A stretch of 64,000 nucleotides of DNA from Cylindrodendrum hubeiense (lineage: Eukaryota; Ascomycota; Sordariomycetes; Hypocreales; Nectriaceae). A program made the position numbers and the translations under genes. Within the stretch, counting starts at the first letter, position 1. The number at the start of each line of letters is the position of its first letter. A model generated the notes under the pieces. The model was not told where the DNA came from and did no database searches. It worked only from the letters and a program-made list of their open reading frames with translations. The stretch covers positions 1 through 64,000 of the forward strand of contig JAANBB010000198.1 of NCBI GenBank assembly GCA_014621425.1, read 5' to 3'. This document shows positions 1 to 64,000 of the stretch, one piece after another.

Positions 1-902
1 CGCGCCCTCAGCACCACTGCCGTGCGCCCCGACAGCGCCGCGTCCTCGGCCTACTCGAGCCCCTTCAAGGGCGAGTCCAAGGGCTCCCAGATCCCCAACT
101 TCGGCGCCTACGTCTCCAAGAACGGCGAGAACAAGAACAAGCTGTACTCGTACTTCATGGTCGGCGCCCTCGGTGCCATCAGTGCCGCTGGTGCCAAGAG
201 CACTGTGCAAGGTGGGTGACTTTGGTTCCTGCGGGTGCATTGCCATTGAGCTGCAATTGGTGCTTCCAGCAGCCGGCGATGCATTCCGCACGGTCAATTG
301 ATGGTGCTGACGCCGGATTTACAGAGTTCCTGGTCAACATGTCAGCCTCGGCCGACGTCCTGGCCATGGCCAAGGTTGAGGTGGATCTCACCTCCATCCC
401 TGAGGGCAAGAACGTGAGTTGGCGTGTGCGAGGCTAGCCATCAAGACAGCATCACTGAACATCCCCAGGTCGTCATCAAGTGGCGAGGAAAGCCCGTCTT
501 CATCCGACACCGAACCCAGGACGAGATCGACGCCGCGAACAAGGTCAACGTCACCTCGCTACGAGACCCTGAGAACGACTCCGACCGTGTCAAGACCCCC
601 GAGTGGCTTGTCATGCTGGGTATGTAACTCCATAATCTACAACCCATCCTGCCCTGGCTATTCTGCCGGTGCACGAATGCGGAATCGTGGCCGTTTGATG
701 CTAACATTGGCTCCTCTCAGGTGTCTGCACCCATCTGGGTTGTGTCCCCATCGGCGAGGCCGGTGACTACGGTGGCTGGTTCTGCCCCTGCCACGGTTCT
801 CACTACGACATCTCCGGCCGTATAAGAAAGGGACCCGCTCCCCTGAACCTCGAGATCCCCGAGTACGATTTCCCCGAGGAGGGCAAGCTGGTCGTCGGTT
901 AA
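1..902 (+). CDS. Rieske iron-sulfur subunit of the cytochrome bc1 complex (5' partial)
   Basis: Catalytic subunit of mitochondrial complex III; its 2Fe-2S cluster carries electrons from ubiquinol to cytochrome c1. Exons are 1-211, 325-413, 469-619 and 721-902 (211 codons with stop, in frame from base 1). The start codon lies before the window, so roughly the first 20 residues, part of the mitochondrial presequence, are missing. Visible parts: the conserved hinge/TM region ([18 protein letters not shown]), then the cluster-binding boxes CTHLGC and CPCHGSHYD with both Cys-His ligand pairs and the disulfide cysteines intact, then the conserved GPAP loop. Convergent with the downstream chaperonin gene. 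Equivalent to yeast RIP1 and Neurospora fes-1. The identification is very secure. Confidence 0.97.
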
Positions 903-1709
903 GCTGGGCACGGGGTGTAAGAATAAGGGGGAGGTTTTCTTGCGATGGAGGAGCATAGACTGGCGGGGAGAATACACATGCCCCGGTGCGCGCACCTACT
1001 GTTTCTTAGACGTGGCCTCGGTCCCTTGTATAAAAATAAAACGTCCTAGGGAAATTCAGTCGACGGGCTCAAGGGGGCGAGTGGGATGGAGCGTCTGAGG
1101 CAAATCCCACTTGTGAGAGGTTGAATAATTGATATTTATTGCGTTTACATGCAATCTCGTTGTTCGGCACCTTTCATTTGTGCTGTTTCCCGTGTATGCA
1201 TGCATCTCATCAAGATCCTGGTTCTACGAGCACTCCGTTATCCATTCATTCGGACATGATGGGAGGATGTAGCTGGTTGGCTTTGGGATAAATGGAACAC
1301 AGAGAGCGGGATGGCCCATCGAGCTCAATGTCGCTCAATACGTAGATCTCAGACCATGTGGGATGTGTAACACACATTATGACGTCTCCGATGATTGATT
1401 TTGGGTCTCTGACCTTGAACAAGCAAGTACCTATCGTCAGGGATCGTTTCCGACAGCGGTAAATAAATGTGGTGATTTGAATAAATCTGACAAGATTTTG
1501 TGGGCACAGGCCTCAAGTATGGTTGCAATAAATATTGCTTCTCATTATATCTATTCTTTGCCGAGTGCATGTGTACAGAATCATTATGTGTGCAGTCATT
1601 CGTGGGATCACAGAGGGTAGTACACGAGAGAAGAGACAATGCAGAGATGCACAGACAGGTTGCCAGCTTTTAAATTCTATACCTGACTATCCCATTTCAT
1701 TATATTTCA
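903..1709. other. Convergent intergenic region
   Basis: This 807-base stretch lies between the 3' ends of the Rieske and CCT1 genes. It should hold both 3' untranslated regions; an AATAAA-like element (aaaaataaaa) follows the Rieske stop at about 1033. Small open frames inside it have no recognisable features. Confidence 0.6.
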
Positions 1710-3566
1710 TCAATGGCCATGTCCGTCGTCCTGCTGCACCTCAGGATCCAACTTGATCAGGGTATCAATACGCATGATGCTGATGCAAGCCTCAACAGCA
1801 CTCTTGAGCTGTCTGATCTTGCTCATGCTGGGCTCTAGTACACCAATCTTCACCTCATCGACAACCTTGCCGCGTGTGAGGTCCAGGCCGTAGTTCTTGT
1901 AGCCCTTCTTCTTCGCGATAGTCTTCTCATCCTCGCTGGCATCGCCCTCCTGGATGCGTTGCGAAAGAGCGTGCCTTGATCGCAGCTGGGCAACGAGCTC
2001 TGCGGCGTCCTTGGCGGCGTTGACGGCCAGGGTCTTGGGAATAACAAGAAGGGACTGGGCAAACTCGCCAATCGCAAGCTGCTCTCGGGATCCGACAGTG
2101 CCAGCAAACTCCTCGAGGTAGATGTGAAGAGCAGTCTCCACAGCACCACCTCCGGGGACGATGCTGCCGCTCTCCAGGGTTCGCTTGACCGCACAGAGCG
2201 AGTCGTGGACGGAGCGCTCCATCTCGTCAAGAGTGTAGTCGTTGGGACCACGGAGGATGAGGGAGGCGGAGGAGAAGGCCTTGGTTCCCTTGATCAGGAT
2301 GCACTCATCGTCAGAGATACGCTCCTGGACAACCTCTTCGGCATAACCCAGGTACGAGGGGTCGAACTTCTCGTCACCGTTCAGGTCGGAGAGGGTGCTC
2401 AACAGAGTAGCACCGGTGGCGCGAGCAATTCGTCGTAGATCCTCCTTCTTACATCTCCTGATACCCATAGCACCCTTCTCAACAAACATCTTCAGACACA
2501 GGTCATCGATACCCTTGGTGGTAAGGATGACGTTGGCACCAGCCTTGAGGATCATCTCCACTCGGTCGAGGACCATGCCGGACTCGCGTGCTCGGATCTG
2601 CTCAAGCTGTTTAGGGTCATCGACGAGGATCTGAACACCTAGCTTCATGCGCTCCTTCATCAGGTTAATATCCAAGACAGCGATCTTGGCGTCTTGGATT
2701 CGAGTGGGCATCGCCTGGGAGGCGACGGTACAGTTCAGAGCATAGCCCTTAACCAGGACAGACTCGAGAACACTCTTTCCGTGGGCCTTGAGGATGTTGA
2801 CGGCCTTGACAGGGTATTTGACCTCGTTTCGGTTGTTGGGAGACCTCACAGCCTGCATGGCATCAACGACCATGTTGGAGAAGAACTCAGAGTCGGAACC
2901 AATGATCTTGCTAGACATGGAGGTCTTGGCGATGTTGATGAGGGACTCTCGGCCGAGGTTTTCCACCTTGATGCTGACGTTCTCGTTGAGGTACTTGATG
3001 GCTTCTCGGAGGGCAAGTCGGTAACCAGTAATGATAGTCGTGGGGTGTATTCGGTTCCTCATCAACTCGTTGCCTCGTCGCAACAGCTCAGCGGCGATCA
3101 GGACGACGGAGGTAGTGCCGTCGCCGACCTCCTTGTCCTGCTGATGGGCGAGGTCGACAAGGATCTTGCCGGCGGGGTGCTCGACGTCGAGGAGGCTGAG
3201 GATCGTAGCACCATCGTTGGTGACGGTGACATCCTAGGTGGTTATGTGAGAAGGGGAGGATAGTAGGGTGTCGGGGGCGGGATAGCATACACCAATATCG
3301 TCCACCATCATCTTGTCGAGGCCGCTGGGTCCGAAGGAACTCTTGACGACGTTTGCGATCGCCTGGGTAGCCATGACTGTGGCACGGATCGGTCAGCATA
3401 TGTTTCCAGGCCAGCTTGTTCATCACCGCCGCCATCATGGAGCCCCCCACATTCCCCCCCTAACGCACTTGGACATACCATTTTGGTCGCGGATATCTGA
3501 ACCAGAGATCTTCTGGCCACCCAGGAAAAGGGTGCCGTTGCGGGGCTGCTCGAACATGGAAGCCAT
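1710..3566 (-). CDS. TCP1: T-complex protein 1 subunit alpha (CCT1, cytosolic chaperonin)
   Basis: Subunit of the eight-membered cytosolic TRiC/CCT chaperonin that folds actin, tubulin and other proteins using ATP. Exons on the minus strand are 3566-3479, 3376-3291 and 3233-1710, giving 565 residues against about 556 in animals. The start is at [11 protein letters not shown], because only this reading links through two short introns to the conserved chaperonin N-terminus ([18 protein letters not shown]). Group II motifs seen are GPSGLDKM, the catalytic NDGATIL and GDGTTSVV nucleotide motifs, and VPGGGAVE. The alpha-subunit signature is the run [19 protein letters not shown] with [13 protein letters not shown] context. 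It shares a divergent 600-base promoter region with prolyl-tRNA synthetase, a sensible pairing of two protein-synthesis and folding genes. Confidence 0.96.
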
Positions 3567-4169
3567 GGTTGCAGCTATTCGGGGCGTTGACGGGGGATGG
3601 CGGCTTCGTCAACGTTGGAGAAGGTGGAGCGGGATAGCAAAGCGTCAGGAAATTCTGCCTGGCTCTAGAAGCTGTGAAGCTCCTGTGCAGTGCGGGTGGT
3701 GGTGCCCCTCGACTTTTTTGTCGGAGGGCGTTGTTCCGGCGCCGGGGCCTTCCACCTTCCACGGGTGTCCTGGCCTCTCTGGCGTGGAAGGGCAAGAAGG
3801 GAAAGCACCAGGGCACGGGCCACGGGCCACGGGCCACGCCTGCCCAGGGAGTCGATGTGCAGCAGGGCTCCTTCCCCCATTTGCCCCGCCATTGGCTGGG
3901 CGTCAGAATTGGGCCTGGAATTTTGACGGGTGCCCCTCCGATACACACTCCCCTCCGGACTGCGGGGCAGAGCACAGAGTCACTTGCCGATTCCGCGTCG
4001 ACTCACATATCTTTCACCCCTCCCCCTCCAAGACATCTCGACTCCTCCCTTTTTTCCTCTTCGTGATCGATCTCTGCGACGCGAACCTTCCTTCCGGCTT
4101 CCTCATCAGCCGCTCCTTCTTTCCATTTCTCTTCTTCTCTAGGCAGATACCACGCGATATCTCATCACA
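3567..4169. promoter_or_regulatory. Divergent promoter region between CCT1 and prolyl-tRNA synthetase
   Basis: A 603-base region lies between two divergent start codons. The side next to the synthetase is strongly pyrimidine-rich (about 4015-4140), which is typical of highly expressed fungal promoters and 5' leaders. A long plus-strand frame crosses it but shows no protein-like features. Confidence 0.5.
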
Positions 4170-5901
4170 ATGTCCGAGGCCGCCCCCGCCGAGCCATCCA
4201 AGAGCGCCTTGAAGAAGGCTGAGAAGCAGGCCAAGTACGCCGCTGACAAGGCTGCTAAGGCCGCTAAGGCCGCTAAGCAGTCCAGTCTTCCCGTCGTCGG
4301 TGGAAAGAAGACGGACGACATCATCGGAATCACCGTCTCCAAGGCCGAAAACTTCCCGCAATGGTACCAGGAGGTCGTCCTCAAGGCCGAGATGGTCGAG
4401 TACTACCAGGAAATCTCCGGTTTCTTCATTCTTCGTCCCATCTCCATGCACATCTGGAACGAGATCCGCAAATGGTTCCAGGCCAGCATTGAGGAGATGG
4501 GTGTTGAGGAGACCAACTTCCCCATGTTCCTGTCGGCCAAGTCTCTGGAGAAGGAGAAGGACCACGTCGAAGGCTTCGCCCCCGAGCTCGCTTGGGTAAC
4601 CAAGGCGTAAGCACCCCATGTCTTAGCCTCGAAACATCATTCGCTAACATGTATGCAGCGGTGACAAGGACCTCGAGGTTCCTGTTGCAGTTCGTCCTAC
4701 CTCCGAAGCCGTCATGTACCCCTACTACAGCAAGTGGATCCGCAGCCACCGAGATCTCCCCTTCCGTCTCAACCAGTGGAACTCCGTCGTGCGCTGGGAG
4801 GCCAAGCAGACCACCCCTTTCCTCCGAACCCGAGAGTTCCTTTGGCAGGAGGGTCACACTGCTCACCTGACTGAGGAGCTTGCTGGCAAGGAGGTTTTGG
4901 AGATTCTCGAGCTATATGCGGGCGTCTACGAGCAGCTGCTCGCCGTCCCTGTGGTTCGCGGCCGAAAGACGGAGAATGAGAAGTTCGCTGGCGGATACTA
5001 CACCACCACTGTCGAGGGATACATTCCATCCAACGGTCGTGGTATCCAGGGTGCCACCTCTCACGCCCTGGGCCAGAACTTCAGCAAGATGTTCGACATC
5101 ACTGTCGAGGACCCTGCCAACAAGGGCTCTCATATCCACGTCTGGCAGAACTCTTGGGGTCTCTCTACCCGTGTCATCGGTGTCATGGTCATGATCCACG
5201 GTGATGACAAGGGTCTGGTGCTGCCTCCCCGTGTCGCCAAGATCCAGAGCATTATCATCCCCGTCGGTATCAACAAGAACACCACTCCTGACGACCGCAA
5301 GAAGCATGAGGATCAGGTCGCTGAGATCCGATCCACACTTAAGAAGGCCGGCGTCCGTGCCGAGTCTGACTGGCGAGAGGGTTACACCCCCGCCTGGAAG
5401 TTTAACGACTGGGAGCTCAGGGGTGTTCCTCTGCGACTTGAGTTCGGCCCCAAGGATGCGGCCAAGGAGGTTGTCAGCTTTGCCCGACGAGATACTGGTG
5501 AGAAGGGATTCATTGCTCTGGCTGATATCGCCACCAAGATCCCCGAGCTTCTCGAGACGATCCAGAAGGACATGTACACCAAGGCCGAGATCGCTTTCCG
5601 AGAGCACCGCATCCAGATTACCAACTGGGATGAGGTCCTCCCTGCCCTCGACAACAAGAACGTCGTGCTCATCCCCTTCTGCGGAGAGCCCAAGTGTGAG
5701 GAGCGCATCAAGGAGTTGACCACCCGCACCGATGACCAGCCCGATGTCCCCGAGAATCAGAAGGCTGCCACCATGGGCATGAAGAGTCTGTGCGTTCCCT
5801 TTGAGCAGCCCGAGGGCATTGTTCCTGGCGAGACCAAGTGCCTCAGCCCAGAATGTGAGCGCACCGCGGACAAGTGGACCATGTTCGGACGAAGCTACTA
5901 G
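4170..5901 (+). CDS. Prolyl-tRNA synthetase, cytosolic
   Basis: Class II aminoacyl-tRNA synthetase that charges tRNA-Pro in the cytosol. Exons 4170-4606 and 4659-5901 give 559 residues. An Ala/Lys-rich N-terminal extension (residues 10-40) precedes the catalytic core. The core has motif 2 (RPTSEAVMYPYYSKW, then RWEAKQTTPFLRTREF) and motif 3 context (GATSHALGQNFSKMF). An anticodon-binding domain follows with the sequence LPPRVAKIQ. The C-terminal extension carries the paired cysteines CGEPKCEER and CLSPEC, expected of the zinc-binding module of eukaryote/archaeal-type ProRS, and the chain ends in a Tyr as that type does. No separate editing domain is seen. Convergent with the downstream acetyltransferase. 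Confidence 0.95.
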
Positions 5902-6135
5902 AGGGTGTGAAGGGTGATTTTAGGCGAGAAGCGAGAGGAGTTGGCCTGGCATGTTTACGATACTCCTGTGTGATTGATAACGGCCTGATATGACTATGGC
6001 AAGGGATAAGGCTGGTGGGTGGTATCTGGGCAAGTAAATAAAAAGGATATTAGATCAAAGAGACAACAATGAAACTCTCCATGTTCTATATCTAATTGAT
6101 TTTGTTGACTTGTACGTCGGTTTATCTCTATGTTT

Positions 6136-7278
6136 CTAACACCACGCATACTTCTCGCAAGCGACCCACTCAACTTCATCAACAGAGCCATCGCCAAACC
6201 ACTGCAAGCTAGCGAGATTGTCCTTCTCTCTGACCTTGAACTTGGCCCCCAGTTCCTCAATCCCCTCTGCAACCTTCTTCACCCGCTCGGTAGGGTTCCA
6301 AATCTCAGCTTTGGTACACTTCCACTCCGGAGCCTCCTGCTGTGCCACGCTCACAATCGCCTGGATGCCCTTGGCGAGTTCCTCATCCGAGATGTCCTCA
6401 TTTTCGATCACGAGGCGCAGGAAATACAGAGTGTTCTTTTCCGGCTTGGCGAGGCCGCCGTAGAAGGCACGCGACCAGATGGCCCAAACACGAGAGTTGG
6501 GGGCATCGGGAGGCGTGTAGATGGCGCCGCGGATGGCCGGGGTGCGAGAAAATATGTACTTGCACATATAGTCTTCACGGATGAGGTGCCATTGCAGAGT
6601 ATCTAAATCGGGGAGGATGACAGCGCGGGCTTTGGAGGCTGGTTTGGAGATGGTGTTCCGCAGCAGTTTCTCGTCCTGAGCGGCGAGGGAGGGGAGATCC
6701 TCGAAGCTGATGAGCTTCAGGTTACCATCCGGGACAAGGGAACTCTTAATTGTCGGGAATTCGAGGTAGGTGCTCTGAAAGGGCTTCCATCCAAGAGAGT
6801 TGTAAAAGTCTTTGCCGATATCTGACCAGAGTACTGAAAGACCTGCGTCCCCATTCTTCTTCTCCTGTGCGGCGCGGAGTTGCTGTGAGAAGAGTGCCAT
6901 CATCTTGCTCGCGTATCCCTTGCCTCGACACTCAGTAAACGTGAAGACGCTCGCGACACCGTAGGAAGTAACTTCCTTGACGGCGCCATTCTTGTCGGCG
7001 ACAAGGGCCCGCTTCCGGTAAGTCTCAAAGCTCGAGAGGATGGGTCGGCTGTCAGGAGCCAGGTTCCCGTCTGTGAGCATCCAAGGTGTCAAGCCTCCAT
7101 TACGAGCAAGGGGGGCATCGAGAAGGGTCGTCTCGCGCTCAACGTAGTCGTCGATGGTGACGGCGGCACCCCAATGCGGGTGAGTGGCCCGCCATATGCG
7201 ATCTCGCTCAGAGTCAGTGGGAACTGTGAGGATGAGAGTGGGGGAGGAGACGAGGGGGAGGTTATCGTGAGAGGCCAT
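6136..7278 (-). CDS. LYC1-like lysine N-acetyltransferase (GNAT fold)
   Basis: Single-exon gene of 380 residues. The central region has GNAT features: the acetyl-CoA pyrophosphate-binding stretch is CRGKGYASKMMALF (Q/RxxGxG/A type), preceded by a beta strand (GVASVFTFTE). The chain ends in the sequence VACEKYAWC, which I associate with the fungal LYC1 family. Yeast LYC1 acetylates free lysine at N6 in lysine catabolism. Function by family resemblance is likely but not proven here. Convergent with prolyl-tRNA synthetase (234 bases between) and divergent from Psf2. Confidence 0.8.
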   Translation of the reverse strand: MASHDNLPLVSSPTLILTVPTDSERDRIWRATHPHWGAAVTIDDYVERETTLLDAPLARNGGLTPWMLTDGNLAPDSRPILSSFETYRKRALVADKNGAVKEVTSYGVASVFTFTECRGKGYASKMMALFSQQLRAAQEKKNGDAGLSVLWSDIGKDFYNSLGWKPFQSTYLEFPTIKSSLVPDGNLKLISFEDLPSLAAQDEKLLRNTISKPASKARAVILPDLDTLQWHLIREDYMCKYIFSRTPAIRGAIYTPPDAPNSRVWAIWSRAFYGGLAKPEKNTLYFLRLVIENEDISDEELAKGIQAIVSVAQQEAPEWKCTKAEIWNPTERVKKVAEGIEELGAKFKVREKDNLASLQWFGDGSVDEVEWVACEKYAWC

Positions 7279-7996
7279 GTTGATGGGTGAGAAGGGCGAT
7301 TGGAGGGGAGGGGACCTGGGTTTGAATGGGTTTGAAGGCTGAGATTTGAGATGGATGTTCTAGAGACAACTTTTTAAGTGAATATTAGTTAGATGGTTCG
7401 CTGGACACTCCGAAGTCCATGAAAGCCCGTGTCATTGGGTTTCCCGCCCTTCCCATGACGAGGGCCCCACCCCCACCACGTCAAATCGAGCTACCCTACA
7501 CGACGAAGATCACGATTGAAATAACTTTGAATACAGCGATATCTGGATGGTTCAAGGAGTCCTAAAAGCATATAGTCTATTCCTGAATATTAACGAGCTT
7601 TGAATATCGCCAAAATGGTTGAAGTTCAATAGATTTCTTTGAAAAAAAACCCATAATGCTTTGAAGCAATCAAAATTGGGCCACTTTGCAATATGCCAAC
7701 CTCGATCATATATTGGTTGAGGATGGGAATTGAGGTGTAGAAATTAGAAGTACGCAGCCAAAATGTAGGGCAATAATGTTTAAAATGTTAACATTTATTT
7801 CTCGTAAGAACCGTGATGCCGAGGTACTTATTGGATGCTGTAGTCGCTGGACTTACCCGCACTCTTTGTCGTTGGTGGGGTTGAGTAATGGAGGCGTCGG
7901 TCCACATCACGAAGAGGGGCAGAGGTCGACAGCTCACATGTCGCAAAAACCTCCATCAGCCCTCGACTTCGATCACAAACTCCCCAACCCACCACA
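7279..7996. promoter_or_regulatory. Divergent intergenic region (LYC1-like / PSF2)
   Basis: Some 718 bases separate two divergent starts. The middle (7500-7800) is AT-rich. No further gene is visible. Confidence 0.45.
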
Positions 7997-8819
7997 ATGG
8001 CATTGCCACTTCCCACGGGGCTGGTCCCCTCCGAAGTCTCTTTCCTGAGCGAAATGGAGCTCGTGACCGTTGTGCCTCGTCAACGGCTTGAAAGCATTGA
8101 TCTACTATCGGTGAGCGCGTCCCGGCGCGTCGTCCTAGCTGCCATGGCACGCCTTCTAACACGCTGGACAGGGCTCGACTCCTACCCTCCGCCCGCCGTA
8201 CCGGAGCAACCTGCCTTTATGGCTTGCTATACTCCTCAAGAAACAGCGTAGAGCGAACATTGTACCGCCGCCGTGGCTACACCCCGACTCTCTCCGCGAC
8301 GTAATCTTCCACGAGACCAAGGTCGATCCCCATCACTGGGCTCCGCCCCCCCCGCCGCCGGTTCGAGCCGATGGCCTAGGAAACGCACGGAGACTGAATT
8401 CATTCATGGACGACGAGGTTGTGCTGTCGCCGCCATTCTTGCCCTCTTGTACCTCAGACGCCCCGTCGGGTTCCCTCCCATACCACTGGTTCGAAGTTGC
8501 AGAGATGCTGCTTGCCCATGCCGGAGATGATATCCCTGCGTCGTCTGAAGTTAGATCGCTGCTTCGTGATCTGCAGGAGGTGAGAGCAGCCAAGATGCGG
8601 ATGAGCACAGCCGAGTTGGAGAATGGAGTGGACAGTGTCATGCCTTTGCGGGGCGTTGGTGCAATGGAGGTCTCCGAGAGCAGAGGATTCGTCATTGGCG
8701 TTTTAGAGGGTCTCAGGAAGATTGGCACAAGTACTGAAGTTGCCCGTCGCGAGGATGAAGCCAATAAAGCAGCCGACGGCGAGGACGACGAGGGGAGCGA
8801 CGAAGAAATGGGCCTGTGA
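7997..8819 (+). CDS. PSF2: DNA replication complex GINS subunit Psf2
   Basis: Subunit of the GINS tetramer, part of the CMG replicative helicase. Exons 7997-8110 and 8172-8819 (61-base intron) give 253 residues. The N-terminal B-domain has the family's signature (LVTVVPRQRLESIDLLSG), followed by TPTLRPPYRSNLPLWLA and the strongly conserved LKKQRRANIVPPPWL. The helical A-domain follows (PYHWFEVAEMLLAHA, SEVRSLLRDLQEVRAAKM). The C-terminus is acidic and disordered. A proline run sits at about residues 91-97. The length is usual for filamentous fungi, which have this acidic tail. Confidence 0.93.
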
Positions 8820-9029
8820 CAGGAAGCACGATGATCGGTACAGGCACATCTACGAAGTACCCTGGCCACTCACCAAAGTTGAACATTCAAGCTTTTCAAT
8901 GGACGGGGTCTTAATGCATAGTCTTGGGGGTAAGTTGACGTCTTTCAATTGTTCTATTTCAAGCACGAAGTCTAACAGCTACAAGCAAAATCCAAACAAG
9001 AGCAGTGGGACACTTGTTCTCAAACCAAA

Positions 9030-10581
9030 TTATCCAACCTTTTGCGCAAGAAGCCTTTGCTTGCTTAATCGCGCAGGGTGATCCCGCACCTTTCCACCTC
9101 TCGGCGGACTTGGAATACTGTCCAGAATCTGCAATACTCCAAAACCATCCTCGCCCATATGCAGATAGCCATTGGGGTTTTCCAAGGCACTAGCAATCTC
9201 TTCTTCCACTTGGAAATACCGGGCCCAATCCCTATGCCACTTGGCATGGCATTCATGGCAGACTCGACGACACCCGTGGACTCGGGCACAGTCGATACCG
9301 AAGACGTGATACTGCTCATACCAGTCATAATTGAGGCGCGACCGAAGGGCAGATCCGTAAATCCCCGGGATTTCACTGTTTTACCTCAGCTCGCCATGCG
9401 TTTGGAGGAGATGCCAGGACTCACGCTGGGGAGTTATTAACTCTGGTCATTTTGCCATTCCGGTTCTTGTTGACGACTGACCTATTCTTCGTGGACTTGT
9501 TATTCTTGGAGCCCTGAGTATTTGAGGCTGAGGAAGTACGACGAGTGTCATAGAAGTAAAGGTCCTCCTCGGAAGGGCGGCGCTTTCTAGCTAGTGGACC
9601 GGAACCCTCATCGTCATCGGACCATTTCCTCTTGCGCAGCTGGTCCCCGGAGCACCCTGAGGAACTGCTGGAAGCACCAGTCTTTGATACCGGGCTGGGA
9701 GAAGGTGAAGACTCCTCCTTGATTTGAACGTCTGGGGACATGCGGTCACTTACAGGCAGAGATTCCGCTGCTTCCGTTGTGCTATCGCCCGGCTCACTCT
9801 CCGGATTCGAACTGGAGTTATCTGAGGAACCGTCCATATATCGGAGTTCATCCCGATCACTATCTGCAAGAGGCGAGGGTCGCAGGGGTTGATTTCGACC
9901 ATTCGAGCTGTCTCTCGAGTTGCCACCCGCTTCAGGCGCGGCCTGAGCGGAACTGCTGTCGTTGAAGATGTCAAACGAGGCACTCTCTGTGGTTGCGAGA
10001 GAAGGACGAGGGAGCTCAAGGGCTCGGATGGGTCTCACTTCCCTGACACGCCGGCCTGAACTGATAGGTGCTGGGTTCAGAGAACCACGTCGGGTGAGAG
10101 AAGGGGAATTGGGGTCAGGGCCAGACTCCGAAGAGCTGGAAGAGCTGGAAGGAGTGGACGTAGCCCTGCTTGAACCGCCGTATGTGGCAGCATCTGACTT
10201 GTCCGACGGTGAGCCATGCTGGGTATTGCTGCCTTCAGATGCCTCATACCCCGGGGGGCTGCCAATATCCGTGTCACCGGCGGAACTCTGCCTCGGCGTG
10301 GGGGAGGCAGGGCTCTGGTGGCGATGCGGGGTTTCGGGCTCCGGGCTTTGACTGCGCCGGAAATTGGGTTCTTGTTGTCTGCGAATACTATCCAATACCT
10401 CGTTGTAAGTAAGGGCCTCGGGATCCCTGGACAAGGGATCGGTGGGGACTCCTCGGTCGTTGAGACCTTTCATAAGCGGGGGAGCATTGTTGAGCTGCGA
10501 TCGGGCCCGGGTTTGTCTGACGGGCTGGGTGGAGGCGTATCTGCTACCTGGAGCAGGCTTGGACTTGAGAGATCGATTCAT
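9030..10581 (-). CDS. Uncharacterised Ser/Pro-rich protein with C-terminal Cys/His cluster
   Basis: Not recognised. Exons on the minus strand are 10581-9425 and 9375-9030, with a 49-base GT-AG intron (gtgagt...aacag); together they encode 500 residues. The first exon taken alone appears to end at a stop a few bases past the splice donor, so a naive model loses the C-terminus. Residues 1-385 are low-complexity, rich in Ser, Pro, Arg and acidic residues, with a basic RKRKWSDDDE-type segment that could be a nuclear signal. The second exon is compact and protein-like: C415-x5-C421-x3-C425-x2-C428 with nearby His, then a helical stretch (ARYFQVEEEIASALENP). A zinc-binding role is inference. The start at MNRSLKSK is preferred over an upstream in-frame Met because the upstream part looks like leader sequence. 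Confidence 0.7.
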
Positions 10582-11770
10582 GTTGAAGATTTTGCGCCGA
10601 AGCGATTGATTTGAGTGTTGGGAACTAAGAGTAGGTTGAATGGGGGCTTGTGGGTGGAATGGAGTTGAGGTTAGATACGACAGCGAAGTGAAGGAGAGAA
10701 ACGAAGATTTTATAATTCCTTGTTTAGCAATTATTGTTGACTCTGAATGCATTTGGAATGATAAATTAAACAATGAATGTCCATTGCTGTCCCGAGAAGT
10801 TCACTCAAAGCCCAACAAAGACTAATACTTGAACAAGGAGAATGCTTTGTGTTGACTATCTGCAAGGACAATGGCGAGCTCTGAACAGAACCGGAGCCAA
10901 TATCATTGGTAAACCTGGCATAAAGCCCTTTTAACTTTGACCGAGAGGCTTCGTGTTTTATCTACTTTTGTATGCCATGCTCGGCCTTCTGATGATGCTT
11001 GAGCACGTTCCCGATGGGTGTCATTCACGAACACTGTTCTTGGGAACAGAGAGAGGCCCAGGCTCATGTCGCATTTTGAAGCCGTACTCATCTCTTACTC
11101 TGCAGGCCAGCTTGCTCTGAACCAGGGAAAGCCCAATATGCGTTATTGTTTGTAGAGTTGGTGGTTGGGGATGGCATCTCCGGTGTGGACGGACTCTTGT
11201 CTCAGTTGCCACCCTACCACTAGCGCTTGACGGTCTCAAAATGGCAAGACAGGGGGGGCGGGGGTGCACGACGAACAACAACACCGGCATTAACTAATTG
11301 ACGTTTGGAGTAGGACAGTGAGAGTTGATCTTGGCAAGCCGATTCTCGTCAATGGTTGAGATGTGTGCCTTTCACGTTTGCCATCCAACCATGCCAATCC
11401 GCATTCAGGTCTGCGCTTATCAGTGACGCCTTGGTTGCTTGGACGCGTTCCCCACGACCCACACTCTCCAGGCACCTGGTCTGGGTGACGCCACTGTCCT
11501 GATGCGGTTTGGGGCCTGTTTCGGTGCGTCACAAGTCACAAGACCACTGGGTCCACTGCACCTAAAGCGGTAGGTGAGCTAATCGGTACCTGGCGCAGCC
11601 CATGTGAGCTCCCTCCGATCAGCGCTTCGACTTGTAATCTACCTACATCATCAACCCTACATCATCAACAATCCCGCCATCTCCATCTGCCTGTTCCCTC
11701 CTCATCTACGCCTGTATTCCGATCCCAATTAACTCCCCGAGAGACCGCTGGATCTCCTCCCCAATCAACC
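10582..11770. other. Divergent intergenic region
   Basis: This 1.2-kb stretch lies between the Ser-rich gene and the aminopeptidase. Near 11640-11700 there are short CATCATCAAC repeats in what is probably the aminopeptidase leader. I see no supported gene. Confidence 0.5.
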
Positions 11771-13119
11771 ATGAAGTTCTCTCAAGCTTCTCTCCTCGCG
11801 GCCTGCGTCCCCGCCATCTCCGCCCGCTTCCTGGAGACAGCCGAGGTCGATAGCGTCATCCTCCACCCCGAGGAGACCTACCTCATCGAGACCGCCCCCG
11901 GCAAGACGCAATGGGTCACTGAGGATGAGAAGTGGGAGTTGCGCCGTGTATGTCTTCTTCAATCCTGCTCTGCTCGCCACCAGCCTGCTAACAATACCCG
12001 TCACGCAGAATGGCCAGCGCTTTATGGACATCACGGCCACCCAGAACCTCGGTGCTAATGCCAAGGCCCGAGCCGCCGTCACCTTCCCCAAGGAGTGCGT
12101 CAAGCAGGACGAGGTCGTTCCTCTTGCCGAGACCCTTGACAAGGACAACATGAAGGCCAACCTCGAGAAGCTGACCAGCTTCCACACCCGATACTACAAG
12201 TCCGACTACGGCCTGCAGTCCTCTGACTGGGTCCTCGAGAAGGTCAACAGCATCATCAAGGAGGCTGGTGCCGACGCCACCGTCTTCGCCGAGAGCTTCC
12301 CTCATACCTGGCAGCAGCACTCGGTCATCGCCACCATCCCCGGCCAGTCAAACAAGACCGTCGTCATTGGTGCCCACCAGGACTCCATCAACCTCTTCCT
12401 GCCCTCCATCCTCTCCGCCCCCGGCGCTGACGATGATGGAAGTGGTAGCGTCACCACCATGGAGGTGTTGCGTGCCCTCCTTAAATCTAAGGATGTTGTC
12501 GATGGCAAAGCTCCCAACACCATAGAGTTCCACTGGTATAGGTAATGATACCCCGGAATAATCGCTAAATGCACGTAAACTAACCTCTGAATAGTGCCGA
12601 GGAAGGCGGCCTTCTTGGATCGCAAGCTATCTTCCAGTCCTACGAGGCGTCGGACCGAGACGTCAAGGCCATGCTTCAGCAGGATATGACTGGCTTCGTC
12701 CAGAAGACCCTGGACGCTGGTGAGCCCGAGAGCGTCGGCGTCATCACCGATTTCGTCGACCGTGGCTTGACCGAGTTCATCAAGGTCGTCATCGAGGAGG
12801 TTCGTCACCACCCAGCTTCCATCTTCAATGTGACACTAACCCGAAGTGATAGTACTGCAACATTCCCTGGGTTGAGACCAAGTGCGGCTACGCCTGCTCC
12901 GACCACGCCTCTGCCTCCAAGGCTGGCTACCCCTCTGCCTTCGTCATTGAGTCTACCTTTGAGAACTCTGACCCCCATATCCACACCACCGACGACAAGA
13001 TCAAGTACCTCTCTTTCGACCACATGCTCGAGCACGCTCGCATGACTCTGGGTCTCGTCTACGAGCTCGGCTTTTACGAGTTCGACGGCGAGTCCAAGGA
13101 GCAGTGGACTGACCTGTAG
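11771..13119 (+). CDS. Secreted leucine aminopeptidase, M28 family (LAP1-like)
   Basis: Extracellular zinc exopeptidase that removes N-terminal residues from peptides. Exons 11771-11947, 12009-12541, 12595-12799 and 12853-13119 give 393 residues. A signal peptide is evident ([18 protein letters not shown]), followed by a propeptide. The di-zinc site residues of peptidase family M28E are all present: GAHQD (His), GADDDGSGS (bridging Asp), SAEEGG (catalytic Glu and zinc Glu), the later Asp/Cys region [10 protein letters not shown], and the final His in DPHIHTTDD. The length matches fungal LAP1, about 390. All introns are short and canonical. Confidence 0.94.
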
Positions 13120-13443
13120 GGAGGCATTTGAAGAGTGAAGGCGTGTTTGCATTTGGTTGCTTGTGGGATGAAGGCGAATGACTTGGGTAGAATGGATTCG
13201 GTCGATTGGATAGGCCACGACTCTTGCATTTGGTATATAAGATTGTTACGAATTACCTAGAAAGGCAATTAATCCCTCTCGACTAAGGGGAGATTGCGAA
13301 TTTGGCTCCTCCTTTGTGCTGATGCTATGGTTTTCTCTCTCACTCGCTTCCCTTTGACTGCCGCAAATGATGGTGACAAAAGAACGAAATGACCCAAGAC
13401 TTGTAGTAGGTACAACAGTAGCCACGGTTATCACTCGTTCTAA
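13120..13443. other. Intergenic region
   Basis: These 324 bases between the aminopeptidase and a methyltransferase relic probably contain the aminopeptidase 3' UTR. The missing N-terminal half of the relic is not recognisable here. Confidence 0.4.
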
Positions 13444-13981
13444 ACCATAAGTAGGTATTTGACACCAGGCATTGGCCATATAGAACAGGTTGAAATTGAT
13501 TGGACCCCGAGATGGGACGACGACGAGAAGAAACCTGCGAACTCCTCATTCCAACAATGGTCTCGGCTTTTTCTTGGTGGCATGGACCTGTTCAACCGCG
13601 GCGCGAGAGTTACCCCTAGGGAAACTCGACAAAAGATTGAGGGCACAGGGTTTACCGATGTCAAGCAAGATGTTATTCAAGCCTTCGTGTGCCCTTGGTC
13701 TCCTGACTGGCGCAAGCGAGAGATTGCAAGCTAGTTCAACCTCGCTTTGAGCATCAGCCTTGAGTCCCTGAGTATGATGCCGCTGATTGAGAAACAGGGT
13801 CTGAAGTGCGAAGAAGTTTGTGAGCTATGCGCGAGAGTTAAACTTGAGATCTGTATTTCGCGATACCACACCTATTGCAACATGTGAGCTCGCCGCGCAT
13901 GATAGGGAGTCGGCCTAGTCCATCCAGATCGCATGCTAACCGCTTCGCAGATATGCCCGGACGGCGACAAAGCCAGAATGA
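13444..13981 (+). pseudogene. C-terminal relic of a LaeA/UMTA-like SAM-dependent methyltransferase
   Basis: Only the C-terminal half of a methyltransferase remains. The frame from 13444 reads [17 protein letters not shown], a typical post-motif strand of fungal LaeA-like methyltransferases, then an [14 protein letters not shown] stretch and [12 protein letters not shown]. It then meets an in-frame TAG at 13732-13734, where family members usually have Trp, so TGG to TAG is likely. Translation past the stop stays protein-like ([18 protein letters not shown]), then crosses a plausible intron (13884-13950, gtgagc...cgcag) into a last short exon ending at 13981 (YARTATKPE). No SAM-binding motif I region is found upstream. 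The truncation plus the stop argue for a dead copy. Confidence 0.75.
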
Positions 13982-14816
13982 CGTGCGCCTGTTACACAGG
14001 GAAGAAAGGCGTGAACCATCTATGTCTTCTGCGGATCATTCCATGATGCTGACTACCTGTCAATGGAGACCCGAGGGCGGCGTATGTATGTACATGGATA
14101 TCTGTTATCGATCAGCACAGGAGTCGCAACGAGACTTGCCGTGCTCGTAACAATCACTCACGCTCTGAGATTTCTCTCGAGCTGCCTCTGGGGAGAAGTT
14201 AGCGTCCCATTCTGCCACTACTCGGCCCTTATCAGACCCCTCTTGAACTCTCCTATAGCCACACGCTTCCTCCGTACATCATGCGAAACAGAGTAGCCTA
14301 CATCAGCTGTGAATTCACAGCGATGTTGAGTGAATGGCGTCATGTGTGACATCTGAAGGAGTTCCGGGCGTCAGGTGAACGCAGAGAGAGCAGTGTTAGA
14401 TGCTCCTGTGTGGAACTACTGGATTCCTTCCGTATTCCTCTGAGATCAGTCGATAACGCCTGTAGTGTGATGGACTCTGTATTAGCATGACACATGTTTT
14501 ATCTAGCCACAGATGGTTTCACTGATTTTGATAACTCTGCACATAGGGTAGATGGATGGAAATGCACACTTTAAAGAAAAACGCAACAACATTATATTGA
14601 CGCAACTCGCCATCATCTCAGTCGTGACAGAAGAACGAAGCAAAGTCATAACAGTATCCAAACTAAGAATGGGGGCAGCTTCTGCCCCCGTAGCTCCTTC
14701 CTCTCCTTCCTCTCCTTCCTCTCCTTCCTCTCCTTCCTCTCCCTCCACAAACGCGAGCGTCCGCTCGGCGTACCTGATTTACCTCGGTAAATTCCAGCAT
14801 CACAGCTAGCTCATCT
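13982..14816. other. Intergenic region with a microsatellite
   Basis: This 835-base region has no supported gene. It contains a 9-base tandem repeat described separately. A small ORF across the repeat reads as Pro-Ser-Ser units and is probably fortuitous. Confidence 0.4.
14694..14742. repeat. Tandem repeat, 9-base unit ctccttcct, about 5 copies
   Basis: The unit ctccttcct is repeated nearly perfectly about five times, with a last degenerate copy. It is pyrimidine-rich on the plus strand. Confidence 0.9.
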
Positions 14817-15296
14817 TCACATCTCCATCCTCAGATCTCCTTCATAATCCACAGCACCTTCATCACTTGGGCCGGGTCCACTTGCGTCTGGACCATGCGG
14901 CAGATCACGAGGAACAGATGCGTGTTCTAGCAAAATAGGCTCTTCTTCAATAGCGGAAGGACGTTCTGTAATAACGATAGGTAAGTACATGGTGCCAGTC
15001 AAACGGCAGGTCGCAGAATCAATGCAGAACGTTAGTCTACTATATCCTCCAGTTGCTTGGCCATCCTGGTCATCTAGGGTTGGCTCCCGTTCCATGAGAT
15101 TAGATTCTTCCAGCAACCCATTTCCATCAGGTTGAACGATGTCAACATCTGTCATCAATACCTCTGGTGTATCGCCATCTTCCAGCAATCCATTTCCATC
15201 AGGTTGAACGATGACAACATCTGTCATCGCTACCTCTGGTGTATCGCCATCTCCCAAGTAATCTCTACTCTCAGTATTCCTGGATGAATATGACAT
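14817..15296 (-). CDS. Hypothetical protein with internal duplication
   Basis: Single-exon frame of 159 residues, not recognised. Its N-terminal half consists of two nearly identical 24-residue units (GDTPEVAMTDVVIVQPDGN and GDTPEVLMTDVDIVQPDGN). These are followed by a less repetitive part with a short hydrophobic patch (TGTMYLPIVITE) and an acidic, Pro-rich tail. The duplication keeps the frame (72 bases), which favours a translated product. No signal peptide or TM segment is evident. It may be a real orphan gene or the remnant of one. Confidence 0.4.
   Translation of the reverse strand: MSYSSRNTESRDYLGDGDTPEVAMTDVVIVQPDGNGLLEDGDTPEVLMTDVDIVQPDGNGLLEESNLMEREPTLDDQDGQATGGYSRLTFCIDSATCRLTGTMYLPIVITERPSAIEEEPILLEHASVPRDLPHGPDASGPGPSDEGAVDYEGDLRMEM
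15109..15252. repeat. 72-base tandem duplication
   Basis: Two adjacent copies start at 15109 and 15181. They differ at only a few bases (for example gatgtcaac versus gatgacaac, atcaatac versus atcgctac). The period is a multiple of three and falls inside the hypothetical gene on the minus strand. Confidence 0.92.
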
Positions 15297-15602
15297 CTCG
15301 TCTCGATCTCGGGCTTACGATGGGAAAGAACGATTAGGGTCGACAAATGCTTCGGGCGGGATCTGAATAATGGAAAGGCACCGGCTAAGAGATGTCGTCA
15401 CCTCCAGAACGGGTCTTACGCTTTAGCATTATATCAGTACAGCTCTTCCCTTCCAGCATCATACTTACTTACAGTTACCTTGATGGATAGCAGATGGCGA
15501 CCCGGTAATGTGTTGAAGAAGGGAAGAAAGATGACACCCCGCATGAGAATCGCGCCGTACTTTTATTTAGGGATGACAACCGCGTCGCACTTTCGCGCAC
15601 CC
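15297..15602. other. Intergenic region
   Basis: About 306 bases lie upstream of the duplicated-unit gene. It holds a short near-repeat (cgcgccgtactttta and cgcgtcgcactttcgcg at 15550-15600). I see no gene. Confidence 0.35.
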
Positions 15603-16901
15603 TCACGTCATCACGTGCTCCCGGTCCGGCGCTTCGTTGTTCGGCCATAGAAGCTCGAGGGACGGAAACGGGTGGAAGCGCGTGGAAGGAACCCAACTTA
15701 CCCTCGCTAACATCTCAGCATCCGTCGCAAACCGACGATGACGTAGATCACAGGGTACCACAAGCTTATCAGAGAAGATGGCAAGGGCTTGTCCCCTTTT
15801 GTTACAGTACCGGTCACGTCTCAGTACCCAACTATCGATAATTCTTGTCAACGAGGCTTCCTGGTGGCTCAGTGCACTCTCAGAGCCTTCCCCAAGACGC
15901 CCATCGCTCCGTCGGACCGGAAATATCGTGCTGTAACTCGCGCTGGTTGCTCTTGTGGCAGATGATCGGGTTCGTGGTCTATTGGTCGCAAGGCCTTGTT
16001 CATTCGACAATAACGACCTCTGTTCGATGACTTTGGGTGGTGTACGGCTGCCGACCTCTTGGTGAAGGCAAGGTCGATGTTGGATGTGGGACAGTATAGA
16101 GACTCGCGTAAGTAAGATGATGATCAGAATGGGCTGGACGAGGGGCAACCTTTTGGGCCTGAGACTATTTCTGGACTTTGAACCCGCTAGAAGGCGACGG
16201 CAATGCTGACCTCTCGGACGAGGTGCTGTATACACTAGGTAAAAAGGTTGGAGATCCTGACGAGGCGGCGAGGGGAGCGCACGTGGTGATGGCAACAGCG
16301 GTCTCTCATGCAGCCATTTTCCGACCCAGGCTGGAAATTCTTTTTGACCAAATGCATGACGAGGAGAATAAGGTGATGTTGAATTTTCTTGAAAAGATCT
16401 GTAGAAGCTTGCTGGACGGTCATCTTCCTGAGGCGGTGGCAGAAGAGGGGGTAGGGGTTTATTTGGCCTAGAGGCTGGCAGCACCATATCTTTCTTCGCA
16501 CTACAAGTGCCGTTTTCGTTGTGATGCGAGGCTGGAGGATGACTGCTGAGAAAGGCTGACATGTCTTTATGATGTGCCTCCGTTGACTTTTCCGTGTAAT
16601 CTAACATATTCCGTGAGTGACGACACATTGTTTGATGTTTTGTGTCGTTTTCCGAGCCACTCGGGCGACCAAAGCGTCGAGCCATCAAGTTGGAAACTGC
16701 CAGCTGAATAATAAAAATGGATCGGCTCTGGTCGGCTACTAGAGAGTTGGACGGGATAGAAATGGCAGATGAGCTGTCGCGAGCGGTGGATCCTCTCAAA
16801 AGGCTCTCTGGGTGACTCAAATCATCCAGCAGAACAGTGGGTATATTCGAAGACAGGTGGCTAGATCGACTGCTGGTGCCGGCGCAAGTCTGGTACTCCA
16901 A
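15603..16901 (-). CDS. Uncharacterised 432-codon open reading frame
   Basis: Not recognised. One uninterrupted frame of 432 codons in sequence of average GC content is unlikely by chance, which is the main reason to list it. The composition is rich in Ser, Pro and Arg. A short hydrophobic run (VQPILIIILLTRVSIL) lies in the middle, and the C-terminal 100 residues look most protein-like (FSDKLVVPCDLRHRRFA, then STRFHPFPSLELLWPN). An overlapping plus-strand frame at 16178-16471 also looks protein-like, so the true coding strand is not certain. It could be a decayed or lineage-specific gene. No start evidence beyond the first Met. Confidence 0.3.
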   Translation of the reverse strand: MEYQTCAGTSSRSSHLSSNIPTVLLDDLSHPESLLRGSTARDSSSAISIPSNSLVADQSRSIFIIQLAVSNLMARRFGRPSGSENDTKHQTMCRHSRNMLDYTEKSTEAHHKDMSAFLSSHPPASHHNENGTCSAKKDMVLPASRPNKPLPPLLPPPQEDDRPASFYRSFQENSTSPYSPRHAFGQKEFPAWVGKWLHERPLLPSPRALPSPPRQDLQPFYLVYTAPRPRGQHCRRLLAGSKSRNSLRPKRLPLVQPILIIILLTRVSILSHIQHRPCLHQEVGSRTPPKVIEQRSLLSNEQGLATNRPRTRSSATRATSASYSTIFPVRRSDGRLGEGSESALSHQEASLTRIIDSWVLRRDRYCNKRGQALAIFSDKLVVPCDLRHRRFATDAEMLARVSWVPSTRFHPFPSLELLWPNNEAPDREHVMT

Positions 16902-17358
16902 AAGAAGCTGCTCCCAAAGATTGGAGTATTCAGTTATACCTGTTGGCCCGCTCGTGTATCAGATGTATCAGGCGTGGAACATGCCGGGGGTATCATCTCG
17001 AATTATCTCACTTGGCCATCGCGGGTGATGTCAATGTCCCTACGCCATATGAGAGTGTTGAATGCGACAACAGCAGGAATACCCCTAGTTAGACACCAAC
17101 TCAGATACAGAGACTTGAGTAGGCATGAAAAACTAGTCATTCATGATAAGCGTAGCTTGTAAGAGATGTCCACCTACTGCAGGCTGACGGTAGGCTGTGA
17201 CAGCACAAAAGTATATCAAGGGAGGGCACGCGACTCTTTACCCAAAGTTGAACTACAAGATCAGATTTCTCTCCATCACAGCCCCAACGCAACCTTCTGC
17301 CCGCCAATTAGAACAAAAACTGTCAAACCCATCCTCAAAGACACTCACATCTTCCAAA
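16902..17358. promoter_or_regulatory. Upstream region of the PEP mutase gene
   Basis: This 457-base region precedes the mutase start. The mutase frame stays open upstream to about 17197 but has no earlier ATG. It contains GGGCACGC at 17224-17231, a sequence also found before the dioxygenase gene. Confidence 0.4.
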
Positions 17359-18567
17359 ATGGGTTCTCTGCACCACGAAGCTACATCTCTGCCCTCATTC
17401 TCCTCCATGCGCTCAGTACTGGCTCAGAATAACAACCGCATCATTCTCTGCGAATCGCACGATGGCAATTCCACGGAGATCATCAGAAGCACTGTGGGCA
17501 ACAACGGCCAGAGGTTCCATGGCATCTGGTACAGCGGTCTCTGCCAGACTACCTATCTCGGCATCCCAGACAGTGAGACGCTCTCCCCGCTGCAGAGGGC
17601 ATCTCTGCTTGCCCTTGATGGTGAGCTCAAGCGCAAGACAAGCAACCGCCCACTCTGTGCTGCTTTTGACGCAGATAGTGGTGGTAACATCGCAGACATT
17701 CCCGCCCTGGTTGCATTATTGAACCTTGTGGGTGTGGGTATGATTGTCATCGAAGACAAAGCCGTTTCTGCACCTGGCCAAAAGGTCAACTCGCTTGCCA
17801 CGGCATCTGCCTCACAGGCGCTGGCTGACCCCAGCGAATTTGCGCAGGTCATCCGCAGTTTCAAAGCTGTCACTGCAAAAGGCGGCCCAATGGTTACTGC
17901 GCGCATCGAGCCATTCTGCTGTCGAGTTGTCGAGTCTGACCCGAAAGAGGAGGCCAAGTCGTATGAAGAGGCCCACCAGGATGCTCTGAAGCGCGCCAGA
18001 ATCTATCATGAGGCGGGCGTTGATGCCATCATGATCCACTCTAAGAGCAAGTCACCTTCTGAAGTTGTACGATTCTTGCGCGAGTATCGCGAATTCAACC
18101 TCGAGACCCCTCTTGTTGTCATTCCTACCACGTACTCCGAGGTTCCTAAGGATGATCTGTACGATGCCGGCGCCAACGTGGTCATCTACGCCAATCACCT
18201 GATGCGCGCCAAGATCAGCGCCGTCAGCTCCATTTCAGAAAAGATTCTCTCGCAGAACTTGGACTTGTTCTACAACGATGACGAGGTGCGTGCTATTGTC
18301 AAGGCACGCAACTACGGTTGTCTGCTACGGAAGCTGAGGAGCAGGAGCCACTGGGGCGAGGAGAGCAACGAGGCTAGAATGTACAGGATTGTCGCCGAGG
18401 CCATTGCTTCACAGAACATCCAGGCTACTGTCCTTGATTTGCTGCAGGGTAAGTTAGCAGGTTGTGAGGCAGACACGCGGATTGTCACAGTCAAGGAGCT
18501 GCTGGCCATTAATGCGAAGCAGGTGGTCTCGGTGGCGGACCTTGTTGGCCAGGTGGATGTCTATTGA
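17359..18567 (+). CDS. Phosphoenolpyruvate phosphomutase (PEP mutase)
   Basis: Forms the C-P bond by converting PEP to phosphonopyruvate, the entry step to nearly all phosphonates. It is a single exon of 402 residues in the isocitrate lyase/PEP mutase superfamily. Landmarks in order: GIWYSGL (equivalent of GIWGSGLS), the metal-binding stretch FDADSGGN (a one-residue-shorter version of DGDTGYGN), the family hallmark EDK followed by NS, the strand TARIEPF with the active-site Arg, MIHSKSKSPSEV (equivalent of LMHSKKADPSDI) and VVIPTTY...VVIYANHLMRAKISA. The hallmark spacing is EDK-x9-NS instead of the classic EDK-x5-NS. EDK...NS, HSK and ANHxxRA together separate it from isocitrate lyase and oxaloacetate hydrolase. 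A C-terminal helical region of about 100 residues extends past the usual 300-residue core. It is 8 kb from a phosphonopyruvate decarboxylase on the same strand. Confidence 0.92.
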   Translation: MGSLHHEATSLPSFSSMRSVLAQNNNRIILCESHDGNSTEIIRSTVGNNGQRFHGIWYSGLCQTTYLGIPDSETLSPLQRASLLALDGELKRKTSNRPLCAAFDADSGGNIADIPALVALLNLVGVGMIVIEDKAVSAPGQKVNSLATASASQALADPSEFAQVIRSFKAVTAKGGPMVTARIEPFCCRVVESDPKEEAKSYEEAHQDALKRARIYHEAGVDAIMIHSKSKSPSEVVRFLREYREFNLETPLVVIPTTYSEVPKDDLYDAGANVVIYANHLMRAKISAVSSISEKILSQNLDLFYNDDEVRAIVKARNYGCLLRKLRSRSHWGEESNEARMYRIVAEAIASQNIQATVLDLLQGKLAGCEADTRIVTVKELLAINAKQVVSVADLVGQVDVY

Positions 18568-19458
18568 AGGGGTTTAGCACAGTCAATTGCTACCTAATCT
18601 ATCTCCAATTGTTCAATCAGTCTATGCCTCACCTAGCGGTCCTATCTATGCAGAATTGGTGGCATGCGGCAACGTAGAGTGCGGACGGGCATTGATGTGC
18701 GGGCATACTCGCTTCCGTCAACGGATTGGTGAGGCAATTTGGAGCTCTACTTGAGCACAGTGACTGGATTGAGCTCTAAATAGGAAATTGATATCCTCCG
18801 TGTGCCCGTAAGACTACCAGCTAGTAAACTCAACTTGTAGCATGCCATATGAACGTTAATCGGGGGTTGAGGTCAAGTTCATCCTTGTCGTGTTGGAGGG
18901 CAATCCCTGTTACAGCGTAGGGAGGAGGCACACTGAGCTATTTTCAATACTTGCTAGTAGACTTGATCCTACGTTGCTGTGCCATGTATGGCAGTGTCCT
19001 CCCGCGACACATCATGCTATCTTACTGCAGGAGGCTGCCACTTTATGTTGGCTGCCTACGCTTCATACTGCCGCTCATTAACCCCATTTGGCCAGTATAA
19101 GGAGACACCCCTTGGATTGCATGTCAAAAGATGGGGGGCTGCAAGTTCAGAAACCATGACGCGGCTGCCGGCAGGATAGAACGGGTAACTTGGAGTGGCA
19201 TAACCTGATTTGTGAGCTTGAGGTGCGGGAGACTACGGAGCCAAATAGCGGTTCACGTAACAAAAGTTTTCCCCTACATGTCATTCCTTGTCAAATACAG
19301 TGGAGCAACCCCAGAAGCTCTACAACCGTATAAAACCTTGACCTCGTCATTCAGAGGGGGGCACGCTGTCTTAACCAGAGATAAGAATTGTCCCGTCCCT
19401 GAATCAAACCCATCTGAATTGTGCTCAAGATACTCACGTATCACTTAAAACCACCGAA
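18568..19458. other. Intergenic region between PEP mutase and dioxygenase
   Basis: An 891-base stretch without a supported gene. Its distal part is the promoter of the dioxygenase, with a TATAAAA element at 19329-19335 and GGGCACGC at 19359-19366. Confidence 0.5.
19329..19366 (+). promoter_or_regulatory. Candidate core promoter of the dioxygenase gene
   Basis: TATAAAA at 19329-19335 lies 124 bases before the start codon. It is followed by a G-run ending in GGGCACGC at 19359-19366. The octamer also occurs before the PEP mutase. This is suggestive only. Confidence 0.3.
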
Positions 19459-20843
19459 ATGGCTCCTGTATTGGTCGAAACATCCGTCAAATTCTCTCAC
19501 CTTCCCAAGACTGAATTCCGCACCAAGCTCGAAGTCAAGCCCAAATCCGCTCTCTTCCCTGACGGCTACAAGACCACAGGCCAGCAGCCGCCCCTGTACG
19601 ACGAAATCCACCCCTATTCGGATTTCCCAAAGAAGATAACGGGCATCACAGCATGGACCAAAGATGACCTTTCTGGAACCCCCGAGAAGGAATCTCTGTG
19701 GAAGCATCCCTTTACCGAGCTGGAGCTCGAGGATCTGAGCACCTCTGCTGAGAATTACATTACGAGCGGACGGGACTTGAACGAGATGTGCAAGGCAAGA
19801 GGCACCTGCCGGACAGAATGACTGCCATGACTCACGCGCACTTCCAGGAATTGTTTCCTCTTCCACGAATGGCCAAGTATCTTGAACAAGTCCGCGATAA
19901 CCTCATCAACGGCTACGGGTTCCTCCTGTTCCAAGGCATGCCTGTCAAGGAATGGGGCATGCGCAAGTCGGCCACGGCTTACATGGGCCTGGGGGCGCAC
20001 TTTGGGCACATTTTGAGCCAGAACGGCAGGGGCCATGTGCTTGGTCATATTAAAGACCTTGGTGAGAACCCGGCTGACTTTCATAAAGTCCGGCTCTACC
20101 GAACCACGGCGAGGGACGCTCATGCTTAGCTGCGACCCTCGGATCAACACTGACGTTATCTTTATCTCTAGACAGACTTTCCACGCCGACCCCGCCGATA
20201 TTGTTGGTCTGCTCTGCCTCAACACGCCTCTTGAAGGGGGCGAGAACGACGTTGTATCTGGCGACCAAGTCTGGAATGTCATGCAGGAAGAGCGCCCCGA
20301 CGTGGCCGAGCTTCTCACTCAACCCATCTGGTACTTTGACCGGAAGGGAGAAGTGAGCGCAGTTCAGGAGGATTACATTCGCTGTGCCATCTATTACATT
20401 GAGAGGGGAAATGGCCGGGTCTACTCCAAGTAAGGCAACCTCGCCTGCTATGTGAATTATAGACACTCACACCCTTTAGGTTCGACCCAAACTACGTCCG
20501 GTCTCTGAAGCGATTCTCGGATAAGGGTGTGATTCCTCCGCTCTCTGACGCACAGGCCGAGGCCATCGAGTTCTTTGACCAAACCTGCTTGCGGGAATCG
20601 ATCCGTAATGTCCTCGAGGTTGGAGATGTTCACTTCATGACCAACAATCATCTCTACCATTCTCGCACGTCGTACAAGGACCATGAGCCGCCGGCTCCCC
20701 GTCGCCACCTTCTGCGACTGTGGTTATCTACGCCTGAGAGTGAAGGAGGCTGGAAGCTGCCGTACCATGATGCTAATTGGAGAAGGAGGGGCGGTGTTCA
20801 AGTAGATGACCGCCCGCACAAGGTGGTACTTCACGCAGACTGA
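19459..20843 (+). CDS. TauD/TfdA-like Fe(II)/2-oxoglutarate dioxygenase (one non-canonical splice donor)
   Basis: Predicted non-haem iron dioxygenase of the fungal TauD family. The model has exons 19459-19794, 19848-20113, 20172-20429 and 20480-20843 (407 residues). The first intron is GC-AG (aag/gcaaga...cttccag). The second must begin with GG rather than GT (ag/ggacgc), yet it has a good branch site (aacactgac) and acceptor (ctctag). Retaining it gives a stop at about 20129. Family landmarks: LINGYGFLLFQGMPV, SQNGRGHVLGHIKDLGE, the metal-binding HAD in TFHADPADIVGLL, the distal His region HLYHSRTSY and the 2-oxoglutarate Arg in HLLRLWL. Placed between PEP mutase and phosphonopyruvate decarboxylase, it is a candidate hydroxylase or C-C/C-P cleaving enzyme of the phosphonate pathway. 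The donor change may mean the gene is impaired. Confidence 0.82.
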
Positions 20844-21962
20844 AGATAGCACCCTATGACGTTGCTGTCGGCCCGAGGGAAGAAATTGAAACCATGGACA
20901 AGCGGAAGCAGGATTGGGATAGCATTCGACAGCTTCAAGGGGGCACAGATACGATACTTGCAGGTAGCTGCTTCAATGTGAACCATGCCAATTGTGCCAT
21001 ACCTTTGGCTAAATAGAGTAATCCCCACCGTTCTTTTTTTTTCGTGCATGTTGTGACGAGTACCTTTGCCTATACGTAGCTTACAGGCTGGCAGCCTTGT
21101 TTATGCCGTTGTGCCGAGTCGATCCGGGGGGGGGGGGGCTGCAGAGCCGCAGGGGAAATTCCTTGGCGGAAGCGACCGCCGTGAGATGTGATATGCATAC
21201 ACTCATATAGTCTACTACGAGCCTACAGTGTCTCTGAGCCACGTCACGCGAGCAACTTCGCCGAGGGGCTTTTTGTTACATTTACTACAGGGATGCGACG
21301 ATAGTGGTGTGATGGAGCATGTAGGGATGGGGATGGCCCGAGACTAGGATTGATCCACGGGGAAAGAGGAGACAAAGAAATACTGGTGGTCGCTAATTGG
21401 TCTAATAAACGGTGTCAGAGGCGTTGGATATATTGTTGGAGGCGCCGCAAGCGTCCGGCTGATCAAAGCTGGAACTGCATCTGACTGCCAACACTCCAGA
21501 TACGGCAGCACATACGGACCCCTCATTCTGTTCACGGGGCTTGCGTCTCTTGCTGGAGGCTGGGTCGTGCTCTGGAGCTGGTGGCCTGAGTCGTGGACAC
21601 TGGGGCGCAATCGCTGAAAAAGATGCAGAGCAATCTTGTAGACATCCATGGAGCATATAGAAACAAGGAAGGAGAATCTGACACATTTGACAGAATCGTG
21701 GAGGTTGTCTATTGAATTGGTGGAGTCGATGTGTTTCTGACCCTGTAGTCGCAGGGACCGTCCGTCGCCCATCTCCTTGGTAGTGTGTGAGCTAGATTTG
21801 TGATGCTGATTTAGACAATCGTCATCCGCAAAGATGCCTAGTTCTCCTCTCAAAATACATACATTTCTAAGCATCTCATACTCTTGTTCTAAGGAGGTCC
21901 CATCTCAGTCTTCAAAATGATCTCACATTTACACTAGTATAGCCTTCATCACCAACAACATT
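20844..21962. other. Intergenic region
   Basis: About 1.1 kb with a G-homopolymer of around 11 at 21127. A 176-codon minus-strand frame at 21344-21874 shows no recognisable domain and overlaps a second open frame, so I do not call a gene. Confidence 0.4.
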
Positions 21963-24900
21963 TCAAGTCGTCAGTGTCAGCTGGAAGCCGTGCTCAAAGG
22001 CCCCTCTTGGCGTATACTGATCCAAACCAGTGATGTATGCAGTGCCATTTATGTACTCAAGCACGGGTGAATGGTCCTTAAGCAGCTTATGATTGTAGCG
22101 GAACTCAATTCCCTTGGGCTCTTCTCTCAAGCCAGCAATCGTGATCCTGTCGAGCGGGGCACAGACTTGGTATGTGTCGTTGGTTTCCACCCGGAGAACC
22201 CCCTTGTTGAAAATGTACTGTATCAGTGTGGTTAGTAGGCTAGTATACGTCGATGACGCTTTCACATACACAGACTATCATGGTGGCCTCGGGTTCGAGA
22301 CTAACACCGTCGTAAGATATACATTGCCCTCAGCATATTGATTGTCGTCAAGAGTGACAAGGAGTGAGAATGCATTTCTCCTCGTTGCCGCCGTCGTATC
22401 CCCTGGCTCCTGCAGTGTCAAGATCGTGCCCCCTCTGACTTGAAGATTGATGTGTTGTAGGGGTGCATCGAGAGTGATGTTCTCCTAAGGCCTGGCGTGG
22501 ACTTCATCTAGTGTGTACCAGTCGTACCAACGAGCACCTTGTCCAATTCCAGGTAAGACACCACGGACAGTTTTGGAGTTTGGAGTAAGCACAGGGGTCA
22601 CTAGGAGGGATTGTCCGAGCAGGAACTGTGAATAGGTGGCCTTGAGACTCTCATCATTGGAGAATTCCCACGCCAGAGCCCTCATCACAAGGTCGCCCTT
22701 GGTGGTGGCGTGATAGAACAGGGTGCAGAGGTAGTTGAGAAGGCTGTATCGCACAGCTATAGCGCGGCGAGAAGCCTCGGCAACAGATGACCAGACAAAC
22801 GCCTCTTGGGATATTGTGCCTGCCATGTTGTGATTGCGGTAGAAGGGCATGAAAGCAGCCATGGACATCCAGCATGCGCAGAGCTCTAAGCTTGCATTGT
22901 GTGAATAGCCGCACGCGTCGATGCCAAACATTGGCACGCCAGCCATCATGTGTGTCAGGGCGTGTGAGATGGACATAAACATGCTTCCCCATTTGGATGA
23001 ATTGTCGCCGCCCCAATGAGCAGCATATCGACCGATGCCAGCAAAGTTGCCTCAAGCAATGTTGAATGGCCGGCGGCCTGGGAAGAGGTCGAGTAGCCCG
23101 TAGTAGGTGGCGTTGGATATCTGATTCCCGAACAAGTTGTGCATCTCATACTCGGTGGTGTTGAGAGCATCGTTGTGGGTTGCATCTGGGGAAATGGTCA
23201 TTCTCACGATGGAGTGGCCAGGCTGTAGACTGTGGTTGTGAGCACTGTTCTTTAGATAATCAAGGCTTGACCAGACTTACTTGTTCAACACATAAGGTGG
23301 GTATGTGAGGTTTCTAACACTAGGAGTCGGTTCAGTGCGTCCCAGTGTGGCCGTGGTAGGGACATCGAAGACTTGCGTAGCCTGTAGAGCAGCCGATTGA
23401 TTGGCAGCAGCCTCCTTTGCCCAGTCGGCCTCGGAGCTGTTTGTCTCAGCAAACGCGTCGGGATACTCATAGAACATGTTGAGTTCCTCTCCGGGAATCA
23501 GAAAAGGAACATGAACTGGATTCATATCCAGATGACCATTCCCGCGAGGTCCAACGCAGTACGACGCAGGTTCTGTCAGATCCGTGAGCATGCCGTCAAA
23601 CGGGACACTGTCGTACCAGATCTTGAGCTCCTTGGCCTACCATGAGTGTGTCTCTGGTAGCATAAAGTCTCCCCAGACAACGAAGCCTGGCCAGTTGTTG
23701 CCCGTGTAGAAGTCTCCGGACACGGGGTATCGGATGAAGGCCTCGAGCTCAGCGCTACGTTCATAAGGGCCACAGGTGTCGTTTTGATTATTAGGGTTCG
23801 GGCGATATACGTTAGGCCAGACAAGGGGAACAAAGTACTACTCATTTCTATGCAGCCAGTCAACTCATTTCGCCATGCGGTCGGGTGGAAAGGTGATAGG
23901 GTTGTTGGCGAAGCTGCGGAAGCCGTCAAACATGTCGAAATCGGACCAGATGCCCGCGAATGGGATATCAGCAGCCCTGTAGCTCTTTACTACAGCCTCA
24001 ATCTTGTCAAGAGTGTCGTATCCTAGGCGACACTGATGGAAACCAAGGGTCCAGAACATTGCATAGCAGGCAAGCCTACGCAGCCGGCGTGGTACTGGCG
24101 CATAGTTTCAACAGCGGTAGATCCTCCATGTTCATTCTGGCCGCTGAGAAATTACAGATCAATGCTGCCGCCGATAGTTCGGTATGTCAATGTCTTAGGT
24201 CTCAGAAGTCATTCCTAGTCATGAGCGTTGCGCGCATATACCCCATGAGAAGTCGTGTTGCTTCCTTTGTGATACCGGCTTTCCTGGTAGAACGGATGCA
24301 CGCCGTAGGTATTTCCGTGCTCAATGCCGGCATCATTGGTTCAGAAGGTCTGCGTGAAGTTCTGTCCGAGAAAGTCGTGTATGTTCTCAGCTATGACCAT
24401 GGTCAGCTTGAGTCTATGTCGTTTGCGTCTTGCCTTACCTAGCCCGTAGACGCTGTAGTCTGGAACCATATTCGTCACCACCTCAATAAACTGGTCTTCA
24501 AAGACAAGCACATGTCCGTATGTTGAAAATAGGATCTCCCTGGTGCATCTCCGGATAATCTTGAACTGAAAGCTTGGCGAATTGCTACAAGGTTCACATC
24601 AACACCTATGAGAACCAAGATGCTGCAACTAGGGTGCTCACCTCCACTCAAATCTGAGGTCACTATTCGATATTTTAGTCTTTTCATCTCGACCAGGCTC
24701 CCGAACAAGGTAACTTGGGAGAATATATTGAGTTCTGTTCCGTTCAGACAGGTACTTGGGGTAGATTCTAACATTCAACCGTTCTTTAGTCTGATACTTG
24801 ACTTCAAGAACCAGATCACGAATATCATTCCCGCTGAGACTAATCAGCGCTAGATGCCAAAGCTAATAGTAAGGGGACATACAACGCCTAACAATCAGGC

Positions 24901-25075
24901 CCAGCAATACTCAGATCAGCCCGCACACCTTTGAGTTTCTGGTCAACGCTGGCGGCCCTATAGCCTGGACAACCCTGTGGGTTTGGTGCCTTGGGATCCC
25001 GAATTGATGGCGTGAGACTAGGAGCAACGCCAATATCAGGAGTAGCCGTAATCGCCTGTACTATAGACGTTATTG
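21963..25075 (-). pseudogene. Decayed GH31 alpha-glucosidase
   Basis: Recognisable GH31 segments lie in order on the minus strand. The N-terminal domain is near 24700-24990 (CPGYRAASVDQKLKGVRADL, then LEVKYQTKERLNVRIY). FWTLGFHQCRLGYDTLDKIE follows near 24000. The nucleophile region is DGMLTDLTEPASYCVG near 23560, where living enzymes have WxDMNE-like sequence. The acid/base and PMFG block (GGDNSSKWGSMFMSIS, GVPMFGIDACGYS) is near 22930. The C-terminal domain is ALAWEFSNDESL, GQSLLVTPVLTP and DAPLQHINLQVRGGTIL. The frame is broken by stops at 22485-22487 (TAG), 23052-23054 (TGA, where relatives have Arg) and 23637-23639 (TAG, where relatives have Trp), plus frame changes. All three stops fit C-to-T type changes. 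The 5' limit is approximate. The family normally cleaves terminal alpha-glucose; this copy cannot be functional. Confidence 0.85.
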
Positions 25076-26539
25076 ATGGCTGACCTACGGATTCATAGAT
25101 CAGTCAGTCTACTTCAGTCACTGTTGATGGGTTCAGCAAACCTTGGACAGCAGGTTTCAATAGTATCGCCGAGATCAGGCTGATAACCCTTGTCCGAGGG
25201 AATATCAGCAATGAGCCAGTAGGAGATATGATGCACTGCAACAAACTACAAGTACTGCAAAGTGATAGGTGCGCTTGTCGTGATTTCGCAAGTTGTGGGA
25301 TTGAATACGACAGAGCGAGACGGAGGAGACAAGGAACCGCAAAGAAAGCATTTGCCAGTATTGACGTCACACACACGAAGCAAAGATGGCTGAAATCAGC
25401 GCCAGGAGTCACGACCTTGGCCGCCCGCATTTCCAGTTTCCGCGCTAGGCGAGACCAACAAAACGCAGGCGAGAAATATACCTCCAACGGATCTGTCGGC
25501 ATCCGTGTCCCTAGTGGCGGCAAGTGAAAGAAGCATTGGATAATACGAGATAAAGATTAGCAGACCGGGGTTTAGGGGCGGGGCGAGCCGAGCCGTGCGA
25601 ATATGATCACTACCGTATCCTAGCTATGGCAATAAGCTTGTCAGCAGTAAGACAAGGAGACATGCACTTAGCCAGTGTAGACCGTCTCAATCAGGCTTGA
25701 CACATCTCCTGCGTTTAGCCAGGGGTGGGTGACAGGTAATGACAGGCAATTGGCAAATTTTAACGCTTTCGTCGTCGGAACTGTATGTGATTCGCGAAAC
25801 CGTACGTGATTCGCGACAAGACGAGCAGCCGGTGTGAGTGCTCTCGCGGCGCAGTTGTCCTTCCTCCGCTTACGAATCAGATGAATCAGATAGATCCGCA
25901 CGGCGATTTCCAATATTTCCTCCCAGATGATACAAGAACCTGGGGTCGATTCGAAGAGTTGCCGACTTTGCCGGGCATCGAATGATGAAGCCTCGGAACT
26001 GGTACGCGATCCTTTAGTATGCAGGCTGTTACTTTCAGAAGATCAGTTGTGAGATATGACGAGGGCGTATATCAGATCATATATAGGCATAACCTTTATT
26101 TGTTCTCTGTTCAAAGGATCTAGGTTTGCGTCAAGGCGTGTCTGTATCACTCATTCAAGGCCTTAATCGATCAGGCCATGATATCTCGGCACATCTCACA
26201 GTTACATTGCATTGACGGGCCGACACTTATCAAATCAAAGGCAGCTTGCGGTAACCTATGCATAAGACAGCTTCCGTGTGAGGCAACTTCTCGCGTGAGG
26301 ATACTTGATGTTTATGCGTAGGATTCGGAACCTCGTTGTCTGGTTGCTTGTGTTGATTCCGCATCTCTCGGATGTACTCTGTCTTCAAGGAAGAACGGAT
26401 CCTCTGGAAATATGGCCAAGAGTCAGACCTTGGTACTTATTCCCTCCTCATTCTGTAGGTGTCTTTGGGTTTTCCACAACAGTGACAATTTATCATAACT
26501 TATTCACATTATCTACGTGCTTCTATACTTCAACTCACC
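25076..26539. other. Intergenic region upstream of phosphonopyruvate decarboxylase
   Basis: This 1.46-kb stretch has no supported gene. The left end probably includes eroded 5' sequence of the GH31 relic. A direct repeat with the core GTGATTCGCGA lies at 25783-25816. Confidence 0.4.
25783..25816. repeat. Short direct repeat gtaygtgattcgcga, two copies
   Basis: Copies at 25783-25797 and 25802-25816 match at 14 of 15 bases with a 19-base period. It lies 0.7 kb before the decarboxylase start. A paired regulator-binding site is possible but unproven. Confidence 0.45.
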
Positions 26540-27739
26540 ATGGCTACTCTTGATCCGCGTTTGTTTTACGAGCAGGCACTTGTCGGCAATGGCATCACCC
26601 ATGCCTTTGGCGTCCCCGACTCCTGCTTGAAGGGATTTCTCGCGTACCTGTACGCCACCAAGAAATCCCCAGAGCACATCGTGACAGCGAGTGAAGGCGC
26701 TGCTATCGGTCTGGCCGCTGGCTACTATCTCTCGACCAAGAACCTCGCAGTTGCATACATGCAAAACTCGGGCCTTTCAAATGCCCTCAACCCCCTTCAG
26801 TCTCTGGCTGCCAAAGAAGTGTTCGGAATTCCCCTGTTGCTGGTGGTCGGCTGGCGAGGCAGACCAGGAGAGCACGACGAGCCGGAGCACCTCCTGGCAG
26901 GCCCCCGCACCTTAGGAACTCTAGAATCGCAGGGCTTTCCCTATGAGATTCTGCCATATACGCTCGAAGCTGTCACTAGTGCTGTCGCGCGGCTCATCAA
27001 GACCGCCAGGGAAGGCAATACGCCTGTTGCCCTCATCGTTCCAAACCACAGATTTGCTGCGTACAGTCCTGAGCGCGGCGAGAGCAATGGACTTTGGCAA
27101 CCCCCTGTGGCCAACGTGTTTAAGCTCACAGCTAGAGCCGAGGATTGGCGGTCTTCTGAAGGGGATCTTGCCTTGTCGCGGGAACACGCCATCCGCATCA
27201 TTCTCAAGCGCCTCTATCCATCCGATGTCACTGTGTCCTCAGTTGGCGGAAACTCTCGCGAGATCTACATGGTTCGCAAGGAAAATAACGAGGATCTGTC
27301 TCGCGCATTCCTGTCCATCGGCGCCATGGGCCACACGTACCCGCTGGCCTATGGAGTTCAGATCGGCCATTCCAAGGGCCGGGTCATCTGCGTGGAAGGC
27401 GATGGTTCGTTCTTGATGCACGTAGGCAACGTGGCTGTTCTTGCTGCTCAAGCTTCAGATGAGCTGATCCACGTGGTTATTCACAACGGCATTCACTGCT
27501 CTACTGGGAGCCAGCCTATTCCCATCAACACCAACAACCTGCTCTCGCTGGCTGGAAGCTTGCCTTACAAGCAAAAGTTCTTCGTGGACAGTGCCGAGGG
27601 TCTCATTCAGGCGTTTGAGTGGGCTGAGAAAAGTACACTTATCGTTGTGGTTGTCAACCAGCATGTTTCAAAGGACTTGCCTCGACCATCGGAGCATCCG
27701 TTTGAGCTGAGAGACTCGTTTATTTCTCATTTTACCTAG
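26540..27739 (+). CDS. Phosphonopyruvate decarboxylase
   Basis: Thiamine-diphosphate enzyme that decarboxylates phosphonopyruvate to phosphonoacetaldehyde, the irreversible step that drives the PEP mutase reaction. Single exon, 399 residues, close to the usual 375-400. The N-terminal pyrimidine-binding domain starts with the family hallmark AFGVPDSCLKGF, then has the ASEGAAIGLAAGYYL stretch with the cofactor-activating Glu, and MQNSGLSNALNPLQSL. The C-terminal domain has the ThDP motif starting GDGSFLMHVGNVAVLA and ending in HNGIHCSTGSQ. The short two-domain form, without the middle domain of pyruvate decarboxylase, fits this family and sulfopyruvate decarboxylase. The presence of a PEP mutase nearby decides for phosphonopyruvate. 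Confidence 0.92.
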   Translation: MATLDPRLFYEQALVGNGITHAFGVPDSCLKGFLAYLYATKKSPEHIVTASEGAAIGLAAGYYLSTKNLAVAYMQNSGLSNALNPLQSLAAKEVFGIPLLLVVGWRGRPGEHDEPEHLLAGPRTLGTLESQGFPYEILPYTLEAVTSAVARLIKTAREGNTPVALIVPNHRFAAYSPERGESNGLWQPPVANVFKLTARAEDWRSSEGDLALSREHAIRIILKRLYPSDVTVSSVGGNSREIYMVRKENNEDLSRAFLSIGAMGHTYPLAYGVQIGHSKGRVICVEGDGSFLMHVGNVAVLAAQASDELIHVVIHNGIHCSTGSQPIPINTNNLLSLAGSLPYKQKFFVDSAEGLIQAFEWAEKSTLIVVVVNQHVSKDLPRPSEHPFELRDSFISHFT

Positions 27740-28415
27740 AAACGTAGATTAGTCTAGCTGTAAATCAATGCATCTTGCGCAATCATATGCGAGTACTCAC
27801 TGTCAAAGCCAGAATACGTCTGTCTAGTATGTGAAGTGTTGTGATTTCCATTTATTTGACTTAGACGCAACAACTAATACAACATCCATAATGGGCTACA
27901 GACACTCCATAGACTGCCAGTTTGCCACCGCTCGCGCAATAGTCCCGCATGATGAGACAGTGACAGTAATTAGGAGGATCGAGCTGGTTTGGTGGTAGTA
28001 TGGCCAGCAGATTGAATATCACATCATGGTCGTCTGGCGTATCCATGCGTGTAGTGGCTGTACTTCTCCGCACCCTGCAGCCAAGATATCCCCTCATCGC
28101 TTATCTCCCCGCTGGCTCTACCAATGACCAGGACAATGTTCGGGAGTATCACATGTACGTTGCCGATTCTTCAATCGGAGCTTCTACCATTTGCGTACTT
28201 GGGTACTGATTTGCTGACAAGGGCCTAAGGAATTAGCGGTCGGATCATTTGACAGGCACGATAAAGAGCTAGGCAATCGCCTGAGCGAGCTATTTCTGTT
28301 TCCATCCAGTTTTCAGGACTGGTCAGCACCTGGAACCTTTTTATTGCCTGCACTCGATCACCATCAAATTCTCATACAGATTGTTTGCAATTCATTCTAC
28401 ATTACAACATCCAAT
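27740..28415. other. Intergenic region before the aldo-keto reductase
   Basis: These 676 bases hold the decarboxylase 3' region and the reductase promoter. A GGCACG core occurs at 28255-28260. No gene is visible. Confidence 0.4.
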
Positions 28416-29472
28416 ATGGCCCCTCAACGAAAGTCGAGAGTACCCGTTATTTTTGGTGCTATGACGTTTGGCAGAGAAGGTTTGCTTGCTTGTCCAACCT
28501 CGAGAAGCCTCGTTAACAAATTCAGGTGTCGAACAGGCGCGCATCCATGATCTCAAGCAAGCGGGTGCCATGTTAGATCTCTTCCAAAACCACGGCGGTA
28601 CAGTGGTTGATACAGCCCGTGTATACGGTCAAGGTTCCTCGGAAGAATACCTGGGACAGCTAGACTGGCAAAGTCGAGGCCTCGTAGTTGACACGAAGCT
28701 TTACCCCAACATACACGACGGGACTGGCAAGATTACTCATTCTTCTCAAGATCTTCGCAAGCATCTCGATGAGTCCCTCAAAGCCCTCAAGACAGACAAG
28801 ATTGACCTCTGGTATCTTCATGGGCCAGATCGCAGTACCCCGTTTGAGGAAACTCTCAGGGCCTGCAACGAACTGCACCAGGAGGGCAAGTTCAACAGAC
28901 TCGGACTCAGCAATTACATGGCGTGGGAAGTGGCATACATAAGCGACCTGTGTATGCGCGAGGGTTGGGTTCGCCCTACAGTGTACCAGGGAGTATACAA
29001 CGCCATTCATCGGACTGTAGAGATGGAGCTATTTCCGTGCCTCAAGCACTATGGCATCACTTTCTACGCATTCAGTCCGCTAGCTGGCAGTCAGCTTACC
29101 GGGCGGTACCGGCGTGATACCAACGACACGGACATTGAGTCCATGTCTCGCTTCGATCCGAACACTTTCCAAGGTCGCAAGTACCGGCGACGGTTCTGGA
29201 ACGACGCTATTTTCGATGCGCTTGAATTGATTAGAGAAGCAGCAGGAAAGCATCAACTTACAGAGATGGATTGCGCTTTCCGGTGGATTGCTCACCATTC
29301 CAAGTTGGATATTGCGCGAGGTGATTCGGTCATCATCGGGGCCAGTAGCAAGAGGCAACTGGAGGAAAATCTTGGGTTTATGGAGAAGGATCCTCTGCCA
29401 AGAGATGTTGTGGAAGCGCTTGACAAGGCATGGTTGATTACCAAGGGTAGCGTGAATAATTACTGGCATTGA
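28416..29472 (+). CDS. Aldo-keto reductase (AKR7/aflatoxin-aldehyde-reductase type)
   Basis: NADPH-dependent reductase of aldehydes with a TIM-barrel fold. Exons 28416-28479 and 28526-29472 (46-base intron, gtttgc...ttcag) give 336 residues. The catalytic tetrad is visible: Asp and Tyr in VDTARVYGQG, Lys in VVDTKLYP and His in DLWYLHGPDR. LGLSNYMAWEV, AFSPLAGSQLTGRY and the cofactor-site IIGASSKRQLEENL follow in normal order. In the phosphonate context it is a good candidate to reduce phosphonoacetaldehyde, or a later aldehyde or ketone intermediate, to an alcohol; that substrate is inferred from location only. A general detoxifying reductase is the alternative. Confidence 0.88.
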
Positions 29473-29819
29473 ATGACGTTACCACTCTCGGGTATCTCGG
29501 CACTCTTGAACAGGGTTATAGCCAAGAAGAGGGGGGACCTTATCTAGCTATTGGGGGACAACGCGTTTTCTTATGGGCTGCTAAATTCTGCTGAATACAC
29601 ACAAATTCAGCTTTGGACAGGTCTTGCAGCCACTCGGGGTGTCTGTAGAAGCTTTCCGTCACTCTTCATCAGGTCACCTGACTAATGAACCTCCCCTCTC
29701 TAATATATCACACCGTAACTCTTCACCTTCCTACAACATTATCAACATTCCACCGTAATACCATCAACCCAACAGCTCAACCTTGACAAGCGCATCTCTT
29801 TGCAAGCTCAACTACAAAC
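29473..29819. promoter_or_regulatory. Intergenic region, promoter of the GST-like gene
   Basis: A 347-base gap with a TATA-like TAATATATCA at 29701-29710 and a CA-rich leader running up to the start. Confidence 0.4.
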
Positions 29820-30727
29820 ATGGCAGACTGGGAAAATGCAGAGTATACGCTCTACTCGTCTCCCTTCTCCCTCTATTCCATGATGGCTCGTCATACGATC
29901 CAACTCGGCCCCATAACACATGACGCAATCCCGCCCAAGAGTATTACCCTGAGCTTCATCAACCACAAAGCCAATGAAAATCTAAGCGAGTATTACCTAA
30001 CCAAGGTGAATCCAAAAGGCCAGGTTCCTACTATGACTGGCAACATTCTCCAACAGCCACTTACTGAAAGTCGCGCTATCTCGCTCCATCTGGCTGAGAA
30101 GCACTACCCAGCCATGCTGCCGGCGAAACACGAAACTGTCGTCAGAGATCTTTTCCAAAGACTCCATGCTGTATATGGCCTGTCCATCAGCAACAGGAAT
30201 CCCACACCCGAGATGAGGCAGTACAATCCTTCCCCAGTGGAAAAGATCCTCAAGAGGGCTGATATCAGTCCGGAGTATCGCGCCGCTCTTGAAGTGAAGC
30301 TCGCGTTGTAGGCTGACCTTCTATCCTCGGAATCTGGAATTAATATTGACGCTGACCCTCAATTAGCCACAATGAACAAAACGGCGTGGCCTTTCAACCT
30401 GCCATTGTAGCCAAGAACCGTGCCGACCTTCAGGCCATTTTTGTAGAAATCGTCGAGCATCGTAGGCAGAGCGGCTCTATTGTCAACGACGACGAATGGA
30501 CTTTTGGCTCCGAAGTAGGGCCAACCATACTCGACAGCCATCTGCTTCCCTTCGTCCTGCGCTGCATTGAGGTTGGCAGTGCCGAGCTTGTTCCTCTAGA
30601 GTTACAGCGGTGGGCTGAGGTCAAGGCAAAGAGCCCGTCGTGGCAAAGGGTCATGCGCGGTAGGCCGACTACATATCATCCTTCAATGGGCCCTGTTGAA
30701 GAGATGCACGATATGATGTCCCTTTAG
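29820..30727 (+). CDS. Glutathione S-transferase-like protein
   Basis: Exons 29820-30307 and 30367-30727 (59-base intron) give 282 residues. The N-terminal thioredoxin-like domain reads TLYSSPFSLYSMMARHTIQL, then VNPKGQVPTM with the cis-Pro of GSTs, then LTESRAISLHLAEKHYP, matching the glutathione-binding E-S pair. The C-terminal part is helical, ending in a DSHLLPFVLRCIE region like fungal GSTs. Some fungal cluster GSTs add glutathione to reactive intermediates or act as isomerases; which applies here is unknown. It is on the same strand and next to the reductase, so I count it in the phosphonate candidate cluster. Confidence 0.82.
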
Positions 30728-31251
30728 CGGACGCAGCCACATGGTCATGTAGGGTATCAAACGATGATTCGGGAGCCTGGACGTTCATTCTGAAACCTCT
30801 TGAAAGCCTTAAGTCTTTGCAAACTAGCCTAACTCAGTATGCGGTTTGGACCTTAGCAGGTGAGCTACCGATAGATTGAGGCATTATTCAGCTTATGAAT
30901 CAATGAGATATACGACATGTGCATAGCGGAATCCAGGCCGCTCGAAACCCAAAACTCCTTTAATACGAGTGTGCTTTGCGCTGTTTGGCATTCAACAGTA
31001 TAAAGGCTTAGATTTGGTGCAGAAGCATTTAAAAGGAATAGCGTTCGAAAGCCAAGACGTAGTAACCATTGGCCCCTTGCCTGTTTCTCGAGAAACTCTA
31101 CTATGAACCTTTTCTTCTTGATCACCATTATTCTTACAACGGCCAATCCCCACTTCTAGTAACGTAGCCGGCGAAATCAAGTCATAATCTTTTCCATATT
31201 TTTTCCTTCTATCGTTCGTAATTTGCTGATCCCAACCCCAACCACGTCAAG
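30728..31251. other. Convergent intergenic region
   Basis: These 524 bases lie between the 3' ends of the GST-like and arrestin-like genes. No gene is visible. Confidence 0.4.
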
Positions 31252-32686
31252 TTATGAATCCACGCTGTTATATGAAGGAGGTTCGCCATGTTCTTGAACT
31301 AGATCGGAAAGACTTTTTTTCTTGATGGAAACTTGGGTTAGAGTGATTTGCCCCTGATGTGGGTGATGGAGTACTCACATAAGCCGGCAAGTCATGAGCC
31401 TCTGAGAGGTCTTTGACAACAACTTGAAGAGGGATCGATAGTGGAAGGGTTGTACCGAAGGAGCCCGCCACCAGAGTGAGATGGATGGTATAGGTCCGAG
31501 AAATGATGCATGAATGAAACGTCGGAAGAAAAATCCGTTTGTTCGCAGTAGGAAGTGTAAAGGGGATATCCAATACGCCGACGTGCTTGGTGAAGCTGTT
31601 TTCCTCAGTGTCATGGCTCCTAACGCTTGAGCACATCTCAGCGATATGAGATTCCATAGTAAGCTCCTGTTGGTCAATTTGTGGTTTCCTTGAGTATCCA
31701 CGTAAGGAAGAAGTGCACTGTTGACCCCAATCTACTCTTCCTGGGTGATCGGTGACGATTTTATTTGTTGTCGAGTAAGTTACTACCGGGCAGAGTATAT
31801 TTTCGGCCGGCTTTCCGAGGTTAGGCAGATTGTCAATTGGATTAATAGAAGCGTAGGTTGTCGAATGGATTTTGGTTGCCATGGCGTGGATATCTGGAGG
31901 CATTTCCTTTGATTTTGGGATAAACTCGAAATCGATTCTTATCGAGGACCCTGTCGTACTCAGAGTATCGAGGGAAAGTTCAATTGGAGTAGGTTGGCTG
32001 GCCGAAGCCCTCAAATAACCTATTGGTGAGGAAAACAAATTCTGGCGTATCGATTTTCCGTGTACCAAGTGATACATCTCATCTTCGGGAAATACATGTA
32101 GAGGGGGGTCTTCGGCGCATAGTGGTAGTACTCTTAAGTGATGCTGATCCTCGAGTAATGTGACTCGTCCGGACTTTTCGTGATTCTGTAAGACCAGGGC
32201 GTTGATAGAATATTGTATTTTTGTGGTCTCTGGAGCCTGATCTTCACCGTCCCAGGACCCTATGGTAGGTGGCAGTCTTAAATGCTGCTCCTGCACTATC
32301 GCACTGCAGTTATGGCTGCATGCACTAGGTGCGAGCTGCGATGGAACAACGAAGGCAAAAGGGATCGTGTAGGTCCGGCCAGCCTCGAAGATCCGAGATT
32401 CGGGGAGTTTGTTCCGTGAAATTGGCATGCTCTGCCTCAGAAATGTGCGGGATGCGGATGATTGGCATGGTCGAAGGTGGTCAACTCGTGTAGACGCCTT
32501 TCCGGCAAAGATAATCTCGAAATCATCGAACGGAACATTGCGCTTTGTTGAAACCGCCACCAACCCCGAAACAACTGAACCACAAGTATAGACTTTGTAA
32601 TGAAAATGGTCGTTGACCTTGATTTCGATCGGGGACTCTCGATCGCGACGAGCTCCGAGCCAGTTGGTGCCTGCCTTGATTGCCAT
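31252..32686 (-). CDS. Arrestin-like protein with C-terminal PPxY motif
   Basis: Likely alpha-arrestin (ART family) adaptor that brings a HECT ubiquitin ligase of the Rsp5 type to membrane transporters. Exons 32686-31379 and 31320-31252 with a 58-base intron (gtgagt...atcaag) give 458 residues. The arrestin N-like region includes IEIKVNDHFHYKVYTCGSVV and DDFEIIFAGKAST, then RTYTIPFAFVVPSQL. A C-like domain follows with GVLDIPFTLPTANKRIFLP and RTYTIHLTLVAG. The short second exon supplies the PPSY ligase-binding motif just before the stop. A naive single-exon model reads past the donor and loses that motif. The start MAIKAGTNW is chosen because upstream Met codons precede non-conserved leader-like sequence. 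Confidence 0.75.
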
Positions 32687-33645
32687 AGTCCAGGGAAAAT
32701 ATTGAAAGGATAGTGATGATAATGCACGTCCATGCTGGCTTCTCTCATCGTCTTTTCTACTCAAATATGTGGATCCATGGTACTTGCAGGCCATTCTGAC
32801 AAGCATTGGGCGTGTTCAATGTCACGCCTTAAATCTGGCATCAAGGCGAAGGCCGGGACTCACACCAGGGAGGGTAGACTGACCCCAGCCAATCGACAGA
32901 CCACTTTGGAGGAGTTCACGGCAGCTTGTTACCTAACATAATGGTAAAAACATCGGATGCGGGCCCGCGCTTGTACTGCTTCAACTCCACTCCATCGCCT
33001 CTACGGGATGGGGGTATTGCGGGATCCCCTCCCTGGCCTTCGTCGACCCTCTCACTGGTTGGCAATTTTATCATCTATAGGCCCATTCGGCGCAATGATG
33101 AGACCACTATGTTGGATTGACCATTGATGCAGTCTGTCGTACTTTTAATCCGCTCATTCAAGTGGTTTCATATCGCGTGACAGCTCTCATATGTTCGATT
33201 TCAGATCTGCAGGCTCACTCCCGTCTCTACTACCCGTCGCTACTACATCCGCCCATCGTTTGCATGTCGTCATGTTGTGCCCCGTCAATAGGGCGTGATG
33301 ACAAGGTGACCAGCCAATCGGGAGGGGTGCCGATGCTCTGTAGCGTGCCGAAACCGGCTGGACCGCATCGCTCTGATTTATCCGGGCTGTGTGGATAGTT
33401 TGCGCTTAACAAATTCTGAGCCCAACAACTCTTCGTCCACTTTTGGGGACGACCGCATTTATTCAGCAGGGTAGACGATAATGCGAGGTTCGTCCGACGC
33501 ATCAATGTCCGGGATTCGCTAGTCCGCTTACCTCTATCGTGGCGCGCGCTTAACTCGGCTTCCTCCACTGTGTTCCAAGGTGGGGCAAGTAAGCTACTGC
33601 CGAGCGTCTCCTCGGTTCACCTTTGCAGCTGCCAAGACGTTCAGC
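32687..33645. promoter_or_regulatory. Divergent region between arrestin-like gene and homeodomain regulator
   Basis: This 959-base divergent promoter region has no supported gene within. Confidence 0.4.
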
Positions 33646-36600
33646 ATGGCTTCCAAGGATATCTTTTCTGATGGCACAGACCTAGATTTCAGCCTGGATA
33701 ACCCTCTTGGCGAGGACCTGGCCTTCCTCTCTGATGGATATATCTACAATGACACAGGTTTTGACAGCGGGGATCCAGATGCTATCCCCACTGACAGAGA
33801 CTCCTGGCTCACGGCTGAAATATCTGCTTTCGACTTTGTTAAAGAGGGGCAGCAGAACCAAAGCATCGAAGGGTTTCCGGAAAATGCCCTCCAAGGCGGG
33901 TCTCACGCATCGTCTGCGCCTGGCTCGCTGGGTCACAACCCATCCATCTTTAGCAACAACCTAGATCATGTCCCCAATCAAAACCACGCCATAACTACTT
34001 TTCCTGGAGAAATGATTGCAAATACATCGTCATTTTCTATCCATGACACCACTCAGACTATACCTCCATCCAAGTCTGGGACCAGGTTTAACAGAGAGGC
34101 GGTCCGCATTTTGAAACATTGGCTCTCAACTCACAACAATCATCCTTATCCTGACGAGGTTGACAGGAGCATACTTCAGGAGCAGACTGGTCTAAACAGG
34201 ACCCAAATCGCAAACTGGCTCGCCAACGCACGTCGTCGAGGTAAGGTTCCTGCCTCTCGCACGGCTTCGCGTCCCCAAAGTAGCTCCGCGAGCCCAATCG
34301 ACATTCCCCCAAGACCGGCAACACCGGCAGTGCATACTGGACCGTCTCAAATGAATCCACTTGAGAGATGGGTTGACTCTCCACCTGAAAATGAGCCTGC
34401 TAGCGCTACTGCCATTGCTCGAGCAGTTGCTTCCACCTCCAATCGATCGCCGAGTAAGTCAATCAAGTCAATATTCATGGGCAGACAACCCCTAGTCAAG
34501 GCCTTGGGGAGTTCTTAGAATCATTTTGGGATGTTGACCTACTTTCCAGGGGCTGATGAATCGCACAATCCCGACGCAACTCGAGACGGGTCGGATAAGT
34601 CTTTCTGCAATACCTCCTCCGCAAGGAGTATCGATACCTCCTGCTCGAGCGGTGGCTCACACCAATCTGCTACTTCTCATGTCAGCAATGGGTCATTCGG
34701 ACCGTTCAGGGCTTTCGGTCACCCGCGCTCACGTCGTAGAAGACGGATTCAAAAGCAGAGCAACGGAAAAACACCCCTATCTAGTCCATGGAAGACCTTT
34801 CAGTGTACGTTCTGCACTGAAACATTCAGCGCGAGGTATGATTGGCAAAGGCACGAGCACACGCTCCATCTACCGCTTGAGCGATGGGTATGTGCCCCAG
34901 ATGGGCCTCGAGTTCTTAAACCGGATACTGGCACCATCTGCTGCGTGTTCTGTGGGCAGACAGATCCCGATGATGCCCATGTTCAGAGCCATAACCACTC
35001 AACATGTCAAGATCGGTCGGTCCACTGGCGGACGTTCAATCGGAAAGACCATTTGAATCAGCATTTACGACTAGTCCATAACTCCAAATTTACCGCATGG
35101 CCGATGAAGTCTTGGAAAGTTGCGATGCCAGAGATTCAGTCACGATGTGGCTTTTGTGGGCACACTATGGACACCTGGGATGCTCGAGTTCACCATTTGG
35201 CAGGCCACTTCAAGTCTGGCAAGACTATGGCCGACTGGAAGGGTGACTGGGGGTTCGATTCTGAAGTTCTGGCACTCGTAGAGAACGCGATTCCACCATG
35301 TATGAGATCAGATCTGCCCCCCCTAGCATATATATTTCTCGAACAGCTTCTTACTTACATGCACAGACTTCATTAACACCGAACGCTCGACTCCATTTCC
35401 GTTCGAAGGCAGCCGAGCACTAGCAGAAACCCCGCGAAGCGCATACGAGCTTCTAAAGCTCGAATTGGCATATTTCATGCAGACACATTTTGACAAGAAC
35501 TCAAGAATGCCGAGCAGCGAAGAAATGCAACTTGAGGCCTGCAGGATTGTTCTTGCGTCAGAGGTTGCATACCAGCAGGACGCATACCGACAGGAAGTTC
35601 CACACCCTCCTTCATGGCTACAAGACTTGATCATGTCAGCAGACGAAATCGTTCAGAAAGCAAAGTTTAGTCCGATGAGGACCTCGGCCGAAAGCAGACT
35701 CTTCACATTGAGGATCAATGGGAAGACTAGCCTATTCGAGGAATGCCCATTCGAAGCCCAGCTTCACTATTTTGTTCAACTTCGGCAGCTATCGGGCTTT
35801 ACGACCATCCCCAGCGAACTAAAAGAGGAGGCATGTTGTATTCTCGGTCGGATGGAAGAGGTCTCGACTACTCCATCAGATTTCATTGCGACTTGGCTTG
35901 TCAAACTCATCCACTCACCCGCGGACTGGTTGTCTGGATTTCTTCAACGCGCAGAGGTCTCCTTCCTGGATAATTTTGAGAGCCAAGAAAATCTCAAAAT
36001 AGATGCTACCATCCAAGACTATACCAAACTCGAGCGAGAACTGGCAAAGTATCTCGATGTGCAGAGGGCCATTGGTATTGAGCCAACGGATGAAGAGCTC
36101 CGACGGCAGGCCCGTATTATAATTTACGACACAGACATAGCACATAATCAGACAGCAGCTGATGATAATTATTGGCTGTCTGCCTTCAAAGGACGACACG
36201 TGGTCGACCTAATGCTTGAGGATACCATTGCTTCAGAACACAAGGCTCAGGACTCCATTCCAATGGACGGAACTTTGTCACTCTATGAGATATCTATGGC
36301 TCCTGAAGCTAGTAACCATAGCAGCCCCCAGGGAGCGATAGGAGGAGACGATCGCCACTCAATTCTGGCAGCCCGGTCTTTGGTGATGAAGGCTGGCAGC
36401 TTTTTTGTTAGCGATCCCAACTTCTACCGATGGATCACAGAGGAGCTAGCCCGTTGGGTTGCCGCGACCATGTCGTCTCACAACCCAGCTTGTCATGTCC
36501 CAACCGACGCGGAGATCCAGCACTATGCCCGCTGGATCACATACAACGAGTAAGATTCCTGTCTTCATTCAACGTTTGCTATACTTATCAATCTTAGCGA

Positions 36601-36712
36601 CGATCCCTTGAATCAAACGATTGCAGATAACCAGGATTGGCTGACTGATTTTAAACGTGATGTGGGGATTCTGGATGAATCAAGCGTGATAACTTCAAAA
36701 GATAAACCATAG
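33646..36712 (+). CDS. TALE homeodomain plus C2H2 zinc-finger transcription factor
   Basis: Large nuclear regulator. Exons 33646-34453, 34550-35299, 35367-36549 and 36598-36712 give 951 residues. The acidic N-terminus (DLDFSLDNPLGEDLAFL) may be an activation segment. The homeodomain, residues about 143-205, is of the KN/TALE type, with the extended loop STHNNHPYPDEVDRS and recognition helix RTQIANWLANARRRGK. From about residue 350 come C2H2-like fingers: CTFCTETFSARYDWQRH, then CCVFCGQ with FNRKDHLNQHLRLVH, then CGFCGHTMDTWDARVHHLAGH. The C-terminal 400 residues contain repeated helical units, each with a PTDxE...ARxIxY pattern and a WL segment, reminiscent of a degenerate repeat of unknown role. 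This domain pairing is known from filamentous fungi. It sits 3 kb beyond the phosphonate genes and could regulate them; that is inference. Confidence 0.85.
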
Positions 36713-37654
36713 TCAGTTACATCTTAACTTGCTGCTAAGGCCAGAACTTTGAAGAGTAATATCTTAATATACGATTTCAATAATGCTACACTTGGCAAAT
36801 CAGGCACTCATATTCCTGGCAGGTATGTTTGATACATTATTCACACGATAATGATGGAATTTAATCCATAACGATGACTTCTAATAATCATGACATAAAT
36901 GAGACTACTTATTTAGGGGCCAGGAGATGATCAATTATAATAATTGTTGGTAGTACAAGTTTCGGTTAATTTGTAATGTCTTTGGAGACCCTCGGCGAGA
37001 TCCGATATTGATAAACGTACGCTCCATCGTCTAATACTCATTGCTGCAGCCCACCGTTTCAATATCGAAGACCATTTTCAAGGCCCAGATCAGTCTTCTT
37101 TATCCCCGTGTCTAATCTATGCCAGAGGAATAAGCAAAAGAACAATGGTGGGGTGCTAGCGGCTGGCCAGTTTATAATAGCTAACAACCAAGGTTGCCAA
37201 ACGAGTAAAATGAAAATGAGTGGAGATGATACAAATATAATATGAATAGATACGAACTCAGAGACGAGACGGTCAGTACAGCAAAGCTAGGTCTATCATA
37301 AAATGGGCTTTGATACTCCCACAAACACCGATGAATGGCTCTTGAGTGGTGGCAGAATGTATTTTTCTAAGACGGTGTATTAAGTTGTTGAATCACTATC
37401 TGGGTATTAAAAACGCGCAACTCGATCTCATAATTAAATCCAGTCCAAAACGGTGGCAATGTGCATCCATAGCTTCGCTGCGCTCCGTGGACAGACGGGG
37501 CACTCCGTTCGGTTGGTCAGAAGCGCTGAAATGCGCAGTTGTGTTGACCAGACCACCCGACATATCAAACAATTCATACATAATTAGTCTAGTAGCTATG
37601 TTGATGAATGCATGATTCAAGTAATAAAACTGCTCAACTCTAGACTGTGATCAT
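36713..37654. other. AT-rich intergenic region
   Basis: These 942 bases are clearly AT-rich (for example 36760-36980) with no supported gene. The only longer frames are short and overlap on both strands. Confidence 0.5.
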
Positions 37655-39040
37655 TTATCGTGGTGGTTGAGCGGTAGTGTCTTTTGCCTGATCAGAGCCC
37701 ATGGAATCTCCAGGGAGAGGTGGGGCCGCAATTGGTGGGATGGGGTTGGAAGTGCCATCCTGACTAAATGAGGAGAAATGCTGATTTGGAGTGCGTGAAG
37801 AGAGCTCCGAAGGAGGCACATATACCTGCTGGGGAGGCAATGGCTGCTGTTGTGGCGCATATTGTTGCGGCGCAAATCGTTGCGGTGCAAATTGTTGCGG
37901 CGCAGATTGTTGTACTTGAGGTGGGTAGTACGCTTGTTGCGCTGGATACCATCCAGCCTGTGCGTACTGTTGCATGATGTGCTGAGGGAGAGGCTGAGTT
38001 GCATTATTATTGTAATTCCAGGGTGTTTGCTGGTTGGGCATCGTAAAGGCCTGAGCTGTGGACCAGAGCCCATCCTGCTTTTTGGTGCCGATGGCAAGAA
38101 TGATGCACAAGGCTATGAAAGCAGGCCAGATGGCAAAGACAACCTCGGTTATGTTGTGGTATATGCGGTAATTGCCATTTTTTTCAATAGTGGCAATCGT
38201 AACAACCCCGTAGGTTGTGCGCAAGAGCCAAAAGACAGATGAGACAATCAAGAGAGTTGACACCTGGGAGAATTTAGCAATGATAGAGCCGGGGAAAGCA
38301 GCCAGGAGAATTTACCGTGGCCACACGCTTCTCAGACCGTGTCTGGTATTTCACCATCACAGCTCGGGCGCCGATCAGAACAGCTGCGGCAAAAACCAGC
38401 GACCGGAACGCTGTAATAAGATTGTAGATCGTGTCCAAGTCTTCATACAGGTAGCTATAATAATACTTAATCTGCAACGCGGTGGATGCTATAGCGAGAG
38501 GGACGAGAACAACAGCAGCGCCATAGGTACCGATCTTGATTAGCTTGTCCACATATCTAGGCTCCCCAGAGTGAGCTATGAGGATGCCAGCTGCCACGCG
38601 TGGTAGTATCATGAGAATTAATACGTCCGTTACGTTGATCATAAGGGATGCAATAGCCCCGATGATGTTGAGAGCGTCAGGTTGAATGAGACCAAAACGA
38701 TAGCTTATCACGGCCAGAATAAATTGGACGGTGTCGAAACAACAGAAGCTATTTACGAAAATTAGTCAGATCGATTACTGAGAGGCGAGTCGAGATGGTG
38801 CGAGGGAATGCATCGCGCAGATGGCATCAACAGGTAGACAAAGGGGGACTTAATTGGGGAGACTGACAGTGAAAAGATAGCAAATGCCGCTTTTAGAAAG
38901 GTGAAAGCTGTTCGAGCGGGATCCCTCCGGGTGCGAGCCCGGCAGAGAGAGACCACAAATAGAGTAAAGGAAGCGAAAAGAGTGAGACCGACGAGTGCTG
39001 CGCGGGCAATCCAGTATTGTTCCATCGGATAGAGTGCCAT
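37655..39040 (-). CDS. Multi-pass membrane protein with Gln/Pro-rich cytoplasmic tail
   Basis: Not assigned to a named family. Exons on the minus strand are 39040-38868, 38748-38316 and 38263-37655, giving 404 residues. About seven hydrophobic segments are visible, including ARAALVGLTLFASFTLFVV, IIGAIASLMINVTDVLILMI, GTYGAAVVLVPLAIAS, LVFAAAVLIGARAV, LIVSSVFWLLRTTYGVV and VFAIWPAFIALCIILAIG. A short TKK-type loop precedes a soluble tail of about 130 residues with Gln-Gln-Phe-Ala-Pro units (QFAPQRFAPQQYAPQQQ), encoded by an imperfect gttgcggcgcaaat-type repeat at 37855-37915. The topology resembles fungal seven-helix receptor-like proteins, but I cannot claim a ligand or G-protein link. Confidence 0.72.
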
Positions 39041-41262
39041 GGCGATGGCTTGCGTGGCGAGTCGGCGACCCGTGGCAGTTTTTCGATGTGAATTAGGGAG
39101 AGTACAAACGTGAGGGAAGAGTCAGGTGAAATACCACACCTCAAACGCGCTCGGACTGGCATTGCGCCGCCTTACGTTCCCTTAAATAAAGTGGTAGATA
39201 AAGTCGGGACAGGGATCGACGCTAGCTCCACCGAAGGAGCCACATCTAACTGGTCATAGGTCCCTTGTAATTATTCGCGTGACCTTGAAACTCAGCTGGC
39301 TGAAGGAGTCATCCCTGAAGCAAATTAAAACATGCGGATATAAAGTGGGCCAGCAGCGTCCTTGGCCAAGACACTGACGCGATCCGTCGCCTCAAGAGGA
39401 CAGTACGTAGCACTAAACTACGCCGCTCTGAAACGGTATTGCCCGCGGTAAACAGGGGCCTCCAGTTGTGCAGGCCAATTCTTTTTGCAGAGGCATCTGT
39501 ATAGCCGGAAGAGGTGTGCAAAGCGACCTCCAGAGAAGACCAGGGCCCAAAAGAGGCAGTGTTGGAAATGGATAAATACGTTTGGAGGGGTGGCCGGGCG
39601 CAGCTCAGTCGGCTGCCTGGATTAGGCTGTCACTGCCGTCGAGGGCGGCTGTACCCAACAACCCACTGTAGATCGCTAGCTAACTGCGAGCTAATGGCAA
39701 CACATTCAACCTCGTCGCAATATCAAACTTAAGATGCGGGTAAAAGCATCTAAGTTGACGATGACTGTTCCCATCACTGATCTGGTCCTCAAAGTCTGCT
39801 GAGGTATCGAAGCAGTCATATATCCCCGGGCCAACTGCTACCACAGTTGCAAATTACCATCCCGCAATCTGCTCAAGTTGCCCTTTGAACTTCAACTGGA
39901 CCTGAATCGGAAAATATTCAACCTCAATCGCACAAGTGGAGACGCAGATGAGACCTAACGGTGGGATACAAGGAACATTTTTGCCTGTGTTTACTCATAA
40001 TATCAGCGAGGACTGAACTCCACAAAGTATGACTGCCAATTAAAGCAACACTTGGTTATGTAGCATTAGTTTATTCAATGAGAAAGCATAAACATATTTT
40101 ACCTAGCCTGTAAGTTGTATCAGATATTACGACTTTTTAAAGAAAGATATCAGTGGAGAAACATACACATCATTTAAAAGTGTTATTCTTTGATAGTCTG
40201 TCTCTATACAAAACTGTGGAAACTGACAAATGTAATTTAATCAAAATCCCTTTCGAAAGTTCTAGTTATTCATATTCTTTTTTAAATACTGGTGGGTTTT
40301 AGAAGCATTATAGAAGTGATACGGCAAGAGGATCGATGATGCGACTTTTCTTGTCTCGTAAACGAATTTGCTGTAACTTCCAGAAACTAGGCCTGTTTCA
40401 GAATCTGTCTGGGCTTCTATCAATGTGCCTCATGGTCAACTCGAAGGAGCCAAGGCTCCCCCGTGTCGGTTTCAGATTGCAAGCCGGCGCCGGGTCTTGT
40501 TGAATCATTGCCATTGGAGGGCTGGGCACTGGTCAAGGTTCCACAGATGCCTTTCTCAACCAATCCGACTACACCGCAACTGATCTGGCACTTGCACGAG
40601 CAGAAATCCAGTGGCTACAGGGAAACAATCTCCTCATACCGGACTCCAGAGCATGCGGCTGTAGAGAAACACACATCCCCAGCGATAATGACGAAGTTGG
40701 GCCAGCAGTCTGGTTCGGGCCGAGGCCAGTGTTTCATCCAGGCTGTGAGGGCTAGCACACTGTGAGTGCCAGGTTAAAGAGACAGTGGCAAGTCTCGCGT
40801 GTCCTGGTAACAGCTAAGTGAAGACCCTCCCAAGAAGCCCTACTCGTCAACGGCCCAGATCAATTACTTCCAACTCGCTGTACTTTCTTCTGCTGGATTT
40901 GCTTCGTTTTATGGAAAGATTATAAAATTCCTATCTGCTGTTCTGCCCTCACTCATGTCTTATTGCCCTACTCACATCCCATACCTGTTGACTCGGCAAT
41001 GACACATTTGATGCTTCTCGGCTTCCACCTCGAAACCAGAGTCTTTTTCTGAACGTCAGTCGACTTGCTATGCTTTCAAGATCTGACTCCTTCGATCTGC
41101 GAGCCAATTCTATCTTCATAACTAAATCTTTTAGCTCTGCGCTCTGGGTTAAATCCCAACCCCGTCTCATGGGTGAGCTGCTATAATACCCACGATCTGC
41201 TACGGGCGACTGGGCCTATCCGCTAGGACCTGAGCAAAAGCTTATTGAGCCTGTCTTCCATC
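39041..41262. other. Gene-poor region
   Basis: About 2.2 kb with no supported gene. 39960-40330 is strongly AT-rich. Short frames elsewhere lack protein character. A tRNA-like stretch near 39590 was checked and rejected. Confidence 0.45.
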
Positions 41263-41858
41263 CTAAAGTGGGTTGTGTATTCTTACACAACATTCGCAAA
41301 GCAAACTTGGGTTTCGTAGATGTTTGTGATGCCATTCGCTGCAAAAGCTTTGGCAGTAACCACGACTCCGCCAATCCAAATTTGTGACCTTTTCCAAGGA
41401 GACAACTGGAACATCCTCCAAGATCTGACGGATCTTCTGAATGGACAAATCTCTGACGTCGCCACCCAGAACCTCATGCAAAGTCACTGGATCCAACGCA
41501 AGCCGTTGATCCAAGGGCACATGTTTGCCATGCTCGTCAATAATATTGTCATCAAGCCAAAAGGAGGAATAGTCGATGATAGAGGTAACCAGCTGAAGAC
41601 CACTGTACACATTCCGATCGAGAATAGCGTGAGAAGGACGTATCCACGAAAACACTTGCATAGACCCACGCATAAAAAAGGCATGAATGAATGACGGCTT
41701 ACAAGTTTGTGTGTAAGAGTAGGAACAGGTCCCTGGATAAACACAATCGATGCGGGATACACCCATTCCCTAGATGTCTCGCGCATCAATGCATCCAGTT
41801 CGTTGATACATGCGAGCCTCAACGCTTCGGGCGAAATATATGGTGGTGCACACGGCAT
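41263..41858 (-). CDS. Small uncharacterised protein (spliced model)
   Basis: Not recognised. Two frames that look like protein can be joined by one intron: exon 41858-41703 (MPCAPPYISPEALRLACIN... to PTLTHKL, donor gtaagc) and exon 41592-41263 (LVTSIIDYSSFWLDDNIID..., acceptor ggtcttcag). This gives 161 residues. The sequence is soluble with conserved-looking acidic helices (DVRDLSIQKIRQILEDVP) and a Cys-rich end (CECCVR). Upstream coding sequence may exist, because another open frame reaches to 42054. It could also be a decayed gene. Confidence 0.35.
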
Positions 41859-42578
41859 GTTATGCAACACAGCTGTTTGCGTCCAAATCAGCCTCAGTAA
41901 ACTCCGTCGTTCGTTGAAGGGACTGTAGTGCGTCAGTGGACGTGGAGGGTAGATGATCAGGTATGATAGCCGTGCCCACTTCTGTTAAACAAGCCCTATG
42001 GCGATTAGGTAAGTAAACGAATAAGGGAGATCGGTGGTGGCTCAAATTTGGCAATCGTTAAACTATATAGAAGAAAATGGGAAGAGTTATTAGGATCTGT
42101 GATACCAAATTGTCTCTGACGGCATCCACTCCCTTTATACATCGACGTCGCTTTGACCTCCCTCTTCTATGGGCCTCTATTGACCATACGAAGAGACGGG
42201 ACACAACGCATGACTACTCACTGCCCATGCGGCTGATATTGAGGCTTCTAGCCCATTCTTAGTGTGAGTATCTGAGTACTCAAATCCACAAAGACAGAAC
42301 AATTCACAGGTATCCACCGAACAAGGATCAAAGAACATCTAACGATTATGAACATCATTCAGCGAAACCGCTTGTTAACAACTAGCACTCCCACCCTAGA
42401 AGTCCCTCGTCCACTTTACCACATTAACAAAAGGTGAAAGACACCACTCTGCAATAAATATATCTGCGAGCTATCCTCTCAGCCATAGGGACACTCAGAA
42501 AGCGCATAGAGCGCCTTGGCAAAGCTTTCGCTATTTGGGAATTGTTGGGATATTGAGAACTCGTCTCTTACACTCCTT
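41859..42578. other. Intergenic region
   Basis: Some 720 bases without a supported gene. Confidence 0.35.
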
Positions 42579-43256
42579 CTAATCGTGATCTCTCGTGACA
42601 GGTAAAGAAAGATCGTCTCGACTCCCTTGTCCCTCTCGATTTTGTCGTTGGTTTGAGAGGTTTTTCCAGGATTTCAGAAACTGAATGATAGTTGTAACGA
42701 AAAGAATCCCTAATATTATTCCGTATGCAATTAAGGGCTCACGCGTACGATTGATTCCATAATTACTGCTCTTTTTTTGGACGGTATGTGTAGTAGTCGC
42801 ATTCTCTGAAGATGGTTGGGTGGCCCGTGATACGTTATACAATGGCTCTGCAATATCCCATAGGTATTTGTCAGTATCTTCAAGAAGAACTAGGCACACA
42901 TTGCTTGACTATATCATATTATCAGTGGTGTAAAGATTAACAAGCCCAAATTAACTTACTACATTCCCAGCACAGAGTGATAAGAGAGCCAGCTGATTTG
43001 CCACTTGTGATTGATCATTCGCTACTGCAGCAGCCTGCAACGCAAAAATTACGAATACTCCCAACATAATAGGCAAGTAAACGCTGCCGAAAAACCCTTG
43101 GAACTCCTCCCAGATGTCCGCAGTTTCTTCTCCAATACTTTGATAGAAAGTCTTCACCCGATTAGCAGTGAGACTGGCCGGAGGGGTTGAAGCCGATCGA
43201 GTGCCTAGATCAGGCGGGGCATCGCGTTGCCCATTTTCCACTTGAGACTCCGCCAT
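42579..43256 (-). CDS. Small two-helix membrane protein, uncharacterised
   Basis: Exons on the minus strand 43256-42960 and 42908-42579 (51-base intron, gtaagt...tatag) give 208 residues. The N-terminal soluble part is followed by a hydrophobic segment (FGSVYLPIMLGVFVIFALQA), a loop carrying NVSRA and NATTT N-glycosylation sequons, a second hydrophobic segment (LIAYGIILGILFVTTIIQFL) and a charged tail. The loop with sequons suggests a lumenal or outside position between the helices. No family is recognised. Confidence 0.6.
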
Positions 43257-45494
43257 TGTAGTAGTGATTCTAGGAGATGATACAGGCTGGAAATACGTGA
43301 ATAGCGCGATTCTTGCCCGGTGTGAGATAAAGCAGCACCGTCGGTGAAGTGATTTTCGAGGGATTTTGAAGAAATGAATATCTGCGCCTGCAAGTTATTT
43401 AATGTGAATATAGTCGGGTCAGGCGCAAATGGCGGGCATTATCGGCTTGTATGGCCAACTTCAGATCTGAAGAGGGGTGGGTTATCGACAAATGAGGAGG
43501 AGCACGTCGCAATTTATCGTCGTCGGTCGCCAAAAGTCGAAGATATTACTCGCTGGGACTGATAATGTAAGCCACATGTTATTGGATATGGCGTTGTCCG
43601 CGTTATGACTTCAGCGAATCACCTTTGTAGGTGCTTTCTTTTACCACAGCCACTATCACACAAACTGCACAAACTGCACGAATGATATTCGCAGATTAGA
43701 AGGAGACGGCCTTCCAGGCAGGGGACCCAACCAGGCACTAGCGTGCCGAACAGTACCCCAATATTCTCTCATATTCCATATTGGACCCATGTCGGCCATT
43801 TCTCTGCGCAATAAGGCAACAATGTACCTTGTATCCTACCTGTAAACCCGATGAAGTAAAATATCGTGATCTTACCAATAGTACAACGTAAATAATACAG
43901 CATATACACATTCTGCATGGGGAATACATGCAGGGTCACATGTGGCTACAGTGACATAGCTAAAAGCGGTGATTGGGATTGAACATGAACTCTTGCCATC
44001 CAAGAGTCCTCACATCAGCACTCACCCGAGGTGATAACATGCCAAGTTTTTGAGATACATCTTGGTGAATGGGCTAGCGGAGGCGATGCGGAAACTGGAC
44101 AATCCCCCTATGCATCAGTGCCAACAGAGATGGGGGTTGCGGGATGATGAAGCTGAACACTTGCTGAGACTTAGCACTTTTGAAAGAGGAACTCATAGAA
44201 CTTGAGAGACCACTGGTGGTTTTAATCAAGAGCGTGTACATGAGAGGTCGGGAGATTTGCATATTATCCTTCTTATTGTGCTTTGGGTAGTTTTGCTTAT
44301 GAATACGACATTTTGACAACATTTTATGGGAAACATGTCCCCACACACCTCCAATTTGGACGGGATGTGAAGAACACAATCAAACATTACGGAGTTCAGC
44401 TTGTGACAAAGTGGTGACTTTATAAACCTGCCATGAGATATATTCATTGCGATCCCGCCAATTTCAATGGTACAGCAGATTTCGGCATGTCATTAAATAT
44501 TGAGAAGGCGCATCAAATGAGGGTGGTGGGCTATGAGTCTAGGGTAGTTGGGTTTGTAGTTGAATCCCTGTGCCACATGAGGAGTCTCGGGGCAGATAAG
44601 ACATGGACAGTGTGTTAACAGCATTGTCCATACTACACTATAATGTCTTACTAAAAGGAACATTTCTCTTTGAGAGGTGGACAGAAGTTTTGGTTTCGCT
44701 TCGCAATGTCCACTTTTTTGTTTCATCGGGCAAAGGGATTTCTTTCTGACATTTGTTTCCATACGAGAGAGAGTGGAGAGACTTGTCATCCCGCTAACAA
44801 GCGACAAGCAGTGCTAGCGCAGGAGAGACTCGTCATCATTCGTCGAGCTCGGTTCTTCAGGCCCCGTTGAGAGCCTCATTGAATCCGACATAGCGGTTCG
44901 GGGAGGCCAAGGAAGTGAGGGTTTCCTGGGAATTCGGTCTGGCAGAATACCAGAAAGGAGGCATCACAGTCGGTATCCGGCACAGGGGCGGCCGACTCGT
45001 ATTTCATCTGACACTTAGAGGATGCGAGGATGCGAGGATGCGAGGATGGACCCATTGGGGCGCAGATCCCGTATCTCGGAGGGGGGAATGTTCCGTGCGT
45101 CCCTCGTACCCCTGACTAAGCCACTTTTTGTCTGGCTTGGGCCAGATAATGCGCCTGTGCCAAGTGGCCTCCAAGCTCCTGAGTCTGAGTTGGCGTCTTA
45201 TTCCTTCGACTCCCGCCTTCTCGTCGGCTTGATACACCACCGAGGCCATTCGCATCCCAGCTGCAGCCCGGCAATTCCGACCGCGAGCCATTCTCCTGCT
45301 TCACCACGGCCTGGGCTTTGTTTCCGCCGTACAGCTACCTGGGAGCTCTCGACTGCCGTCGCGCATCCGAAACCCCAGCCAGGCACCAGGTTAATTACCA
45401 AAGCTGACACCTTGCCGCCTCCTCGACGCTTCTTCCTCCTGCATCGCACCGCCAATCCTCACATGAGATAGCTTCCTCCGACTCCCTCTCCAGG
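43257..45494. other. Intergenic region upstream of the TM9 gene
   Basis: About 2.2 kb with no supported gene. It includes an 8-base tandem repeat at 45018-45049. The last few hundred bases are the probable promoter and leader of the TM9 gene. Confidence 0.45.
45018..45049. repeat. Tandem repeat gaggatgc, four copies
   Basis: Four head-to-tail 8-base units, the last ending in g instead of c. It lies 450 bases before the TM9 start codon. Confidence 0.9.
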
Positions 45495-47482
45495 ATGCAT
45501 TTCCGCGACTTCGCGCCCTCGGCGCTCCTCACCACGCTGCTGGCCGCACCCCAGCTCGCGTCGGCCTTCTATCTCCCTGGCGTCGCGCCCACCTCGTACA
45601 AGCCCGGCGACCCTGTCCCCCTCTACGTCAACAGCATCAAGCCTGTCGCCGCGCCCCAGGACTCTCGGCTGCACTCCGTCGTGTCCTACGACTACTACCA
45701 CCCCGCCTTCCAGTTCTGCAAGCCCGAGGGCGGTCCTGAATATGTGTCGGAGAGCCTCGGCAGCATTCTCTTCGGAGACAGGATCATGACCTCTCCTTTC
45801 GAGCTCAAGATGGGCCAGAACGAGACCTGCAAGCCCCTCTGCAAGACTTCATACAAGAAGGAAGAGGTGCAGTTCGTCAAGAAGCGCATTGAGCAGGGTT
45901 ACAGCCTGAACTGGCTCGTCGACGGCCTGCCCGCCGGCCAGCAGATCCAGGACCAGCTCACTGGAACCGTCTTCTACAGCTCCGGCTTCCTGCTCGGACA
46001 GGACGATGAGAACGACAACATCCTCTTCAACAACCACTACGACATCATTATCGAGTACCACGCGGTCAATGGCAATGAGAACCAGCTTCGTGTCGTTGGT
46101 GTGGTTGTCCAACCTACCTCGATCAAGTATGGTAGCAAGATCGACTGCAACGTCGAGGGCCAGCCCATCGTCTTTGGTGGCGCAGACGGCAAGTCCCAGG
46201 ATGTCCAGTTCAGCTACAGCGTGTACTGGCGCAAGTCCGAGACTGCTTGGGCCACTCGATGGGACAAATACCTGCACGTCTTTGACCCCAAGATCCACTG
46301 GTTCTGGCTCATTGATACCGCCATCATTGTCGTCATCCTGGTCCTCACTGTCATGTCCATCCTGGTCCGAGCTCTGAAGAAGGATATCGCCCGCTACAAC
46401 CGCCTGGACCAGTTCGATCTCGATGACCTGGGTGCTAACGGCGCTCTCGAGGATGGTGTCCAGGAGGACTCAGGCTGGAAGCTCGTCCACGGTGATGTCT
46501 TCCGAAGCCCCTCGCGACCTCTGCTCCTGTCCGTCTTTGTCGGAAACGGTGCGCAGCTCTTCGTCATGACTGGTTGCACCATCATCTTCGCCCTGCTTGG
46601 ATTCCTTTCTCCTTCCAACCGTGGATCTCTTGGTACCATCATGATTCTCCTGTACACTGTTCTCGGCTTCGTCGGCGGTTACGTCTCTGCCAGAACTTAC
46701 AAGGCTTGGCAGGGTGAGAAGTGGAAGGTCAACATCATGCTTACCCCCATTCTTGTTCCCGGTATCATTTTCGGAGCCTTCTTCCTTCTGGATCTCTTCC
46801 TGTGGGCCAAGGAGTCCTCCGGCGCCGTTCCTTTCACCACCATGCTCGTCATTATCGGCATCTGGTTCGTTATCTCGATCCCGTTGTCTTTCGCTGGTTC
46901 TTGGCTCGGATTCCGCGCTCCCCAGTTTGAGGCGCCCGTGCGCACGAACCAGATCCCTCGCCAGATCCCCCCTGTCACCACCTACCTGAAGCCCTTCCCC
47001 AGCATGCTGATTGTTGGTCTCCTGCCTTTCGGTGCCATCTTCGTTGAGCTCTACTTCATCATGAGCTCCATCTGGTTCAGCAGAATCTACTACATGTTTG
47101 GATTCCTCTTCCTCTGCTACGGTCTCATGATCGTGGTTTGTGCCGCTGTTACCATCCTCATGGTCTACTTCCTGCTCTGTTCCGAGAACTACAACTGGCA
47201 GTGGAGATCCTTCCTCGCTGCCGGCATGAGCGGTGGCTACATCTTCCTCAACTGCTTGCTGTACCTCGTTACCAAGGTTCAGTTGGGTGGCCTCCCCGGT
47301 ATCGTTCTGTATATCGGCTACAGCGCCATCATCTCTTTCCTCTTCTTCATCCTTGCTGGTATGTACCCTGATTCCCCGATACTTACTCCTGTATCATTAA
47401 CTAACATTCTAAAGGCTCCATTGGCTACTTCTCAAGTTGGTGGTTCGTCCGTAAGATCTACGCTTCCATCAAGATCGACTAA
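45495..47482 (+). CDS. Transmembrane 9 superfamily protein (EMP70/TMN type)
   Basis: Endosome/Golgi nine-helix membrane protein. Exons 45495-47358 and 47415-47482 give 643 residues. It has a signal peptide (residues 1-24, ending ASAF), a large lumenal domain with the family start YLPGVAPTSYKPGDPVPLYV, then nine TM segments. Family sequences include GWKLVHGDVFRSP, PSTR/PSNRGSLGT, YVSARTYK and SENYNWQWRSFL. The last small exon encodes FSSWWFVRKIYASIKID, ending in the conserved KxD Golgi-retention signal. A model reading through the intron would lose this signal and add 73 wrong residues. Confidence 0.95.
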
Positions 47483-47849
47483 GTGCTGGGTACTCGGCAG
47501 GCCTATGAAAGGCCGCACAGATGAAGAGCTCATGATATCTGGAATCTCGGGAGTATGTAAGAATACATGTACCACCAGCGTCTGGGACTTGCGGTTCAAG
47601 TCATGGATTCTCAGCCCGCGTTTTGGGCTCGCTGGAGAAAGGTGACGGATGGCGTCGAGGAATATGTGGCGATATTTGGGTTTCGTATCGGTTGGCTGTA
47701 GACTTTATCACTTAGAGAGGCAACTAAACGAAGAAAAGAGATTTGTACAAGCCCCGATCTAGAGTTGACCATTGATGAATGCAGAGGTACAATGCTTGTA
47801 GTAGATACTACATTGTTCTATGGAGGTGCGCTGTTGGTTCTGGTCTAAC
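47483..47849. other. Convergent intergenic region
   Basis: This is 3' sequence of the TM9 and Med4 genes, which converge here. No gene is visible. Confidence 0.4.
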
Positions 47850-48905
47850 TTAATCCTCGTCATCATCGTCATCCAGATCATCCAAGTTGGTGAACTGGAA
47901 TTGCTTCGTCGTCGAAGGCCCGGGAGGGGGTCTGCTCGCGCCCGGCTGTGCAGAAGCACCACCAGCGATACTGGCCCGTCGCCATGACTCCTGATCCTTC
48001 TCTCGCTGGCGTTCACGCTCCACCCTGAGGCGCTCTCTCTCCTCGCGCATCTTCCTCTCACGCTCCTCCAGCTCGAGGCGCTCCTTCTCCTCCTTCTCCT
48101 TACGCTCTTCCTCCTCACGGCGCTTGCGCTCCTCCTCCTCAACGGGGTCATACCCCTTAGGATCGATACCCTGCTCAGAGAGAACCTGGTTGGCGGCCAG
48201 AGAACCGGCGCGAATATTGTCTTCAAGCGGCCAGGGGAAGAAGAGCTGACCGGACAGCGGATTGAGGTACTGGCTCATAATCTCAGGCAAGACAGTGTTG
48301 GCTGACATGGTGGTCTGTTGGGTAGGGGGCTCTGATATCATCTGTGGCGTGCCATTCATGACTGCTGGGCTTTGGACCTGCGATGATGGGGGCGCAGAGG
48401 GCGTCATCACAGAAGGGGCCTGCGAGTCGGGCAAGGGAGTCTGCGTGTCCGGAGAGGGTGGCAGGGCGTTGATGGTACCAGCGGGGGGCATGGTAGTCTT
48501 GCTGATGCGGCGGGCATATCGGAGGAGCTCCTCGTAACCGATGGGATAGCTAGGCCCGACGGGAAAGGTGGTCGTCTGCGTCGTGACAATGTCCTTGCGC
48601 GTGGTAGCGAGGCTGGACAGGGTATCGCGGATCTGGGCGTCGAGGACGGTCGAGGACTCGCGCAGGTTCTGGATTCGCAGGTAGTTGTTCTGGTGGGTTT
48701 GAACTTGGGATTTCGTTAGCATGCTGCTTGAAGGGGACGGGCCGACATCGCGTTTACCTTCTTCGAGACCTCTGCACAACTCGTCGTCTGCAATCTCGAG
48801 TTCGCGACCAAAGGCGGTCGATGGGTGATATTTCGTGACCGAGTCGATCAGGCTCGTTAGCGCCTTCTCAAGCCGCTCAAAGCGACCGTCGATGTGCGTA
48901 TCCAT
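47850..48905 (-). CDS. MED4: Mediator complex subunit 4
   Basis: Middle-module subunit of Mediator, linking activators to RNA polymerase II. Exons on the minus strand are 48905-48758 and 48703-47850, giving 333 residues. The 54-base intron (gtaaac...cccaag, branch gctaacg) has no stop and is a multiple of three, so it is easily read through by mistake. Family landmarks are the N-terminal coiled coil (FERLEKALTSLIDSV), NYLRIQNLRESSTVLDAQI and the signature YPIGYEELLRYARRISKTT. FPWPLEDNIRAGSL follows, and then a highly charged Glu/Arg coiled coil (residues about 230-290) and an acidic C-terminus (DDLDDDDDED). It shares a 274-base divergent promoter with Qcr10. Confidence 0.9.
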   Translation of the reverse strand: MDTHIDGRFERLEKALTSLIDSVTKYHPSTAFGRELEIADDELCRGLEEGKRDVGPSPSSSMLTKSQVQTHQNNYLRIQNLRESSTVLDAQIRDTLSSLATTRKDIVTTQTTTFPVGPSYPIGYEELLRYARRISKTTMPPAGTINALPPSPDTQTPLPDSQAPSVMTPSAPPSSQVQSPAVMNGTPQMISEPPTQQTTMSANTVLPEIMSQYLNPLSGQLFFPWPLEDNIRAGSLAANQVLSEQGIDPKGYDPVEEEERKRREEEERKEKEEKERLELEERERKMREERERLRVERERQREKDQESWRRASIAGGASAQPGASRPPPGPSTTKQFQFTNLDDLDDDDDED

Positions 48906-49179
48906 CGTGCAACCGTCGTCTTTCGTAGTCGGGAAAAGAGGGAACAGTATGTGGAATAAGTTGAAAGGAAAGGCAAGGCTACTCAAGGGAGCTCGCACCT
49001 GAAGTGGGTCGTGAATCAGCGACGTGATTGGGTGGGCTCGAGCTCTGATTTTACGCCTCAGGCCGAACCCGATCTTTCCCGTTCGGCAAACTCGCGCAAC
49101 CAAAGGCCATTACTTTTCGACGACGAACCCGACGAGCAATTGAACGACGAACACGGCTTCTACCGCCCTACAAGTCAAG
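48906..49179. promoter_or_regulatory. Divergent promoter, Med4 / Qcr10
   Basis: Only 274 bases separate the two divergent start codons, so both promoters must lie here. Confidence 0.5.
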
Positions 49180-50029
49180 ATGGTTTCCGCTGTACGTCCT
49201 CCTCTATTTTGCCGAGGGTCCCACGATTGGGGCTCGACCGCCGGCAATTGGCATGCCTCGCCATCATCGCCAGAACGCTGACCTGATTATTTTGCAGACT
49301 CCCTTCCGCCTTGCGGAGTTCAAGAGCTCCTTCGGCCCCAAGTACGTGCCCTCCAGAGCATCTTCCGAGCACCGACGCATCGAATTCGAGCCAATTCCTA
49401 CGATATACGATGCCGAATGGCTGGCACTCGAGCGCGCGGATGGACGGATGGAAACGGTTGACTAACGGTGTGACTCTAGGTACCAGGCCCAGCCTCACTT
49501 CCTCGGCTTCACTGGCCAGAGCGCTTTCCGAATGTGAGTTCTTCAGCCTCCAGCTGCTCAACAATCCGGCGCCCAGAAATCGCAACCGAGCCGAGTCCAC
49601 GAGTCCCCTTCCGTTCCGCCGAGACGGACCTCAAGCCGACAACACGGCCTACAACAGGCTTCGATGAGACAAGCAGGATGCGACAAGGGACTCAGGACTC
49701 AGGCGCTTGCTTCTAGGCGCTGGAACGAATATTTCCAGCGCAGCGCTGACCGATTGAAATAGTGGCTCTCGTCTTGCCATGTACGGCGCCCCCGCCATCG
49801 TCGGTGTCCTCATGTTCGCCTCTGGCATCCCCCGTGTCCAGCGTGACGTTCTCGAGGTATGGAACTCTAACCGTCAAGAAAACCGCGTCACAGTGCTGAC
49901 ACCATTGTAGAAGATCCCCGGCATGGCCAACCTCTTCAAGAAGGAGATCCACCCCGCCGACAACGTAAGTTTTGCCCACACCCGGGACGCTCCATTGATG
50001 CGTGCTAATACATGCCACAGCCCTTCTAA
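49180..50029 (+). CDS. QCR10: Cytochrome bc1 complex subunit 10 (Qcr10)
   Basis: Small single-helix subunit of mitochondrial complex III. It is assembled from six exons: 49180-49191 (12 nt, MVSA), 49298-49341, 49480-49533, 49763-49856, 49911-49964 and 50021-50029 (9 nt including the stop), giving 88 residues. Every boundary is GT-AG and the sum is in frame. The product reads TPFRLAEFKSSFGPKY at the N-terminus, a membrane segment (AMYGAPAIVGVLMFASGIPRV), and the conserved ending KKEIHPADNPF. The six-exon structure for 88 codons explains why no sizeable ORF appears here. Together with the Rieske gene at the window's left edge it is the second complex III gene in the window. Confidence 0.9.
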
Positions 50030-50649
50030 ATCAGCTGGTGGACGACAAATGGTAGACGTGTATCAATGCCTGTCCTCGCGACACTGGCGGCGCTCCTTGT
50101 ATAAGATTTCCCAAATAGACTTGTTCTGAACCTCGAATTTCGTGACGTGCCGTGAAATGGCTGTGAAATGCTCGGGCCGTGATTGGCTGGATCCACAGTT
50201 GCAATTCGCCCTTCCCCCATACGTCGGCTTCGCTGCATGGCTTGAATAGGATTGTTCTTAAAGCAATTGACTCTAATGATACCCAGCTAGTATTGTCTAT
50301 TGTCACTGGGTGTCTCATGCAGGACCGCATTGTAGATGAAATGCAGCGTCACATTGAAAGTTGGCCGCGATCGCCAATTGGTGAGTGGCCCGTGTTCGGT
50401 GCCTGACTGCCTGTAGCGTAGCACAGTGAACCTTACCTCCTCCTAAGCACTGTCCTCAGGATACCAGTTGTTAACAGCTATCCAATTTCACCTCACTCCA
50501 CAGGGCGACTTTCCCAAGGCAGCAGCTCTCGACTTAATGGGAACCAAAGCGCTTTGATTCACTAAACTCATGGGGCCCTGAGTATTATCCTACGTTTCCC
50601 GTCGTTGCTTCAAGCGTTTTCCGCGCGTCCCCGCGTGACACTTGTCAAC
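50030..50649. promoter_or_regulatory. Intergenic region before ALG10
   Basis: About 620 bases containing the Qcr10 3' end and the ALG10 promoter. No gene is visible. Confidence 0.4.
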
Positions 50650-53050
50650 ATGGACGCTGCTACCGCAATCCCTGACGAGGTGCCAACGCCGGGCGATGCA
50701 CCGGCCTCTTTGTTCTGGGTCGCTTCAGCTGGGCTTTTGGTGCTGCCGTCGTACTTTTGGTTCTTCAAGAGGCCTGAAAACTCGTTTTCGCGGTGGGCCG
50801 GCCTCTTGCCGCTATTCCTGGCCGCCGCGTGTTTCTCGTGGTTGTACATCGTCTCGGCCGTCGTCCCGGAACCATACTTGGTAAGTTTTCCAACGTGAAT
50901 ACATATTGTACGCACTCAATGCTAATTATACGGTAGGATGAGATTTTCCATATCCCGCAGGCGCAAAAGTACTGCGAGGGCAGGTTTCTGGAGTGGGATG
51001 ACAAGATCACCACGCCCCCTGGACTGTATGGTTAATGCTCGATCCCCCGTGACAAAACACTGACAAGAAGCAGCTATCTCCTCTCGCTTTTGGTCCCAGG
51101 TGTAGTCAAACCTGGCGCGGCAGCAGCCTCGTATGTCTGCGATGCTCAGAGCCTGCGGGCCTCCAGCGCCATCGCGCTGATGGTCCTGGCCTATCTGGCC
51201 CTCCTGTGTCGTCATGAGATCGAGGCCCGTTTTTACGAGGCGCACTCGTCGACGAAACTACGGCTATTCTCGCAGTACTCGCTCCACACCGCGGTCAACA
51301 TCGCCTTGTTCCCGGTCTTGTTCTTCTTCTCGGGTCTCTACTACACCGACGTGGCGTCGACAGCAATGGTCTTGGGGGCATACCTGCACCATCTGCGACG
51401 GCTTAGCCATGACCGAAGCTCGTTTGGTTCCGATTTTGTCACGATTCTTTTGGGCATCTCGACGCTCTTTTTTCGCCAAACGAACGTGTTTTGGGTCGTT
51501 GTCTACATGGGTGGCGTGGAGGCGGTCCATGCTATCAAGACCTTGAGACCGGAGCGGGTGGACCAGCCAGTGATGTCGGTCCTCACTGACCAGTTGAAGT
51601 ACTATGCATGGAGGTACTCGCTTGGAGATATCCACGACCCGCCTTTACACATGACTTGGCCAGATGGTAAGTGAAGGATTGTCACTTTTCCCTTTTCGTG
51701 GCTGACTGGATCGGTAGACATGGTATTCTGCGTCCTCAGTCTTGGCATCGCAGCGCTATGCAACCCTATCCAAATCATCAGGCAAATATGGCCCTACATT
51801 GCGGTTGTCGCCTCGTTCGGATCGTTTGTAGTCTGGAATGGCGGTGTTGTCCTCGGTGAGTTTACATTTCATCCCAGAGCCCAAAGCGTGTATCTAACCA
51901 CAAACCAGGGGACAAATCCAACCATGTCGCCACGATCCATCTCCCCCAGATGCTCTACATATGGCCTTTCTTTGGGTTCTTCTCTTTGCCATTACTGCTG
52001 CCGTACGCTCTCCCCTTTCTCAACATCGCCACTAGGGTCTTGATCGTGGTTACCTCGGGCAAGCCGACAGCTCCACAGCCTAGCGGTTCATCAGGGAGCA
52101 GCATCAGATCGAAGGAAAAGGGCCCGGAGCGTGAAGTGAGCAGCTCGGATAGGATACCGGCAGCACCTACTGACGACACGACTCCGCCAACTATTTCCAA
52201 ACTCTTGGAGATTGTACACGGAATCTTTGATTCCAAGATCCTTTGGCCGATCTATCTCCTGGCCACCATCATCCTCTCCGTCTTAATCGTCAAATACAAC
52301 ACCATCATCCATCCCTTCACACTCGCCGACAACCGGCACTACATGTTCTATGTCTTCCGGTACACCATCCGGCGAGCTTCATGGATCCGCTACTTCCTCG
52401 TTGTCCCTTACACTCTTAGCCGCTGGATGACATGGGGTGCTATGGCCGGTTGCTCGCAGTGGCTTTTCTTCAGCCACGATGACGCCTGTTCAGCGTACTA
52501 CAGGTATTCACAAAATGCGCCCTTCCTGAGCTATCCATTCTGGATCAACCGCGGGGGTCAGGCCCGGCAGACGGATGCGGAATTCCCGGCCACCATTCCT
52601 GAGGTGTCACCAGAGGCTGAGGTAGTACAGCTGAAGACGCTGCAGAAGAGTCTCGACGAGGATCCCATGCTGGCCTCGGTCGAACCGGCGCCCACATCCA
52701 CAGGCCTCATCTTCCTCCTCGCCACGACTCTCTCGCTCATTACCGCTCCACTGGTGGAGCCGCGGTACTTTATCATCCCGTGGGTGATGTGGCGTCTGTT
52801 GGTGCCTGGATGGCGACTGCATGATCACGAAGTGCCGAGCGAGGTGCTCAAGCTTGCAGCTTCATCCCCAGTTTTGGAGCGAGCCACACGATTCTTTAAG
52901 AGTTACGATCTGCGTCTCATCCTCGAGACGGCTTGGTTCATCGCCATCAATGTGGGGACGGGGTACATCTTCCTCTGCAAGCCATACTTGTGGAGAGCGG
53001 AGGACGGCAGTCTGCTCGACGAGGGTCGCCTACAGCGGTTCATGTGGTAG
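50650..53050 (+). CDS. ALG10: Dol-P-Glc:Glc2Man9GlcNAc2-PP-Dol alpha-1,2-glucosyltransferase (ALG10)
   Basis: ER membrane enzyme that adds the last glucose to the lipid-linked oligosaccharide for N-glycosylation. Exons 50650-50880, 50937-51025, 51074-51666, 51718-51855 and 51909-53050 give 730 residues. The family signature runs over two introns: [18 protein letters not shown], then [18 protein letters not shown]. Later come [61 protein letters not shown] and [11 protein letters not shown]. More than ten hydrophobic segments fit the polytopic GT59 family. The protein is longer than yeast Die2 because of an inserted Ser/Lys-rich loop (residues about 400-450), usual in filamentous fungi. Confidence 0.93.
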
Positions 53051-53378
53051 TTAGTTGCACAGTAGAAAGAGCAAAATAAACATGAAGTGACAGAGATAAT
53101 GTGCTTTTCTCATTCAGAGTTCCGAGTCCAGATAGTGCTGAAGGGACCCGTGTGCCCAGCCGAAACCCCAATCTAACGCCGTACCGATGAACCCAGACCG
53201 ATAACCCGTACCCCGTCCCATACACCTCGAATTGCCTGAAAACCCTCTGGGGAGCGATCCTAATGCTCTTTATGTACCGTCAAGGGTCTCCCGCCCATCA
53301 ACCACATAAAACCAGTTACCCCAGTCGTTCATAACCCCAACGTTACGTCATCATTTCCATTTCATTGCTCAACGCCCA
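53051..53378. other. Convergent intergenic region
   Basis: 3' sequences of ALG10 and the next gene. No gene is visible. Confidence 0.4.
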
Positions 53379-53837
53379 CTATAAGCTGAGCCGATCTAGG
53401 CTCAAGCCGTCATTGCTGCGCACGCGGCGGATGACGCCGAGTTTGAAGAACTTCTCTTCGCCGCCGGGTGTGCGGCCGCCGATGTACCACTTCTCGGCAC
53501 CAATGACATCGCGGAAGCCCTCACTACTGGAGTCGCTGCCGCGGCGCCGCGAGGATCCGGGGATGGGGATGGCGGTTCCGGAACTAGATCCGGCAGACGA
53601 AGCGGCCGAGTTGGAGGCGCTGCCACGCGGTGGACGGAGGGCGACGCTGGAGGCGGTCTGCTGGTGGGTGGAGGAGGAGGCGACGGCGGAGGGGACTGAG
53701 GAGCTGGCGGCAGCGTCGCGGGCGTGCTTATTCGGTTGTTGGTGATGTTGATGTTGGGTGGTGGTAGATAGGGAGGGGCCTTGGGGGCGGAAGGCGGCGA
53801 GGAAGGAGGAGAGGAAGTAAGGGCGTTGCGAAGGCAT
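53379..53837 (-). CDS. Small conserved fungal protein of unknown function
   Basis: Single exon of 152 residues. The first 100 residues are low-complexity (His/Gln, then Ser/Ala), with an RRRGSDSSSE basic-acidic patch. The C-terminal 45 residues are compact and look conserved: EKWYIGGRTPGGEEKFFKLG followed by a basic Arg stretch and DGLSLDRLSL. I know of no function. The long GC-rich leader region upstream contains tgc/gta-type triplet repeats. Confidence 0.6.
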   Translation of the reverse strand: MPSQRPYFLSSFLAAFRPQGPSLSTTTQHQHHQQPNKHARDAAASSSVPSAVASSSTHQQTASSVALRPPRGSASNSAASSAGSSSGTAIPIPGSSRRRGSDSSSEGFRDVIGAEKWYIGGRTPGGEEKFFKLGVIRRVRSNDGLSLDRLSL

Positions 53838-56651
53838 GATGAAGGGATTCAGAGTCGGCGGAGGAGGTATTTGAGAGGTGGTATTGATTGTGGAGGATAG
53901 TCAGTGTGTCGTGATGCCAGCACCGCTGGGGTGTCGTAGATAGTCGCAGTCGCAGTCACAGACGTAATAGTAGTCGTTGAAGTAGTCGTAGAAGTAGTCG
54001 TAGGGGTCGTCGCAGGGCGGGATGGAGTCCCGATGCAGATGTGCAGAGGATCGGTGGCGGCGTCGGAGTCAAAGGCGGCGGCGAGTCAGAGGCGACAGAG
54101 GCGACACAGAGGATCCAGCCCCGTGATGATGACGGTACGGAAGAGCGTAGACGGGAATCTGCTCGCGAGGACCTGAGGCGGGTTGGTTGATTGCAGTGAT
54201 TGATCGATGGTGGGGTTTGGGGGAGGGAAGAAGCCGAAGGGAGAGGGCGTTTAGTAGCGTAATCGTCGGTAGGGTTTGGTGGAGTCGGCCAGGTCGGTCA
54301 GTGTCCCATGAGTCCTGAGTCCTGACGTCGAGGGTTTCTCGTGCGGAGCGGCGAGCCCGCGCTCGGTAAAACCCGGAGTCCGGGGCGCAGCGTATTCATA
54401 ATGGCGGGGTTGCGATAGGTCGCTGTGACTCCCGGCCCGCCGCTTTAGGGCGCGTCCCCAAGTCACGGCTACATGTATGTCTGTATGTAGATGGCGGCAT
54501 CCTGCGTAGTACATGGCGGTAGCAATGGGCGGCAGCACACGACACAAAGCCCCCGCGGCGCGGCGCCTTTCACGCACGATACCGTGCGCGATACTACGTA
54601 CGCAATCGTTCAATCGCGCCTGCGGGGGACTGCTCCCAAGAACGCCCGGGGGGAGGAATCCCTCCGTGATTGGGTGCCTCGGCCGGCGATGCTCGTGGAA
54701 ATGGGACGATGCACTCGGCATCGCTTGGGGCATCATTGGGGCATCACTTGGACTTGGGACCACCCCCTGCCCAGGACGTGTGACACGGGTAAAGGGACGC
54801 TCGGGATTCCAGCACTTTGGCTCAGCCCGGCCACGCATGCTGTGTTTGTGAACCATCCCGAACCCCGAGAGGCCAGTCGCCACGGCCAGTTGTTACAGAG
54901 CCGCCATTCCAATCCACCACATGCATGCTCGCCGAGCATCTCGTGGTTGGGTTGCATCGACCCCCATCCTCATGCCCGCCTCATGCTGGCCGCGACCTCA
55001 TGCTACCGCGACCTCAAAGCGTTGGAGAGCCCTCTTCTCCCGTGGTCGGCCTCTCCCCAGGCAGACATCCGTCCATCCGTTTCATCCCACCATTTCCCGG
55101 CCATGCACCGTCTTCCATTCGTTCCCGCCTGTCAAAATGTACCGCGCCTGTGCCTCGACGACGCATGCATGTGCTGCAGGACCTTGCGTGTGCCTGTTGC
55201 TGACGGTTGGCCTCCCGCACGCTGCGTTGATGATTCGGGACGCCTACCGGGACGGCAACTTGGCACGAATAGGGCTCGGCCACTGACGGCATGTAAAGGC
55301 TGTCCCGTGCTTGCGTCCTTGGTTCCTGGATTTTGTCTCATGGCCCCCGTATGCTTCCGGGTCATGTTGCTGAAGTATGGTCATCGACGATTCCCCGGCA
55401 ATGTATCAGCTACACCCGGGGGCCGTTTGGCCGTCCGGCTCTATCATCACCGGTCTGTTCCCGGTCCCCTCAACCGCAAAAGCGGCAGCCCCCAACTAAC
55501 CCCGCCGGGCCCTCCAACCCCCAGCCAGGGCTGGCTTGGCCTCGATAGTGACTTGCGGAGGAAGATAACCCTGAGGGTTTCTAGCTGTTGGTCCAAACGG
55601 CCGCCATTGCGGGGGGAATCGAGGCCAAGGCTTGAGGGACCCCCCCGAGAGGCCCCCCTCCTTCGAAAGGCTCCCCCCAAGAGGCCTTGTGACGGGTGGG
55701 GTCTATCCCTATCAAGAACATCGCCGTAGAAACATGATCTGATAATTCCCACAGGATGCGGGCGCTCATCCCCCGCACCCATTGGCTTTTCGGGGGCCGA
55801 TGGGCGTTGATCAACGAGTCTTGTTCTCTCGTAATTGAGAAGAAGCGATTGCCCATTGGTCTTCCGATGGAGGAGACAACTTTCTGGGTCGGCAATCGAT
55901 CGGATTGCTATGTGTGCAGACATTAATATGTCCCCCAACCCTTAGTGTTGGGCATTCACTGTCGGTTGGATGCGGTGAGGCGAGGCGAGGCGAGCTTTTG
56001 GGATCACAATCCTTTGCCTGTGCTGGCACATACCCGCCTGCGTACAGATTAGTCACTCCCAATTTCTACATTATGCCATTTGTCCTAAATTATGCCATTC
56101 GCCCTATTTTATGTATCATTTGGCATTATCCATTCTATTAGGATGGATTATATGCATATAGGTACCAACGTGCAGAATCGTGATCCCCGTATTGCAGCCA
56201 AATTACCCAACTTGGAAGTGAGCTTACCCTGCCCCTCCCAGGAGACCAGCTCTGACAAACCAGCACATGAGACAGAGAGGCACCAGTGACGAAGACTGCA
56301 ATTTTGGGGATGTTTTCCCACGTTATAGTCGTGTAAGAGCGGCGCATATTTGCGATTTCAATCACTTCATTGTTCTTTGGAGCGGATGGTTTGCGTACCG
56401 TCATACAATGAGGCAATATGGAATAGCTCACCGCAACGGTGTCCACCGCGTGCCCACCGAGACTTCCTCGGCACGCCACGACCGCTGCAACCTCATCTCG
56501 GCAGACCCATTTATCATAACGACACCTGTTCATGAATGACGCTTCACCGACGACGTCACCTACATTAATATCAATTGCCTTCGCAACCTAGGGAAACCTA
56601 ATCTACACATCCGCAGCAATCTCGTTTGTCCTGACAGAACACCCTACCGCC
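53838..56651. other. Long GC-rich region without supported gene
   Basis: This 2.8-kb stretch is GC-rich between about 54.0 and 55.7 kb, with homopolymer-like runs and CCCC/GGGG blocks, and changes to AT-richer sequence after 55.9 kb. A 412-codon plus-strand frame (54491-55729) lacks protein character. The left part is probably a long promoter or leader of the small conserved gene. A noncoding transcript is possible. Confidence 0.45.
53941..54003. repeat. Imperfect trinucleotide repeat (gta/gtc units)
   Basis: Repeated tagtcg and agtagtcgta units form an imperfect triplet repeat upstream of the small conserved gene. Confidence 0.7.
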
Positions 56652-57554
56652 ATGCCTAGCTTCAAAAACTACATCGTCTCGTGGGCGGTGTGGTGGAAGT
56701 GCAAGGGCACCTGGCAGTCCGCCGAGGGCCTCAACAAGCGCATCGTGGCGGACCGCAAGACGGGGACGCACCAGCCGCCGGACCATCTTCACAAGAAGTT
56801 CATCATTGAGGAGACGAAGCGGCCCGAGGGCTACACCGTGTACACGGTCGCGCCCAAGTCGGAGACGCCCACGCAGGCCCGGCTGATGTACCTCCACGGC
56901 GGCGGCTTCGTCTTCGAGATCACCACCCAGCACTGGGCCATCGTGGCCGAGCTCGCCGACCGTCTCCAGGCCGTCGTCACCGTGCCCATCTACCCGCTGG
57001 GGCCCGAGACGCCCGTGCTGCAGATGTACGACGAGGTCCAGCCGCTGTACAACGAGCTGGCGGCCGATCCGGACCCGACGCCGTTCTGGGTCATGGGCGA
57101 CTCGGCCGGTGCCACCATGACGCTCGTCATGACACAGCAGGCCCGTCTGGCTGGCGTGCCCACGGCCTCGCGCCTGGTGCCCATCACGCCCTGCACCGAC
57201 TCCAGCCTCGTCAACCCAGAGCTGCACGCCATGGCGCCCTATGACCCCTGGCTGGACGTCCCGGGCATCCAGGAGGTGACGCGCCTCATCTGCCCCGATG
57301 TCGATAACAAGAACCCGCGCGTGAGCCCCATCTACGGCGATCTGACCTTCCCGCCCATGCTGCTCTTCGCCGGTGGGGTGGACCTCTTGACGCCGGACAT
57401 CAAGAAGATGGCGGAGATGGCCAAGGAGAAGGGCACGCAGGTCGAGCTGGTGCTTGGCGAGGGCATGATGCATGTGTGGCCACTGCTTCCCATCCCCGAG
57501 GCAACGGTAGCCGTGAACAAGATTGTTGAATGGCTAGAGGAGTCAAAGAAGTGA
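56652..57554 (+). CDS. Alpha/beta hydrolase, hormone-sensitive-lipase family
   Basis: Single exon of 300 residues. HSL-family hallmarks are complete: oxyanion-hole LHGGGFVF (about residues 80-87), nucleophile elbow GDSAGA (about 150), a catalytic Asp in GGVDLLTPD (about 240) and catalytic His in MMHVWPLLP (about 275). Substrates are probably short-chain esters or lactones of secondary metabolites; nothing in the sequence fixes them. It has no signal peptide, so it is intracellular. It converges with a broken MFS transporter, and a P450 lies 4.4 kb further on, so these may be remains of a small metabolite cluster. Codon choice is strongly GC-ending. Confidence 0.9.
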   Translation: MPSFKNYIVSWAVWWKCKGTWQSAEGLNKRIVADRKTGTHQPPDHLHKKFIIEETKRPEGYTVYTVAPKSETPTQARLMYLHGGGFVFEITTQHWAIVAELADRLQAVVTVPIYPLGPETPVLQMYDEVQPLYNELAADPDPTPFWVMGDSAGATMTLVMTQQARLAGVPTASRLVPITPCTDSSLVNPELHAMAPYDPWLDVPGIQEVTRLICPDVDNKNPRVSPIYGDLTFPPMLLFAGGVDLLTPDIKKMAEMAKEKGTQVELVLGEGMMHVWPLLPIPEATVAVNKIVEWLEESKK

Positions 57555-57747
57555 TTCTTTTCACTTATGGGAGGCGTCGGCGTTGGTTCAGGGGGACATG
57601 CTCATACAGTGGCATGGAGGCGGATACTCTCAACGGTCAACAGGATTCTGGTCAGGGTCATAATGTAGTCATGAATATTCCCAATGGAAGTGTAGAGCAT
57701 TTCTCACTCACTAATCTCAAATGCAAATTCGCTTCATAGCTGAAGCA

Positions 57748-59587
57748 TCAAACTGTTGTCTCTTCCTCCTTCGCTTTTGACCCAAAGTCCAGTCTATCCC
57801 ACCTCATCAGTAGCCCGCAGACTACGCACAGCGAACCGAACGCAACGACGATGTAAAACTCCCTCGCAATTACTTTCGCCACAGCTTCGATTCCACCACG
57901 CAGCACTTTGGGATCCTCCGACTCCCATATGACAGACGACACGCCCGCCAGTGCCTCGTTGATGTCGTGGTCACTGTATCGATCTGCGTCGTCACCTAGG
58001 GCTTCTACGAGGAGCTTGTGGCCGACATTATGAAAGATGGCGCCGGCAACGGCAAGGATCAGGGAGATGCCGCCCATCTGGAACATGTTGCAAATGGTGA
58101 GGCTGTCAACGCGGTCGCGCTGGTTCTTGTTGATGACATTTGAGATGGCGATGCCATGCTGGAAGGTCATGCCCACGCCGATGCCGATGAGAGCCTCGAG
58201 GGCCATCACCTGGGATTGGGGCGTGTCGACATCGAGGATGCAGGACATTGCAGCGCCGGCGGCTAAAGCGACGCCTCCACCTATGATGTAGATGATGTTA
58301 TAATGGCCGATCTTGGGCAGTAAGCGGCCAGTGACAGAGACGAATAGGATGAAGAGCAGAATAAAGGGCAACTGGCGGACCGTCTGCTGTAGCGCACCAA
58401 GGCGCGGGCGAAGGCGAAGAACAGGGGCGTGTAGTAGAGAGCGATGGCGTAGGAGGCTGTGGCACAACCGCAAGCTATCCATATGGGGATGAGATCGCGC
58501 CGCGATAGGATATGAACGGGGAACGATCGCTCCTCTGGCGTAGTAAAGATGCAAAAGTACTGCTGGATGCCCCAGAAGATGAAGACGACGCCAAAGACGA
58601 TCCACACGGCAATGGAGGCACCGGATCCCCAGTCCCAGACAGAGCCGGAGAAGGTGACGGCGATGGCAAAGAGCACGCCCGAGGCCATGTGTAGGAGGAT
58701 GCCGAGGGGGTCGATCTTGAGAAGGCGTTGCCAGACGGGAATATCAGGGGCTAGAGAGTGGCTTGGGAGGCAGAAGCAGGCTAATATAGCTGCAACACTG
58801 ATAAATGGGAGATTGATGTAAAATGCCCATCGCCATGTTGTCGTCGAGTTCTCTGCAAAGGCACTGCCGATAGGGCCCCCAGTAACGAGGCCGATTGCCC
58901 AGACGCCGCCTGTCATGCCGTACAGACTAGTCATCTCGGCTGGTGTAGCTAGGACAGCGTAATACGAATATGAACTGTAACAAGTCAGTCTATGTAGCTT
59001 CCAGAATCGTGCCCCTTTCGAAGGAATTCACTTACGTCTGCTGAATGATAGAGCCACCAACGCCCATGATGATGCGGCCAACGATGACCATGGACATAGA
59101 CTGGGCAGCGCCAGCGATGGCAGAGCCGGCGATGAAGAGCAACAGGTTCGCTATAAAGATGGTGCGCATGTTGAAGGCAAACGTAAGCTTGCGGGCGAGC
59201 GTCACGACGCAGAAGTTGGCCAGCGCGTATGAAAGGCCGATCCAGGGGAGGAGATCGATGTGGCCAAAGGCCTCGTACAAGCGAGGCTGGATATTGGCGA
59301 CATTACTGATATCATAGCCTGAGATAAACAACTGTTAGATAAATATACGACGCCTGTAGGAAGGGGTTGGACGTGCCGTTCAGGACACAGGCAAGGAATA
59401 TGAGCACAAGACTGGCGTTCCACTTCCACTCAGGGATATGGCTTCGTGGATGAGGAGGCTCAGTCGTTCCTTCTTGGTCTTGTACTTGCTCTTCCTGTAG
59501 TTCTTCTCCTTTTTCACTTTGCGAGATGGAGAGTCTGGTGGTGGACGTGTCAACGTCAAGCTGGTCTGTCATCTTCTCTACAGACAT
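57748..59587 (-). pseudogene. MFS drug-transporter-like gene with a frameshift
   Basis: A major facilitator of the 14-helix drug:H+ antiporter type. On the minus strand an N-terminal exon starts at 59587 (hydrophilic tail, then LVLIFLACVLNG). The next (about 59300-59038) includes DISNVANIQPRLYEAFGHID, LPWIGLSYALANF and the loop FIANLLLFIAGSAIAG...GRIIMGVGG. An intron (gtaagt...ttacag) leads into LYGMTGGVWAIGLVTGGPIGSAFAE. The frame then breaks near 58400: the upstream frame reads YYTPLFFAFAR, and the remainder (GALQQTVRQLPFILLFILFV) continues in another frame as if one base were deleted. The C-terminal half is then intact to the stop at 57748. The first intron junction is also unclear. A sequencing error could imitate this. 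Confidence 0.7.
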
Positions 59588-61988
59588 TTTCGTTGTTGGA
59601 AATTCCTTGTGCTGAAAAGATTCGTAACACCGGGAATACCAGAACTAAGAGCTTGGCAGCTTCATAAAGTCTCCGAGGAAGCAGCCATGCTTGTGTATTG
59701 AGCTTATCCGTGAATCTAATCACCCGCCAAATCCGGCAGTATACGGTCAGCATCCACAAGGAGGTCAGCATATATCAGCTTACACCGAGGATCACTACCA
59801 AAGCTGGTGGCAGTTCTCACTCCAGTGTATTAGAGGCCCTATATGCTCGGTTCGATCGGGCTGCGCACCGAACGATGATTGGTGGTTGTTGAAAGTCGAC
59901 ATAGGATTTTGTTGTTGGTGTGCATCTCTTCTCTCTGTCATTGCAGTTGTTATGCCACACTCAGCCTGATCCCTCTTGGATCGGGCATTAGAAAACGTGG
60001 GCATAATGGGCAGTGCAATACTACCAAATGACATGTCAAGGAAGAAGGATTGGTGCGATTAAACCTGTGTGTGGGAGGCCTTGATGTGCTGGCTGTCGGA
60101 TATTTCCCCTTTCGTCAGCTGGGTGGTACCCTGGACATATATGGAATTCGTTGTGAGAAGCGGATTTAAGGATTCATAGCAGCATCATGGCAAGAAGGAT
60201 CTGAAGAGCAAGTGTATGAATAGAGATGAAGGAAAGAAAAAAGTCCCTGATGGATTTGTGTGCAGCATGTTGTTTGCGGGGCATTCCTTCAAGACGTTGC
60301 GTGTTGCTCTTGAAGTCACCAATACTGATGGATCCTCGCACCCTCCACCATGAAGACCGCCGTGACTTGAACGGAAGGATTTTTCCGGTCAGCGCTTAAG
60401 ATCATCGACTGGTACACAATTAATGCCTAGATATGGTCTGATCTGGGCTGGTTTCGAGATGCAGCCAGATCTTAGGGACTCGATCCGCCCTCACTACCGA
60501 CCCTTGCAACGAAACGGAACCGGACGTTCGGGTTGAATCAAGTCCGACTCGCCCACCCTTTCAAAAGGAGATAACGGCCCGTCTGCCGTAGAATCTCAGT
60601 CATCAACTAGGTGTCTGGTTTGAAGAATACGAAGCGGTGTGAGAGTCGATCTATAAGGAAAGAAAACACTAGTTATACCAAGTGTACGTTCCAACGGTGG
60701 TGCCAGCTAGGACGCTGCTAAGAAATGCGGCGCTCCCATTCGCGGCACGAATCGCACGGCACGAATCAGCCGGGATGGCTTTTGTAGAATGTTGCGTCTG
60801 CATTCAATGGAAGCATTAGACATGTTCTAGAAAACCCGCCTTCGACGGTGTGGCGTCTCACCCTCCCCTGCATGCCAAACCATGGTGTTTCCAGCTGAAA
60901 GCCGCATCACCGTGCGCTGAAACTCCAACTGCCCGGCCACGGCGATCTCAACACACTGGATCACGGCCTCTCCCGCAGCCATGGAACTCTAATTCACTCT
61001 GGCTTAGGAACAATACGCCCTGTTTCTAACCTAGTGATTCTAACTCATTGAGAACAGACCATCCAGCTGCCTTTGTCCCTGGGCATGGCCCCCTATTAGC
61101 TCGGGCGCGAGAGATCCGCTACCAGCGATCTACTGCTGCATTCAGGTTCTGCTGCATGTTCTCTCAAACACCGATAATATTGCTAGCAGGCCGAGTGTGA
61201 GAATCTGCAACAGGAGTTTGCTTCGTAGCTGTGCCCAAAAGGGTTCTTCAAAACAGCTTCAAGCTCGAGTCCAAACTCGAGTCCAAGCTCGAGCTCAAGC
61301 TCGAGTCTTTGGCCCGTGACTCGGCGGTTTGACCTGCAGCCATGGCTTGAGCGTCCCGTCTCACCAATTCACCGTCCTAAACTACTGTGAGAACCACCGT
61401 ATAAACTACTGCGGGCTTCTGTCGACCGTGGATCCTCTCTCCCCCTGGTGGAGGATATCCCGTCTCCTGTCCTGCCAAGGCCACGCTCCGCGGACACAGT
61501 AACGAACCATGAAAAACGAGAATAAATAGAACAAAGAAACCTGCACAATAGCATAAGTGCAGATGTACCTCAGACTAGGCTCATATCCTATGTATAAGAG
61601 CTGTACGCCAGGCTCCAGCCTTGGGCGTTCCCAGAACAACGGACTTTGTCCACTGAGCCCCACAGTGAATCTGCAGTCTGAGATCGAGGTGACCTGCTGG
61701 AGCTCACAGGTGAATGGCATGTGAAAGCGCGTGTGTTTATTTACTCTGGAGGACCTGCTACCGGCGCGCTGAACACTGGGAGCAACCCCCAAAGATTGAC
61801 AGCCTACATACCATCCTCCTTCTCCCCAACCCTTCACTTCCATTTCTCTCCTTTGCAACCAAAAACATACGAAGCTCTCCATTGTTTGACTTTTTCATTC
61901 ACCAACCGGAAGTTTTGGTTGCGAAGATTTATCCTCGATTGCTTTGCTGTGGCCTTCTACTCGCTCGCTGGCTATTCGACTACTGGCT
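59588..61988. other. Intergenic region before the P450 gene
   Basis: A 2.4-kb stretch with no supported gene. It holds the 12-base tandem repeat at 61261-61307; the final few hundred bases are the P450 promoter and leader. Confidence 0.4.
61261..61307. repeat. Tandem repeat, 12-base unit around CTCGAG, four copies
   Basis: Units aagctcgagtcc, aaactcgagtcc, aagctcgagctc and aagctcgagtc lie head to tail. Each has the palindrome CTCGAG at its centre. Confidence 0.85.
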
Positions 61989-63877
61989 ATGCCGAGCAAC
62001 CTACTAGCCCCGGGCAGCTGGGACCCGGCGACGATGCTGCAGTGCTTTCTGACCCACTTCACGATGCAGCCCAACTCGATATACGTCATTCTACTCGGCC
62101 TGGTGGCCATGACTCTGGCTTACAAGACTCTTGTCTATCCCTTCTATGTCTCCCCCCTGAGGCACCTCCCTGGACCCAAGGTATGTTACCCATAACTTTT
62201 TGACTGCACTTATCTGACAGCAACAGGACAACACTTTCTTCCTTGGCCAGACTCTCAAGTACCTTCACGTTTCTTGGATTCCAGACCTTTACTGCGAATG
62301 GTCTCGCGAATGGCCCGAGGCCCCTTTCATTCGTTGTCTCGGTATCGCAAACTCTGAAACGCTCTTCGTCAACAGTATCGAGGCGTACAAGGAGATCCTG
62401 CAGACCAAGAGCGCCTACTTTGTCAAGCCCGCGTTCGCGCGGAGTTTCGCCCACGAGGTTATCGGAGACGGCCTTCCTTTCGACGAGGGCCAGCTCCATA
62501 AGCTGCGCCGAGCAGCCATTATGCGTAAGTCTGAGAGACTGTATCGGAATAGGATGTGGCTAACCTGATCATGTAGGTGCATTTTCTGTCCCTCGCCTCA
62601 AGGCCTCATTTCCCATGGTTCAAGGCAAGGCGAAGCAGTGGACAGATTTCCTGAACCAAAGGAAAGACAGAGCTGGCGATGTCGAAAGTAAGTTTACTTC
62701 TGTCACCCCATGAGTCGCACGCTAACCTAGAGTGAACAGTCGAAACAAGCATCTGGCAGGCAATTCTCGATGTGATCGGTATCGTGACGTTTGGTCAAGA
62801 CTTCAACCACCTTGAATCTGACCGCTCGCCGCTATTCAAATCCTTCTCGAATATTATGCAACCATCCACATTCGCTTATGTAGTCAACTACACCAACGCG
62901 AGCCTCCCGATACGAAAATATCTCCCCATCCAAGAGTTTCGAGAGACAGCGCGCCACCGTACGAAGGCCCGTGAATTTATTCGAGCTCATGTTTCGAAGA
63001 GACTGGAGGCTTTGCGGAAGGGTAAAGTGGCCGCTGGCACCACCCCCGATGCTCTCCAGTGCCTAGTTGAACACTCGGATCCGTCTTGGGATGAGGATAA
63101 GATTGTGGAATACGTAAGTCCCCCCCCCCAATCATGTTTTGGATAATTTAACTAATTGCAATAGGCGGTCAATCTAATGGTCCTTGGTAAGACACCCTGC
63201 TGAATCTTAGAAATGAGGTTGCGTATGCTGATTATTCGTTCAATAGGAGATGACACCACGGCTTGTTCGGTCGTCTGGGCGGTCCACGAGTTGTCGCACC
63301 GGCCACAACTTCAGCAGCGATTGCGGGACGAGATTGAAAACCTTTGTACTCCTCTCGAGAGCGCCACTCACGTCAATATCGAAAAACTACCGCTCATGCA
63401 CAACTTTGTCCGGGAGGTTTTGAGAATGTACTGCGCTGGTAAGTAAAGGTCAAGCCCTCAGAGTAACCATGGCACCTCGCTAACAGTGAAATAGTGGCAA
63501 TCCTGCCCCGCGAAGCAACTCGTGATATCGACATCGCCGGCGTGGTCATCCCCAAGGGCACCGCGATCCAGCTCTCGCCGGCCGTGATGAACCTGCACAC
63601 GTCCGTCTGGGGTCCAACCGCCGCCGACTTCGACCCGGACCGCTGGGACTCGCTGTGTGGCGCGGCTGCGAGCCCCTATGCGTTCGAGACGTTCCACAAC
63701 GGGCCCCGCATGTGCATCGGCAAGCAGCTCGCTATGATGGAGATGAAAGCCATGCTGGTGGAGCTGGTGGGCCGGTTCCGCATTGAGGCCAAGGGCGAAG
63801 GGCCGCTGGAGGTGGCGCGGCCGACGTTTACGCTGCGACCGAAGGAGAAGTTGGTGGTGAGGCTGGTGGATTTGTAA
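61989..63877 (+). CDS. Cytochrome P450 monooxygenase
   Basis: Microsomal haem-thiolate monooxygenase. Seven exons (61989-62180, 62227-62524, 62577-62687, 62740-63113, 63165-63186, 63247-63438, 63495-63877) give 523 residues. An N-terminal membrane anchor (SIYVILLGLVAMTLAYKTLV) is followed by the Pro-rich hinge HLPGPK. The I-helix has GDDTTACS where AGxDTT is usual. The K-helix ExxR is EVLR, and the haem loop is FHNGPRMCIGKQLA with the axial Cys. One exon is only 22 nt. Start MPSNLLAPG is chosen for the distance to the anchor. The class is not clear (CYP-type fatty-acid or metabolite hydroxylase-like). It lies at the right edge of the window, so further cluster genes may follow. Confidence 0.92.
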
Positions 63878-64000
63878 GTGAATTTACGACGATTGTGTGA
63901 GATGTTGGATCGAGAGATGGATGGTGTTTGGCTCTGTGACCGGCGGTTTATGCCAATGATGTATGCAAGACGATGATGGAAATGTCGTATTAGACCTTGC

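Follow-up and report, generated by a model that had tools for sequence, protein, structure and literature searches.

A putative fosfonochlorin-type phosphonate gene cluster with a doubtful dioxygenase step in Cylindrodendrum hubeiense

In this study, we analysed a stretch of 64,000 nucleotides (the window) of contig JAANBB010000198.1 from Cylindrodendrum hubeiense (Nectriaceae), and found a locus that is very probably a phosphonate gene cluster of the fosfonochlorin (ffn) type (probability about 0.83), all of whose chemical steps we infer. The ffn type is already described, which an earlier note on this DNA was unaware of, and the locus adds a member to it, so that Cylindrodendrum is a named genus added to the type. 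Although well known from bacteria, phosphonate pathways have been little documented in fungi. The step assigned to the FfnD-like dioxygenase is in doubt, judging from a splice site and two altered conserved residues. This raises a testable doubt as to which fungi can complete the fosfonochlorin pathway.

Gene content and identity of the first two enzymes

The cluster comprises five genes on the plus strand. The gene for PEP phosphomutase (PepM, 17359..18567) is a single exon encoding 402 aa, with a Pfam PEP_mutase match of 121.4 bits. The gene for phosphonopyruvate decarboxylase (Ppd, 26540..27739) is also a single exon, encoding 399 aa with the Pfam domains TPP_enzyme_N and TPP_enzyme_C. The earlier note had placed both genes at these positions, and the open reading frames and Pfam matches bear this out. 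The FfnD-like Fe(II)/2-oxoglutarate dioxygenase gene of the TauD family (19459..20843) has four exons (19459-19794, 19848-20113, 20172-20429, 20480-20843) and would encode 407 aa if so spliced. Further downstream are the gene for an AKR7-like aldo-keto reductase (28416..29472, exons 28416-28479 and 28526-29472), a putative phosphonoacetaldehyde reductase, and a gene for a glutathione S-transferase (GST)-like protein of 282 aa (29820..30727, exons 29820-30307 and 30367-30727), a tentative cluster member.

The earlier note had listed these five genes, with the dioxygenase, reductase and GST-like genes on the strand of the mutase and decarboxylase, and all five are real and so oriented. Its list omitted a decayed GH31 gene on the minus strand (22719..24056), located between the TauD and Ppd genes, which splits the cluster into the halves PepM-TauD and Ppd-AKR-GST. 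This gene has five internal stop codons and was ruled out as a pathway member. The PepM, Ppd, AKR and GST-like genes look intact, and the FfnD-like gene is the exception. A Pfam scan of the 37 larger window ORFs matched no aminotransferase and no halogenase family, in agreement with the note.

We compared PepM with NCBIfam models, and found that the PEP mutase model (TIGR02320, 200.8 bits) far outscored those for the hydrolase (TIGR02321, 81.3 bits) and for methylisocitrate lyase (TIGR02317, 25.4 bits). The closest solved relatives are the PEP mutases 1m1b (102.2 bits) and 5unc (92 bits), and the phosphonopyruvate hydrolase 2dua is lower at 75.5 bits. The PepM gating-loop motif EDKAVSAPGQKVNS carries the Asn of the mutases at the position where the alignment shows Thr in the hydrolase 2dua. 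Among the PepM relatives listed, the motif EDK..[KR]xNS is present in 119/120, and 118/120 have nine residues between EDK and NS. PepM shares its motifs and proposed first step with bacterial PEP mutases (e.g. PDB 5unc), but the bacterial spacing is five residues (15/15 bacterial rows). The C-terminal stretch of PepM beyond about residue 303 falls outside the alignment with solved mutases. In trees, PepM sits with fungal PEP mutases, apart from lyases, and one supported clade holds PepM and the proteins of Fusarium avenaceum, Talaromyces islandicus and Penicillium longicatenatum; the PepM tree covers 36 rows, bacterial mutases included, its three outgroup branches are very long, and hydrolases are absent from it.

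The earlier note would have given up the cluster if the mutase-like protein grouped with oxaloacetate hydrolases or methylisocitrate lyases, and both the model scores and the trees place it elsewhere. It is thus scarcely credible that the PepM-like protein is an oxaloacetate hydrolase, a methylisocitrate lyase or a phosphonopyruvate hydrolase. PepM does belong to the same superfamily and its 200.8 bits on TIGR02320, the top of the three matching models, lie below the equivalog cut-off of 319.55. Against this are the gap between the model scores, the mutase motif and the presence of Ppd in the cluster; other isocitrate-lyase-superfamily functions were rejected on scores, motif and tree. Ppd reaches 312.9 bits on TIGR03297, above the equivalog cut-off of 312.5, and shares motifs and the proposed second step with bacterial phosphonopyruvate decarboxylases (e.g. 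9iz3). A search of the C. hubeiense genome with the T. islandicus proteins gave a single match to PepM (66% identity) and a single match to Ppd.

The cluster in other fungi and the proposed pathway

The earlier note had called for a comparison of gene order with other fungi, and the locus tags back a real cluster with the aldehyde reductase beside the decarboxylase. In T. islandicus, consecutive tags cover AKR (PISL3812_04805), Ppd (04806), PepM (04807) and TauD (04808). Penicillium longicatenatum has Ppd (N7507_006383), PepM (006384) and TauD (006385), and T. pinophilus has AKR (17304), TauD (17309) and GST (17315) among its TCE0_044 tags. Cluster genes are thus co-located in several fungi. 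The ffn core genes are common to Eurotiales and Hypocreales, and the mutase and decarboxylase occur together in Xylariales too. The T. islandicus locus and the C. hubeiense cluster share the enzyme set of the ffn type (reductase, decarboxylase, mutase and dioxygenase); the T. islandicus order is AKR-Ppd-PepM-TauD, whereas the C. hubeiense order is PepM-TauD-[GH31 remnant]-Ppd-AKR-GST. Unlike that locus, the C. hubeiense cluster ends in a GST-like gene, and its FfnD-like gene departs from the standard at two splice donors and is altered at conserved residues.

The fosfonochlorin (ffn) genes, with an epoxide-closing dioxygenase named FfnD, reportedly come from Fusarium and Talaromyces. The window dioxygenase is a presumed orthologue of the assayed FfnD, on the strength of these reported taxa and not of a sequence comparison. 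Among solved structures, the phosphonate hydroxylase FrbJ (PDB 5eqn) comes nearest to the T. islandicus orthologue, both by family profile (142.2 bits) and by fold (TMt 0.84), with the HxD...H motif aligned and 24% identity. FrbJ, an enzyme of the FR-900098 pathway, is an Fe/2OG hydroxylase and is not known to close epoxides, whereas the FfnD-like enzyme is a proposed epoxide closer. PMC10764440 attributes the link between the oxacyclase FfnD and fosfonochlorin to Gama et al. 2022 (ChemBioChem 23:e202100352). Literature searches for a study of fungal pepM clusters gave mentions only, in the excerpts returned.

In the proposed pathway, PepM would convert PEP to phosphonopyruvate, and Ppd would convert this to phosphonoacetaldehyde, drawing the unfavourable mutase step forward. 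The AKR7-like enzyme, pointed to here as the aldehyde reductase, would then give 2-hydroxyethylphosphonate. Bacteria commonly reduce phosphonoacetaldehyde with iron alcohol dehydrogenases, in place of which an AKR7-like enzyme stands here, an assignment made through the relative P0242. The FfnD-like dioxygenase would close 2-hydroxyethylphosphonate to epoxyethylphosphonate, and opening by chloride with oxidation would lead to fosfonochlorin, with the GST-like protein as a possible enzyme. No enzyme for the chloride and oxidation steps was found, which weighs against the fosfonochlorin-type reading, as do the split of the cluster by the GH31 remnant and the PepM score below the TIGR02320 cut-off. 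If chloride itself opens the epoxide, no halogenase would be needed. The earlier note had left the product open between fosfonochlorin and something else; the choice is now narrowed, since the genes present match the published ffn type.

Integrity of the FfnD-like gene and alternative products

The earlier note had correctly reported a TauD-like dioxygenase on the strand of the mutase, and missed its apparent damage. Intron 1 (19795..19847) is of the GC-AG type, and intron 2 (20114..20171) has a GG donor with an AG acceptor. Retention of intron 2 would stop the protein at residue 205, upstream of the HxD iron motif. Nine in-frame GT-AG alternatives for intron 2 were ruled out, as they remove or rewrite conserved residues, and a GC option (20118-20175), which keeps the length at 407, was likewise rejected because it alters a Gln invariant in 47 rows. 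We also found two private changes at near-invariant sites, H232D and G265V. FrbJ and TtnM do not conserve H232, so we claim no catalytic role for it, and because pLDDT is below 50 in 120/407 residues of the predicted FfnD structure, no geometry was taken from the model.

These observations make it a tenable, though not the favoured, reading that the oxacyclase is dead or nearly so, and that the cluster ends at 2-hydroxyethylphosphonate, free or attached, for which PepM, Ppd and AKR are kept. Conservation counts point the same way. At sites at least 99% conserved, the window FfnD is changed at 5/125 and that of Clonostachys rosea at 5/100, whereas three Eurotiales copies are changed at 1/122, 0/121 and 2/123, and none of 115 paralogues at more than 2. 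At sites at least 97% conserved, the window FfnD is changed at 8/145, and its neighbours at 1/109 (PepM), 0/162 (Ppd), 0/67 (AKR) and 0/88 (GST), after removal of rows with low coverage, the fused protein P0241 or self (Ppd 3/24, AKR 6/72, GST 1/25). No match named Fusarium or Dactylonectria is among the 120 listed of 2866 TauD matches, and their PepM and Ppd are among the matches listed. However, the four exons read through without in-frame stops or frameshifts, and the residues presumed to bind iron and 2-oxoglutarate are kept. The 83% identity to the T. islandicus orthologue (P0121) exceeds that of PepM, and the GG donor is a single base in a single draft assembly, where an error is possible. 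Three of the five changed sites in the 99% set are common to relatives, and at fully invariant sites the window FfnD is changed at 1/101, equalled by 14/115 paralogues and exceeded by one (2). Control-set proteins with poor gene models also score high, and short gene models would rank below the TauD matches listed, where cluster members are unnamed. The C. hubeiense lineage may be losing the oxacyclase step, with 2-hydroxyethylphosphonate or something else as the product.

It is rather doubtful that this extends to the order, such that the ffn cluster of Hypocreales is without its signature oxacyclase, or on the way to losing it, while the mutase, decarboxylase, reductase and GST-like gene stay under constraint, or, in a variant, that a working FfnD lies behind an odd non-GT intron missed by gene callers. 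If the loss is real, Hypocreales, including Fusarium species credited with fosfonochlorin, would make 2-hydroxyethylphosphonate or an unknown derivative. As a point against the fosfonochlorin-type reading itself, a 2014 study (PMC4237347) reports fosfonochlorin as undetected in three F. avenaceum strains and doubts earlier reports. Against a loss of the oxacyclase, two genome papers term a Fusarium cluster highly similar to that of fosfonochlorin, and the doubt about FfnD touches these reports, which go by cluster similarity.

It is improbable that the epoxide forms and is then opened with glutathione by the GST-like protein, so that a thiol-derived phosphonate or a product for self-protection arises in place of fosfonochlorin. 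The GST-like gene adjoins AKR in C. hubeiense, and its homologues share a contig with Ppd, or with AKR, Ppd and TauD, in Camillea tinctor, Biscogniauxia mediterranea, Fusarium austroafricanum and T. pinophilus (4/24 non-self GST rows among the matches listed, judged from the length of the contig or from the tag). Its GST N-terminal domain is above the Pfam cut-off, and the joined exons encode a product identical over 282 aa to the public protein P0243. But the family is broad, many listed GST rows are from fungi without PepM among the matches listed, its similarity to solved GSTs is weak (best 23.6 bits), and its substrate role is putative. A cluster for 2-aminoethylphosphonate in membrane lipids or glycans, a compound commonly reached through PepM and Ppd, is very unlikely and was rejected on the absence of an aminotransferase from the 37 scanned ORFs. 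Against it also stands the aldehyde reductase that accompanies PepM and Ppd in several fungi; the earlier note too had expected a product beyond 2-aminoethylphosphonate. We also found a metagenome protein of 743 aa in which Ppd and AKR are fused in one chain.

Layout of the locus and gene order in other fungi

The contig that carries the window is 68,754 bases long, and the window takes up its bases 1-64000; the genome amounts to 47.5 Mb in 798 contigs. The span and strand that the earlier note had assigned to a phosphonate cluster (17359-30727) were correct: PEP phosphomutase (PepM, 17359-18567; Pfam PEP_mutase, 121.4 bits) and phosphonopyruvate decarboxylase (Ppd, 26540-27739; both TPP-enzyme Pfam domains) are open reading frames on the + strand. 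The TauD-like, aldo-keto reductase and GST-like genes it had named are also present, as spliced products from 19459-20843 (FfnD-like dioxygenase, 407 aa), 28416-29472 (AKR) and 29820-30727, the last identical over 282 residues to G7Z17_g8160 of Cylindrodendrum hubeiense. The cluster is in two parts, because a GH31 glycosidase remnant on the opposite strand (22719-24056, -), with five internal stops (2 TGA, 2 TAG, 1 TAA), sits between the TauD and Ppd genes. On its left the cluster is flanked by genes for prolyl-tRNA synthetase, a LYC1-like acetyltransferase and an M28 peptidase. On its right come an ORF with sub-cut-off Bul1/arrestin matches and a KN homeobox ORF, followed by EMP70, Med4 and ALG10. 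The region 33580-36553 (+) holds the homeobox ORF and, farther along, another ORF, whose DNA-binding domain is of the Tc5-transposase type. In the 8 kb beyond it, GC is about 0.45-0.50 and long ORFs are scarce.

Gene order in other fungi was read from locus tags, and this comparison around PepM, which the earlier note had proposed, was positive: the tags of AKR (04805), Ppd (04806), PepM (04807) and TauD (04808) are consecutive in T. islandicus. We also found Ppd 006383, PepM 006384 and TauD 006385 in P. longicatenatum, and AKR 08543 and PepM 08545 in T. rugulosus. Equal listed contig sizes were observed for PepM and TauD in C. rosea, and for PepM and Ppd in both Dactylonectria and Hypoxylon. 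GST and Ppd share a contig in at least 4 of the 24 non-self GST rows (each row being a protein cluster), a lower bound because each cluster shows just one contig; T. pinophilus is one of the four, and there GST also lies with AKR and TauD on a single scaffold (AKR 17304, TauD 17309, GST 17315). Members of the GST family are found, too, in fungi without a PepM among the listed matches. We tentatively assign the GST-like gene to the cluster.

Identity of PepM, Ppd and the reductase

With an E-value threshold of 0.1, window PepM matched four distinct sequences of solved structure, of which three are PEP mutases (102.2, 98.6 and 92 bits) and one is a phosphonopyruvate hydrolase (75.5). Its loop is EDKAVSAPGQKVNS, and the aligned loop site is Asn in PEP mutases and window PepM and Thr in the hydrolase. 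The mutase motif was found in 119/120 listed PepM relatives. The superfamily model has 11 matches in the C. hubeiense genome, and three of the 10 others outscore window PepM; these three were inspected, and the motif is absent from them. With T. islandicus PepM as the query, the single match in this genome was window PepM.

In a 36-row tree (18 fungal-type rows including the window, 15 bacterial and 3 outgroups), all fungal-type rows grouped together (100/100). Window PepM fell within a nine-row set (99/99), together with Fusarium proliferatum, F. avenaceum, Dactylonectria, Clonostachys, P. longicatenatum, Hypoxylon, Biscogniauxia and T. islandicus. The corresponding set in a wider tree of 62 of the 120 listed relatives, in which two outgroup rows were faulty, has 20 rows (SH-aLRT 100). 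This grouping and the NCBIfam scores support the initial reading of a mutase rather than a related lyase or hydrolase: the PEP mutase model gave 200.8, which is under its curated cut-off (319.55), the hydrolase model 81.3 and the methylisocitrate lyase model 25.4. The EDK-to-NS spacing is 5 residues in 15/15 bacterial rows, whereas it is 9 residues in 118/120 listed PepM relatives (P0001-P0120; one has 10 and one is unmatched). Judged by sequence, the predicted gating loop of the PepM relatives is longer than that of the bacterial rows.

More PEP mutases (P0020-P0120, 46-63% identical to window PepM) come from Penicillium, Metarhizium, Fusarium culmorum, Purpureocillium, Aspergillus, lichen fungi and metagenomes, and those placed in the wider tree fall outside the ffn-type clade. 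Mutase P0024 and AKR P0271 are on contigs of equal listed size (24,978).

Ppd barely passed its NCBIfam cut-off (312.9 against 312.5), and it was the single C. hubeiense match of T. islandicus Ppd. The AKR was placed in its family via P0242 (F. lateritium, 88% identical); among solved structures, the AKR7 aflatoxin-aldehyde reductases match P0242 best (274.6 bits). Short aldehydes that bear an acidic tail, succinic semialdehyde among them, are reduced by AKR7 enzymes, so phosphonoacetaldehyde would be a sensible and plausible substrate by analogy. A 743-aa metagenome protein (P0241, 2,371-base contig) carries Ppd and an AKR7-like reductase in one frame, which may reflect either a genuine gene fusion or the joining of two genes during gene calling. 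A real fusion would physically link the decarboxylase and reductase steps.

Relation to fosfonochlorin biosynthesis

In the work of Gama et al. 2022, Fusarium and Talaromyces reportedly reduce phosphonoacetaldehyde to 2-hydroxyethylphosphonate, which FfnD is said to turn into (S)-epoxyethylphosphonate en route to fosfonochlorin. The window carries one candidate gene for each of these steps: AKR would catalyze the aldehyde reduction, and the FfnD-like dioxygenase the ring closure to epoxyethylphosphonate. Chloride would then open the epoxide, and a final oxidation would yield fosfonochlorin. If chloride does so, a halogenase is unnecessary. No enzyme for the chloride step or the last oxidation was found.

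According to a review, FfnD depends on 2-oxoglutarate and forms an epoxide in fosfonochlorin biosynthesis (PMC10764440). In four genome reports, automatic comparison assigned fosfonochlorin clusters to F. oxysporum f. sp. lentis (53%; PMC12213878), to a hazelnut Fusarium isolate (table columns giving 53 and 61; PMC12072968) and, with high similarity, to F. proliferatum TQN5T (PMC13355032) and F. oxysporum BPF55 (PMC13117560). Another paper calls F. avenaceum fosfonochlorin chemistry into question (PMC4237347). Literature listings, among them six papers naming C. hubeiense, showed no report of such a cluster in Cylindrodendrum. We regard the fungal phosphonate cluster claimed in the earlier note as genuine and of an already described kind.

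The FfnD-like dioxygenase

The signature FfnD step of this cluster is in doubt. In the TauD search, the best 120 of 2866 matches were listed (lowest, 513 bits), and no row among them was named Fusarium or Dactylonectria. The FfnD-like clade among these 120 has five rows: T. islandicus, T. pinophilus, P. longicatenatum, C. rosea and one fragment. Fusarium PepM rows P0003-P0006 represent 75, 16, 1 and 1 sequences and the Dactylonectria PepM row 4, and Ppd of both genera is likewise among the listed matches. A near-full-length FfnD orthologue would be expected to rank at the top, while short gene models would be invisible and row members are unnamed; the C. rosea model is without about 20 internal and 40 C-terminal residues. 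The missing rows fit loss, decay, or an intron beyond gene callers.

The introns of the window gene are, in order, GC-AG, GG-AG and GT-AG, and those of AKR and GST are GT-AG. Homologues are continuous across the second junction (RTTARQTFHAD), so the exon boundary is hardly doubtful and the donor alone is in question. Retention of intron 2 would end the protein at residue 205, immediately ahead of the iron-binding HxD.

Conserved sites were counted by leave-one-out on an alignment of the window copy, five clade members and 115 paralogues. At ≥99% conserved sites, the window copy is changed at 5/125 (E92D, V180I, H232D, G265V, K389R), C. rosea at 5/100, the three Eurotiales copies at 1/122, 0/121 and 2/123, and the metagenome fragment at 1/99; paralogues average 0.34 changes (maximum 2). 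E92D and V180I are common to the window and C. rosea, and K389R to the window and P. longicatenatum, leaving H232D and G265V as the two changes unique to the window copy. At 97% sites, the window copy has 8/145 changes, C. rosea 7/118 and the Eurotiales copies 2-3 (paralogues: mean 0.57, maximum 4). When full invariance is required, the window copy has 1/101, which 15/115 paralogues reach. The 97% count gave 1/109 (50 relatives) or 1/81 (120 relatives) for window PepM, 0/162 for Ppd (21 relatives), 0/67 for AKR (66) and 0/88 for GST (24). As a pointer, the changed-site signal among the five genes appears to lie in the FfnD-like gene; the count is no selection test, because the comparison sets are unlike and some control rows are high (35 for Fusarium austroafricanum Ppd).

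Evidence against damage to the gene comes from its four open exons, the retained presumed iron ligands and terminal arginines, and 83% identity to the T. islandicus protein. The solved structures nearest to the latter, by sequence and fold, are the phosphonate hydroxylase FrbJ and TtnM.

The 35 differences in F. austroafricanum Ppd (P0298) are at sites invariant in the other compared Ppd rows, as if this Ppd were mis-modelled or decaying. The C. hubeiense genome also has a paralogous TauD-type gene (G000:C92:6347-7258, -), with one in-frame TGA and 59% identity to the T. islandicus FfnD-like protein.
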